Source: Zanthoxylum bungeanum
Lineage: Eukaryota > Streptophyta > Magnoliopsida > Sapindales > Rutaceae
Reading direction: 5' to 3'
NCBI GenBank assembly: GCA_019454045.1
Contig: SKCR01007823.1
Location: 806,001 to 870,000 of the forward strand
DNA length: 64,000 bases
The notes beneath the pieces are model-generated. The model saw nothing but the letters and a program-made list of their open reading frames with translations, searched no databases and was not told where the DNA came from. Position numbers and translations under genes: made by a program. Position 1 is the stretch's first letter. Each line of letters begins with the position of its first letter. Shown here piece by piece: positions 1-64,000 of this stretch.

Positions 1-702
1 AGATAATTATGACATCATTATTTGATAATGGTAAATGGATTATCAAGACATCCTTAATGGTTTGCCAAATCATCCACCAAGTTTTTGTTAATTAATTTTG
101 ACCTAATTACCTAACTTGTTCATTATCAAATGGATTTGGTTGACACTCCACTCAAGTGTTTTTTTCCATTTAAAAAGTGAGTGGATGTTGGTGGTTGAAG
201 TTGGAAAGAATAAATTCTCTACACTCTCCACTCTATAAATAGAGTGAATTTTGTAAAAACCATTTACATTCAAAAAATTAGAGTTATAAAGAAAATTCAA
301 GCAAACACAAAAGTTATGAGAGAGTTTGAAAATCAAGAATTTTTTCTTAATTATTAAGATATAAAAATTCTACTTGAGTTAGATATTGATCTAGTTCATA
401 TTTCCAAAAGAATTTGTGACAATATCATTTCTCTAAATAGTTTAGAGTTTGATACTTCTCTAAATAGTTTAGAGGTTGATCTGTGTGAGTGAAGCCCACA
501 CTTCGATTTGTTGGTTTCGAGATATAACTTGGAAGATTTGGTGGTTTATTCTACGGTAGAATCTCAAAGGAAATTCATCAAGTGTTTGGTGGAGTTTGAC
601 TTCAACAAAAGAGAAGGCAATGAAAATTTTAAAGGTCCATACCGGAGCCAGTGCCACCACATCCGTAACTTCCGCTGCGCTAAGGAAAATTCGTTTCCTA
701 CA
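1..702 (+). repeat. Ty1/copia LTR (element H), 5' end outside window
   Basis: The stretch reads as the 3' part of a copia LTR. A TATA box lies at 234-241. From about 480 the text parallels the end of element B's LTR: a 'GTGAGTG-AGCCCA' phrase, then 'GAGATATA', a purine-rich stretch, 'CCGCTGCGCTA-GGAAA', and a final TTCCTACA at 702. The expected tRNA-Met primer site after 702 is not readable. The start lies left of the window, so length and target duplication cannot be given. Family membership with B is inferred from shared phrases only. Confidence 0.6.
234..241 (+). promoter_or_regulatory. LTR TATA box (element H)
   Basis: TATAAATA sits in a small palindromic context (CTCTATAAATAGAG), as expected for the U3/R promoter of a plant LTR. 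Whether it is active is unknown. Confidence 0.5.
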
Positions 703-1931
703 GGAACAACAGGGCATAATGATCGATGAATGGCTAGGCCGAAATTTGATTTTATCTTATTTCCCTAGTACTTACGTTGGATGTGTGTTAAATTTTCAAA
801 TGCAATCGATGCAAGCCAGTTATGAATAACTTCATAACATGTTATGCACGGTGGAACAAGATTTGAAGAAAGACAATCCCACTTTGTACCTCCATGGTGG
901 AGCAAGTTCTTCGAAGACTTTAAGAAAGTCGAAGAGAATCAAAATGGGAAAGAAGAATTTATTAAAGAAAAAATCCAAGAAGCGCAAAGCTGCAAGGCTG
1001 CGTGTAGCTCGTGATGAATGTCTACACTGCAAGAAGTCTGGACACTGGAATAAAGATTATCCAAAACTGAAAGGAATGGCGGGACCCTCAGATACGCTTC
1101 GTATTTTTCATATTATTCTCATTAGCCTTCGATGCAAATAGTGGATGGGTGTTAGAAACTGGCAGTCCCACTCATATTTGCAACTCCATGCAGATCATGA
1201 GGGTTAAAAGAAGGCTGAATAAACGAGATATCCAAGTCAAAGTTGGTAATAGCAAGACATTGGATGTCAAAGCCATATGACCAATTGTTATATATCTCCA
1301 TAATGAATGTAAATTAATTTTACATGACTGTTATTATGTATCATCTCTTATCAAACAAATAATATCATTACCGATATTGAAAAACAAATATATAAAATAA
1401 ACATTAAAGATGATACTTTATTTTTATATGATAAAGATAACTATTTGATATGTGAATGTTTTTTATCTAATGGTCACTATATTTTGAAAATATATAGATA
1501 TGTCTTTAATGTAGAGGGAAATACAAGTAAAAGATCTGAATTAAATAAAAATGAATTATGGTATATTAGATTGGGCCACATAGGTGTTAGACGTCTATCA
1601 AAATTGGTTAAGGATAGTTTGATTGAAGATCTTATCTTAGATCCTTATCTGATTTGTGAGTAATGTATAAAAGGGAAAATGACAAAGGCCCAATTTCTTG
1701 GTGTTGGACATCGTGCTGAAGATTTATTAGAACTAATACACAGTGATGTGTGTGGTCTATTAAATCATGCCGCTAATGATGGTTCAACATACTTCGTGAC
1801 TTTCACTGATGATAAGTCAAGATATGGATATGTATATTTGATGAGACATAATCGGAAACATTTGTAAGCTCCAGAAGTCTTTTTATGGTTTTAAACAGGC
1901 ATCCCAAAGTTGGAATCATCATTTTGAGGAT
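703..1931 (+). pseudogene. Decayed copia gag-pol, internally deleted (element H)
   Basis: Fragments of a copia polyprotein appear in order but in different frames. A gag tail with a lysine-rich run is followed by a zinc knuckle CLHCKKSGHWNKDY (about 1018-1060), in which the last Cys is Tyr. Next comes a protease site WVLETGSPTHIC (about 1144), with Asp replaced by Glu. The GAG-pre-integrase start LWYIRLGHIG (about 1557) and the integrase start HSDVCGL/FTDDKSRYGYVYLM (1739-1845) follow. The text then jumps straight to the reverse transcriptase phrase SFYGFKQASQSWN (1875-1914). Most of integrase and early RT are therefore deleted. The front of gag is also missing, since gag text starts within about 30 bases of the LTR. 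Non-functional relic. Confidence 0.8.
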
Positions 1932-1934
1932 TGA

Positions 1935-3044
1935 TGTAAAGTGTGAAAGCTAAAACAAGCAAGAGTTAGAAAAATTAACCTAAGTAAGAGAAGTGATTAT
2001 AGAAGCTTTGGAAGATCTCTACAACATTTCAACCAGGAGAAATCAAGATTGGATCTTGGAGTGAAGCTTGCTAGCATTGGAATCAAGATTGGATCTTGGA
2101 TTCAAGCTTGCTAACTTTGGAAGCTCTCCACAGTATTTCAACAAGGAGAAATAGATTGGATCTTTGAATCAACCTTATTAAGTAAGTTTGATCTTCTCCA
2201 AAGCTATGTTTTTCATTAGTGAGTAATCATTAGAGAAACATATAGTGATGAATTATGTATTGGATGCATAATAACATAGCTTGAATTAGGCTTATGAATT
2301 ATGTATGGATGTTTTGGATGTATAAACACAATATGTTTGTAATTAGGTCAAATATGTTCATGTTAGATACATAACAATTAATAAGAGTTTGGAACTGTAG
2401 ATAAAAGCTTAAAGCTATGGCTACCATTCTAGAATTACGTGATCTCCATTGAGTGACCTAGAATTATTCATGAGCCATTTCGTTTTGGGATTCTATTTTG
2501 GTTTGTGTTTTGATTCAAACAAATGCATATATATTTTAAATACATGTATGTCGTATAACATGTTTTGATGATGGTTTTGATGTTAAAATTGGCTTGTAGG
2601 TGTATTGAAATGTTTGGAAAAAATTGGAAGTATTTTAGATTGAATTCAAGGCAAATTTGCTCACTACCAGTATTTTACACAAGGCGGTGTCGCGACTATG
2701 ATCTCTGGTGTCGCGACACTCAAATTTCAAAGGTGAAAGCATCGTGATGCTAACCCTTGGGCATCGTGACTCCAAGCTTTCACAGATTGGGAGTCGCGAC
2801 TCCCAAACATGCGCGTCGCGACTCGTCGAGAGTTGATGTTCATAAGTGCCGAAACTTCATTTTCTCCATCCCAGAGTTTTCGGACTCCGATTTGATCCCT
2901 ATTTTTTCCTACGGACTCGTAACGGAATGTAGTTTTCCATAAAATATTTTACAAATATAATCATGCTATATATCCATAGGTTAGACCCACTTTCACTACG
3001 CGGGACATCGATTCGACCCTAGGGGTTTGACTTCTACCCCAACA
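1935..3044 (-). repeat. LTR, minus orientation, left arm of a head-to-head pair
   Basis: Read on the minus strand it starts TGTTGGGGTAGAAG at 3044 and ends ACTTTACA at 1935, the TG...CA pattern of an LTR. It matches the plus-strand segment 3311-4181 in inverted orientation, for example the phrase around CCCTAGGGTCG, 'GTCCCGC-TAGTG' and 'CGGA-TCCGAAAACTC'. A GC-rich block with repeated GTCGCGAC (about 2690-2840) is largely absent from the other arm. The flanking 5-mers differ (1930-1934 against 3045-3049), so it is not a simple solo LTR. Confidence 0.6.
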
Positions 3045-3310
3045 ATTTTGAAGTAGTTGACCTAATTATAGTGAAAGGAAAACGTGTCCCAATCCAATGG
3101 TAAAATAGACAAATTACTTCAAATGGTTAACGCCCACTCACAAGCATTAAGAAGGCTTTTCCTAGGGAAAATATCTACACGCTCATATATGGGCTTATCA
3201 GGAGGCTTAGGCTCACATTGGAGAAGGATTGTCCAAAATTATGTCTCCCCACCCAAGGGTTCTAATGATCAATGGACGTGTTATTTAATATGTCAAGGGT
3301 ACATGATAAT
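3045..3310. other. Spacer between inverted LTRs
   Basis: This loop of about 266 bp lies between the two LTR starts. It has an open frame from 3084 (GTG, not ATG) beginning 'SQSNGKIDKLLQMVNAHSQAL', which faintly resembles the coiled region near the end of plant gypsy gag proteins. The rest is unrecognised. No polypurine tract is clear next to either LTR start. Confidence 0.35.
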
Positions 3311-4181
3311 TGTTGGGCAATTATGGAACCCCTAGGGTCGGATCGGTGTCCCGCATAGTGGAAATGAGTCTAACCCATGGATATAGAGCATAGATGTATT
3401 TTTAAATATTTTAATGAAATATTAAATTCCATTATAAGTGCATAAGGAAAAATCGGGGATGAATCGGAATCCGAAAACTCAAAACGGGAGAAAATCGTTT
3501 GTGTGCATCGTGGGTGCCATGCGATTTGTGCACATCGCCCTAGCATACGCGCAACTTGCTGCGCTACTCATCATCTTTGATGAGATTTATCTCGCGCACA
3601 ATTTTCTCTCTTGGCAAGCAACACTTCCAAACACCTAAAATCTAATTTTAACATCAAAACCAACATCAACACATGTTATAAAATAAAGATACATATTTTC
3701 TAAATATATATATGTATTTCTTTGAATAAAAAAACAAACCAAACTAAAATCCAACCAAAAAGTAACTCAATAATAATTCTAGGTCACTTAAAGGTGGTCA
3801 AGTGATTCTAGAATGGTATCAATGACTCCAAGCTTTTATCTAGAGTTTCAAACTCTAATTTTATGTTCATGTCCAACATAAACATATTTGACCCAATTAC
3901 AAGCATTTTTTGTTTATGCTTCCAAAGCATCCATACACAAATTTATTAACCTAATTTCAACTTCAAGCTATATTATTATGTATCAAATACTAAAATATAA
4001 TTTATTAGAGAAGATCAAACTTACCTAGTAAGCTTGAACCAAAGATCTAATATTCTTCCACTTGTTGAAAAATGTAGAGAACTTCCAAAACTTCTCTAAA
4101 TACATCTTTAGGCTAATATTTCTTATGCTTTTCCTTAAGCTTGCTTAATCAAAAACTTGCTCTGAAGAGTTGAATTGTACA
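3311..4181 (+). repeat. LTR, plus orientation, right arm of a head-to-head pair
   Basis: It starts TGTTGGGCAATTATGG and shares the order of motifs with the minus-strand LTR at 1935-3044, including the AACCCCTAGGGTCG block, GTCCCGCATAGTGG, a CCGAAAACTC phrase, and AT-rich text down to 'AAGCTTGCTTAATC'. The end at 4181 (TTGTACA) is a guess from the CA rule. It is shorter than its partner, mainly because the GC-rich interior is missing. Confidence 0.5.
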
Positions 4182-4289
4182 AGAAGGAGTACTTTTTTAG
4201 AGTAAGAGTATTGTGGGAGTCTGAGACTATGACATAATTTGGATGTAATCAATATAGAAAAAAATATATGCAAGAGTTTGGTAAGCACA

Positions 4290-5894
4290 CTGTTGAACAT
4301 TCCTGGTAAGACGAAAGATACTGAAAATGTTAGATTGCACCTATAAAATCATAAAATTTACAGTGAATTGCACTTAAGGCCACTGCTCGAGGTCTTATAA
4401 TACGTGCTAACTCAATCAGAGAGAAAATCATTTTATGATTGGCTAAAAATGGTGAAATACCTTGATGATTATGCATCGAATATTGGACGTTGGGTCAGAG
4501 ATGACATGATAACTGGGTTAAAAAATCACGACTGTCATGTGCTTCTAGAGATTCTCCTTCTTATTAGCGTTCGAGCTTATGATCTGTCAAATATATGCGA
4601 CGTCGTTCTTGATCTATGTGGCTTCTTTAAACAATTGTGCCAAAGGCATTAAGTACATCTGTCATTGACGAACTTGAGCAAGTAATCGTGATCATCTTAT
4701 GCAAGTTGGAATGAATATTGCCACCGATTTTTTTTAACACAATGGTACATCTGGTCGTGCATTTTCCCTCCGAAGCTCAGAGGGGAGGTCAATGTCATGT
4801 TCATTACATGTGGATGTACCCATTGAGAGGTAATATTAAATTAGTAATATTAATTGTTTTTTATGTTTGATTTTATGTTAAAATTATTAATCATGGAAAT
4901 TATATGTAATAATTACAGAGATTTAGGACATTACAAAGAATATGTGAGAAACAAAGTGCGGCCTGAAGAGTCAATGGTAGTCGGCAGAGGTGGTCTTAAT
5001 CAGTGAGGCAATAATATTTTGTTTGATATATGTGTAAAATATTGAAACTCCATTTAACCGTCCGATAAGAAACTACGATCGAGATGAAATTAATCAGTAA
5101 GATATGATAGTGTTCCGTCGAAATTACAGACCGTTCGGATCATTAGGTGTCAAATTGCTAACACTGGAGGAAGTTCAACGTGCCTATTATTTTATATTAA
5201 GTAATTACGATGAGGTGTAAACGTATTTGTATTGGCATACGGCCCTCAAAAGCAGTACGAATATAATGGATGCATTGTGAACAATGTTCGATTTCACAGT
5301 GAGTAGGGAAATGTTTCACGTATAACTCAAAATTATGGAATCGTGATACTAGAAAAACACATTGATGATATTGTTGACTTCCATGGAGTGTTGCAATCAG
5401 TCATTGAGTTGATATAGAGACCCCGACGACGTACAGTGCTATTCGAATGCAAGTTGTTTGACACGAATCCTTGAAAGATTAGAATTAAATTTCATAACCA
5501 TCTAACGTCAATTAATATTCAAAATTATTGGTACAAGAATGATCCATATATTTTTTACACCCAAACACGGTCTTTTATGTATATGTCTGATTCAAATCTA
5601 GGAAATGGACGGATGGTGGTAGAGAAGTTACAATAAATGGGTATTTGGGACAAATAGGAGAAATATAGTGTCATAATTTTTGATTTTAAACAAGTCACTG
5701 AGGACATTGAAGTTGCTGAATAGATATTTCATTTACCAAATATTCAAGAACAAGACATCGGGACTTAAGATATCACGCTAACTCGAGAAAATACAGAAAA
5801 CATTGAGATAATTCCCCATTATCGATTTAGCGTGGAAGTAGAAGATGAAGACGAGTTCGAAGACGAAGATAAAGATGAGTTCAAGTCCTTTTAG
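4290..5894 (+). pseudogene. TNP2-like CACTA transposase remnant
   Basis: The main CACTA transposase binds element ends and cuts them. Recognisable pieces are LLNIPGKTKD (4290), an open frame 4404-4652 with DDYASNIGRWV and GLKNHDCHVLLEILL, 'VHFPSEAQRGG' (about 4755), 'DLGHYKEYVRNKVRPEESM' (4921) and the C-terminal part with VVLFECKLFD-like and NDPYIF phrases (about 5430-5560). An acidic tail (VEDEDEFEDED) ends at 5894. The frame is broken by many stops and shifts, and an AT-rich interruption at 4830-4915 looks like an intron. The N-terminal domains are missing. The GLK-HDCHVL motif makes the family call firm; there is no function left. Confidence 0.8.
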
Positions 5895-5984
5895 GAAACC
5901 TCAAATGCCAATGATTATGTTGTGTCATATAATAGTGACTAATTTATTTTTTATTTATGTATTATTTGTTTTTGAAATTAGATA

Positions 5985-6007
5985 TTATTTGTTATTGTTG
6001 TTGTTAT

Positions 6008-6039
<32 letters not shown>

Positions 6040-6041
6040 CC
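5985..6041 (+). repeat. (TTG)n microsatellite
   Basis: An imperfect run of TTG/TTA triplets inside the CACTA element, downstream of the TNP2-like gene. It creates a spurious poly-leucine frame. Confidence 0.8.
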
Positions 6042-6387
6042 TTCTCTCTCGTTCTCTTATGTTTATAGACACCATATTGATATATAAATATGTAGCATAA
6101 GAACGTCAATTATTATATTCGTTATGGTTGATTGATTTGGATTTTTTATACTTGTTGTATCCAACCATTTGTTGCATAATTTTTTAGAATGTATAAATCA
6201 TTTAACTTCATTCTTTTATAGTTGTTGTATCCAAACGTCAATCAATAGAACATTCCTTCTTGAAAATTCCACCTTTTGAAAATTGGAAACAATGATATAT
6301 GCTTATGATGAAACTCATGAGGCAACTTCAAGCATAAAGAAGAAAATATGTGTTCTTTAGTGTAATAGTGAATTTTATTGTATTATG

Positions 6388-6477
6388 GTGCTGCTGATGG
6401 TATTTGAGAGAGTTAAGGTGCTGTTTTTGATATTTGAGAGAGTTAAGGTGCTGCTCTTTGTATTTGAGAGAGTTGAA
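6388..6477 (+). repeat. Three 30-bp tandem units
   Basis: Three exact-length 30-bp units (6388-6417, 6418-6447, 6448-6477) start GTGCTG and end with TATTTGAGAGAGTT plus three bases. Because 30 is a multiple of three, an ATG frame from 6385 reads ten-residue repeats of the form VL--FERVK. The frame runs only to 6609. I do not recognise it as a gene; it lies between the two CACTA genes. Confidence 0.6.
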
Positions 6478-6682
6478 ATGCCAATAATATGTATGGATAT
6501 GTGCTCTTTTTATACTACTGGATGTAATTATTGGTTAATGGTAACGACTAATGTGTATGGATATGTTTGTTCATTAGGGTATTTATTGGTATTTGTGTCA
6601 GTAGGTTGAAGGTTGGATAAGTTGAGAGAGATGTTGGTATTTATGTGTGTGCATGTGTGTGGTCCAATAAGAGTAGCGAATG

Positions 6683-6820
6683 TGTGTGTGCATGGCCGAG
6701 TGTGGCTAGAAGGGTAGATGTTGAAATGCAATACATGATGTAGGTGGGAAGAATGGTGTGATGTAGGTGTGTGTACATGGCCGAGTGTGGCTAGAAGGGT
6801 GGATGTTGAAATGCAATTCA
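6683..6820 (+). repeat. Tandem duplication, period about 85 bp
   Basis: The phrase 'CATGGCCGAGTGTGGCTAG' with its continuation (AAGGGT-GATGTTGAAATGCAAT) occurs at about 6691 and again at about 6775, with a short intervening text that differs. It is part of the non-coding interior of the CACTA element. Confidence 0.65.
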
Positions 6821-6845
6821 TAAGGGTAGTAAAGGTGTATGCGTA

Positions 6846-6966
6846 TAGCCTACTGTTGTAACAACAACAATGCAACAGCAGAGTGTTGCTGCTATTGCAA
6901 CAACAGTAGTGTTGCAACACTGCTGTTGTTGCACACCTCCTATGTGTTGCTGCTGTTGCACGCCTG
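6846..6966. repeat. Palindromic GTTGCTGCT/AGCAGCAAC cluster
   Basis: Repeated GTTGCAACA, CAACAGCAG and GTTGCTGCTGTTGCA words appear in both orientations over about 120 bp, able to fold into nested hairpins. It forms the left flank of the second CACTA gene. No coding sense is supported. Confidence 0.6.
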
Positions 6967-7071
6967 TAATTTATTTGTCATTTGATTATATGATTATGAA
7001 ATTGATTATATGGAAATTATAACTTCAAAATAAAAGTTTGATAGTTGCGGTGAAAGTTTTCAGTTCTTATT

Positions 7072-8555
7072 TTGCAAATGGCATTAGGTTCTCGTAAGCG
7101 CCCTTATTCGAATCCATCTTCATATGTACGAACACAGGCTGATCCTAGGGTCTCTACTAGCACATGTTACTCGAGTACAACGAAGCCTCGAGGACGCAGT
7201 TGTGGCCTTGCATTGGTTAAGCATGTCAAAAGCCCACGACCGCATCTGGATAGAGATATCGGATGATGGAGAAATACAGATCATGTAACATTCTTCATTC
7301 TTTACCATGCCATAGGTGTTGTTGCTCGGTTTAAAGCTTCCCAAAAATACATTTCTTGGAGAAAGATCCCGTGGGAGATGAAAATCAACCTGCTCTTCCT
7401 CACGCTACTTGTCAGTAAACTTACAGTATTGAGTTTTCTTTATTTTATGTTTTCTTTAAATTATTTTTTTATATTTAATTTCTAATTGGTTGTTATTCCT
7501 GTAGGAGTGGTTCGACATGGACCTTAACAAACCAAATGTCCTGAAGTATCTCGACTACCACATGGGGAAGAATTACACGGATTTTATTACAAAAGTCCTG
7601 AAACCGATATTTGACGAACATTGGGCTTTTGAGGCTCCATAACACAAGCCTGATTATATAGAGGAGCAAGACTGGGCTTTCTTGTGTGAGCTCTGGTCGA
7701 GCAAGAAACACAAGGTAGCTTTTAAAATAATACGAAACTGATAATTCTCTTTGTTTTTGTTACTGACAATGTTATTAAATGCAGAATAAATATCAAGCAA
7801 ATGCAGAGAATCGTAGTTACCTATGTTTCAATCATCGTGGAGGCTCCAAGTTATTTTCCCAACACCGTGCCGAGCATTATGAGGTAAATATAACCAAAAC
7901 TATTTTTTTAATATTTCATTAATTTTACTAACATTAACAACTACTTAATGCTCTTTTGTTGAGTAGCACAGGTGAGGTGCAGTCATTTTCGGAGTTTTTC
8001 GATTGACGCACTACAGTGAGAAGAAGAAATGAATCAATGAAGAAGACGAACGCTGCTACGTAAGTTTTAGTATTTAAAATATATAAAATATATTTTTAAA
8101 TTTAGTTTTTTTCTTATCAAGTTTGAACATTAACTTCAATTTTTTTTAAACATAATAAAATAATGTAGGTCCAGCGACAGGCTCAGGTAACAAGGTCTGA
8201 CCCTCTACCAGATAAGGAGTTGTCGTAATTGGTTTTCAAGAATCAAATAGCGTACAACGTCGGCCTTGGTACTCGTAAGAAACAATAGTAGCCGACGTCG
8301 TTTGGACGGACTACTGTTTCTTCTCCTACTCAGTTGTGCCTTGAAGAACAGTTAGTCAGCACCAAGGAAAAGTTGGACAATACCAAAGAAGAGTTGAATA
8401 AGACCCAGAAGAAGCAACAACAGGTCGAAGAGGACAAACATAAGAAGATGCAAGAGTTCGACCAGCAGATGAGGACTTTCAGATAGATGCTGGAGACCTC
8501 ACTCTGTCAGACTGCATCGGTCGACGTAACCGCCCCTCCATCACAGCAGCAATGA
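7072..8555 (+). pseudogene. CACTA second gene, Transposase_24 (Ptta/En/Spm) type
   Basis: Exon-like blocks of the plant En/Spm accessory protein are visible. The first is 7072-7266 with the phrase GRSCGLALVKHVKS. The block 7503-7712 has DLNKPNVLKYLDYHMGKNY and DWAFLCELWSSKKHK. The block about 7787-7882 has NRSYLCFNHRGGSK and QHRAEHYE. Next is GEVQSFSEFF (about 7971), and last a coiled-coil tail 8340-8555 rich in Glu, Lys and Gln (EEQLVSTKEKLDNTKEELNK). AT-rich gaps between blocks begin GT and end AG, consistent with introns. In-frame stops (for example before HKPDYIEEQ) and lost splice logic make it a pseudogene. Its neighbours, TNP2 upstream and subterminal repeats downstream, fit one element. 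Confidence 0.8.
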
Positions 8556-8817
8556 TTGTTATTTTCATTTGTATAAACATTAACAGTAGTGATTATTAAT
8601 AGACTATGTATTTATTTTATTTAATAAAATTTAATTATAAATTTAATTTCTTTTTATATTTTAATTTTAATTTATTTTTAAATTTATTAGAAAGAAAAAT
8701 TATTAAAATAAAAATTATTTTACTATTATTCAGTAAAATTATTTTTATTATAAAAATATTTTTCAAAAAAATCTGAATGTTTTGACTCTGAAGATAATAT
8801 AATAATAATTTTTTAAT
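8556..8817. other. AT-rich stretch before CACTA subterminal repeats
   Basis: About 85-90% A+T with no coding signal. A 68-codon minus-strand frame of Lys, Ile, Leu and Asn only reflects base composition. Confidence 0.6.
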
Positions 8818-9107
8818 ACCCTTTAGCGTTGAAGTATTCAACCGTAAAGTAATAAATAATATTTATATTTTAATATTATTTCACATTTACCGTTGAAGTA
8901 TTCGACGCTAAAGGTCTCAAATTTAGCGTCGAAAATTTTTTGATGTAAAATATTGCACTTTAGCGTCGAAAGTATTTTTTCGACGCTAATAGTATTTCTC
9001 ATCCATGTTTAGTGTCGAAAATATTCGACACTAATAGTCTTTAGTGTCAATAAATATTCTTTTAGCGTCAATATTTTTCGACGCTAAAGACCTTATTTTT
9101 TATAGTG
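8818..9107. repeat. CACTA subterminal repeats and 3' terminus
   Basis: At least eight copies of TTTAGCGTCGAA or its complement (TTCGACGCTAAA), some with GTGTC variants, alternate in orientation between 8823 and 9090. The right end is CTTATTTTTTATAGTG, which is CACTATAAAAAATAAG on the other strand. Short repeats in both orientations next to a CACTA end are the usual transposase-binding array of this superfamily. Confidence 0.85.
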
Positions 9108-9772
9108 AAAGAATATATATATAGTATAAAAAAAATATTATTAATTATTTAATTAATATAATTGTGATGGAAATACATTAATTTTATAGCAAAATGGAAT
9201 TAATCTTATCACCTATTAATTGAACATTTCTCGCCGCTTATATTATGTAGGTTGATTTTATCAATAATAATAAAATCTCCTTCTTGTTGTTTCCCTTGAC
9301 TCTTCTCATCAACCATACACACTAAATTTAGAATTGTTTCACCACTCAAGTTTCTACCTGCCTATTGGCATATTCGGCATGTGCATTAATTTGAAGAAAC
9401 CTACTCATATACCAAATACAAAATTCAACGTAGTTCGCTCTAGCACGAAAGTTGTTGAAGTTATTTATTTAGTATAAAATAATTGAAGCTTAATCCGTAC
9501 AAGGGTAAAATATATATTTTCCAAAATCAAACATTTAAGCACGTTTTTAGCATGTTTTTAAAGCGAATTGGCTCTCAATTGAGTGATAACTCATCCTCTT
9601 TTATGATTTGAGTTGCATAGAGATTCTAGCTCTCAAGATTTTTCTACAAATATTTGGAGGGAGTGAATATCTTCGATACGGAGACTGAGTTAATCTCTAA
9701 TAATATCCCTATAGATTTATATAATTATTAAAAAAAAATATATGTATTTAAAACAAAAAAAAAAAAGACTAA
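9108..9772. other. Intergenic, upstream region of the small host gene
   Basis: AT-rich, no transposon protein match, no ORF of note. It ends in A-rich tracts near 9730-9766. It probably contains the promoter of the gene at 9910. Confidence 0.5.
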
Positions 9773-9778
9773 CACGTG
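9773..9778 (+). promoter_or_regulatory. G-box (CACGTG)
   Basis: The palindrome CACGTG lies 50 bp upstream of the TATA box of the small gene at 9910. In plants this hexamer binds bZIP and bHLH factors. Functional role is inferred from position only. Confidence 0.5.
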
Positions 9779-9827
9779 TAAGCATTCCAAAGTAAATAAA
9801 AAATTAAAACCCATTGTTCTTTTCCAC

Positions 9828-9835
9828 TATAAAAG
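9828..9835 (+). promoter_or_regulatory. TATA box of the small host gene
   Basis: TATAAAAG in the context CCACTATAAAAGA lies 82 bp before the ATG at 9910, giving an expected leader of about 50 nt. This is typical spacing for a plant RNA polymerase II promoter. Confidence 0.65.
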
Positions 9836-9909
9836 AAAAAAAAACCTAACATCATTAAACCGAACAGTTCAGTTTTTTTTCCCTCAAATTCCAATTAGTT
9901 ACATCAGCA

Positions 9910-10291
9910 ATGGCGGGTCTTCAATACAACTTGTTGGCAACTGAAACTGATCATCTTTACCCTAATTCCTCAAAGACTAATGACGCCGCCGCCGCAGAGA
10001 AAACGTCAGTTCGTATACAGCAACACTATTTCTTCCCTACTGATTACTTGTATCCTCGTCCAACAGTACAGTCTTTGCAAGTCAATAACTCCAGCAGCAG
10101 CAGGCAGCAATACCCGGCTCCGATACTCATAAAAAAACGAGACGTTTTAGCACCAAGCGACAAGCCTGAAGCTTCAATGGATTAATAAAGCTCCACCAGT
10201 AGCTGGTAGCCACGCCGAGCGGAGGTTTATATTAATTATAGTACTATGGATTCTCTTTCTCACCTATGTGCTCACGCAGAGAATTAAATAA
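9910..10291 (+). pseudogene. Small host protein with C-terminal membrane segment, frameshifted
   Basis: The ATG at 9910 is in a good plant start context (AGCAATGGC) behind a TATA box. The first frame gives 91 residues starting MAGLQYNLLATETD, with a PTDYLYPRP phrase near residue 39 and a Ser/Gln-rich stretch. It stops at 10183-10185. In the next frame, 10175-10291 continues without a break as WINKAPPVAGSHAERRF, then a hydrophobic run of about 16 residues (FILIIVLWILFLTYVL), TQRIK and stop. The fit is what a single extra base near 10171-10175 would produce. The intact ancestor would thus be a protein of about 127 residues with a C-terminal membrane anchor. Function unknown to me. The alternatives are a real 91-residue product or a sequencing error. 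It is the only non-transposon host gene in the left half. Confidence 0.6.
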
Positions 10292-10292
10292 A
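10287..10292 (+). terminator. Putative polyadenylation signal
   Basis: AATAAA overlaps the stop codon of the second frame of the small host gene. Plants use loose signals, so this is suggestive only. Confidence 0.35.
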
Positions 10293-11282
10293 CAAGAAAT
10301 TAAATTAATCAACGGTCAATAACACCTCTTACAGTGTTTTGATCTCTATAATTGGATCCCTTATGTTAGGAATATTTTTTTTTCATTTATTTTTTTATTA
10401 GTAAGTTAAATTCAATAAAAAGACTTCCGCTTACAGAAATTTGTTAAGAAATTTTAAATTTATTTTAAATTTGTTATAGATAGACATGTTAGAATGGTAA
10501 ATATCTTAGATTGGTTTGACCAATTCAATTGTTATTAGAATTTATCATTACATGCACTATAAACTTTATTTATAAAGCTAAGATATAAGAATAATGAATA
10601 ATGGAAATTTAGAGAATTATGAAAAATATTGAAGATACCTCATATTAACTATTGTATTTTCGCCTTAGAGAAATCAGATAGGTAACACTTCATTCATTGA
10701 GAGATTGATACATTTTTCATAGACAAACATTACTTGGATTTTCCTCGACTCGATCGATCCGATGAGAATTACCCAATTAGGGCAGCTTTTGATACTGCAC
10801 AAAACTTCTAATTACACAACTTTTTAGTTTATTTGGGAAATTTACAAATCTGTCATTTATCCATTATAAAAATTGATCAAAAATTTCAAAAATATATTCA
10901 ATAATCAAATTCAACATAAACTATCAGTATTACCCTTTTTTTTTTTTTTTTTTTTTTTAATATCTCACAATTTCCATCTCTCCAATTTTCACTCCCTAAT
11001 CTCCCAACCTCTCAAACATTCCAGCAAGAACCGAAAATTCTGGTGACGGGTAGGGCGCGTGGATTTGATTATTATTTTATAAAAATTTTCAATATTTAAC
11101 TTGGTAAATAATCTAATCCATTTCTCAAGGTTTTAAATTTTACATATATTCTAAATGTGTGTTTTTGTGAGTGTTATTTACTTGATTTGACATTTAAATA
11201 TAAAGATTTTGAGTTAATATGGTATTGGCAATATCCACAAACCAAAAATTTTTGAAAATGAATAAGATATTATTTTGGTATA
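10293..11282. other. Intergenic, no gene seen
   Basis: AT-rich sequence with a 23-base T run at 10936-10958. No transposon protein, RNA gene or credible ORF was recognised. Confidence 0.6.
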
Positions 11283-11740
11283 ATGGGCACCCAAACGAAC
11301 ACCCATTAACTTGTGTGAGCGTCTGCGCGAACACCCATTAACTTGTGCAGTCATCCGCGCGAACGGCCATTAACTTATACAGGCACCCAAACATCGTGTT
11401 GGCCCTCTGTGAGAACGCTTGGGTGATGAATAAGGAGTCCGCGCAGGCGCTCGAGCATCACGCTGGTCTTCCACACGGATGCTCGAGTGATAAATGGGGA
11501 GTCTGCGCTGGCGCCCGAGCATCGTGTTGGGCTTCCGCGCGGATGCCTAGGCGTTGCAAGGGCATCCAAGTCGGTACACATGCGATTCATGGGGCGTCCG
11601 CGAGGTCGTCAGCGCAATGCATGGGGCATCCATGTTGGCGCACGTGCGATGCATGAGGTGTCCATATGGGCACCCACATGATCCATAGAGTGTCCTCGCA
11701 GGCTCCGGTGCGATGGATGGTGCGTCCGCGCGAGAATACG
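11283..11740 (+). repeat. GC-rich minisatellite, 32-bp period
   Basis: Units of exactly 32 bp start at 11296, 11328 and 11360 (CGAACACCCATTAACTTG and variants). Two 64-bp units follow (GCT-G-GTGAT-AAT--GGAGTC, ending GGAT). Then four more 32-bp units run from 11583 (CGAT-CATGGGG-GTCC type). The array holds about 14 degenerate units and is rich in CpG. Several open frames of 60-100 codons on both strands arise from the repeats and are not genes. It stands out sharply from its AT-rich surroundings. Confidence 0.85.
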
Positions 11741-12190
11741 ATTTTAGTGTTGGAGCTAAACGCCCACACGGACAAGACGCTCCACAAGCCGTACGTCCCC
11801 ATGGACACTCTTGCGAGAACCTGATTGACATTCATTTATTTGGATTAATGATTTTTTTTTAATGTTGCTGGTAGGTAGGAAGAAAGATTGTCCCAACTAA
11901 TTGGATCAAAGAATACCATATTCTTATCGATTTCGAGGGCGTGCGACTAATGTTAGTCTATCACAAGGGTCTTAGAAGCAATAACGATAAAATTGACTTC
12001 TCCACAACTAGAAGAGTTAAAGAAATCAATTTTCGGACATTTATGGGAGATTGATAGGGATTTCAAAGGAATGATAATACGTAACATTTTGCTTAAACTT
12101 GTTGTGCAAATGAAAAGTGAGTTGAGCTCTCAATTATGGTTTTGCAATGGCGAGAAATTAATAAGGTTATCCATTCAGAGTAGGGCTAAC
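11741..12190. other. Unassigned, no gene supported
   Basis: The first 90 bases remain GC-rich. From 11860 a readable frame includes WIKEYHILIDFEGVRLMLVYHKGLRS, but it breaks after about 50 codons. A 71-codon ATG frame at 11993-12208 has no recognised similarity. It may be remains of an older insertion. Confidence 0.4.
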
Positions 12191-14815
12191 ATGCCCAAAT
12201 TTAATTAGTGGGCCTAAATTAATAATAAGCTCAATATCATTATAAGTTGTAAATATAGTTTAGTATTATTATTGCATTTAAGACCACAACATAAGCCCAA
12301 TTACATGCATATTTCGGCACACCTTTCCAAAATCTAGATAAATCCACTTGATTCATGTTTTATTTATTAAGTCTTGGAAAGAAAACAAAAAAGCTACCCT
12401 TTATCCCCCCCGCCGAATCTTCTCCATCAAAAGCACCTTGGAAATTCTTCAAATTTTCTTAGCAAACCTCAAAGATAATCAAGTGCTAATCAATACCAAC
12501 CAAGCTTAGGAAGGGAAAAGCAAGCTTAGAAAACTCTATTGGTGGAGATATTTCATTGACTCAAGGTGAAAAATATTAACCCATATCTTGGAAAGATTGA
12601 TTTTGATGAAATGATGGTAGAACATTGTTATATGCATGCATTCCATTGTATTAAAGTAGCTATTGATCTAAGATTTGATGATATAAAGAAATCCTCAAAA
12701 AGATTAGAAACCCTAAGGGTTAGATAAAATTAGGGTTTATGAGAGATTGTTGTATTGGTGTTATAAGGTTAGATTATAATTATTTGAAAGCTTGTTGTTG
12801 AATTAGCATGTTCTTATGTTGTGGATTGTTGAATTAGAAGAGATTAAAGGATGTTTTAGATGTGTAATAAAGTCTTGAATCTCGTTGTTGTGCAATGGTT
12901 ATGTAAAATAAGGGTAGAGTTAGCTAAGATTGTTAAGATGGTGAGATTTGGGTATTTCGCGCACCAAGTGTTCGACGAAAGACCAAGCCTATGTTAAATT
13001 AAGAAATTAATCAGGTTTCATATGTACTAAATAGTATTTATAATAGTAAAAATTTTGTTAAGGGTTGCCGAATTGAATGTATTTAGGAAGGTGAATAATT
13101 GAGGAAATTGTGTAGCGAAGTTAGTTAGCGATACTTTCTGGACAAGTCATAAAAAATCGCTTATAAGTTGTGTTTTTGATGTTCAATGGATGAACCGTAA
13201 AATTATAAGTAAACTATACATATAAGAGAGTAACGTACCCAAAAAAATAGAATTTTATGACTTAAGATGAGGCCAAACCAAATTTTTGAAGTTGGGCGTT
13301 CTACAATCAATGTATACAATTTTCTATCAAAATAGCCCCTAAAGAGATTCGCTTGTAACTTGAGTTTCTGAAATCGAAACCAAAATCCGTAAAAATTGAC
13401 ATAAACTAGACATATTAAGGTCCATTTTATTAAAATTTCAGGCCCTGATTCAATTCTAATTAATGACAACGAATTTTCAAAGTTAACCAGTGAGCAATGA
13501 ATTTTTCTAGCTGCAAGGTTAAACTTATTTCCGCAATCATACTTGCATAACTTCAAACTTAGGTCCCTAGAATTCATAGACACCCTAGGTATTTTCAATA
13601 TTTAGCGAGATTAACTGTCCATGCATTGCATATTCTATTGTGCTTTACGAAAGTATTCTGAGTTATAGAAACTAATAATTACTTTGACTTTGGATCGGCG
13701 CCAGGATTCCCGACAACGCCTATGACTTGAAGCGCTCTAGACTAATCATAGCACTGTGAGTAGAGTATTTTTTTTTTCTAAACTTCAATTATGTTCTTAC
13801 ATTGTTAATTGATAGCTTTATGACTTATGTGATCTTGCATTAAAGTTTATCAAATTACCATTTTCTTGAGATTTAAAATAAGTTCTGGATTTCTTCGAGA
13901 TTTATGAATAGAATATGAGCAGCTTGATAAGTTTGTTATTAGATACATTTTGATGATGAGATTTGATTTTAATAACTGTGATTTATGTTATGTTTTTGAA
14001 ATTGATGGAAACTATTGGAATTGACTAATACAGAGAACATATGCATATATAGCATTATAGATACATGACCAGGGGGACGGCGATAAGTAACGCCCCTAGA
14101 TCCCTACCTGCCTCAGATGAGACATTCCTGAGTGTACTTTCAGTGACTTGGGGGATGATGATACGTAACACCTCAAGAAACTAGTTTAGCCATATGGGGG
14201 ATGGCGAAATGTAACATCTTCATGCGTCAGGTTTTCTACAGTTTACCAATAGTTTTGAGATTCCATGTTTTCAAAGTGTTATTTATAGACATAGATTTCA
14301 AGAATGAACTAGTTGATACTTTTATGAGTTTAAAGCAGTATTTTTCAGTATAGTTGATTTTACGACTAATTTACTAATCCCATTTATGTTTTTCTTATAG
14401 CTTTACTTACTGAGTTCACCAGGACTCACCCCTCTACTCTACAGTTTTGCAAGATCTTTTACTTGGTGAGCCACAGTTATTTTTTGGGGACATGGATAAG
14501 GGACAAAAGTAGCACTGCAGTCACTAGTCGTGTCGGTCCGTCATTTCAGGCCTACATTCACATATAATGCAGTCTATGGTTTTGGTGTATGACAGTTGTG
14601 TAATAGTGTAGTTTGTTGTAAAAGATCAACTATTTTATAATCATATATATAATATGGTTCATGCATTAATTGATTTCTAGGTGTGATGTATATATGATGT
14701 TATGTCATATAATTGATAACATATTAGATGAATATTTTATTATGTATAGTCAGAGGCTTAGGTATTAGTGGAATATGTTGTCTGCCGGTAACACCTCCGA
14801 ATTAGGGATTTTACA
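12190..14815 (+). repeat. Gypsy 5' LTR (element G), left edge approximate
   Basis: The right end is TTTTACA at 14815, five bases before a tRNA-Met primer site. A length near 2.6 kb suits chromovirus (Tekay/Del-like) LTRs. Within it, 14070-14225 holds three variants of a GGGGGA-GGCGA-A-GTAAC block. The left edge is placed near 12190 because the character of the sequence changes there. No second LTR exists in the window to fix it. A 131-codon minus-strand frame (13203-13598) inside has no recognisable domain. Confidence 0.55.
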
Positions 14816-14818
14816 GAG

Positions 14819-14832
14819 TTAGTATCAGAGCA
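14819..14832 (+). other. Primer binding site, tRNA-Met type (element G)
   Basis: TTAGTATCAGAGCA differs by one base from the usual TTGGTATCAGAGC complementary to initiator tRNA-Met, and follows the LTR end after a short spacer. Confidence 0.7.
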
Positions 14833-14960
14833 TGGTCGACAAGTCAGTAACTGTAGTGGGAGAGTGTCAATGTCTTATATATGCGGTATAACCAGGCTGC
14901 TTAGATTTTTGATGTAGCAACTATAGGTTTGCAGCAAATTCTACGTTCAATAGATGCTAT

Positions 14961-16385
14961 TAGACCTGGCCATTGGTCCGGTTTGATTCCGAACTAGAAC
15001 CGAACTGGTCGATTCCCGGTTCCACGAGTGTGGAACCGAAACCGAAACCTAAATCGGAACCGAACCGTTCGGTTCCGGTTCCATTCAGTTCTTTTCTTAA
15101 AAAAAAAAAAAAAAATTGAGATTGAACAATTAGTTTAAAATTATGAATTTGAATTTATATAATAAACTTACATTAAATTACAATAAAATTCTTGTCTAAA
15201 AAAACTAAAAATAAAATTATTAAATTAAAGAGCTTGAACTTAAATTTTTAAAAACATAAGTTGCCTACGTATCCTCCAAGCGTGAGAGGAATCAAAGCTC
15301 ACATAGTTCCATTACAATTTTAAGATATTTTCCCATTGTAATTTTACAATTCTCTAATTATCAATCATCATTATCAGTGTCTGTTGATCCTTCGGCTCCA
15401 GTTCCGCTTGCACTTGCAGATGCTTTGTCGAGCAAGTCTTCAAATTCATCGGGGGCATCTTTTTATTGCCTTAGATCAGCTTGAGTCTAATCATCCACAC
15501 ATGCTGTTGCTTCTAAAATGCTTGGATGTAATGAAGACCATATAACTTCCAATATATTACCCCCCATGCTGAAGGCTTGCTCAACCGCAATGGTGGAAAC
15601 AAGTGCTGCTAATATCTCTTTAGAAATAATTGATAATACAAGATATATATTTTGATGTCGGTTCCACCATTCAAGGATTTAAAAAATTTTACTAACTAAA
15701 CTTTCAGTTGATTAAATGAAAATGAATTTTGAAAACATCCGAGGAGCGAGACCTAACTTCTATTCTCCGTGAACTGATACTAGGGCCGCTCTTTTGGGTT
15801 GACATATTTGACATTGCGTTCTCAGATGTGCTTGCCATTTATTTTTTAAGAAATTTTAAAGAATTAGAGAATTTAGAATGATAAATTGTAATTGTAGATA
15901 AGAGAATTGAGAATGAGAGAATTGAGAAATTTGTGTGTTGAAATAATGAAAAATGACTCATATTTATACATTCTTAGAATATTTTTATGATACCAGAAAT
16001 GTCCATAAAATTAACCGTTTTATTAATGTTATTAGGGGTAATTTGGGAAATAAAAAATTTGACACTTTTTTTTATTTTAACATTGGGGCAGAGAGCCTAA
16101 CGGCTACTAGTCATTGGGCTAACCCCCGACGACTAGTAGCCATTGGGGATGATTGGAACCCTAGGGTTCCAACTGGGTTCCAACCAGAACCAAATGGTTC
16201 CGGTTGGAACCATATAAATTGCTGGAACCATTCGGTTCCTACTGGTTCGGTTGGGGTAAGAACCCTAACCGAATGGTAAAATTCGATTCCGATTCCGGAA
16301 CGAAAATCAGAATCGATTGGAACCGGAACCGTTTGGTTCCAATCGATTCGGTTCCGATTCGAAACCGGAACCTTGGCCGGGTCTA
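14961..16385 (-). mobile_element. Non-autonomous hAT element with 8-bp target duplication
   Basis: The left end TAGACCTGGCCA and the right end, read on the minus strand, TAGACCCGGCCA are inverted terminal repeats. They are flanked by GATGCTAT at 14953-14960 and 16386-16393, an exact 8-bp duplication as hAT insertions make. Both subterminal regions are packed with GGTTCC/GGAACC words (14990-15090 and 16150-16370). The interior carries both ends of a transposase gene on the minus strand with the middle deleted. At 1425 bp it is too short to be autonomous. It inserted into the gag region of gypsy element G. Confidence 0.9.
15370..15838 (-). pseudogene. hAT transposase, N- and C-terminal pieces only
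   Basis: On the minus strand an ATG at 15838 opens 'MASTSENAMSNMSTQKSGPS', a Ser-rich hAT-type N-terminus that runs about 36 codons. After a short AT-rich junction, 15640-15370 encodes the C-terminal dimerisation domain: ILAALVSTIAVEQAFSMGGN followed by a W-SSLHPSILEA phrase and an acidic, Ser/Ala-rich tail. The A-E-AFS-GG core is diagnostic. The DNA-binding finger and the whole catalytic core are gone. Stops interrupt the tail. This is a classical internal-deletion derivative. Confidence 0.8.
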
Positions 16386-16393
16386 GATGCTAT

Positions 16394-18525
16394 TGCTTAA
16401 TTGATTACGCGTCAGCAGTAGGCTCCGATCCCAGAGCTGATAGCTATAATACCTTTAGTTCCCATGCCACCTCCACCTGTAGAACCAATATTGGCTCCTC
16501 AGACAGTAGTCCCACCAGCTAGATTAGATCCTAACCTTTTCCAAGTATGACCTTCTACCTTACCCCGACAGCTTCCTCCAATAACAATCCTGGTTTTACA
16601 GTGACATGAGCTGCTAGTTTCTTTACATGATTTTCGAAAGCTTCACCTACCCAAATTATTGAGGAGTCGAACAATATATGTACTACATTGGACTGTTCAC
16701 TAGAGAGGGCAGTGGAGTAAGTGAGTTTTCAGCTAGGAGATGTAGCCAATACTTGGTTCATTCCTTTTCGGGATAGTCGGCAGCTGTGTACCCATCCATT
16801 GACTTGGGCAGAGTTCAATATTACCTTTTTGTCTAGATTTCTACCACATAATGTTAGGGATGCCAGGGCTTGCGAGTTTGAGCAGTTAGTTTATGGGATC
16901 AAATGACATTTTCCAAGTACGACATACAGTTTATTCGGCCATACCGATATGCCCCCCATTTAGTTAGTACAAAGGAGATGAAGCTGAAGAGGTTTGTTAA
17001 TGGACTACGAGATTACTTATTTGTTTCGATTCATTTTAATGAGACCAACCCCTACACTCAAGTTTTAGATGCTGCTCTCTGATTCACGACATATGTTAGT
17101 AAGAGACGGGCCGACAGACGGTCTTATAAGAGGCCAAAATCTGAGGGTGGAGATAGGCCATGACAGGGTGGTCTGAGTAGGAAGTAGCAGACGTTGACTC
17201 ATTCCACTACATATAGAGACATGAGCCCGATGTAGGGAGGTCTAGATCACAGACCCGCTCGGAGTGCTACATCTCGTGTAATTTTTTCTCCATTAGTGGC
17301 TCAACCAATGCGAGGTCCCCCAATATGTTTGACATGTGGACGGTCTTATTCAGGAGCTTGTCGGTTTTAGAGTAAAGGTTGCTATCGATACGGGTAGATG
17401 GGTCATCAGAACAGGGGTTTCCTGGTACCAGCAGATCAGTTACAACCCCATAGTGTTATCCCACTCACACCCCTACAACAGCCCAGTAGAAGTGTGGGAG
17501 GAGATGATGAGAGATCAGCAGGGTGAAGAGGATAGACAACAGGTGACCGAGGACAGACTTTCTCTAGTAGAGCTCAGGGAATGGTGTATACTCTCACACC
17601 TCAGAATGTGCAGACATCCAATAAAGTTGTCCACGGGTACACTTCTAGTCGGTTTTATACATGCTAGAGTGCTGTTTGATTCTGGTGCCACACATTCTTT
17701 CATATCTTCATATTTTGTGACCTGTCTTGGTAGAGATATAGAGCCCTAAGACTCACCCATCATCGTAGCTACACCAGTAGGAGACCCTATAAAGGTTACG
17801 CAGAGTGTGAGTACTTGTCCAGTCATTATTGATGGGTACACGTATTACGCCGATTTGGTACTTTTGAGCATATTAAGTTTTGATTTTATTTTGTGGATGG
17901 ACTGGTTATCAGCTCATCGTGTCATGATGAACTGTAGAGAGAAGACAATTACTCTGTATATTCCGGATCATCCGGCCAGAGTTTATCAAAGAGATAGAAA
18001 TGTAGCACCCTATAATTTAATTTCAACTTTGCAAGCATACAAGCTTCTCCAAAAGAAGAATATAGATTATTTAGCTTACGTGACCGATATTAGAGTTGAG
18101 GAGAAGAGTATTGATTGGGTTCCAACTATAAGAGATTATCTTGACATTTTTCTGAAAGAGTTACTGAGTTTATCACCGGATAGAGAGATTGAGTTCCGTA
18201 TCGATGTTCTTTCGGGAGCGTAGCCTATATTGATTCCCTATATAAGATGGGTCCAAGAGAGCTTAAGGACTTGAAATCCTAGTTGCGAGACTTGTTGGAT
18301 AAGGGTTTCATTCGCCCTAGTGTATCTCCATGGGGTGCGCCAATGTTATTTTTAAAGAAGAATGATAGAACCCTTAGATTATGTTTGGATTACCGGTAGT
18401 TGAATAAGGTGAAAATCAAGAATACATACTCACTACCGAGGATCGATGACTTGTTTGATCAACTGTAGAGGTGGCAGTGCTTCTCAAAAATCGATCTTCA
18501 GTAATGATATCATCAGTTGAAGATT
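16394..18525 (+). pseudogene. Gypsy gag-protease-RT remnant (element G, chromovirus-like)
   Basis: In order: a gag capsid piece at 16721-16906 (LTWAEFNITFLSRFLP, then REL-like 'ACEFEQLVYG'); a zinc-finger region about 17317-17390 (ICLTCGRSYSG and GCYRYG-MGHQN, with Cys to Tyr loss); and an RVP_2-type protease at 17630-17950 with the catalytic LFDSGATHSFIS and MDWLSAHRV. The start of reverse transcriptase follows (18090-18525), including [18 protein letters not shown] and KIDL. Text ends near YHQLK at about 18525, where element A begins, so the RT catalytic YVDD, RNase H, integrase and 3' LTR are absent. Stops and shifts throughout. The protease style points to the Tekay/Del group. Confidence 0.8.
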
Positions 18526-18575
18526 ATTTATTTTCCTCACAAACCACTCTTTAGTAATAAGAGAATCACAACAAG

Positions 18576-18587
18576 TGGTATCAGTAG
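18576..18587 (+). other. Primer binding site, tRNA-Met type (element A)
   Basis: TGGTATCAGTAG closely follows TGGTATCAGAGC, the standard plant initiator-tRNA-Met site, just after a short LTR stub ending ACAACA. Confidence 0.65.
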
Positions 18588-18639
18588 TTTTTGTTATACA
18601 TTTGGGTCGTAAAATCGAAGAACTGAACTCAGGATATTA

Positions 18640-19346
18640 GAAAATTCAAGTTTTAGGAAAGTTGTCAAAAATTAATTTTGAGCATACCATCATTTTGTTC
18701 ACGTTGAGATGAGCACAATGGTATTTTCCAATGACCAAACGGAGGCCGAAAGAGCACGCATGCGCCCACGCTCTAGGTAGAAGCACTCCACGAGCCCACA
18801 CGCGCACACGTACCGTCACGCGCTGCTGAAGGTTGAAGACGACATACGTGGCAGCCACGTCAGCATTCCTGTATAATCATCAGCATACTCATCAGTCATG
18901 CTAGCATTCGAGTACAATCAACAACATATTCAACAACCACATCAGCTAAATTTGGTATAGTCAGCTCATACATCATCGACACATCAGCTTATCCGGTATA
19001 ATCAGCTGGCACATAGGCGACATATCATCAAATCTGGTACAATCATCAGACACATCAGCATTTTCGGTCCAGTCAGCTACCACGTCAGATTTTCTGATAC
19101 AGTCATCTGCCACGTGTCAAGACCGTCAGCATATCTGCAAAATTTCATTGAGCCCTATAAAGTCTCTGAAATTTATATTTTATCCCCATAAGATTTATAA
19201 ATTTACAGATCGACCCCTGAATCGGATTTGGACCAGCGAAGAGTCAAATCTACTATTTACGACCGTTCCAGACATAACAGTGACCTTCGATTTGTGAAAA
19301 GCAGCTCTGATTTTATCCTATTTTTATTTTAAACTTTAAACATAAA
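18640..19346 (+). other. Element A leader with degenerate tandem repeats
   Basis: Non-coding leader between primer site and gag. From about 18840 to 19130 the text is built of degenerate units of about 35-45 bp around CACATCAGC, GGTA-AGTCAGCT and CCACGTCAG. No ORF is supported. A 70-codon minus frame at 18646-18858 is not credible. Confidence 0.55.
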
Positions 19347-19867
19347 ATGGAAATGGAAGATTCATTTTCTGGTGCGATGATCAAGCTGACAGCAACCAAT
19401 TACTCCATCGGGAGACCTCAGATGATAGATTATTTACACTACAAAGATTTGTTCGATATAATCGAAGTGAAGGGAGTGAGACCAGATTCTGTTACAGAGA
19501 GTGACTGGAATAAAATCAACAATAGAAATCTGGGTCAAATTAGGCAGTGGATCAGCCACAATGTCTTCCACCATATAGCACAAGACAAAAATACTTACGA
19601 AATGTGGATAAAAATGGAAGGCATGTATCAGGCCAAGATAACTCGAAATAAAGCCCTGTTAATGAGGCGTTTGGGGAATTTAAAGCTACAGAGTGGAACT
19701 TCCATTGCAAAACACACCAACGAGTTCCAAAGCCAGGTGAATCAATTTTCCGTAGTAAACATGAAGTTGGGAGATGAAGTACAAGTCCTCATACTACTTA
19801 GTTCTCTTCTTGATAACTATGAGACATTGTTGGTTACTCTCAGCAATTCAGCTCTAGGAGGCAAACT
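19347..19867 (+). pseudogene. Copia gag, 5' part, split by element B (element A)
   Basis: The ATG at 19347 opens about 172 codons of a UBN2-type copia gag: a start with LTATNYSIGRPQMIDYL, then WISHNVFHHIAQ, a WIKMEGMYQ phrase, LMRRLGNLKLQSGTSI and LLSSLLDNYETLLVTL. All of these are in the usual order for the capsid part. The frame is open to the insertion point, where B's LTR begins at 19868. An apparent extension to 19904 belongs to the LTR. The remainder (basic region and zinc knuckle) resumes at 29634. Little damage apart from the insertion suggests A was fairly young when hit. Confidence 0.85.
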
Positions 19868-22021
19868 TGTTGGGATATATGCCCTAGAGCATCATGTAAT
19901 GTAAACGGTATTATATTTTATGAAATAAAATGATGTATTATTCATTTATCAATGTGTTTGTTTAATATCACATATTGTAAATTATCTTGATTACCCTAGA
20001 TTACTCATGTCCCTTCGAACTTAGTGTATGAGTGTCATGCACAAGAGGATTTAAGTCTGATGTTAGTAATCTAAAATAGTCCATAGAGAGTAAACAAAAT
20101 GGATACTTTATTTGTGGTTTATCTATAGCTGCGGTCCATTCTATAATTGTATGGCGACCTTGATTCATGATCGTCCATGTGGAGACATGAGAATTGAGGC
20201 ACCTTGTATGATGTGATCATATAGGACTGGACCCAGATAGAATAAATTTCTTATAATATCCGTTAAATAAAGAAATTCATTTCGATCTTCTAGATGGTCA
20301 TATATGGATTGTTCTTAATCTTAAGTGTACTACGAACTCCTGCATGGTATGCTATGTCATTTGATTTACAAAGGTGAGGTTGGTGTAGCAATCCCGACCA
20401 ATAGCTACGTACTTTGGGGACATGGTTTGGTTTGTAACTGGGGACGTTTTACATAGACATGGAGTTCACTCCTTCTTGCGAGAAGTAGATGAGTATCTTC
20501 CTTAAGGGTTGATTCGGTACTTGAACGGTTAGAGCGCTAAAGTCTTTCTATTATTAATAGAAATATTAAAATTCATAATGATTATGATTAAATCGTTCAT
20601 TAGAGAATCAATGGTACTTCAGGTAAAAATAATTATAGGGGTATAACTGACATTATGACCCGGCTCTAATTACGAGATACTCTTGAGTGGTTAATCCGTA
20701 TATAATGAATATATTGATGAACACCGACGTGGTTCAGCTTAATTATCTATATGCGGCAACGAGAGTGCAACTTCAGGTTTTTAGTGTAATAACCCGGAGT
20801 TAATAATTCGAAATATTTAATTAAGAGCTTAATTAATATTCCAGGATTATTGGAGCTCGGAACCGTAGGTCCATTTGGTCCCCGTGCTAACTCGATATAC
20901 TATAGCAGAGTAAATATAATTGGAAAGTCCAATTATATACTCATATATGAAAATATTATTAATATGATTAATAATATTATTTTCTCACATTTGAAACTAT
21001 ATATTAAAATTTAATATATGATTTCAATAATTATATGATAATTATTAAATGCATGAAATTAAATAATATATTATATAATTTAATAAGGCTAAATTTGGAA
21101 TGTCTAAATTTTGGGTTTTGGAAACCCTTGGTCTTTATTTTAGTAATTACACCTTTTTGAAAGGTAATAACTCTTTAGTTTTGTAACATATTTTTCCATT
21201 ATTAAAATTAATATTAGATGTAACAAAATTATTAAAAACATCATGCCACAGCCGAAAATAAGCTAGGGTGATTCTCAAGGGTTTTGTTTATTTTGGAAAC
21301 AAATAACCCTAGGTATAAAAAGAACTTTAATTTTCTTTTTCTCTAAGCCTCTCATTTTTTGCAATCCTAGCCACCTTTCTTCTTTTTCACAATTCTCTCA
21401 AGTGTTGAGAAAAACCAAAAACAAGAATAAGAAGAAAGACAAAATAAAACTAGTGTGACTTATAATCTCTAAAAGTTTTAGGAATTTATTTTGTGAGTGT
21501 AGCCCACCATACGTTCTGTTGGTGACGAGATATAGCTCGGAGGACTTTTGGCATCGAAAAAAATAATCCATCTCCTTCATTATTCTTTAACCCACGGTAG
21601 TGAGCATTGTTTTTACTCACTGCCGAGCAAAGTGTTGGTGTTTTGTGGCTCGATTTGTTTTGTTTTTAATCTAGGATTTTTTGGGAACATATAGGGTTGC
21701 TTTAGGGATGTGTTGGTGTTGTTTTTGAGTGAAAAATCAGATCTGAAATACATCAGTGATTCACGCAAATATGGGGCTGTTTGGGTAGTGAATTGGGCGC
21801 GAATCGGGTCCAAAACAATCCAGTTTTCATGCCAATATATATGGACTGTTCTGGGGCTATTCGGGGCTGTTCTGGGGCTGATAGTTTTTCCAAAACAGAA
21901 GCAAGACTTCAGCCTTAGTATTGGTAACTTTTGGCCAAGATGAGAGAAGGGCATAAATATTTTCTAGTCCGATCTCGGGAGCGTAACATTTTTCCGCTGT
22001 GCTAGGAAAGTGGTTCCTACA
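19868..22021 (+). repeat. 5' LTR of element B
   Basis: Starts TGTTGGGATATATG, ends GGTTCCTACA, 2154 bp, and matches 27533-29628 along its length. A TATA box at 21314-21321 places the transcription start near 21345. Confidence 0.92.
21314..21321 (+). promoter_or_regulatory. TATA box, 5' LTR of B
   Basis: TATAAAAA after CCCTAGG; the same box is kept in the right LTR at 28941-28948. Confidence 0.55.
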
Positions 22022-23557
22022 ATTGGCATCAAGAACGAGGATGAAAAATGTTCTTAACCATTTTCTATTTTATTTAAAGTTACCGTTTTTATATATTTAT
22101 ATGAGTTATAAATATTGATATTATGTTTAGATGAGTAGGCATAAAATAATATTCATAAGATGAATGATTATCATTTTTCATGTGATGAATGGACTTTGCA
22201 TTGGTCGTAAATTTTTCCGTCTCTTATTATTATGTTGGTTTTGGTTTTGAGATGTAAGGCCATAAGGCCATTGTTTACAAATGTTGTAATTTAATTTCCA
22301 ATGTAAAAGTTTCAATTGTTGTAATTTGGAGCTTCATGTTATATGTATGTTTAATTCGAAATGTTTGAATAACATTTCATATAGCTTAGGGTGCCTACTC
22401 TTTCATTTCACATGCCATAACATGTTTTTGGAAGCATATATATTCTAGACATGAAATATGATTTTATGTGATTTAAAATGTTAAATTGGAATATGGTATG
22501 CATGGAAAACGATTAATTGGATTAATTGGTTTTAAAGTTTAAAATTTGAAATTCTAATATATTGGTCTTAATAAGTGCATCATAAATTCCATTGATATAT
22601 AGGATGAAAACTCGGATATAAATTCTATAGCCAAATCCGAATGGACGGTAATATGGTCTGCACTCAGGATACAATTCCACGTACCTTTGGATTTTATAAC
22701 GCACTTAGATTAATTAAATAATTTAAATAAAAACTTGACAATTTTAGGATTCCAAAAATTTTAAACTAATTAGTGTTCTAGTATCTTAAGAGTTAAAATA
22801 TAATAGGTCACTAATACTATACCAATTAAATTAGTTTAATTGAGTATATTAATTAGTAGAGACTAATGATATTAGTGATATAAATTTTAAGAGTTAAAAT
22901 TGGTTAGGTTACTAATAATATACTAGTGTTAGTAAAATTATGATTTAGCTACCATAAATTTATTCACACTAGTAAATATAAAATATTGGATATTTTAAAA
23001 TCGAAACATTAATTTTAAAATAGTGAGTGGGAGAGGGACATACAATAGTATATCCCGATATCTCCGTTGTTAGTTTGAAAACGTGAGATTCAAAAGACGC
23101 TTCGAGAGGACTTTTCTTTTATCCCCCTACGGATGGTGTCTATTTTAGGTTAATATCAAGTTTAGATTCCGAGAGAATTGACCTACCCTATGGTAGCACT
23201 TCACTAGTTAAGTCTAAGTGTTCTGAAACGATGGGTCACACTCACAGAGGAATGATTAAATGTTAATCAAAATTCCTTGATCAAATCAAACGGTGGTTGA
23301 TTAATATATGAATAAGAGTTATTCCCGCATATATTAATCAATTGAGATTGTATCGATATATCATATAAATACTTGACCTACCCTACATCGGCACTTATTT
23401 GTGGGATGATAGATTTTCGTGGCATAGTAATTCTCTTAGGTTTCTAATTTGTTATTCATGGTTTATACATCATGTTTAAATTTATGCCAAAATTGTTTGA
23501 TAGTTTTAATATGCGATGAATGAATATTAAATACATGTTTATTTTTATTTCTCAGCC
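22022..23557 (+). other. Element B leader with primer binding site
   Basis: A degenerate tRNA-Met site, TTGGCATCAAGAAC, lies at about 22024-22037. Then follow 1.5 kb of AT-rich leader without a credible ORF. Two partly repeated blocks around 'AAGAGTTAAAAT' (about 22788 and 22890) and two around 'TTGACCTACCCTA' (23183 and 23374) suggest internal duplications. Confidence 0.7.
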
Positions 23558-24346
23558 ATGGTTTCTCCAATTATTTCCATATTCTTAAATGATAAATTAA
23601 CGGGAGAAAATTATGTTAAGTGGAAAAGTAACATGAACGATATCCTGGTCTGTGAAGACCTAAAGTTTGTCCTGACGGAGGAGTGTCTTCTCGACTTGGC
23701 CAGAAATGCTGGCCAAGCTGTGCGCGATGCTCATTAAAAATGGGTCGCGGCTAATGAGAAGGCCCGCTGCTACTTTCTAGCAGGGATGTTTGAGGTTCTT
23801 GCTGCAAAACACGAGCCTATGGCTTTAGTATCTCAGATGATGGAGTCGTTGCAGGACATGTTCGTGTAACCTTCGGAGTGTCAATGTCATGAGGCTATGG
23901 TCTCAGCGATGACTGCTGGGATGAAGGATAAGACATTAGTCCGAGAGCAAGTCTTGAGGATGATGACCTATCTCAACATTACCGAAACCCATGGTGGTCA
24001 TATTGACGAATGGAGCCAGGTGACCATGATTATGGAAACTCTTTCGAAGAGTTTCCTGCAGTTTAAAAGAAACTATGTTATGAACAATTTGACTTTTACT
24101 TTAACCTAGTTGCTTAATGAGCTCACCCACTACGAGTCCATGTTTGTGGATCCTCGTAAGCCCAGTGCTATGGCAAATGTTGCCGAGTCTTCTAAATCTG
24201 CAAAGAAGAAGAAGAATAACACTAGGAAGGCCAAGACTAAGCCCATGAAGAAGAAGAATAAGAAAGGCTCCAAGGATACCAAGTCCAAGGGAAAGTGTTT
24301 CCACTGCAACAAGGATAGGCATTGGAAAAGAAATTGTCATAAATAG
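23558..24346 (+). pseudogene. Copia gag (element B)
   Basis: The ATG at 23558 opens in a fair context. One frame carries the capsid phrases LTGENYVKWKSNMNDIL, ANEKARCYFLAGM and HIDEWSQVTMIMETL, then a Lys-rich stretch. The zinc knuckle CFHCNKDRHWKRNC (about 24298-24339) is complete in its C-x2-C-x4-H-x4-C spacing. Three or more in-frame stops (after RDAH, DMFV and TFTLT) inactivate it. Capsid and knuckle would package element RNA in an intact relative. Confidence 0.85.
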
Positions 24347-24367
24347 CTTGCTTAGCTAAAGGAGAAG

Positions 24368-27300
24368 ATGGCTACAGGTAAATACGATTTACTTGGTATC
24401 GAATCTCTATTAGTGGAGGATGATAAATCCGTTTGGATTGTTGATTCTGGAGCCACTAACCATGTTTGTTCTTCTTTGCAGCTACTTGACTCATGGAGGG
24501 ACCTTACTGAAGGTGACTACACCATGAGAGACGAGATATGGGATGCTGTTTTAGCAATAGCAGTAGGAGTTTCCAGTTTAAAATTTTCAAATAATAGTTA
24601 TTTAAATTTGAACAATATGTTATTCATTCCTGGTTTTCGCATGAATTTGATTTCTATTTTCAAACTTTTGGATGATGATTTTTCAGTTTCTTTTAATAGT
24701 AATTTGGTTATTATTGGTAGAAATGGATTAAATATATGCATAGAAAACTCATCAAATAACTTGTATATGTTAAGACAGTTAACACATAGTCACTGCTCAA
24801 CATTGAAATATTTAAGGTTGAAAAGCCTAAAAATAAACAGAAAAAGATTTCTCACGATGACACATATCTGTGGCATCTTAGACTTGGTCATATCAGCCTT
24901 GACCGGATAGATAGGTTGATAAAGAACGGAGCCTTAAACCAGTTAAAGCTCAGAACTTTACCAGTCTATGAATCCTGTTTAGAAGGAAAAATGACCAAGA
25001 GACCTTTTACTGGAAAAGGTACAAGAGTCAGTCAACCACTTGAGCTAATACATTCAGACGTTTACAGATCGATGAATGTAAGAGCTCGATGAGGTTATGA
25101 ATACTTCGTCATATTTATTGACGATTATTCCATATATGGGTATGTTTACCTAATGCAGCACAAGTCAGATACTTTTGAAAAGTTCAAAGAGTATCGTGCC
25201 GAGGTTGATAACCAGTTAGGTAAAACGATCAAAACTCTACGATCAGATCATGAAGGAGAATACCTTGACAGAGATTTCGAGGAATTCTTGATTGAGCATG
25301 GGATAGTATCCCAGCTCACATCAACTGGAACACCACAGTAAAATGGTATTGCAGAAATGAGCAATCAAACTCTACTAGACATGGTAAGATCTATGTTTAG
25401 TTATAGCTCACTACCTAGGTCATTCTGGGGATATGTATTACAAACGGTAATGTATATCCTTAATGTAGTTCCATCTAAGTCTGTTCCTAAGATTCCCTTA
25501 AAATTGTGGAGTGGTCATAAAACTAGTTTACGACATTTTCGCATATGGGGGTGTCCAGCACATGTGCTGAAGAATAATACTACTAAGTTGGAGCCACGTT
25601 CTTAGGTGTGCCTATTTGTAGGCTATCCTAAGGAGACTAGGGGTGGATTCTTCTATAGCCTTGATGATAATAAAGTGTTTGTATCGATAAATGCTACGTT
25701 TCTAGATGAGGACTATATGAGGGAGTTCAAACCTTGAAGTAAAGTGTTACTCAAGGAGTTACTTGCTGGTTCGACCAACACACCATCATCAACGACAGTT
25801 GACAAACACATAGCACCTTCGACATCTAAGTGTCAGATGTAAGTTTGTCAGAATGATCTGCCACCTAGACGTAGTGGGAGGGTTGTACGACAACCTGATC
25901 CCTATCTAAGAGTTAGAGAGGCACAAATTATCACCTCCAGTAATGGTGTAGATGATCCATTGACCTATCGTAGCGCAATGAATGATTCTGATAAAGAAGA
26001 ATGACTCAAAACCATGAACCTAGAGATGGAGTCTATGTACTCCAACTCAGTCTGGGAACTTGTAGACCGGGGTAAAACCTATAGGTTGCAAGTGGATCTA
26101 CAAGAGAAAGAAGGGAGCAAATGGGAAGGTACAAACCCTCAAGGCTAGCTAGTGGCCAAGGGTTATACCTAGAAAAAGAGAGTTGACTATGAGGAAATTT
26201 TCTCGCCAGTAGCCATGCTAAAATCCATCTGCACCATTATGTCCATTGTCGTATATTATGACTATGAGATATGACAAATGGACGTCAAGACAACATTCTT
26301 GAATGGAAATTTTGATTAGTATATCTATATGGTACAACCAGAGGTGTTCATATCCCAAGGTCAAGAGCAAAAGGTTTGCAAGCTACAAAGGTTCATTTAT
26401 GGACTCAAGCAAACATCTGGATCTTGGAACATAAGATTTGATACCACGATCAAGTCTTTTGACTTTGAGCAAAATATTGATGAGCCTTGTGTATACAAGC
26501 GCGTCATTGACGAGAATGTGGTTTTTCTTATTTTATACGTCGATGATATTTTACTCATTTAGAATGATGTAAAGATATTATCGGACATGAAAACCTAGCT
26601 AGTTAACCAATTCCAAATGAAAGATTTGGGAGAGGCCTCTTATGTTCTTGGGATCTAGATAATTCGGGATCGAAAAAAATGACTATTAGTTTTCTCTCAG
26701 GCATTCGACATCGACAAGATCCTTGTGCGATTTGGGATGCAGAATTTCAAGAAAGGCAATTTGCCTTATCGACATGGAATTCATTTGTCAAATGAGCAAT
26801 CTCCTAAGACACCTCAAGGAGTTGAGGAAATGAGACAAATCTCATATGCCTCAGTAGTTGGTAGTCTCATGTATGCTATTTTATGCATGAGACCGGACAT
26901 CTACTTTACAGTGGGAGTAGTCAGTAGGTTTCAGTCTAACCCTGGATTGGATCATTGGGTGGCTGTGAAACACATTCTCAAGTACCTTAAGAGAATGTGA
27001 GATTATATGCTTGTGTATTCAGGAGAGGATATGATTATAAGAGGATATACACTCTGATTTTCTGATGGATGTCAATTCTAGGAAATCAATATCTAGATCA
27101 GTGTTTACCCTAGGTGGTGGAGCTATAGTATGGCAGAGTATAAAGAAATCTTGTATTACTGACTCCACCATGGAGGCTGAGTATGTAGTACCTTGTGAAG
27201 CAGCTAAGGAAGCAGCCTGGCTCCGTAAGTTCTTGGGAGATCTGGAAGTCGTTCTAGATATGGATAAACCACTCACACTTTATTGCGATAATAGTGGTGT

Positions 27301-27518
27301 AGTGGAAAATTCAAAGGAACCAGGAAGTCACAAGAGGGGAAAGCATATAGAGAGGAAATATCATCTCATCAAGGAGATAGTGCAGAGAGGATGTTTTTAT
27401 CACAAAGATTGCATCCGCAGAGAACCTGGCTGATCCGTTTACAAAGACCTTGTCGGCTAAAGTGTTTGAAGGTCACCTAGATGGTTTAGGATTACGTGAC
27501 ATTCCTCATTTGGTCTAG
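24368..27518 (+). pseudogene. Copia pol: protease, integrase, RT, RNase H (element B)
   Basis: Domains in copia order. Protease WIVDSGATNHVCSS lies at about 24434. GAG-pre-integrase LWHLRLGHISLDR lies at about 24870. Integrase has HSDV (25057), TLRSDHEGEYL (about 25231) and a HGIVSQLTSTGTPQ phrase. Reverse transcriptase has DVKTTFLNGNFD (26282), FIYGLKQTSGSWN and an intact LYVDDILLI (26535). RNase H has YASVVGSLMYAI, DSTMEAEYV (27162) and an intact C-terminal stretch to the stop at 27518. Frames change near 24800 and 27000 and there are more than ten stops. All catalytic motifs are still readable. The order integrase before RT defines Ty1/copia. Confidence 0.9.
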
Positions 27519-27532
27519 TGCAAGTGGGAGAT
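27519..27532 (+). other. Polypurine tract (element B)
   Basis: TGCAAGTGGGAGAT directly before the right LTR; the AAGTGGGAGAT core is identical to that of element E. Confidence 0.75.
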
Positions 27533-29628
27533 TATTGGGATATATGCCTTACAACATCATGTAATTTAAACGGTATTATATTTTATGAAATAAAATAATG
27601 TATTATTCATTTATCAAAGTGTTTTTTTAGTATCACATATTGTAAATTATCTTGATCACCCTAGATTACTCATATGCCTTCAGACTTAGTGTATGAGTGT
27701 CATGCACAAGAGGATTTAAGTCTGAAGTAGTAATCTAAATAGTCCATAGAGAGCAAACAAAGTGGGTACTTTGTTTATGGTTTATCTATAGTTGCGGTCC
27801 ATTATATAATTGTATGGCGACTTTGATCCGGGATCGTCCATGTGGAGACATGAGAATAGAGACCCCTTGTATGATGTGATCATATAGGACTAGACCCAGA
27901 TAGAAATGAGTTTCTTATAATATCCGTTAAATAAAGAAATTCATTTCGATCTACTAGATGGTCATATATGGATTGATCATAATCCTGACTGTACTACGAA
28001 CTCCTGCATAGCAGGCTATGTCCTTTGATTTACAAAGGTGAGGTTGGTGTAGCAATCCCGACCAATAGCTACGTACTTTGGGGACATGGTTTGGTGTGTA
28101 GCTGTGGACGTTTTACATAGACATGGAGTTCACTCATTGCGAGAAGTAGAAGAGTATCTTACTTAAGTTTTGATTCGGTACTTGAACGGTTAGAGCGCTC
28201 GAGTATTTCTATTACGAATAGAAAGATTAAAATTCATAATGGTTATGAATAAATCATTCATTAGAGAATCAATGGTACTTAAGGTAAAAATAATTATACG
28301 AGATACTCGTGAAGGGTTAATATGTATGTAATGACTATATCGATGGACACGGACGTGGTTCAACTTAATTATCTATTTTGCGACAATGAGAGTGCAGTTT
28401 CTAATTTTTAATGGAATAACCCGGAGTTAATAATTCAAAATATTTAATTAAGAGCTTAATTAATATTCCGGGATTATTGGAGCTCGGAACTATAGGTCCA
28501 TTTGGTCCTTATGCTATCTTGATATATTATAGTAGATTAAATATAATTCGAAATTCCAATTATATACTCACTTATGAAAATTTTATTAATAAGATTAATA
28601 TTATTATTTTGTCACACTTGAAACTATGAATTAAAATTTATTAAATGGCTTAATAATTATATGATAATTATTAAATACATGAAATTAAATTATATATGAT
28701 ATAATTTAATAATGCTAAATTTGGAATTTCGAAAATTTGGGTTTCGGAAACCCTTGGCTTTATTTTAGTAGTTACACCTTTTTGAAAGGTAATAACTCTT
28801 TAGTTTTGTAACATATTTTTCCATTATGGAAATTAATATTAGATAATACAAAATTATTAACAAAAAATCATGCCATAGCCGAAAATAAGCTAGGGTGAAT
28901 CTCAAGGGTTTTTTTTTTTTTTGAAACAAATAGCCCTAGGTATAAAAAGAACTTTAATTTTCTTTTTTTCCTAAGCCTCTCATTTTTTGCAACCCTAGTC
29001 ACCTTTCTTCTTCTTCACAATTCTCTCAAGTGTTGAGAAAAACCAAAAATAAGAATAAGAAGAAAGACAAAATAAAAATAGTATGACTTATAATCTCTAA
29101 AAGTTTTAGGGATTTATTTTATGAGTGTATCCCATCATACGTTCTGTTGATGATGAGATATAGCTCGTAAGACGTTTTGGTGTCGAACAAAATAATCCAT
29201 CTCCTTCCTTATTCCTTAACCCAGGGTAGTGAGCATTGTTTTTGCTCACTGCCGAGCAAAGTGTTGGTGTTTTGGGGCTCGATTTGTTTTGTTTTTAATC
29301 CAGAATTTTTGAGGAACACGAAGGGTTGTTTTAGGGCTGTGTTGGGGTTGTTTTTCAGTGTAAAATCAGATTTGAAACACATCAGTGATTCACACAAATA
29401 GAGGGCTGTTTGGGCAGTGAACTCAGCGCAAATCGGGTCCAAAATAGTCCAATTTTTGTGCCTCTGTTTGGTGATTGTTCGGGGCTGATATTTTGTCCAA
29501 AATAGAAGCAAGACTTCAGCCTTGGTGTTGGTAACTTTCGGCCAAGATGAGAGTAGGGCAGTAAAATTTTCTAGTCCTATCTCGGGTGCCTAACGTGTTT
29601 CCGCTGCGCTAGGAAAGTGGTTCATACA
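27533..29628 (+). repeat. 3' LTR of element B
   Basis: Starts TATTGGGATATATG (the canonical TG mutated to TA), ends GGTTCATACA, 2096 bp. Differences from the left copy include small deletions and a poly-T expansion near 28910-28922. Confidence 0.92.
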
Positions 29629-29633
29629 AAACT

Positions 29634-31493
29634 TACCATGCCTATTGGAAGAGATGCTCTGTCGAATGAAAAGTCCAAGAGAAAAGATGTTGGCTTAGAA
29701 CAGACAGAAGCTTTCATCATGAAGACTCGAGGAAGACATTGAGGAAGAGAAAGAAGGAGAGGTAGAAGCACAACCAGAGGTAGATCCTTATATAGAAGGA
29801 TGCATACCTATAAGTGCTACCATTGTGGCAAAAAAAGTCACTTAAAGAAGAATTGTCAAAAACTACAACAAGAGCAGGACCAAGGAAATCACTAGCCGAA
29901 GAATAACGAATGAGAGATAGTAGTAGTTGTCCAAGGAGATGTAACGATATGCTCCATGTAGAAAGAGACATGTCTTCACACTGCAGCCCAAGATGTTGAG
30001 TATATGGTAGATACTGCAACATCATACCATGTCACTCCTCACATAGATTTCTTCATAACAAACAAAGCAGGAGACTTTGGTTCAGTGAAGATGGGAAATA
30101 TCAATTTCTCTAGGATTGTAGGAATTGGTGATTTTCAGTTGCAGACAAATGTCGGGTGTACATTAACTTTGAAGGATGTCATGCATGTTCCAGAACTTCG
30201 GCTGAATATACTCTCGGGGATAGCCCTTGACAAAGAGGGATTTGATAGTAATTTAAAAAATGACACATGGAGAATAACAAAAAGTGCCATGATTATCACC
30301 CGAGGACATGTTTTCAACACACTATACAAGACTCATGTGAAGATTTATGTAGACAGCCTCAATGTAGCTGAAAAATAGGCTTATCAAAATCTGTGGAACC
30401 AGAGACTCGGTCATATGAGTGAGAGATGATTGTCTACCCTGACCAAGAATGAGCTTACCAAGGATGTTGCACTAGGTCATTGCAACCATTATTTGTTTGG
30501 TAAGCAACACAGAGTCTCGTTTAAATTCTCTTCAAAGAGAATATCAGAGTTACTTAGTCTGGTGCACTATGATGTGTGTGGTCCCTTAGAGGTTGATTCA
30601 CTAGGCGGTAACAAGTATTTTCTGCTTCATTGATGATGCTTCTCTGAAAGTCTAGGTGTATTTCCTCAAGATGAAGGATCAGGTCCTATATCGGTTCAAG
30701 TTGTTCCACGCCATGATAGAGTGTGAAATAAAGATGAAGCCGAAGTGTCTCCGTACAGATGATGGAGGCGAGTATAATTCTAGGGAATTTGATGCCTATT
30801 GTAGGAGACACGACATTCCACATGAGAGAACTGTTCCATGTACCCCCAAAACATAATGTTGTAGCTGAAAGAATAAACTGAACCATTATGAAGAAAGTAA
30901 AAACATGATCAGTATGGCTAAGCCGCCAAAGCCATTCTGGAGAGAAGCTGTTCGTATCACATGATATCTGATCAACAGATCACCATCTATACCATTAAAT
31001 TTTGAGATTCCTGAGAAAATGCGGTCCGGTAAGAATACCTCTACTATCACCTTATAGTATTTGGTTGTTTAGCTGTTGCACATGTAATCAAGGAGCTCAG
31101 GCAGAAGCTCGATGCAAGGAAAACTCCATGTATATTCATAGGCTATGGAAGATGAAGAATTTGGATACACACTATGGGATCCGAGGGAAAATATGGTCAT
31201 CAAAAGTCAAGATGAAGAGTTTCTTGAAGACAGACAATTGAAGACATTGAAAAGCCTAAGATGTATTCCAATTCCAGTGCCGACAGAAATCCAAACCCAG
31301 CATCAGCACAATTAGCCACAAATAGGGTGCATGATATTTCAGAAGCAGAACTAGTGAAGGCAAATGAGGATGTCGAGTAGGGCAGATAGAGCCTGCTCCA
31401 TCGGAAGCTACAAAAGAGAATGCTCAGTAGGGGGAGCCGCAACCCACTCCACTAGAATCTATAAGATCATCCATAGATTTGGATGATGACAGA
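29634..31493 (+). pseudogene. Copia gag end, protease and integrase (element A)
   Basis: Gag resumes after B with MPIGRDALSNEKSKRKD, an Arg/Gly-rich stretch and an intact knuckle CYHCGKKSHLKKNC (about 29818-29859). The protease site is altered (MVDTATSYHVTPHIDFF at 30006). The conserved VMHVPELRLNILS (30180) follows. GAG-pre-integrase LWNQRLGHMS is at about 30393. Integrase pieces include LVHYDVCGPLEVDSLGGNKY (30558), KCLRTDDGGEYNSREF (30742) and a PCTPKT end. After 31240 the linker between integrase and RT is acidic and broken. RT itself is not in the window because LTR F begins at 31494. Several stops and shifts. Confidence 0.8.
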
Positions 31494-32954
31494 TGATAAA
31501 TGGAAAATATATCAATATTTACCGCCCCTTTCACTTAATATTTTGTAAGTTTCTCGAGTCTCGTGAGCATTTTGATTCGTATTTAATTATCAACTCGGGA
31601 CTAAAACGATGAATTTTGGAACAAATAAGGGCAAAATGGGAATTTTACTTCATCGCGCGTCACGACGCACAAGACTTGGCGCGTCGCGACGCCAACTCAA
31701 TCATGCACCGAAAGAGGATCTATCGACACGCATCATCAACTGTACACGCGTCGAGACTCCAAACACTCAATGCGTCGCGATGCCTAATCAATTCCGCGTG
31801 ACACGTGTAAAGAAGCAGTGTGTCGCGATGCGCAACCTATCCTGTGTCACGACGCCGAAGGTAAAATATTACCTATAAATACCAGCCTCAATTAGAAGAA
31901 AAACTCATGGTTTCTTTTGGGGATTTTCTCTGAAAAACCTAGAAGAGAGTATCTTGTGTGTTTAATTAAGCTTTCTTGTATTTTCTTTTTATTTCAGTAA
32001 TAAGATTTTGTGTGTTTTTATTCAAAGCATGAGTAGGTAATCTCTTTTTGCTGGAGTTTAGGGTGAAATTTTTAATATGATAATTTTGATTAAACTCTTT
32101 TTTTTATAAAAATAAAATTATAATCTGGATTAATTATTTACCGCCTATATGGTTGGTTTTACATAACAGACTTAGTTACCGTCTATATGGTCGGTTTACG
32201 TGATGACCTTGTTACCGCCTATATGTTCGGTTTTATATGACTTTGTTACCACCTATATGGTCAGTTGGACTTATTTTGGACAAATGGAATCACCGCCTTT
32301 ATGGTCGGTTTTAATATAATTAATTCGATTTATAAGGGAGAAATCTATATTTGAAATATTAAAAGTGGATCCCCTGACTCCAGCATTTCATTTCATTGTT
32401 GTAGTTTAACTTATTTGTTGTCAACTTGTTTTATGATGTTTTGTTTATTTATTAATTTAGTAATCTTAGGTATGTGTTGTAATTAATAACATTATCTGGG
32501 GTTGTGATGAAAACCAATATTAATGATTTTATAAGTTGATTTATCTTATTTCTTGTTCGATGATTTGGTTTATTTATTGAGTCTAGTTCTTAATGCTTCT
32601 TGTTGCTTGGCCACCAATAAGATTGATTAGGTAAAATTAAAATGAACTTGGAAAAGAGATTTTAGGTTTAGCCGTAGACTCAATAACACACGATCTCACT
32701 TTAGGGATTTCCCTCCAGGATATGAATATACCTGTAGGGTGGGTGTAACCACAATTGTAACTTAAACTTAATAAATTATGGTTTCTTAGTTAACATAGGA
32801 ATATAGTTAATCGAGTAACTTTGAATATTTGAATTTAACCATCGGAAGAAGCGTATGTATACATTCGTGTTCCAGGTTAATAAACTAGTATATTACATAA
32901 GCATAAGGTAATCAATTCATCCTTAGAAGAATATTGGAAGGTGTTTCGATATTT
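31494..32954 (+). repeat. Athila-family LTR F, cut by element C
   Basis: It starts TGATAAATGGAAAATATATC and follows the LTR of element D in order: TTTACCGCCCCTTT at the start, a TATAAATA box (31874-31881), repeated 'ACCGCCTATATGGTCGGTT' phrases (32140-32310), 'ATACCTGT-GGGTGGGTGTA' (32730) and 'GTGTTCCAGGTTA-TAAA' (32868). It stops where D's LTR would continue for about 230 bp, exactly at the LTR end of minus-strand element C. A block with repeated CGTCGCGACG (31660-31860) is not shared with D. It lies in element A's pol, so F is inserted in A. Confidence 0.75.
31874..31881 (+). promoter_or_regulatory. TATA box in LTR F
   Basis: CCTATAAATACCA is the same core promoter phrase as in both LTRs of element D. 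Confidence 0.5.
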
Positions 32955-34246
32955 TGTATCGTACCACAAGTGCACGGTATCAAGTTTTAGTAAACAATAA
33001 GTATGAGTGTCGAACCCACATGGATTGGAATCTAATTTATACAAAGTATTATAATTATTAACTTTAATTTTATTTAGACACAACATCATAATTCAATTCA
33101 ATTGGAAAAGTAAAAAACAAAAACAAATAAGAAATTAAACAAATTGGATTGCAAAAGCAGTGATGAGATAAATTCTAGAGTCTGAACTCAACTAACCTTC
33201 AACTATGTAATTATGATGCCAATTAACTACTATTCAAATTCTACGTTTATAAGCCAAGAATCCATAGATTAATCCATTCTCTCTCCCGAGCAATAGTGAA
33301 AATATTGTTAATTACCAAATTCAATATCCCTATAAAAACCAAATGATTAACAATTTATTAAGTCCTGTGATTTTGTATTAACAGCTTTCAAGGAGTTATA
33401 GATTCTCTTGAACACTATAAACTTCCTAAATTATATTTCCCGAATCCTATTTGAAATCCCTTATCCCGAGCGAAAGATTTCAAACATATAATCATCAAAG
33501 TTGTGGCCAACAAATAAGAAGCAATAAGCACAAGGAAACATAAATAAACTGAATGAAAACTATATAAAAGTTATTTGGCGATCAATACATAGTCTCAAGC
33601 AATAGGCTATATCATACTCTAGAATAAGAGAATTAGTTCATGGCTAAATTAAACACAACATCCATTGAATCCAAAACATAAAGATAAGTAGAAGAATCTG
33701 AGGAAGAAAATAAAGAGAATGAAACCCGAATCAAATTCCTTGTGTTTCCGAACTTCACCACCTTGTCTCATTCCTTTGTGCTTTGATATCTTCTTTTAGA
33801 TGTGTTAATTTATGTGTTTGAACTTTGTTTTTGTGTCTAATCTCCACTCTTAGGGTTTTGGACGTGATGTTATATTTATAGGAAAACCCCGGAGTTTTTC
33901 CGCGTATCTACTACTGAAGCCCTAATCCATCTAAAATTATGGCGCAGCCCCGACGCCAAACCCTCGGGTGTTTTGTATGAGGCACATTTGGCACCGCAAC
34001 GCCATATGTTGGCACCGCGGCGCCATCCTTAATTTTAGGATGACTCTGTTTAGCTCTTATCCTCTTTTCTCGCGTACTTCCGTTGCATCCATAGGCTCTA
34101 AAAACTAGTATAATTGTCCAAAATCCATACTTTTAATGCTCCATATCAATAGAACACCAAACAACTCCAAAATTCATTAAATTACATGAAATCTAACAAA
34201 ATAAGTTGATGATGCATGAATGAGTGTGTATAATTCACACTTATCA
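32955..34246 (-). repeat. 3' LTR of element C
   Basis: On the minus strand it starts TGATAAGTGTGAATTATAC at 34246 and ends ACGATACA at 32955, 1292 bp. Its start follows a polypurine tract. A minus-strand TATAAATA box is at 33880-33873. A GC-rich 'GGCACCGCGGCGCCA' block lies at about 33955-34030. The bases next to the end (32950-32954, TATTT) are half of a possible target duplication whose partner is outside the window. Confidence 0.8.
33873..33880 (-). promoter_or_regulatory. TATA box in LTR of C
   Basis: CCTATAAATATAA on the minus strand, positioned like the boxes in LTRs F and D. Confidence 0.45.
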
Positions 34247-34262
34247 AACACCCCCAAATTTA
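34247..34262 (-). other. Polypurine tract (element C, 3')
   Basis: On the minus strand TAAATTTGGGGGTGTT immediately precedes the LTR; element D has TTTGGGGGTG at the same place. Confidence 0.75.
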
Positions 34263-35409
34263 AGATTTTGCTAGTCCTGAGCAAAAAAACTAAATAAAAA
34301 CACATAAACGAAATTAAACAACTAAAATAATAAAATTAACTAAGCCACTTTCATAGGGACCACGATTGCATTTAGCTTATGCAACAAGCCTTTAAACCCC
34401 TAAGCGACCCTAATGGACGAGTTATAGTCTCGTGAGGATTTACAGAGACGACAACCGCAAACGTCATATAACCATGCACATGCAATCAGACAACATAATA
34501 AAAACGAAAATAATAATAAAAAGAAACAACAAGAGTCTTGGAAAATCTGGTGCAAGGAGTGTTATCAGAGAATGCCTAACGATTAAAATAAAGAAACTTT
34601 CAAAGTTTATGATTCAACTTAGATCCAAAGTCTTGAATAAATTATCTAAATCAGACTCACAATGTGTGTGTGTGTTAAGGTTTGGTCACAACTTGAATCC
34701 TAAGGAAGCTAACTAGGCGAGTTCGTCAATAAAATTTGCATCCAATAGGTCAAACCAACTTAGATAGCTCAAAAATTGCTCCATATTTGCCTATTGAGCT
34801 CTATATGACATGGATTTTATTTATTTATTTATTTATTTTATTTCACCCACCTACACTTTAAGGTAGTATTTATCCTTATGGTGGTCCTAATACTCGCACA
34901 TGGGTCGCTTCACGTTTATCGGTTATAGATGGTGAAATTCTTTTTATTTTTCTTATTTTTTTTATTTGCCATATCATATAACATAAATAATTACAAACGG
35001 TGATAGATATCTAAGCAAACAGTCATTCATCTTCAGCTAATTTCCTCAACTAATCATTTTGTTATCTACCTAGGATCTTACTGCTAGAAACCTAGATGTT
35101 AAGTGCTTACGAGTCTAACCTAGATCTATTACTCAAGGCAGCAGATAAAAGATATTCAAATACTCATCGTTTTCTAAGTTCTCATACTATACAAACAACC
35201 TCATCATTGAAGCAGCATCCATTATTCCCAGATTTTTTTATATCACACAATTACATGCCAGAAATAAAAGAACTAAATCATGAAAATAACATAAATATAC
35301 AACCCAATATATATAAACTCAAAACAACACCCCCAAACTTGCACTGAGCAATGCCCTCAATGCTCAAAATAAGAAAATTTTAAGTTCAAAGCACGTACCT
35401 GGGACAACA
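34263..35409 (-). other. Element C 3' untranslated region with second polypurine tract
   Basis: On the minus strand a block at about 35365-35326 reads 'GAGCATTGAGGGCATTGCTC' followed by a CAAGTTTGGGGGTGTT tract, the counterpart of 62063-62098 in element D. Nearer the LTR, 34440-34340 holds a block shared with D (63115-63230): 'GACTATAACTCGTCCA', 'TTTAAAGGCTTGTTGCAT' and 'GTGGCTTAGTT'. An (ATTT)n run is at 34815-34842. No gene is supported. Confidence 0.6.
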
Positions 35410-36545
35410 ACCGTTAAACCTTATCCTCCTCAGATGCCTCAGCTAGATATGGTGGAAAGAGGGGCGGTGAAGGAAAATGTATTCCATCGGGTCCGGAGTT
35501 CAGTCCACTATCCTCAAAAATCTCAACCAAGGCAGTATTGAAGTCCACATAATAGGCCATATAGTTGTCCACCTGCTCCCAAAAAACACGCTCCACTTGT
35601 CGATGATGTCTGGTCTCTGTCTCGAGTAAAGATTAATGTTCTCCAACATTGAGATGAGAAGTATGAGTCATTAACGGATGATGACGGGCCGAACTTGCAT
35701 CGCAGGAGGAACTGGCTACTCTGGACGGACCGGACTCTAGTGTGTCATCATCATCTTTGGTTTGGTAATGGGAAAGAATACTCACATCGATCGGAACTTA
35801 AGCAGTCAGGATTTCTTCACCCTTGTCCCATGGATCCCCCGCCTTGTGACATAAATCGGTGATCAGAGATGGGTGAGGAAGCCCACGTGTAGTAGTTCCC
35901 GACACACATCAAGAATAAAGTCTTGAATTAAGCGACAAGCATTAATGGATTTGCCCGTGATAATTGCATAAGTTAAAGCGACATGATCCTTAGTGACGTG
36001 TGAGGTGTGACTTTTTGGCATAAGTATAGAAGAGACGAAAAGAACCAGGCATTAGCATACTTCTCTAAAGCCATTTTGATAAAATGAACGACGACGCCTT
36101 GATTTGTTTTCCAATTGGCACCGTCTCCATATAAGGTGGTGATTATCTCCTCATAATCAATGTCTTCTGCTAAATATGTCGTATATTTGTCATCTTCCAT
36201 GTCTGGCAATTGATAGACATTGTTGATGGTGTGCTGGTCGAATGGAATAATTTTTCGTCGGACAAACACCTTTAGGCCCTCACGGCACACTTTTAAATTG
36301 GCATAGAATTCGCAAACCACAGGTACAACTGCATCGGCATGGGGTCTAGTGAATTATTCCCATCCTCAATTTTGAATAATCTGTGCTATATCTGGATCAT
36401 GGGCAATGGAGACCCGTATTCCCCGTTCTCGGATAAGACTCTTTGAAAGCAAAACATTATAATGATTAAAGGCATATTCATTCCAAAAGAATTCTGGATC
36501 ATAGGGAAGTGAAGATGATGGTTTTTGTCTCTTGTTTAGGGCCAT
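35410..36545 (-). pseudogene. Env-like / 'putative plant transposon protein' frame (element C)
   Basis: A minus-strand ATG at 36545 opens MALNKRQKPSSSLPYDPEFF. After one stop the frame continues as VVCEFYANLKVCREGLKVFV, DQHTINNVYQLPDMEDD, DIDYEEIITTLYGDGANWK and a WFFSSLLYLCQKVTPHTS phrase. A shift then gives TYAIITGKSINACRLIQDFI. This order (FYAN, VFVR, IN--Y-LPD, DY-EI, W, P-SH, AI-TGKSIN) is that of the plant transposon protein domain often found downstream of pol in Athila elements. The true role is unknown; 'env-like' refers to position. It is broken by stops and shifts. Confidence 0.7.
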
Positions 36546-37200
36546 TATACCACTCTTGAGATTCCAATACTTTCCTTATTTCACACCACACACCCACCTT
36601 CTAAAAAATATAAGAATTTTCATTGGGGCAATTTATCGAACATGTGGTGTGCAAGGGTTCTACTGGCTTTTATTTGTTCCCACGCCGCTCCCAAAAAACC
36701 CTAAAATAAGGTTGTCTAACAAGCAAAGCAAAACTCACACACAATGAATTCTATTAAGAAAAAATGAGCTTGGGGACAGCACCTAATTTGGGGTACTAAC
36801 TTAAATTGCATTTTAAAAAGAATGAGATGGAGAAAGAAGGGGAACGCATGTACCGTGTTGCTTGGAGGTTGATGGTATCCAAAGCTTCTGAGGTTGGTGC
36901 CTTGGTTGACATTGGTGTTGATGGGTATTTGTTTTTTTGGGCAAGGGGTCAAGTGTAAAAGGTTGTGTGAAATGAAGGGGACAACGTGTTGTGTAAATAG
37001 GCTGGAATGCAGTGACGCACCGCGACACCACATGTTTGGCGCTACGGCGCATTACTCTCGGGAGTATTGTGTTGCATGAGTTGGCACCGTGGCAATTTTT
37101 TTTTTTAAAATTAAATAAGAGATAGACCGAAAAACTTATTCATTGGGTTGCCTCCTAATAAGCACTTGATTTATTATCTTCAGTCTGACATCATGCCATT
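36546..37200 (-). other. Element C intergenic between integrase and env-like frame
   Basis: Non-coding. It includes the short motif TAGGAGGCAACCCAATG on the minus strand (37158-37142), the counterpart of 60508-60521 in element D. A GC-rich segment (37010-37060) holds CACCGCGACACC and GGCGCTACGGCGC words resembling those in LTRs. Frames of 60-105 codons here are chance. Confidence 0.55.
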
Positions 37201-40200
37201 CTTACTTCGGGTCATCAAGAGGAATTTTTTCAAGTATTCTCCCTTCAGTCTCGTAGTAGTGTTTCATGCGTTGACCATTGAATTTGAAGACTCGCCCATC
37301 CTGGCATAGTACTTCAATTGCTTCATATGGGAAAACTTCCTTTAATGGTAAAAGGGCCAGACCATCACGATTTTAGTTTACCAGGAGACAGTTTGAGTCT
37401 CGAATTGAATAGCAACACATGTTGGCCAGGATAGAATTCTCACTGGAGTATTTGTTTGTCATGCCACTGCTTTGTTCGTTCTTTATAGATCTTGGCATTC
37501 TCATAAGCATCATTGCGAAATTCCATCATCTCATTTAATTGAAGGAGGCGTTGTGAACCTGCTACTTTTAGATTGAAATTCAATTTTTGAACAGCCCAAA
37601 AGGCGTGATGCTCCAATTCAATCGGCAAGTGACACGTTTTTCCAAACACCAATCGTTACGGTGACATCCCAATAGGCATTTTGAATGTAGTCCGATAAGC
37701 CTATAAGGCATCATCAAGCTTCATAGCCCAATCCTTTCGGTTAGTATTTACTGTTCTCCAGGATCTGTTTGATCTCTCGATTGGATACTTCAGCTTGGCC
37801 ATTTGTTTGAGGATGATAGCCAAAATCGACTTTATGTCTCACACTATATTTTGCAAGAAGAGCATTGAAGAGCTTGTTGCAAAAGTGTGTACCTTCATCA
37901 CTCAAAATGGCTATTGAGGTACCAAATCTGGTAAAGATGTTGTTTTGTACAAACTTGATGACAACCCTCACATAATTGGTAGATGTATCAACTGCTTCCA
38001 CCTATTTGGATACATAGTCAACTGCTAATAAAATGTATATTTGGCCAAATGAAGGAGGGAATGGCCCCATAAAATCAATTCCTCATACATCAAAGAGTTC
38101 GACCTCTAAGGTGTTAGTAAAAGGTAATTCATGGCGCCTGGAGATGTTTTCGAGTCGTTGGCAACGATCACAGGTTTTGACAAAATGATAACTATCTCGG
38201 AACATTGTTGGCCAATAAAATCCAGATTAGAGTACCTTAGCAGTAGTTCTTGTAGCTCCAAAGTATCATTCTTATGGGGCAGAATGGCATTGACTGAGGA
38301 TTTCTTTAATTTCTTCATCTGGGACACATCTCCGGATTATTTGATCTGGGCATCTCTTGAAGAGTAGAGGTTTATCCCATAGGTAAAATTATACATCATG
38401 GAGAAATTTCTTCCTTTACTGATAAGTACTGTCCGGTGGAAATTCTCCACAAGCTAAATAATTGGCATAATCAGCAAACCAGGGAATTTTTGTAAATACC
38501 TCGAAGAGTTTCTCATCCGGAAAAACCTCTTGAATAATGCCATCATTGGGTTTTTCAGGCTCGATTCGGGATAGGTGGTCGGTAACCACATTTTCGCTCC
38601 TCTTCTTATCCCGTATTTCAGGATCGAATTCTTGTAAAAGTAGTACCCATCGTATCAAATGAGGTTTGACATCCTTCTTTGCAAATAGGTAACGAATAGA
38701 TGCATGGTCTGTATAGACAATCACTTTCATCCCAATCAGATATGATCTAAATTTTCCAAAGGCAAACACGACTGCCAGTATTTCCTTCTAAGTGGTGGTG
38801 TAATTTTGTTGAGCACCATCCAACATTCTGCATGTATAGTAGATCGCTCTGAAAATTTTGTCACGTTTCTGGCCAAGTACTGCACCAATGGCATGGTCAT
38901 TGGCGTCACACATCACTTCAAACAGTTCATTCCAATTTAGGGTTATCATGATCAGAGCTGAAATTAATGCTTGTTTGATCTTGTTAAAGACTTGTAAGCA
39001 TTCCTTATCCATCATAAAGAGAGACTCTTTTTCCAAAAGATTGCAAGTGGCTTCGCAATCTTAGAAAAATTCAATATGAAACGTCGATAAAACCCAATAT
39101 GACCAAGGAAACTCCTTACTCCCTTAACATTTATTGGTGGTGGAAGCCTTTCAATTACTGCTATTTGGCTCTATCTACTTCCACACACTTCGAGGATATC
39201 TTGTGGCCCAACACAATACCTTCCTAAACCATGAACTGTCACTTTTCCCAATTTAACACCAAACTCTCATCCTCGCATCTTTATAGAACCAAAGATATGT
39301 TGTGCAAATAGTGATCAAAGGATGAGCCAAATACGGAAAAATCATCCATGAAGATCTCTAGAATCTCCTCCACCATTTTTGAGAAAACGGTCGTCATATA
39401 CCGTTGAAAGATAGCTGAGGCATTACACAGTCCAAATGGCATCTTCCGAAAAGCGTATGTACTATAATGGCAAGTAAATGTTGTCTTTTCTTGATCTTCT
39501 GGTGTTATAGCGATTCGATTGTATCCTAAATAGCCATCTAGGAAACAATAATACTGAAAACCGGCAATCAGTCTAACATTTGATCTATGAATGGCATAGG
39601 GAAATGGTCATTTTGGTGGCCTTGTTGAGTTTCCTATAATCTATACAGACACACCACTCAGTAGTTCTCATGGAGGTGAGCTCATCATTGTCATTCTTGA
39701 CCACTGTCATTCCTCCATTTTTAGGTACCACTTGGACTGGCGACACCCATGAACTATCCGAAATGGCATAGATGATTCCTGTTTTTAGCCATTTCAGCAC
39801 CTCAGCCCTTCCTACTTCTTTTATGGCTGGATTCAACCTCCTCCGATGTTCGATATAAGGTTTATAGGTGTCCTCCATCAAAATTTTTTACATACAGACT
39901 GAACGACTAATCCCTTTTATGTCTGTTATTGACCATCCCAAAGCAGACTTATATTTCTTTAAGATTCACAGTAATTTATCTTCTTCCACAGTGGATAATT
40001 TTGAAGAGATGATCACCGAAAATGTTGATTTCTCACCCAAGAATGCATAGCGGAGATGTTGTGGCAGTTCTTTTAACTCCAATGTATCTTTTTTAGCCTC
40101 CATTGATGGTGGATCATGTAGTGCTCCGACTTGAACCCTTTTTACTATTTCCCTTGGAATGATTTCGAGTGCTAGGGTCATCTGCTTACGGTCCGAATCA

Positions 40201-40800
40201 TCGATCGGTGTCTCTGTGTCGATGGCAAAGTTTACCAGACATTGTTCCAACGGGTCTATTGGCTCATTTCACATATACTCGGTTACAAGTACTCACTTCT
40301 TAGGATATTTGAGGGCATGATAAATTTTGAATGTCATTTCTTCCTCGCCTACTCTCAACGTCAATTTTCCTTGATGTACATCAATCAAAGCCTTCCCAGT
40401 TGCCAAGAATGGGCATCCCAAAATCAAAGAGACTTCTTGATCTTCTTCCATATCCAACACTACAAAATCTGTTGGAAATATGAACTTATCTACCTTTACT
40501 AACACATCTTCAATGACTCCTTTAGGATAAGTGAGAGATCTATCCGCCAATTGTAATGTGATAGCTGTTGGTTTTGCATCACCAAGACCCAGTTTTAAGA
40601 CAGAATTAAGCATCAAATTAATGATTGCTCCTAGATCACATAGGGCTCTGGTGAAGGTAAAGCCTCCGATGTTGCAAGGTACAGTGAAGCTCCGTGGGTC
40701 TTAAAGCTTTTGAGGTAATTTCTTTTGGATTATTGCACTGCATTCCTCTTTGAGATTCACTATTTCAAAGTCTTCCAACATTCTTTTCTTGGACATTAAC
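37200..40800 (-). pseudogene. Gypsy pol: protease, RT, RNase H, integrase (element C)
   Basis: On the minus strand: protease LCDLGAIINLM (about 40650) and LADRSLTYPKGVIEDVLVKV with PFLATGKALIDV. RT entry shows RRLNPAIKEVGRAEVLKWL and WVSPVQVVPKNGG (39840-39720), CIDYRKLNKAT, and a shifted palm region with FFPYLAHPLITIC-like text (about 39330). RNase H has VMCDANDHAIGAVLGQ, NYTTT and [11 protein letters not shown] (38940-38690). Integrase has [41 protein letters not shown] and [16 protein letters not shown] (38200-37750). RT before integrase defines Ty3/gypsy, and the 'DMEEDQEV' style is Athila. Many stops and shifts; non-functional. Confidence 0.85.
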
Positions 40801-42418
40801 TCCTTCATGAACTTTACATAGCTGGGCATTTGTTCTAAAGCGTCTGTGAAGGGAATGTTGATATGAATTTTTTTGAAAATGTCCAGAAATTTAGCGAATT
40901 ACGCATCCAATTTCTTCTTTTGGAATCTCTGGGGGTAAGGAATGGATGTCTTAGGAATTTGGGGTTGCACATATACTGGAGAGATGTCACTCTGGTCTTT
41001 TATTGTCATTGTATCCTCTCGTGACTCTACTTCCTTGTCTTGGCTGCTTTGATCATCAGAGGTATTCCCGACATGTCTTCCATTTGTAAGGGTGATAGCT
41101 TGACACTGTTCCTTAGGTTTTATCTTGGTGTTGCTTGGGAATGCCCATTTTTTTGGGTGTGTAATCGAAGAGGCAAGCTGGCCAATTTGGACCTATTATG
41201 ATTTCATCGTCGCCCCCATATTTCCCATGTGGGTTTCAATGTTGCTTAACCGTGACTCATTCTTTTCAAACCTCTCTGTGGATTTGGTGACAATGTGCTC
41301 ACGAGGTCTTCTAATGATTGTTTCGGCTCTGACATCTGGTTGTTGAAACCAGGTGGGGGTACCAAGGCATTCTTTGTGTTGGCATAATAGAAGTTCTCAT
41401 GGTGATGAAGTCCAGGATGATAGTGGTTTAATGAAGGGTTACCTCTATAATTGTTGAAGTTCCTATTATTCACATAATGAACTTGCTCAAAACTCGGGCC
41501 TCCTTCTAACAATAGCATATTTGCAACCACCACAGATTCAATAGATGGTTGTACTCATTGATTTATTAGGGCTGCTACATGAGTCGAGAGGATTAAAATT
41601 TGTGCTGTTAGTTCAACTAGAGGGTCTACTTCATGTATGTCTGACACTTTGGTCACTGTAGTGCATTCACTTGGCCATTAGAAGTGGTTAATGGCCATCT
41701 CGTTTAACTGATTGTAGGAATCCTCCGCTGACTTCTTGAATAGAGCTCCTCTCCCTGCTGCATCAACCATGGTTCTATTGGATCAGCTCATTATAGAACA
41801 GCTGGATTCGTACCCAGTCCGCAAAATTATGTTGTGGGCATCTTCAGAGTAGGTCTTTAAAGCACTCACATGCTTTCGAACAGATTCTCTGTCTCTAGCT
41901 GCTTAAATATACCGATCTCTGTTCTCAGCTTGGTGGATTTAGGGGGGGGGGGGAAGAATTTCTCCAGAAATTGTGTAGCCATGTTTTCCCATAATGCATC
42001 CAACCCTTTGATCTGTTATTCAAGGAAAATAGGAACTAGCATAACCTAATTGTCTCTTTGGGTACCCCATTCATCTTAATTGTGTCAGCTATCTCTAAGA
42101 ACATCCTTAAATGAATGTTAGGATCCTCTACAACTGATCCCTCATATTGGTTTTGTTGGACCATGTTGATAAGGGCATGTTTTAGTTCAAAATTATTAGT
42201 GTCAATTGGTTGGTACGTAATTCCAGAATAATTATCATCAATGATAGGTTTAAAGTGGTCACAAATTGGTACATGACGCGGGATAATTTCTCTGTTTCAA
42301 CTGTGACTGCTGCCTGACATTGGCTGTTCCCTCTGTTTACAGATGCCATTGTTGCCTGTTTAATTTTTGTTTCTTTTCTAAGTCTTCTTGCTTTGCGCTC
42401 TATTTTAGGATCAAACAT
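40801..42418 (-). pseudogene. Gypsy gag (element C)
   Basis: The minus-strand ATG at 42418 opens MFDPKIERKARRLRKETKIK. Later shifted pieces show the Athila gag phrases 'CECFKDLL-RCPQHNFADW' and QLFYNEL (about 41870-41790). The Asn/Tyr-rich C-terminal part is VNNRNFNNYRGNPSLNHYHP and a VPPPGF end (41470-41340), close in style to element D. A 12-base G run at 41942-41953 causes one frame loss. No zinc knuckle was seen, as is usual for this group. Confidence 0.7.
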
Positions 42419-43076
42419 TAGTGAATCGAGACTTACAGATCATCTCATTCAATACCAAGGACCGAGGTGAAGAATGATGAGCGGAAAATATATCAATATT
42501 TACCGCCCCTTTTACTTAATATTTTGTTTAGTTTCTCGGGTTTGATGAACATTTTGATGTATTTTAGTTTATTTTGCAGATAAAATAATATTGGGACATA
42601 ATGAAATCATTTAGGACGAAATGTGGGTCAAACAAGGGCAAAAATTGGACTTGACATATTAATTTTGGAGATTGGAAACTTGAAAGGGCGTTTTAACGAA
42701 GTGCAGTTTTGGAAATTCCAGTTTTGCGCATCTATCGTATTTTGGACATAACGTCTTACTCCGATATCGGATTGAGCTGATTCAAGTTCCAGATTAAAGA
42801 AGACGCAAATATCTACAACTTTGATAGACAAAATAATTTCTAATTCTGAAGATTTCATGTCCGAAATTGATGAACCATACAGAAGTGTGTTGTGTGTAAT
42901 TATTAAATTCATTTTAAATCATTTTCAAAGAAAAAAAATAAATTAATAAATAAATAATAAAAATTATCAAATCACCACCAAACATGATAAGAAATTAGTG
43001 GAGCAATTAATAATGGATTTGGTGGAGCAATTAATAATGGATTTAGTGGATGATTTGATAGAGGCAAAATTTTGCC

Positions 43077-43084
43077 TATAAATA
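43077..43084 (+). promoter_or_regulatory. TATA box, 5' LTR of D
   Basis: GCCTATAAATACCAAG; the same phrase is at 63892-63899 in the right LTR and at 31874 in LTR F. Confidence 0.55.
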
Positions 43085-43639
43085 CCAAGCAATTTCATTT
43101 GTAAATCCATACTTTCTTCTAAGGAATTCCTTAAGAATACTAAGAATATTGTATCTTGTTTGTTTATTTATAGCTTTCAGTAATTAATTTCCGCTTTCGC
43201 ACTTTCTTTTCTTTACTTTTCAGTTTTTACTTTCCGCAATTTACTTTTACGCACAATACTTTTCTTTCTTTAATTTTCAGTTTTTACTTTTCAGTAATGA
43301 AGAGGTAAATCCCCTTTGCTGGGGTAAAATGTAAAACTTTTATTACTAATATTTAGATTAATCTCCCTTAATTATAATATATAAACTAATTAAAACCTGA
43401 CTTAACGAGGATACCGTCATATAGGTCGGTTGGTAATTATTTAAATTGGTTTTAACCTGACTAAACTGGATACCGCCTGATTGATCGGTTGGTAATTAAT
43501 TATTAATTTGACTTAATCTGGATACCGCCTATATGGCTGGTTGGTAATTATCATGCAAAGTTAATATATTATATTAAGGGAGATATCTAAAATAGAAGTA
43601 ATAAAAGTGGATCATATTACCTCAGCATTTTTTTTATTG

Positions 43640-43870
43640 TACTTTTACTTTATTTACTTTTCAGCAATTTACTTTCAGCATTTACTTTTCAGCAATTTAC
43701 TTTCAGTAATTTACTTTCAGCATTCACTTTTCAGTAATTTACTTTCAGCATTTACTTTTCAGTAATTTACTTTTCAACATTTACTTTCAGCATTTAATTT
43801 TCGGTATTTAATTTCAGCATTTTACTTTCCGTCATTTACTTTTCAACAATTTACTTTCAGCATTTTACTT
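43640..43870 (+). repeat. Short tandem units in LTR of D
   Basis: Roughly 15-bp units alternate TTTACTTTTCAGCAAT and TTTACTTTCAGCAT, with small changes. They lie downstream of the TATA box, so would be in transcribed RNA. Confidence 0.7.
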
Positions 43871-44652
43871 TATGTCTTTTATTTTATTTAAGTTTTTACT
43901 AGCCCAAGTTATGTGTCGTAACTAAGTTAGTTATTTAGGGTTGTGATGTATTCTAATATCACCGGTTTATAAGAGGTTATTTTATAGTTTGGGTAATTCA
44001 AAGGTTTACTTATTAAGTCTTAAGCTTAATGCGTCTTGTTAATTGGCCATTAATAAGATTGATTTGGTAAATCTAAAATAAACTTGACAAAGGAATTTTA
44101 GGTTTCAGTCTTAGACTTAATAGTCCATAATCTTCCTTGAGGATAGATAACCCTTTAATATATTTCCTTACAGGATAGACATATACCTGTCAGGCGGGTG
44201 TAGCCATAATTGGAACTTAAACTTAATGAATCCAGGTAATTTGGTTGACATAGACATATGGTTCAATTGGGTTATACTGGGTATTTACGTCTGACCATCG
44301 ACAGAGCCTTTCGCATAATTTAGTGTTCCAGGTTAGTAAACCGATTTATTACACAAAATGAAATAACCGCTTCATCTTTTAAAGGATATTAGAAAGATTC
44401 ATAACCCTAGACAGTTTCATAATATTGAATTTTCTTAAACCTACTTTCGTGCAATTTTATTTACTTGTTTTTAAATTTAGAATCATCACCATTTCAAATC
44501 AATCAAACATCCTGTTAGATACTAGTAATCATTTGACCTCATAAAATTAATAGATTAGGTATTAAGTCCTCGTGGGATCAATACTTTTTATACTACTTGA
44601 ACGATACGTGCGCTTGCGTTATACGCGTGTGATTACGCACCGGTCAAGTTTT

Positions 44653-44670
44653 TGGCGCTGTTGCCGGGGA
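44653..44670 (+). other. Primer binding site, tRNA-Asp type (element D)
   Basis: TGGCGCTGTTGCCGGGGA differs by one base from the TGGCGCCGTTGCCGGGGA site typical of Athila/Tat gypsy elements. Confidence 0.85.
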
Positions 44671-44777
44671 CTTATTTATCTTTCACTATTAGTTTTGGGG
44701 TTAGATACGTTACTTGTATCTAATTTCTTTTTACTTATTGTTTTTGTTTTCTTGTGTTTCAGGTTCTCAGAAACTAC

Positions 44778-45106
44778 ATGAGACGAACCAGAATCTTTGA
44801 ACTCCGACCGCTTGACCCAGAAATTGAAATAACCATCAGACAGTTGAGAAGGGAAAGGCGAGAAGGCCAAGAAGCAATCATTAACATGGAACCTGAACCT
44901 TTGAATGTTGCACCACCGATACCCATTCGAGATAGAACATTTCCGGTGGTCGACGACTTCATTTCTTGTATTGTACTTCCTATTTTACCAGTAAATGCGT
45001 GTGACATCAAAACATGCATTCAGATGATTCAGCAGTCAGTGCAGTTTGGGGGAAATGCAACTGAAGATCCTAATGCCCACATCAGCAACTTCCTGAAAGT
45101 TTGCGG
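44778..45106 (+). pseudogene. Gypsy gag, 5' part, split by element E (element D)
   Basis: The ATG at 44778 opens MRRTRIFELRPLDPEI, continuing with IRQLRRERREGQEAI and FGGNATEDPNAHISNFLKVC. The last phrase leads into the capsid domain of Athila gag. The frame is open up to the insertion of copia E at 45107 and resumes at 55485. A 'TTTCAG' just before (44757-44762) may be a splice acceptor of the leader. Confidence 0.8.
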
Positions 45107-47241
45107 TGTTGGATAATATGACCCATAGCGTCACTATTTGTACAGATCACGGTGTTGTTGTACAAATAACTATGTGACAAGGAAATTACACTCTCATCAT
45201 TTGTGATTAAATCACTATAAATGTATAAATGAAGAGAGGTCCATATGATTAGTTCCTGGATTGAGATGATATGAGACAGTATCAGTCCACGAAGGATTAA
45301 TCATTAAATATCCCTAGCCGGAGTATTATCGAGACTGGACATCGATAATGCGGAATAGGCTAGTATTGCACTTGTGCGTGTTGTGAGGGCACAACGGCAT
45401 AGTTCTCATATATATAAGTATTGGATACTTATGCAAGTGCGATAGGAGGTCGTGTTTCACCGATGGTACGGGAAAGAGCTTCGCTCTGGATAGACCCCTC
45501 GGAATCCCATTGGTATTATGACTATGTGTCTATGGGAGGCCGAAATCAAGGTAGGTGTGTACAGTCTTAACCTGAGACTTGCATCGCTAATACTTGCGAT
45601 AATCGGTAGACTTTGGTCTTGGTGGTACAGGGCTTTAACCGGTTCTGTGTACACCATTTCTGGGTTTATCAGAGAGTCGTAGTGTATTGGGTGTGATGTC
45701 AAGACGGAAGTATCACTTCCGTCATATTGGAGATGATGTCACGCAGGATACGGTACTAGTGCTCTTAAGTGTTGCGCAACCATCGGGATATTGTGACCAG
45801 GTCATAAATATCCGATTATAGAGACTATGTTACCAGACATCCGACATGTGCTTCGGACGGGGCAGACACTTATCCAGCCCCAGCCCTAGCACGTGACTAT
45901 CCGATACTGGGCCAATATACACAATACTACGGTATATTATGCTTGATACAGATCTATATATTCCTGTAAGAATATTTCTGGAGAATTGGGTAGGCATGGC
46001 GCTTTGCTAGAAGCCAACCTTGTCTTGTAAATCGGTATAAACGTAGTACGAGGTACTTACGTGTTCGGACAGTCCGACGATCGTATTTACTGCCAACATA
46101 TCCGGAGATCTCATGGGTCGGTTCCTGAAGATTCACCGATGACGTATGACTCGCACTATGATTAATCTGGGATTAATTAGTAAAGAGAGAAGATTAATTA
46201 GAAGAGAGAGAAAATTAATCTGGGATTAATTACGGAGATATTTTATCTCGGATAAAATATTGTTTAAAGAGAGAGAACGATTAATTTGGAATTAATCGAT
46301 AAAATAATATATTCGATATATTATAAGAAATTGGATTTTGACGCGGAATTAAAATTAGATTTTAATTCGGGCGAACGAATTAATTTAGAAATAATTCGTA
46401 AGCGACGTGAATAGTGATTTCGCTAGGCGTAATCATTTAATTACGACGCGACGGAAAATTCGTTAATTTGGAATTAGCGAACCCGAGCCCGAGAGTGATT
46501 GCATACGCATTCGCATTTCGAATTCGAGCGCGGCACACGAGTCACATCAAGCGTCAAATCGTTAGTCACATCATGCGTCAAATCAATTGTCACTTTGAGT
46601 GATGTGACTTGACAACATGTCACTTTATTAAAGTGATGTGATGTGACTTAAAGTAAAAAGTTGAAATGATGGAAAGCTTTATTGCTTTTTATTTTTTTGA
46701 CTTTTGAATTAAAAGTTATATATATCTTTTATTTTAATTTACTTGGTAAAGGAAATAAATATATATATTAAATCTTTTCTCTCTCTCACATGCAAGACAC
46801 GGTTTCCTCATTTTCCCTCTCTTTTCCTCATCTTCTTCACGGCTTCACTGCCGATTTTCTTCTTGATTTTTCTGTTTCACACCGAAATTTTTGAGAAGCA
46901 AATTGAAGAAGACTTAGTGCTAGCACACCATGAGTGATACATAGGTGATAGGGAAGTGTCTTCATGAGCTTGGATTTAATTTTTGGAGCTTGAAGCTTTG
47001 AGCTTCAATGGAGTCCATGCATGGCCGAATCTTCAAGAGGAAAGGAAAACAAGAACCAAAACCGAGCAGCCCCCTGTCAAATATAGCTACTGCCGAGCTT
47101 CATGGAGGAGGTCAAAACATTTTGTTCTTCTTTGCATCAAAACCGAATTCAATGTGAGTATATTCCGCACCTCCTTTGATGTGTTCATACTCGTTTTTTA
47201 TGCTTGATTTGTTGATCTTGGGACTTGATTTAACTCCTACA
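45107..47241 (+). repeat. 5' LTR of element E
   Basis: 2135 bp. Near 46540-46660 it holds two direct copies of AGTCACATCA-GCGTCAAATC and then inverted GTGATGTGAC/GTCAC words, forming a palindrome-rich block upstream of a TATATATA tract (46717-46724). ORFs of 60-80 codons inside are repeated in the other LTR and are not genes. Confidence 0.92.
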
Positions 47242-50200
47242 ATGGTATCTTGAGCTATTATCAAGCATGAAAAAAGTTAGGGTTTATTTTGGGCAAAATC
47301 GATTTTGACTTGTTTTGGTTAAATTGATTGTTTAAGCATGCTTGGATGATGTTTAATTGAGATTGTGCATGATCAATTTCATGAAATTGGATTGGATTCA
47401 ATTTTCCTAAATTTTGGTCAAAACTTTATTTTGGTAAAATCAATTGAAGCATGATTTGGTTGAATTGGTTGATTAAGTATGCTTGTATGTTGATTATTGA
47501 AGTTGTGCATGATCAATTTCAAAAAAATTGGATTGGATCAATTTTCCCCAATTCTTTAGGTTGAACATGTAACTTGAAATTGGGTAAAATGTGTTTGAGC
47601 ATGTTTTAATTGAATTGGATGTTTAAGTATGCTTAAAACATGTTTAATTGAGATTGTGTGTGATCAATTTCAAAAAAATTGGATTGGATCAATTTTCCCC
47701 AAATTGGAGGCATGACCGAATTGGAAGAACCCTAATGTCTTGGAATTAATTTGTTTTTTGGATCATTGGATGACTTAAAACAATTGGGTATATTGTTTTG
47801 AAGTTCAATTGAATTGAATTTTGATTTGGAACAATTTTCCCTTTATAATGGGTTGACCGAATTCAATTGGACATGAAATTCATTGTGATTTTGTTGTTTG
47901 ATTCATTGGATGAGTTGAATTGATTTGGTAAATTATGATTGTGGACTCAATTGGATTGAAACCGAATCGAATTGAAAAACCCCTAATTGCCGAGACTTGA
48001 AAGCATGTAAATTGGGTTTGATTTTAATTGAATTGTGTTGGACACTATTTGGTTGTTAAAGTGCATGATTAATTAGGCTAATTGATGTTTTAGAAATTAA
48101 TAATTGGGTAATTGATTGTGTATTACACTTAGATTAATTAATTGTGAAATTTGGAATTTTATAAGTTAATTAATAGGGCTTGATTTTGGAAATTGGGCTT
48201 GTTAGGTTGTAATTGGGCTTTTGGGCTTTGTTGTAACAAAGTTGGGTTTAGGCAAAATTGGTTGGATCCAATTAGGCCCAAAACTGAATCCAAAGGTCCA
48301 ATTATGACTTAATGGACCTTAATTATTTAATTGGGCCTAATGGGCCAAAATTAATTTAAAGGCTTATGGGGTAACTCCCGGATTGGATTTTGGTTGTTCG
48401 GTTTGACCCGAGTTGACCAAAAGTCCACGCCTAATATAAATTAATTAAAAGCCCATTGGACTTTAATTAAATAAACATTAGATGTTAATCGGGCTTTGAG
48501 ACCCGTTGCGATTAAATTTGGAATTTAAGTCGTAAAGGTTCGTTAATAAAGGTGTAATATTTAATTTGGAATTAAATAATGAATTAGAATTAAATACGTA
48601 TTAAATTGGATTTAATTATGTAATTTAATTTTATTTGAGAAATCGTGCTTTGAGTACGTGTTCGCAATACGAGTTGACTCGAACAAAATCAAATCTTTGT
48701 TTGAACATTGGATGATCACTAATAATCAAGATTAATTAATTTGATTGATTGATTGATAATATGCTTGTATGAATACATGGTTGTGATGTTTGAATAATGT
48801 ATATCGGATGGATATTAGTCGGGTGGGGCGATTTTGGAAATTGTAATAAATTTGATTTATTAAATTGGACCTGCGTGTCCAGCCTTATCTCCTATTTCTT
48901 TGTATTCTCTTCTCACCTATTCCCCTCCATGTGAAAGAGGTTTCTTTAGAAGTGTAGTGTAACGGGTAGAAGTAATACAAGTGCTAGCGGGAGAGAGAAA
49001 GTGAGAGATTCGATCTAGGATCAATGTAAAATATCCATCCGCATATCATTATTATTTTATTTCATACTCGCTTTATTATGTGTTTAGAATGCATGCTTAA
49101 GGGTGTATGATGATGAGACCTTAACAAAGATAATTAATTGGTAGCCAATTTGCACGCGAAAAACCCTCGTTAAATATCATGCGTTTTTCCTTCCATTGAG
49201 TGATTCTTACTCAAGATCCGAGATTGGCAGGGGTTGTTGGCCAAAGTCAAGCCCTTCCCATCAAGATGTGTTTTAATTACGAGGCTTTGTTCCATATCGG
49301 TGTCGTGTCCAAGTTGTGGTTGTTTGGCCAAAGTCCCACTTCTTGTCCATTGACATTGATTACGAAGCTTCCATGTCAATGGGTCCGCGCTTGACTGGGA
49401 TCACTAGGTTTGTTGTGCCAAAGCCAAGGCCTAGTTGATTTAGAGGAAAAGGTTAGGGTATCATTCGATGTATAGGCATATATAAGATATATGTTTGGGA
49501 CTTGGATGTCCACCTACTGGATCTAGGAGTTGGATGGAGATCCAATTGATCTTCGAGATCTACCTAGTTAATTATCATACAATTTGTTGGCCAAAGTCAA
49601 GATTGGGTGATATTTAACGGGATCCTAGCCCACTAGGAAACACGGTTTCCCGAGTACTCGACAGAGGGTTAGAGGCTCGACGAAAAATAGTGGGAGGCAA
49701 GAATTGAATTTGCAATACTCGTTCATTACTCGCCATACGCGCTCAATTTAAATTATTTCGTCATTAGATAAATGTTGTTAGACTAATATTAAATTGTTGT
49801 TTTAATAAACAGTTGGACTGTATTATACTTGATTATATATCATTGGATTATATTAATCAATATATTTGAATTAATTAATTTCAGTTTACAGTTGATTTTA
49901 TAATGGATTATAGTAATCAATGTAATTGAGGTTAATTAATTTGGATTATATTTGATTATATAGTTGGACTATTATAATCATTATAATATATATAGTACCA
50001 CCAATCGTTGATTAAGTAGTTGGACTATTGTAATCAAGATAAAATTGAAAAGTTGGATATTAAAATATATCTAGGATTAAAATATTTTAAATGATTTAAT
50101 TTTCAAATTGGGAATAAATAATAGGTTACTTTATTGATAAAATAACTCATTATACCTTAAGCCCAAAATAAGCAAGATAAGTAGAGTATAAAATCTTTGG

Positions 50201-50559
50201 AAGTTTTTGTGATGATGACTTTAATGCTTATCTAATATACTTGTCATAAATCTAATTTTGGATTTAAGAGTATTAAAATTGCCATTTATAATTCTTGGAG
50301 AATTAATTGACTATTCATGTAAAGTCAAAGTTTGCAATTGGGCATGTAGCACGAGGTGCACATTCCTTTCAATATTCTAAAAACCCAAGGCTTGGCCTAA
50401 GGTTCCTAAATATTGAAAAGGATAATTGACATATCCCAAAGTGACTACCATTTGGATATGGAACACGAAGGAATTAAAGAAAGGGCGAGGCTCTAACTTT
50501 AAAAATGTTTGTCTTAGTTATGTTCACAGCTAGTATTGAAATTAGATTTTAAATACTTA
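47242..50559 (+). other. Element E leader and gag-position region, no readable gene
   Basis: The primer site is at 47243-47255. Three copies of a block containing 'GATCAATTTCA-AAAATTGG' occur at about 47356, 47496 and 47646. Four copies of a GTTGGCCAAAGTC-like word occur at 49234, 49319, 49412 and 49585. The rest is AT-rich with no capsid phrase and no zinc knuckle. Gag is either deleted or unrecognisable. Confidence 0.6.
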
Positions 50560-53340
50560 GTGTGGTACATAAAATATATGTATTGATGTTCAGAATCTGC
50601 TTTAAGCAGGATACTGACTTCAAGCTGAGATTACTCTGCGAATCGGAAACGGACGAAAGTCGCTGTTTCGACCGTAGATACCTAAGTTTAGGAACTACCC
50701 TTCGGGTATGTACTTGAATTAGGAACTGTTATAATGTAACTAGTTTGACTAGAGACATTATCTCTTTATCAGTGTTTAATCCGTTGCGGATAAAACCTTT
50801 ATATTATAGAACACTGAGTGTTTTATTATATAAAGATGATACTGAGATAAATACATTAGATGTAAATAACAGAATTTATATTTTGAATATAAATAAAATC
50901 TCAAACATATAATTGACAAATAAATAGCTCAAATTGATTTGATCAATAGAGACTTATTTGTGGCATTGTTGTCTAGGACACAATTTAATTAGACTCGTAT
51001 AACCACACTTTTGAAGAGTGCGTACTAGGACTGATTTGACTATTCAAATAAGGTCTGCGCGAATCTAGTTTATTAGGTAAAGTACCCTAATACTATTTAC
51101 TTGGTAATAGTAAAAGGGCCACCGATCTGTTAGCCCTATTCATGGTGAAGTTTGTGGGCCCATATCTAGCTAGGCTAGATGTGAACATGAATATTTCGTG
51201 ACCTTAACGGATGTGGCATCACGTTATGGTTATGTGTTTCTTTTGAAGAACACAAATCAGAAACTTTAAAGTTTCGACACGAAGTAAATAAACAGATCGG
51301 CTATAGTATTATTATTCCGCCACGGTAAGGCCGTAATGGAAAATACTTAAGCAGTAAGTTTCGTACATACATGAAAGAGTACGGTATTCTTCATATGAGG
51401 ACTCCTCCCGAGACAACGTCAGTTAGACGGTGTGTCCGAACGGATTAACCGAATCATGTTAGACATGATAAGGCTAATCACGAGTCACTCTGAGCTACTA
51501 TTTCCTTCTAAAGGATATGTATGATTATCAGAGCAAACTTATTTAGAATAAGGTTCCATATAAATCTGTTTGACAGATATCGTATAGGATATGAACAGGA
51601 AAAACAAGGTTTCTCATTCCTGACATTTTGGGTATGCTAGGCATAACGTTTGGATGATACCAAACTAAGGACCCAAATTGGATAAGTGCCAATATAGGTT
51701 ATCCTAAGGGAAACCATAAGTATAGTACTTATAAATCTCACATGAGAACAATGTGATTGTTGCTCACCATGCGGTTTTTCCTGAGTGAAATACCGATATG
51801 CAGTGGTCAGTGGGAGGATAGTGATACTCGATGAAAATCGGTAATACTGTTCTAGGCACGAAGTCCATAATGGAACACAAATAGTTCATTTATGATGAAT
51901 CTATACCATTAATCTTCAAATACACAAGACACTCGTAGATCGGATAGAGTCAGAAAACGACCTAGGGTATGGGTTTCTGATCTAACCTCATAAAGATGTC
52001 AATCTTATGAAGGTACATCCACCGACTACATTTTGAGGAAGTGATACGAGGTATCGACTCCCTATTATGGCAAAGTGCCATGAGTCCGGAATGAATTCCA
52101 TGTTTAACAACTATTTTGGATACTAGTTGTTGTACCACAAGGCATTGTGCCTATGGTACATTAAACGTCTTCAAGGAAGACATACATGGATGGCAACATA
52201 CCAACGTACAAAGCTAGGCTTTTGACGGAAAGGTATCGTTATCAACATTGTGTTAATAACGGTTCAACCTTTTACCTGTTGCCATGGTAAATCCATTTTG
52301 AAGATGCTTGTTGATAACTGCATATTTCATTTTGAAATGTGTCAGTTGCAGATCAAAATCGCTTTCCTGAAAAGGAAACATTTTGGAGGATGCTTTCAAC
52401 ATCCTGACGATTTTGTATAACCGACAAACAAGGTTTGCGGTTATTCGATCCATGTTTGGATTGAAGCAAGCATAAGGTTCTTGGAACTGACGTTTTGAAA
52501 TAATCATAATGGTTTATGATTTGACTCAACGAAATAATTCTTGTGTATATAAGGAGGTTAGTGGGAGTGCACTGACATGAATGTCATGTAAAATAATGAT
52601 ATATGTCGCTTCTTGACATGAAATTCCCATAAAACAATCGGTGAAAGCTTGGCTTTCATAAGAAATTCTCCGTAGAATTCTGGGGAGTAACAACCTTTAT
52701 TCAAGGAATAAAGATCTACTGGGCTAGATTTGGAGTTGGTAACACTCTCTGAGAAAATTGTACATTTAAAATGTACTTGTATTGGTGTCTCATACGCTTT
52801 GAGCATATGGAGTCACAATCGGGTCAATCCAAGTGATAGTCACTGGATTGAAGATTAAGAACATCTGTTAGTATCTGAGAGAACTAAAGATGTTGTCTTA
52901 AACTATGAAGATGGAGAACTTGAAGTGACTGGGATCACTGCTGCAAGTTTCCAAACCGGTAAATACTGCGGTACTATAAAGTTTGAAGGACGGGACAGTA
53001 AGCTGGAAATATTCGAGCAAGATAACTGTTGCCGATTAACAACAAATGCGGATTATTGCTACAAGCTGAGGCAGAAATATAAGCCATTTGGATCGATAAT
53101 AAATCTAATTAGATTAATATTAGTTCTGTAGCAGCTGAGCTAGGCGTCAGCACAGCTAAAGAATTAAAGGTCTCATCGACGATCCAGATATATACTTCTA
53201 TATCATCTTATTCGTTCGGATCATACATCGTGGCGATGTGATGATCGTATAAATCGCGTCAAAATAATTACGCAAATCCGCTGACAAAACCTTTCCTCAG
53301 CAATTTGAGCGAATTGTACATAGTTCGGGTGTTAGACACT
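50560..53340 (+). pseudogene. Highly decayed copia pol (element E)
   Basis: Only ghosts of domains remain. A post-protease stretch near 50650-50800 has LRIGNGRKSRCF and a NIISLS-like phrase. TYLWHCCLGH of GAG-pre-integrase is at about 50967. Integrase EYFVTLTDVASRYGYVFLLK is at about 51195-51255. An RT piece at about 52330-52480 has AFLK in place of AFLNG and no YVDD. RNase H traces are at about 52870-53080 (SFQTGKY, TVADS-like). The C-terminal tail before the polypurine tract is at 53270-53360. Stops occur every few codons and frames change constantly. Order is that of copia. Confidence 0.65.
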
Positions 53341-53360
53341 CGAGTGACTGGCTATGTGCC

Positions 53361-53371
53361 AAGTGGGAGAT
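53361..53371 (+). other. Polypurine tract (element E)
   Basis: AAGTGGGAGAT directly before the right LTR, identical to the core in element B. Confidence 0.75.
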
Positions 53372-55484
53372 TGTTGGATAATATGACCCATAGCGTCACT
53401 ATTTGTACAGATCAATGTGTTGTTGTACAAATTAACTATGTGACAAAGGATTGCACTCTCATCATTTGTGATTAGATCACCTTAGATGTATAAATGATTA
53501 GAGGTCCCTATGATTATTCCTGGACTGAGAATGATATGAGACAGTATCAGTCCCCGAAGGATTATCATTAAATATCCCTAGCCGGAGTATTATCGAGACT
53601 GGACATCGATAATGCGGAATAGGCTAGTATTGCACTTGTGCGTGTTGTGAGGGCACAACGGCATAGTTCTCATATATGTAAGTATTGGATACTTATGCAA
53701 GTACGATAGGAGGTCGTGTTTCACCGATGGTACGGGAAACAGCTTCGCTCTGGATAGACCCCTCGGAATCCCATTGGTATTATGACTATATGTCTATGGG
53801 AGGCCGAAATCAAGGTAGGTGTGTATAGTCTTAACCTGAGACTTGCATCGCTAATACTTGCGATAATCGGTAGACTTTGGTCTTGGTGGTACAGGGCTTT
53901 AACCGGTTCTCTGTTACACCATTTCTGGTTATCAGAGAGTCGTAGTGTATTGGGTGTGATGTCAAGACGGAAGTATCACTTCAGTCATATTGGAGATGAT
54001 GTCACGTAGGATACGGTACTAGTGCTCTTAAGTGTTGCGCAACCATCGGGATATTGTGACCAGGTCATAAATATCCGATTATAGAGACTATGTTACCAGA
54101 CATCCGACATGTGCTTCGGACGGGGTAGACACTTATCCAGCCTCAGCCCTAGCACGTGACTATCCGATACTGGGCCAATATACACAATACTACGGTATAC
54201 TACGCTTGATACAGATCTATATATTCCTGTAATAATTTTCTGGAGAATTGGGTAGGCATGGCGCTTTGCTAGAAGCCAACCTTGTCTTGTAAATCGGTAT
54301 AAACGTAGTACGAGGTACTTACGTGTTCGGACAGTCCGACGATCGTATTTACTGCCAACATATCCGGAGATCTCATGGGTCGGTCCTGAAGATTCACCGA
54401 TGACGTATGACTCGCACTATGATTAATCTGGGATTAATTAGTAAAGAGAGAAGATTAATTAGAAGAGAGAGAAAATTAATCTGGGATTAATTACGGAGAT
54501 TTTTATCTCGGATAAATATTGTTTAAAGAGAGAGAACGATTAATTTGGAATTAATCGATAAAATAATATATTCGATATATTATAAGAAATTGGATTTTGA
54601 CGCGGAATTAAAATTAGATTTTAATTCGGGCGAACGAATTAATTTAGAAATAATTCGTAAGCGACGTGAATAGTGATTTCGCTAGGCGTAATCATTTAAT
54701 TACGACGCGACGGAAAATTCGTTAATTGGAATTAGCGAACCCGAGCCCGAGAGTGATTGCATGCGCATTCGCATTTCGAATTCGAGCGCGGCACGCGAGT
54801 CACATCAAGCGTCAAATCGTTAGTCACATCATGCGTCAAATCAATTGTCACTTTGAGTGATGTGACTTGACAACATGTCACTTTATTAAAGTGATGTGAT
54901 GTGACTTAAAGTAAAAAGTTGAAATGATGGAAAGCTTTATTGCTTTTTATTTTTGACTTTTGAATTAAAAGTTATATATATCTTTTATTTAATTTACTTG
55001 GTAAAGGAAATAAATATATATATTAAATCTTTTCTCTCTCTCACATGCAAGACACGGTTCCTCATTTTCCCTCTCTTTTCCTCTCATCTTCTTCACGGCT
55101 TCACTGACCCGATTCTTCTTGATTTTTCTGGTTTCACCGAAATTTTTGAGAAGCAAATTGAAGAAGACTTAGTGCTAGCACACCATGAGTGATACATAGG
55201 TGATAGGGAAGTGTCTTCATGAGCTTGGATTTAATTTTGGAGCTTGAAGCTTTGAGCTTCAATGGAGTCCATGCATGACCGAATCTTCAAGGAACAAGAT
55301 GGACCAAACCGAGCAGCCCCCTGTCAAATATACTACTGCCGAGCTTCATGGAGGAGTCAAACATTTTTGTTCTTCTTTGCATCAAAACCGAATTCAATGT
55401 GAGTATATTCCGCACCTCCTTTGATGTGTTCATACTCGTTTTTATGCTTGATTGTTGATCTTGGGACTTGATTTAACTCCTACA
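53372..55484 (+). repeat. 3' LTR of element E
   Basis: 2113 bp, nearly the same as the left copy; differences are mostly single bases and 1-3 base gaps (for example near 53940 and 54240). Ends CTCCTACA, followed by TGCGG. Confidence 0.92.
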
Positions 55485-56666
55485 TGCGGTACTTTCAATT
55501 ACAACCGAGCAGCTGAAAAAGCAATGAGGCTGTGGGTTTTTCCATATTCCCTGAAAGACAGAGCTAAAGCTTGGCTATATTCACTAGCATTAGGTTCCAT
55601 CACAACTTGGAACACTCTAGCGACCAAATTCCTTGCAAAGTACTTTCTACCAGCCAGAACTGCAAAGTTGAGGAATCACATCACATCCTTCGTGCAACAA
55701 GATTCAGAATCCCTTTGCGAAGCTTGGGAAAGATTCAAATATTTACTCCGGAAATGTCCTCATCATGAGATCGCAAAGTGGCTACAAGTCCAAACCTTCT
55801 ACAATGGACTTTCTGGAATAATGAGAACCACAATTGATGCTGATGTTGGAGGATCTTTGATGGCAAAATGAGAAGATCAGGCCTGAGACTTAATTGAAGA
55901 AATGGCCAACAATAATTCTTTATGGCCAACAGAAAGGAGCATGATCCAAAGAATTGCAGGAATTTTTGAAGTTGGAGCCAACACAGCACTGAATTCCAAG
56001 CTGGATGTGATTTGTAAAAATCTGGAAACTCTTAACATGAAAGTTAATGGTGGATCCACAAGTTCACCATTTGGAGGAGTACCTGAGTCAGAATCTTACA
56101 ACCAACAAGAAGAGACAGTGAACTATGTCAATAATTTCAACAGACAGGGGAACAATCCATATTCCAACACCTATAACCCAGGGTGGAGGAATCACCACAA
56201 TTTCGCATGGAGCAACAATTCAGGGCAAAAGAACTACCCACCACCTGGATTCCAACAGCCAAATAAAAGCCAGAAGCATGAAAAAGAACCAGGAATAATA
56301 GAAGTGCTGGCCCAGTTGAAGAAGCAAGAAGCAAAATACGATGCTTTAGCAGCTATGGTTCAAAATCAAGTAGTATTGAATCAAAGCCATTCAGCCTCTA
56401 TCAAAGCACTGGAGAATCAAATGAGACAACTGGCCAATGCTCAGAGTTACAGACCGCCAGGTAATCTTCCCAGCAACACATAACCAAATCCAAGGAACCG
56501 AGGGAATGAGCAATGTCAAGCCATCACCTTGAAAAACGGTACTGAAATCAACAAAGATATTGGAATCAAGGCAACAATTGAGGAAGTTTCAAAAGATGCA
56601 GTGCCACATATGGAGGAAAAAGAAGCAAATGAAAAAGAAAAAGATCAGATCACTCCACCTCCACTT
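55485..56666 (+). pseudogene. Gypsy gag, 3' part (element D)
   Basis: Resumes after E with the Retrotrans_gag capsid core: LWVFPYSLKDRAKAWLYSL, TTWNTLATKFLAKYFLP, DSESLCEAWERFKYLLRKCP and VQTFYNGLSGIMRT. A stop at 55869 follows. The frame continues with an Asn/Gln-rich region (YNPGWRNHHNFAWSNN, YPPPGFQQP), a coiled stretch ending SASIKALENQMRQLANAQ, and a second stop at 56481. No zinc knuckle is present, as is normal for Athila. One or two substitutions separate it from an open frame apart from the E insertion. Confidence 0.85.
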
Positions 56667-59227
56667 TTTCCATAGCGACTTCAGAAAAACAAACTGGACA
56701 AGTAGTTTGCTCGATTCCTGGAGGTATTCAAAAAGCTTCACATCAACATTCCATTTGCAGAAGCCTTGGAAGAAATGCCCAGCTATGTGAAATTCATGAA
56801 AGACATTCTTTCACGAAAATGGAGATTGGGAGATTACGAGATAGTAGCATTGCCGGAAGAATACAGTGCCATCATTCATTGGAAACTTCCCCCAAAGTTA
56901 AAAGATCCTGGCAGTTTCACTGTTCCATGCACCATTGGAGAACACTATATCGGTAAGTCTTTATGTGACTTAGGTGCAAATGTTAATTTGATGTCTTTTT
57001 CTATTTACAGGAAACTGTAAATTGGAGAAGCAATGCATACCTCAGTCTCATTACATCTTGCTGATCGAACGCTCGCATTTTCGAGGGGTGTTGTTGAAGA
57101 TGTGCTGGTCAAAGTCGACAAACTCATTCTTCCAGCAGATTTCATTATCCTTGACATGGAAGAAGACAAAGATATACCTATCATCCTTGGAAGACCATTC
57201 TTGGCGATAGGACGAACTATAATTGATGTACAAAAAAGAGAACTAACCATGAAAGTTCAGCACCAAGAAGTTACTTTCAATGTTTTCAAAGCCATGAAAT
57301 TCCCGAGCGATGAAAAGGAAGAAGAATGCTTCAGAGTTGATGTTGTTGATAGTATCATTCAGGATACTGAGCTAAATCCCACAGATACACTTGAAGCTTA
57401 CATCACCAACATGACTGACAGTGAGCTAGATGCTGAAATCCTGGAATGTATCAACTACCTTGACAAACCATTCCATTTCAAATCGACACCACAAGTGGAA
57501 AACCTGGAACTCCCAAAGAAAGATCGAATCAAGCCTTCAATTGAAGAACCACCAGAGTTGGAGCTGAAGTTACTTCCGAGCCATCTCAGGTATGAATTTC
57601 TTGGGAACTCTTCTGAATTACCTGTTATTATTTCTTCTTCTCTAACATTGGAGCATGAAGAAAAGTTGTTGAGAGTATTACGAGAGCACAAAAGAGCCAT
57701 TGGCTGGACTATAACAGACATTCGATGTATTAGTCTATCATTTTGCATGCATAAGATCCTGATGAACGATGAGTACAAACCCACACTGGAGCATCAACAG
57801 AGACTCAATCCAATTATGAAGGAGGTCATAAAGAAAGATATCATCAAATGGTTGGATGCTGGCATCATATACCCCATCTCAGACAGAACTTTGGTGAGTC
57901 CTATGTAGTGTGTGCCGTAGAAAATAGGAATTACTATTGTCACCAATGAAAAAAACGAGCTAATCCCAACCAGAACGGTGAATGGATGGAGATTATGCAT
58001 GGACTATCGAAAGCTGAACAAACAACACGGAAGGACCATTTTCCGCTGCCATTCATTGATCAGATGCTGGACAGACTGGCGGGACATGAGTTCTATTGTT
58101 TTCTGGACGGATATTCAGGGTACAATCAGATTACCATCGCACCAGATGATCAGGAGAAAACTACCTTTACATGTCTCTATGGTACTTTTGCTTTCCATAG
58201 GATGCCATTTGGATTATGTAATGCTACTGCCACATTTCAGCGTTGCATGATGGCCATATTCTCAGACATGCTGGAGCAGAGTATGGAGGTTTTCATGGAT
58301 GACTTCTCTGTGTTTGGAGACTCTTTTGACCACTGCTTGCAAAATTTGGAAGATGTGTTACAAAGGTGCGAATATACAAACCCGGTACTCAACTGGGAAA
58401 AATGCGACTTCATGGTGCAAGAAGGCATTGTTCGTGGACACCGAATCTCACAAAAGGGAATCGAGGTAGACAAAGCAAAGATTGAAACAATTGAAAAACT
58501 ACCTCCACCGACATCAGTAAAAGGGATTCGGAGTTTTCTTGGACATGCAGGTTTTTACAGGAGATTTATCAAAGACTTTTCCAAGATTGCTAAACCTCTT
58601 TGCAATATTCTGGAGAAGGATGTGCCTTTCAACTTCACCAAAGAATGCCATGAAGCTTTTGAGATCTTAAAACAAAAGCTGATTTCTGCCCCCATCATTG
58701 TAGCACCAGACTGGACCCTTCCATTTTAAGTAATGTGTGATGCTAGTGATTTTGTTGTAGGTGCAGTTTTGGGACAACGCAAAGCAAAGATTTTCCACAC
58801 CATCTACTACTCCAGCAGAACTTTGAATGAAGCTCAACTCAACTACACAACCACTGAAAATGAGTTGCTCGCATTTATGTACGCTTTTGACAAATTTCGC
58901 TCTTATCTACTGGGTCCCAAAGTGGTGGTCTACATATATCATTCAGCAATCAAATATCTGATCACGAAGAAAGATGCCAAACCCAGATTGATCCGTTGGA
59001 TACTTCTTCTGCAAGAATTTGACGTGGAGATTCGAGACAGGAAAGGGACAGAAAACCAGGTGGCAGATCACTTATCGAGGCTCGAGAGTGGAGAAACAGC
59101 TGGCGAAGAACTGTCAATCAAAGAAACTTTTCCAGATGAACAGCTGTTTGCCATGAAACAGCAAGATGCCCCTTGGTATGCTGACTATGTCAACTACATT
59201 GTGTCAGGAAAATGGCCGTTGGAATAG
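56667..59227 (+). pseudogene. Gypsy protease, reverse transcriptase, RNase H (element D)
   Basis: A linker (FARFLEVFKKLHINIPFAEA, MPSYVKFMKDIL) is followed by a protease with LCDLGANVNLM (56961), where the usual D-S-G is D-L-G. LADRTLAFSRGVVEDVLVKV and ILGRPFLAIGR come next. RT has RLNPIMKEVIKKDIIKWL, a frameshift near 58010, DGYSGYNQI (58112), MPFGLCNATATFQRC and the catalytic EVFMDDFSVFGD (58294). RNase H has [16 protein letters not shown] (58733), [11 protein letters not shown] and HLSRLE. Stops at 57017, 57906 and 58727, among others, break the polyprotein. Individual frames of up to 291 codons remain open. Confidence 0.9.
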
Positions 59228-59317
59228 ACAACTCAGCAACGGAAGAAATTCTTCAAATAAGTCAAGCACTATGTCTGGGATGAGCCATACCTGTTCAAAT
59301 GGTGTGCTGATCAATTA

Positions 59318-60460
59318 TTGAGACGGTGTGTTCCACAAGAGGAGGTCAACAGTGTTCTGCAACACTGTCATTCGTCACCATACGGCGAACACTTCAGCGG
59401 AAATAAAACTGCAGCCAAAGTCCTACAATCAGGTTTGTTCTGGCCCACTCTTTTTAAAGATGCTTATCTTTTTGCTCTTCAATGTGACAGGTGCCAGAGA
59501 ATAGGGAATATTTCAAGGAGAAATGAAGGACCGTTGCAAAGCATTCTGGAAGTGGAGATATTCGATGTGTGGGGTATAGATTTCATGGGACCCTTTGTTC
59601 CATTATTCGGAAACATGTACATCCTGGTTGGTGTAGACTACGTCTCCAAATGGGTTAAAACAATTGCACTACAATCCAATGATTCAAAAGTGGTGATCAA
59701 ATTCCTGAAAAAGAACATTTTCACTCGGTTCGGAACATCTCGGGCAATTATTAGTGATGGTGGCTCATATTTCTGCAACCGATACTTTGATGCACTCCTA
59801 TCCAAATACGGAGTTACTAACAAAGTTTCCACTGCTTATCATCCACAGTCAAATGGACAGGTTGAAGTTTCAAACAGAGAAATCGAAAGAATCTTGGAGA
59901 GAACCGTTGGATCAACAAGGAGGGACTGGTCAACAAAACTGGATGATGCATTATGGGCCTACCGAACAGTTTACAAGACACCCATTGGTATGTCCCCATA
60001 TCGATTGGTGTTTGGGAAAGCATGCCATCTACCAGTTGAGCTTGAGCACAAGGCGTACTGGTCACTAAAGAAGTTGAATCTTGATCCACAAGCTGCAGGA
60101 GAGAAAAGACTCCACCAACTCAACAAATTGGAGGAATTTCGCTTACGGGCTTATGAGAATGCCAGATTGTACAAAGAAAAGACCAAGAAATGGCATGATC
60201 TGAAAATAGTACACAGACAGTTGGAACCAAGGCAGCAAGTGTTGTTGTATAATTCACGGTTGAAACTTTTCCCTGGAAAGTTGAAATCAATGTGGTCAGG
60301 TCCATTTGTGATCACTCAGGTTTTACCATATGGAGCTGTTGAGTTACTGGATCCCAACACCAACGAAACATTCAAGGTTAACAGTCAGCGTGTTAAACAC
60401 TACTGGGGAGAATCATTTGAGCGACAAAAAGAAAGTGTCACACTTTCAGATCCAGCCTAA
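59318..60460 (+). CDS. Gypsy integrase, open part of broken pol (element D)
   Basis: 380 codons without a stop. The first codon is TTG inside the polyprotein, so this is a continuation of pol after stops at about 59227-59260, not a gene with its own start. Zinc finger [24 protein letters not shown] and [11 protein letters not shown]. Catalytic core: [15 protein letters not shown], an [11 protein letters not shown] phrase and [20 protein letters not shown] (D, D and E all visible). The C-terminal part has [18 protein letters not shown] and ends [20 protein letters not shown]. Length and order fit Athila integrases. It would join element cDNA to target DNA in the nucleus. Confidence 0.85.
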
Positions 60461-60507
60461 CGTTCAAGAAGTCACATCTAGCTGTCGACATTAAACTTAG
60501 CACTCGC

Positions 60508-60521
60508 AGGGAGGCAACCCA
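60508..60521 (+). other. Conserved GGGAGGCAACCC motif after integrase (element D)
   Basis: CAGGGAGGCAACCCATG can pair GGG with CCC over a small loop. The same motif stands at the matching place in element C (minus strand, 37158-37142). Its conservation between two diverged elements suggests an RNA-level role, unproven. Confidence 0.5.
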
Positions 60522-60761
60522 TGCAATTTGTGTATATATTGTGATCTGGTGTGTTTTATTTTTGTGTGTTTAATTTTTGCAGGTAAAGTCATTTCATGAT
60601 GGAAGAAGTTCTCGTAAATCTTCACAAGTAATTTCCTTCTATCCCTCAAAACTCTCTGATGAAAGTCTACAAAGCTAGCTTGGAACGGATGAGACTACTA
60701 ACGATCCATGGTGTTCCTAATGACATTCGTTGGGTAATTGAAGCACGGGTCCGATTGGCAG

Positions 60762-61335
60762 GTGAGTCTTCTGACTCTTTTATTTAACATCTGCCTAGTT
60801 TTGGAAGAAGCACATATGCAAAGAAATGTAGAGCTAAGCAAATGGGTGTTTGTTATAAATGTACACGCTGGAATTGCAATACTCGTTGTCGTTATTTAGG
60901 AATGGTGTCTGATAATCGCGAAGATAAAATTAAATTCATTAGGGATGGCTTGAGTAAGGAGTCTGTAGATAATATATCTTCGACTCTGGAGACGCGTCCC
61001 AGTGGATATGTTCATATCGCAAATTACATACACAATTTCAAAAAGAAAGACAACAGTTAAGTCTTAGGAATCTGACTCAAAAAGACCCTATTTGCCAATT
61101 TATAAGAAAATTGGATGGGAAGCTTGTCCCTGAGGCATAGACGTCAATTAAGCCGTAAACATTTGTAGATATTATATCTCTTTGTCTTTTCCTAATAATT
61201 ATAATTTGTTTTGTTGTTTTCTTTTAATTATCCGACAGGATCCAGACCTTTTTGACTATCACGGTTAATTTTACTGTTAACTAATAATTACCATTTGGCA
61301 GGTACTAGTGCTATTATTTTACTCACCCTTTTCAG
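60762..61335 (+). other. Possible intron upstream of the LOG-like frame
   Basis: CAG/GTGAGT at 60759-60767 is a strong plant 5' splice site. Pyrimidine-rich acceptors end at 61238 (CCGACAG), 61301 (TTGGCAG) and 61335 (CTTTTCAG). Splicing to the last would place the LOG start codon 52 nt into the next exon, a way to make a subgenomic mRNA. Inference only; no transcript data. Confidence 0.3.
60842..61060 (+). CDS. Small Cys-rich frame, function unknown (element D)
   Basis: The ATG at 60842 gives 72 residues: MGVCYKCTRWNCNTRCRYLG with C-x2-C-x5-C-x3-C spacing, then a charged stretch (NREDKIKFIRDGLSKESV), a Ser/Thr-rich part and a basic end. In the same frame it extends upstream to about 60793 without ATG. 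The cysteine pattern could bind zinc but is not the CCHC of gag. It lies between integrase and the LOG-like frame. A degraded copy of its middle part is at 62232-62312. I do not recognise a family; it may be a remnant of an env-region exon. Confidence 0.4.
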   Translation: MGVCYKCTRWNCNTRCRYLGMVSDNREDKIKFIRDGLSKESVDNISSTLETRPSGYVHIANYIHNFKKKDNS

Positions 61336-61387
61336 GTGTTATAAATTCAACTCATCATTGCACTTTTGAAGACATCCAGAGTAAAAC

Positions 61388-61996
61388 ATGGAAGCCACTT
61401 CAAGAAGACGAGTTGAAAATATCTGTGTGTTTTGTGGTACTAGTGTTGGTACTAAGCCACAATACGTAGAAGCAGCACATAAATTGGGTCGAGTCTTAGC
61501 TGCAAGGAATATGCACTTAGTATATGGCGGAGGCAATCTTGGACTTATGGGGATCGTTTCAAAAGCCTTAGCGGAGGCAAATCTTATTGGACCATCAAAC
61601 AGAGAGGAACTGATCGTGCCAGATATGTCTGAACTATTGGTAGAAATGATTAAGCATGCTGATGTTTTTATTGCTTTGCCAAGTGGCTTGGGTACATTGG
61701 AGGAAATTTTTACAGTGTTATCTTGGGCGAACCTGAACATACACCAGAAACCGCTTGGAATTTACAACGTTGAAGGATTTTATGATTTTCTTTGTGTGTT
61801 TCTTGATGATGCTCGGAGAAATGGGTTCGTGTCAAAATCTATGAAAGAACTCCTTTTTACTGCCAGAACTGCTCCGGATCTAATTGACCAAATCTTAGCC
61901 TATGAACCACAAATTGACCTTATCCTTTCAAAGATAAATTGGTCCGAGGACGATCATGGTAAGAGGCGTCAGATTAATCTGGATCTTAACCTTTAA
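61388..61996 (+). CDS. LOG-like phosphoribohydrolase frame captured by element D
   Basis: The ATG at 61388 opens 202 codons with no stop or intron. The protein follows the LOG family, which releases active cytokinin bases from riboside monophosphates in the cytosol. Seen: ENICVFCGTSVGTKPQYVEA (about residue 10), then LVYGGGNLGLMGIVSKAL (about 43), ADVFIALPSGLGTLEEIF (about 94) and NIHQKPLGIYNVEGFYDFL (about 118). A C-terminal SKINWSEDD precedes the end. Family signatures are PGGxGTxxE and an M-H-x-R-K motif. Here the first reads PSGLGTLEE, and the second is DMSELLVEM, lacking R-K. The stretch between GLMG and FIALP is about 15 residues shorter than usual. The last residues (GKRRQINLDLNL) are unlike the family as I know it. 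Plant LOG genes have several introns, so this looks like a retro-captured cDNA. Activity is doubtful; the kept frame suggests recent capture or selection. Confidence 0.85.
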   Translation: MEATSRRRVENICVFCGTSVGTKPQYVEAAHKLGRVLAARNMHLVYGGGNLGLMGIVSKALAEANLIGPSNREELIVPDMSELLVEMIKHADVFIALPSGLGTLEEIFTVLSWANLNIHQKPLGIYNVEGFYDFLCVFLDDARRNGFVSKSMKELLFTARTAPDLIDQILAYEPQIDLILSKINWSEDDHGKRRQINLDLNL

Positions 61997-62231
61997 CTTT
62001 TCGTACAGAATTTCAGCTAACCAGTTACTATCTTCCAAGCTCTTCTTCTACTGTTTAACACATTGGGGATAATGTCTCATTTAGGTTTGGGGGAGGAAAT
62101 TAGTTGATTAGTATCATGTTTTTAGTTGTGTATTGTTTTTATTTTTACTCCAAAATTTTTCGAAAAATACAAAAAAATTGAAAAATTTTCAAAAATTACA
62201 AAAATATTTTGCGTTTTTGTTTTTATTTTGA
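61997..62231 (+). other. Post-LOG non-coding stretch with second polypurine tract (element D)
   Basis: CACATTGGGGATAATGTCTC followed by a GGTTTGGGGGAGGAAA tract (62082-62097) corresponds to the inner tract of element C. After it, 62150-62230 is A/T-rich with runs of A. Confidence 0.6.
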
Positions 62232-62312
62232 CTAAAAAGGTGAAATTCGTAAGAGATAGCTGAGTAAGGAGTTTCCACTCTTGAGACGTATCTCAAACCT
62301 AATTCGGAACAA
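62232..62312 (+). repeat. Partial copy of the Cys-rich frame, downstream of LOG
   Basis: 'GTGAAATTCGTAAGAGATAG' and 'TGAGTAAGGAGT' with 'CTTGAGACGT' parallel 60925-61000 ('ATTAAATTCATTAGGGATGG', 'TGAGTAAGGAGT', 'CTGGAGACGC'). An internal gap of about 11 bases and a lost base break the frame. The two copies flank the LOG-like gene as direct repeats 1.3 kb apart. Confidence 0.65.
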
Positions 62313-62540
62313 GTTAATTTTTGTTTATTTCCTTTTGAATTATTTAATTGTGAATTCTCCATAATACTGACTAAAATGAATCTTCATATGCTCAGTTAGT
62401 AGGTATTATCAACATGCATAGTAACATACGAACATGAGCTATAATTGAAAAGTTTGTAATATTCGGTGCTCTAATTTAATTGGAGGAAGCATCTCAAAAA
62501 GTGATGGAGTAAAAAAAAAAAACGTTTGAGATGCAAGTTA
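62313..62540 (+). other. Non-coding (element D post-pol region)
   Basis: AT-rich with a short A run near 62510-62521. No gene or motif recognised. Confidence 0.5.
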
Positions 62541-62755
62541 TTAAGTCCGTAGGGGTGTTTTAACACTTAGTGCCCTAAAACCAACTGGTTTGGGAGTCAC
62601 TGGCCCAAAGCTCGTTACATGGATCAAGGATGTTGCAAAAATATATATATCTGAAGTCTGAGTAATTAAGTCCGTAGGGGTGTCTTCACACCTGGTGCCC
62701 TAAAGCCAACTGGTTTGGGAGCCACCGACCCAACACTCGCTACATAGATGGAAGA
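62541..62755 (+). repeat. Tandem duplication, 125-bp period (element D)
   Basis: TTAAGTCCGTAGGGGTGT begins at 62541 and at 62666. Both copies continue with 'GTGCCCTAAA-CCAACTGGTT' and 'GGGAG-CAC-G-CCCAA'. They differ at roughly one base in ten. Confidence 0.8.
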
Positions 62756-63290
62756 TATTGTATATAAATAAAAAAAAATCAAATAAAAAAATCAGAAAAA
62801 TTATTCCATTGCTGCAAAAAGGTGTGAATTCTGATAAAACTTTAGGACAAAAATATTACTCTCTTATCAACTGCACTTGTGACTGTTGTGGGCAAAAATG
62901 AGTTGATTAATATTTTGTCGCCTGTGCATATGGAGAATGAAAAATATAATCGGAGAATTTACTTATTCAGTAATTTAGAAAGAAAGAAAACAACTAGTAA
63001 CTTGGAGTAGAAGTTTCACCTGATTAGTCACTAACTTCTTTATTCTCTTGTCTTTTTGCTTTTGTGTGCATTAGTTTTATTATCTTTTTACTTTTGTAAA
63101 ACGTTTGTGGGTATCGTCGCTGTAAGCCCTCATGAGACTATAACTCGTCCACTAGGGACACCTAGGGGTTTAAAGGCTTGTTGCATATGCTAAATGCAAC
63201 CGTGATCCCTAGTAAAGTGGCTTAGTTTAATTTTAATTGTTTCTTGTATTTTATTTTGTTGTTTTGCTCGAGGAGTATTAAAATGTTAGA
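62756..63290 (+). other. Element D 3' region with block shared with C
   Basis: 63115-63235 ('CATGAGACTATAACTCGTCC', 'TTTAAAGGCTTGTTGCAT', 'AAAGTGGCTTAG') is the counterpart of 34340-34440 on the minus strand in element C. No coding frame. Confidence 0.6.
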
Positions 63291-63300
63291 TTTGGGGGTG
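63291..63300 (+). other. Polypurine tract (element D, 3')
   Basis: TTTGGGGGTG directly before the right LTR. Confidence 0.75.
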
Positions 63301-64000
63301 TGATGAGCGGAAAATATATCAATATTTACCGCCCCTTTAAATTAATATTTTGTTTAGTTTCTCGGGTTTGATGAACATTTTTATGTGTTTTAGTTTATTT
63401 TGCAGATAAAATAATATTGGGACATAATGAAATCATTTAGGACGAAATGTGGGTCAAATAAGGGTAAAAATTGGACTTGACATATTAATTTTGGAGATTG
63501 GAAACTTGAAAGGGCGTTTTAACGAAGTGCAGTTTTAGAAATTCTAATTTTGCGCATCTGTCGTATTTTGGGAATAACGTTTTACTCCGATATCGGATTA
63601 TGAATATTTCGAATATATACAACTGTGAAAGACAAAATAATTTCGAATTATGAATATTTCATGCCCGAAATTGATGAACCATCCAGAAGTGTGTTGTGTG
63701 TAATTATTAAAGTCATTTTCAAAGCAAAAAATAAATTAATAAATAAATAATAAAAATTATCAAATCACCACCAAACATGATAAGCAATTAATGGAGCAAT
63801 TAATAATGGATTTGGTGGAGGAATTAGTGGAGCAATTAATAATGGATTTGGTGGATGATTTGATAGAGGCAAAATTTTGCCTATAAATACCAAGCCATTT
63901 TATTTGTAAATTCATACTTTCTTCTAAGGAATTCCTTAAGAATACTAAGAAGATTGTATCTTGTTTGTTTATTTATAGCTTTCAGTAATTAATTTCCGCT
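63301..64000 (+). repeat. 3' LTR of element D, cut by window end
   Basis: First 700 bp of the LTR, matching 42475-43205. Includes the TATAAATA box at 63892-63899. A deletion of about 30 bp near 63601 relative to the left LTR and scattered substitutions indicate some age. Confidence 0.88.

Follow-up and report, generated by a model that had tools for sequence, protein, structure and literature searches.

The window, a 64,000-nucleotide stretch of Zanthoxylum bungeanum DNA (contig SKCR01007823.1), holds an LTR retrotransposon, here element D, that carries a LOG-like gene and the remnant of a second extra gene between its integrase and its 3' LTR. Its features, by position in the window, are as follows.

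42470-42474, no strand: target-site duplication AAGAA on the 5' side; its partner lies beyond the 3' LTR, outside the window, at L015:3400-3404
42475-44646, plus strand: element D 5' LTR (TGATGAGCGG...CGGTCA), sharing 93% identity with its 3' counterpart
44653-44670, plus strand: primer binding site TGGCGCTGTTGCCGGGGA, read from the sequence
45107-55484, plus strand: nested younger LTR element within the gag of element D, with LTRs at 45107-47241 and 53372-55484
55485-56483, plus strand: portion of element D gag 3' of the nested insertion (PF03732)
57033-57908, plus strand: protease-region frame (weak PF08284 match, under its cut-off)
57986-59227, plus strand: reverse transcriptase and RNase H frames (Pfam)
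59318-60460, plus strand: integrase (PF00665, PF17921)
60599-61137, plus strand: remnant of a carlavirus-NABP-like extra gene, with in-frame stops and a frame change
61388-61996, plus strand: LOG-like extra gene, 202 aa, intron-free (PF03641)
63286-63300, plus strand: polypurine-tract-like stretch adjoining the 3' LTR, read from the sequence
63301-64000, plus strand: 3' LTR, truncated where the window stops and running on to L015:3399

Element D has features of an Athila-lineage Ty3/Gypsy element, namely paired LTRs, a 5-bp duplication (AAGAA) at both ends, and the order gag-PR-RT-RH-INT, and its primer binding site TGGCGCTGTTGCCGGGGA agrees with what we take to be the Athila-type tRNA-Asp form. 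The LTR pair differs by a K2P distance of 0.037 over 2,058 sites, which at the rate of 3.92e-9 applied to Z. bungeanum in PMC8417289 gives an age of about 4.7 million years, while the nested element (45107-55484) is flanked by the duplication TGCGG and has an LTR K2P of 0.024. The integrase stop (60460) lies 0.93 kb ahead of the LOG frame, and 1.3 kb separates the end of that frame from the start of the 3' LTR (63301); within this latter interval, positions 62512-62761 hold two tandem 125-bp repeats that are 77% alike. Element C of the window (minus strand; 64% DNA identity to element D in pairwise comparison) has an Athila-type frame after its integrase (PF20167, E=4e-15). No env-like ORF was found in the 3' region of element D, where NABP-like and LOG-like sequence lies instead. 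Athila elements with an env-like ORF, as represented by element C, resemble element D in gag-pol order, in having extra genes downstream of integrase and ahead of the 3' LTR, and presumably in primer-site type, but have a PF20167 frame where element D has its two extra genes. The first-pass annotation had placed the LOG gene in an Athila-type element at the position of the env-like frame of element C, and the LTRs, the duplication, and the flanking integrase and 3' LTR bear out that placement, as the PF20167 match does for element C.

The annotation had also read an uninterrupted 202-codon LOG frame, and it indeed runs from ATG to stop over exactly 61388-61996 and contains all four of the cited phrases (VFCGTS, YGGGNLGLMG, GTLEE, and NVEGFYDFL). 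Protein searches upheld the family assignment: the product matches PF03641 (Lysine_decarbox, the LOG domain; E=4.7e-26, 92 bits, cut-off 27) and PF18306 (E=1.4e-9), its closest solved relative is 2a33, Arabidopsis At2g37210 (E=1.1e-48; AtLOG3 in PMC4979012), and both the LOG domain (TIGR00730 family) and a Rossmann-type fold were recognized in the element family. The label of a cytokinin-activation gene is not supported for this copy, in which codons 61-75 of the 217-aa form are missing (15 residues that include a core strand of the AlphaFold model), Leu stands for the catalytic Arg, and PSG replaces PGG, losing the Gly of PGGxGTxxE; that motif and the catalytic Arg/Glu pair are found in the element family but are incomplete in the window copy. 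Because of these three losses, the window copy looks dead. Its deletion does not appear to be the one seen in L033-L035, since those copies lack codons 57-71 or 58-72. Relatives of the frame were sought in viral contigs, and none were found.

Copies elsewhere were counted in the 3.956-Gb assembly (51,709 contigs). A plastid-derived matK frame in it is closest to Zanthoxylum calcicola (86% over 62% of the query), with Calodendrum, Skimmia, and Dictamnus following among named matches, which makes Zanthoxylum the likely genus. A degenerate 30-base pattern for the ten codons of MSERLVEMIN matched exactly 19,597 times and a reversed-pattern control 0 times, as against 21 matches to the host-type motif D-M-H-[QE]-R-K-A-E-M; each figure counts places, the assembly may contain duplicates, and the first figure omits copies altered in the motif. 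Three pairs of LOG copies were identical, two of them representing one place taken twice and the third lying on two contigs. A profile search gave 47,331 loose candidates at first look, of which 150 were scored, and flanking DNA was inspected at 18 places (the window and 17 from the best Pfam hits), which are better than average copies because they were chosen by Pfam score. Downstream of LOG, an LTR start resembling element D's was present in 16 of these 18 places (at only 77-80% identity in several), and the distance from LOG to LTR was 1.30-1.44 kb in 15. NABP-like sequence, in some cases partial, lay upstream of LOG in 15/18, integrase in 13/18, and reverse transcriptase in 4/18. The LOG gene moves together with its element and is present in about twenty thousand places of the assembly, so the earlier proposals that other copies carry the frame at the same place, and that the element has amplified it, hold. 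Two further arrangements were seen: L002, L003, and L007 have an acidic frame of 240-270 aa (SDSDEDE...) upstream of LOG, and L020 (C45283:52001-62000) carries a pair of LOG copies, separated by 3.5 kb and each followed by an LTR start.

Six of the 18 places (L016, L017, L022, L023, L026, and L027) retain both extra genes without reverse transcriptase and RNase H, the loss of which is evident because the protease region runs almost straight into the integrase C-terminus, joining it near residue 234. Three others (L018, L019, and L032) have LOG but neither NABP nor integrase. Between the window and the RT-less copies, dS was 0.57-0.86 in integrase and 0.13-0.24 in LOG, and since the former far exceeds the latter, the LOG region seems to have been exchanged between subfamilies.

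To separate constraint during transposition from decay after insertion, variants were split into singletons (mostly post-insertion) and those shared by at least two copies (mostly inherited via transposition). Our main sample comprised 26 copies taken from the pattern hits in contig order (20 + 6), one of which (L067) is truncated at the end of its contig; it was added because the set of 42 distinct copies from protein searches had been picked by score, and as it is conditioned on ten intact motif codons, those codons were excluded from the counts. The LOG N/S rate in this sample fell from 0.859 among singletons to 0.407 among shared variants (Fisher p=3.1e-6), and likewise from 0.886 to 0.399 without CpG sites, while neither of the other frames showed a significant drop (frame +1, 1.01 to 0.84, p=0.32; frame +2, 0.97 to 1.82, p=0.07). 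The 42 copies gave 140 N/72 S singletons and 82 N/104 S shared variants (p=1.3e-5), and all 68 copies pooled gave 0.963 and 0.454 (p=7.7e-8). Integrase (14 copies; 0.95 singletons, 0.45 shared, p=0.002) and the NABP-like gene (16 copies; 0.83 and 0.54, p=0.018) behaved similarly, LOG being no more special than these neighbors in this test. An initial dN/dS estimate (LOG 0.236, NABP 0.426, INT 0.306) came from the best Pfam-scored copies and was set aside as main evidence, as its copies had been selected on protein score, with four places included twice (L005/L016, L008/L017, L003/L018, and L007/L019). The LOG gene was under purifying selection while the elements multiplied, whereas single copies then decay nearly neutrally, with the window copy among them and an intact 217-aa frame left in 5 of the 26 contig-order copies.

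As for origin, the first-pass annotation had held that plant LOG genes are multi-exon and that the element had captured a host mRNA. The match is split across several exons in all six host LOG loci examined, and element copies such as L008 have one uninterrupted frame across the host exon junctions; judging from these sequences, the element LOG is captured from a spliced host mRNA. A quick tree of 117 rows, in which host LOG groups are thinly sampled, separated 108 element-type proteins from the six host loci, AtLOG3, and AtLOG8 by a branch with SH-aLRT 97. The element-type clade is wide, with a length of 217 aa common to many members, and within it Populus proteins and the Zanthoxylum family form two derived groups, whereas seven rows with a canonical pocket, Xanthoceras among them, sit at or near its base, where the tree leaves the deepest fork without resolution. 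The capture thus looks old and common to other plants rather than recent in Zanthoxylum, with homologs outside this genome known as proteins without flanking DNA.

In the Corynebacterium glutamicum LOG, Arg99 and Glu122 are proposed to act in catalysis, and a prenyl site, likewise proposed and shared with AtLOG3, comprises Met96, His97, Lys100, Glu125, and Trp129; Lys100 also touches adenine, and alanine changes at the prenyl-site residues nearly abolished activity, except at one serine (PMC4979012). The search found 558 homologs; the active-site positions could be scored in 118 of the 120 that were listed, and the following counts hold among the matches listed. Arg99 and Glu122 are both retained in 103/118 (Arg99 is absent in 11/118), Met96 in 113/118, and Trp129 in 117/120, while His97, Lys100, and Glu125 are all replaced in 102/118 and all canonical in 9/118. 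Each of the last three residues is canonical in 0 of the 27 rows from the Zanthoxylum genome (some places twice), of which 26 keep Arg99, the exception being the window copy. This comparison shows that the predicted catalytic Arg/Glu and nucleotide-phosphate motif are mostly kept and that the proposed prenyl pocket is rewritten, so that the cytokinin label of the first-pass annotation is not supported for the family either. Relative to the plant enzymes AtLOG3 and AtLOG8, the element proteins share the fold (an AlphaFold model of homolog P0002, pLDDT 85.7, has 2a33 as best structural match, rmsd 1.1), the catalytic Arg/Glu, and PGGxGTxEE, but differ in being intron-free, in the replaced H97/K100/E125, in a basic LxLxL tail, and in forming a separate clade. 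Because Lys100 contacts adenine and alanine changes nearly abolish activity, the derived proteins may be poor enzymes, and a loss of all enzyme activity across the family may have occurred.

Most element-type LOG proteins end in a basic stretch and an LxLxL tail. Among the matches listed, LxLxL lies within the last nine residues in 83/103 homologs of at least 195 aa, compared with a background of 15 among 20,929 internal 9-mers, and it accompanies the changed pocket (82/94, vs 1/9 with a canonical pocket). None was found in the tails of four host LOGs (L054, L056, L057, and L058); at L053 and L055, a search for the final exon gave none. The tail is of low confidence in the P0002 model and probably disordered, and its shared variants in the Zanthoxylum genome (2 N, 2 S) are too few to gauge special constraint. 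We take LxLxL here, as a working hypothesis, for an EAR motif with a link to TOPLESS, though so short a motif may be read otherwise.

The second extra gene, a remnant in the window, is open in some other copies, for example L008:552-1097, whose 182-aa product matches Viral_NABP (PF05515; E=7.1e-7, 29.9 bits against a cut-off of 23) and falls below the cut-off for Carla_C4 (PF01623; 19.0 bits against 20.9), while the L005 product passes both (26.8 bits against 23 and 22.7 against 20.9). Of 334 NABP-like homologs, 31 were scanned, of which 25 matched Viral_NABP and 24 Carla_C4 at E 0.001; named hosts among the homologs include Xanthoceras, Populus, Acer, Rhamnella, and Orobanche. Both families are cysteine-rich nucleic-acid-binding proteins of carlaviruses and allexiviruses, which the scanned homologs resemble in these matches, but the element gene is borne by a retrotransposon and its function is putative. 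A search for a solved relative of the protein found none, and its predicted structure is a low-confidence model.

We favor, at a probability of roughly 55%, a two-gene Athila-type family whose selected, pocket-altered LOG acts on another nucleotide for the element's benefit. In this reading, element D is one copy of a large Athila-type family carrying two extra genes at the env-like position, one for a nucleic-acid-binding protein of carlavirus type and one for a LOG, the latter from a host mRNA. The LOG product is predicted to be a working phosphoribohydrolase of nucleoside monophosphates whose substrate is not the usual cytokinin nucleotide; the host cell would produce it, and it would act there to the element's advantage, perhaps in the nucleus through its tail, and alongside the virus-type protein it could alter a nucleotide signal or the defence state of the host. 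A more speculative version, which we offer tentatively, is that the two genes are a counter-defence module that replaces the env-like gene, in which LOG is repurposed to act on another nucleotide instead of activating cytokinin, its basic LxLxL tail ties it to host transcription, and the module passes between autonomous and RT-less elements.

Two rather different functions were weighed against this reading. The element might carry a true cytokinin-activating LOG, cytokinin keeping cells dividing or meristematic, the state best for transposition. The retained LOG fold and catalytic residues, the selection on the frame, and the nine homologs whose pocket is canonical at H97, K100, and E125 (the seven included in the tree lie at or near the clade base) are consistent with this, but H97, K100, and E125 are all replaced in 102/118 homologs, with each canonical in 0/27 Zanthoxylum rows, and the 217-aa copy L008 scores 113 bits on the NCBIfam cytokinin LOG equivalog model, which serves prokaryote annotation, against a cut-off of 300. 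A hormone role is therefore possible and not favored, and we judge it unlikely. Somewhat more doubtful still is a non-enzyme, in which a nucleotide-binding LOG fold recruits a TOPLESS-type co-repressor through its LxLxL tail and so damps host genes that restrain the element: the tail (83/103 homologs, absent from the four host LOG tails) is probably disordered and accompanies the changed pocket, as such a scaffold would have it, yet tail variants are too few (2 N, 2 S) to show special constraint, and the catalytic Arg/Glu, needless in a mere scaffold, are still conserved.

The two remaining readings fare far worse. As a neutral passenger, LOG would have been multiplied merely with its element, and the 21/26 copies without an intact frame (one cut by a contig end) and the N/S near 1 among singletons would suit it; this is contradicted by the frame-specific drop to 0.41 in shared variants (p=3e-6) and sits ill with the wide element-type clade, many of whose members remain at 217 aa, and we consider it very improbable. 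An independent LOG retrocopy that landed by chance in a single element would also be intron-free, but with that position occupied by the gene in other copies too, and about twenty thousand places matching its motif, this explanation has almost no chance of being correct and was rejected.

The presence of LOG in Gypsy elements has precedent: the YgdH domain, found in LOG proteins, is reported in Gypsy consensuses of Citrus sinensis, C. clementina, and Populus trichocarpa in PMC9289625, which cites Steinbauerova 2011. These elements share with ours a LOG-family domain inside a Ty3/Gypsy element, Citrus is also in the Rutaceae, and the element-type clade of our tree includes Populus proteins, but the accessible text of that report covers domain presence only, with nothing on copy number, selection, pocket, tail, or an NABP-like partner. 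The same paper describes an AlkB-type RNA demethylase in orchid Gypsy elements, likewise a captured conserved enzyme domain, which differs in enzyme and lineage and in having in vitro activity, where our evidence on the element LOG is from sequence. The accessible text of PMC7264820, PMC11728184, and the 2026 review PMC13317346 has no mention of a LOG-bearing element, and in a search that lay mostly outside subscription literature, we found no description of the copy number, selection, pocket, tail, or NABP-like partner. LOG capture by Gypsy elements is thus already known, while its scale, selection, rewritten pocket, tail, and virus-type partner were not found described in that literature. 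The first-pass annotation had called a retrotransposon that amplifies a hormone-metabolism gene notable; the amplification of a LOG-family gene stands, the idea has this precedent in print, and a cytokinin role is possible but not favored.

To our knowledge, most extra ORFs of plant LTR retrotransposons have no assigned function. In the present family, such an ORF is a recognizable enzyme, under selection, in about twenty thousand places, and with a defined set of changed residues, and its function is therefore testable by ordinary enzyme assays. Annotation will also label these element genes "LOG", which could inflate cytokinin gene counts: three Populus proteins (P0038, P0048, and P0070) have the database name LOGL10 yet lie within the element-type clade, and LOG family counts may be inflated for this reason. 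A selection scan in Zanthoxylum reported a nonsense mutation in a "LOG7" gene (PMC7527552), and because such genomes hold so many element copies, it is worth checking that this is a host gene.
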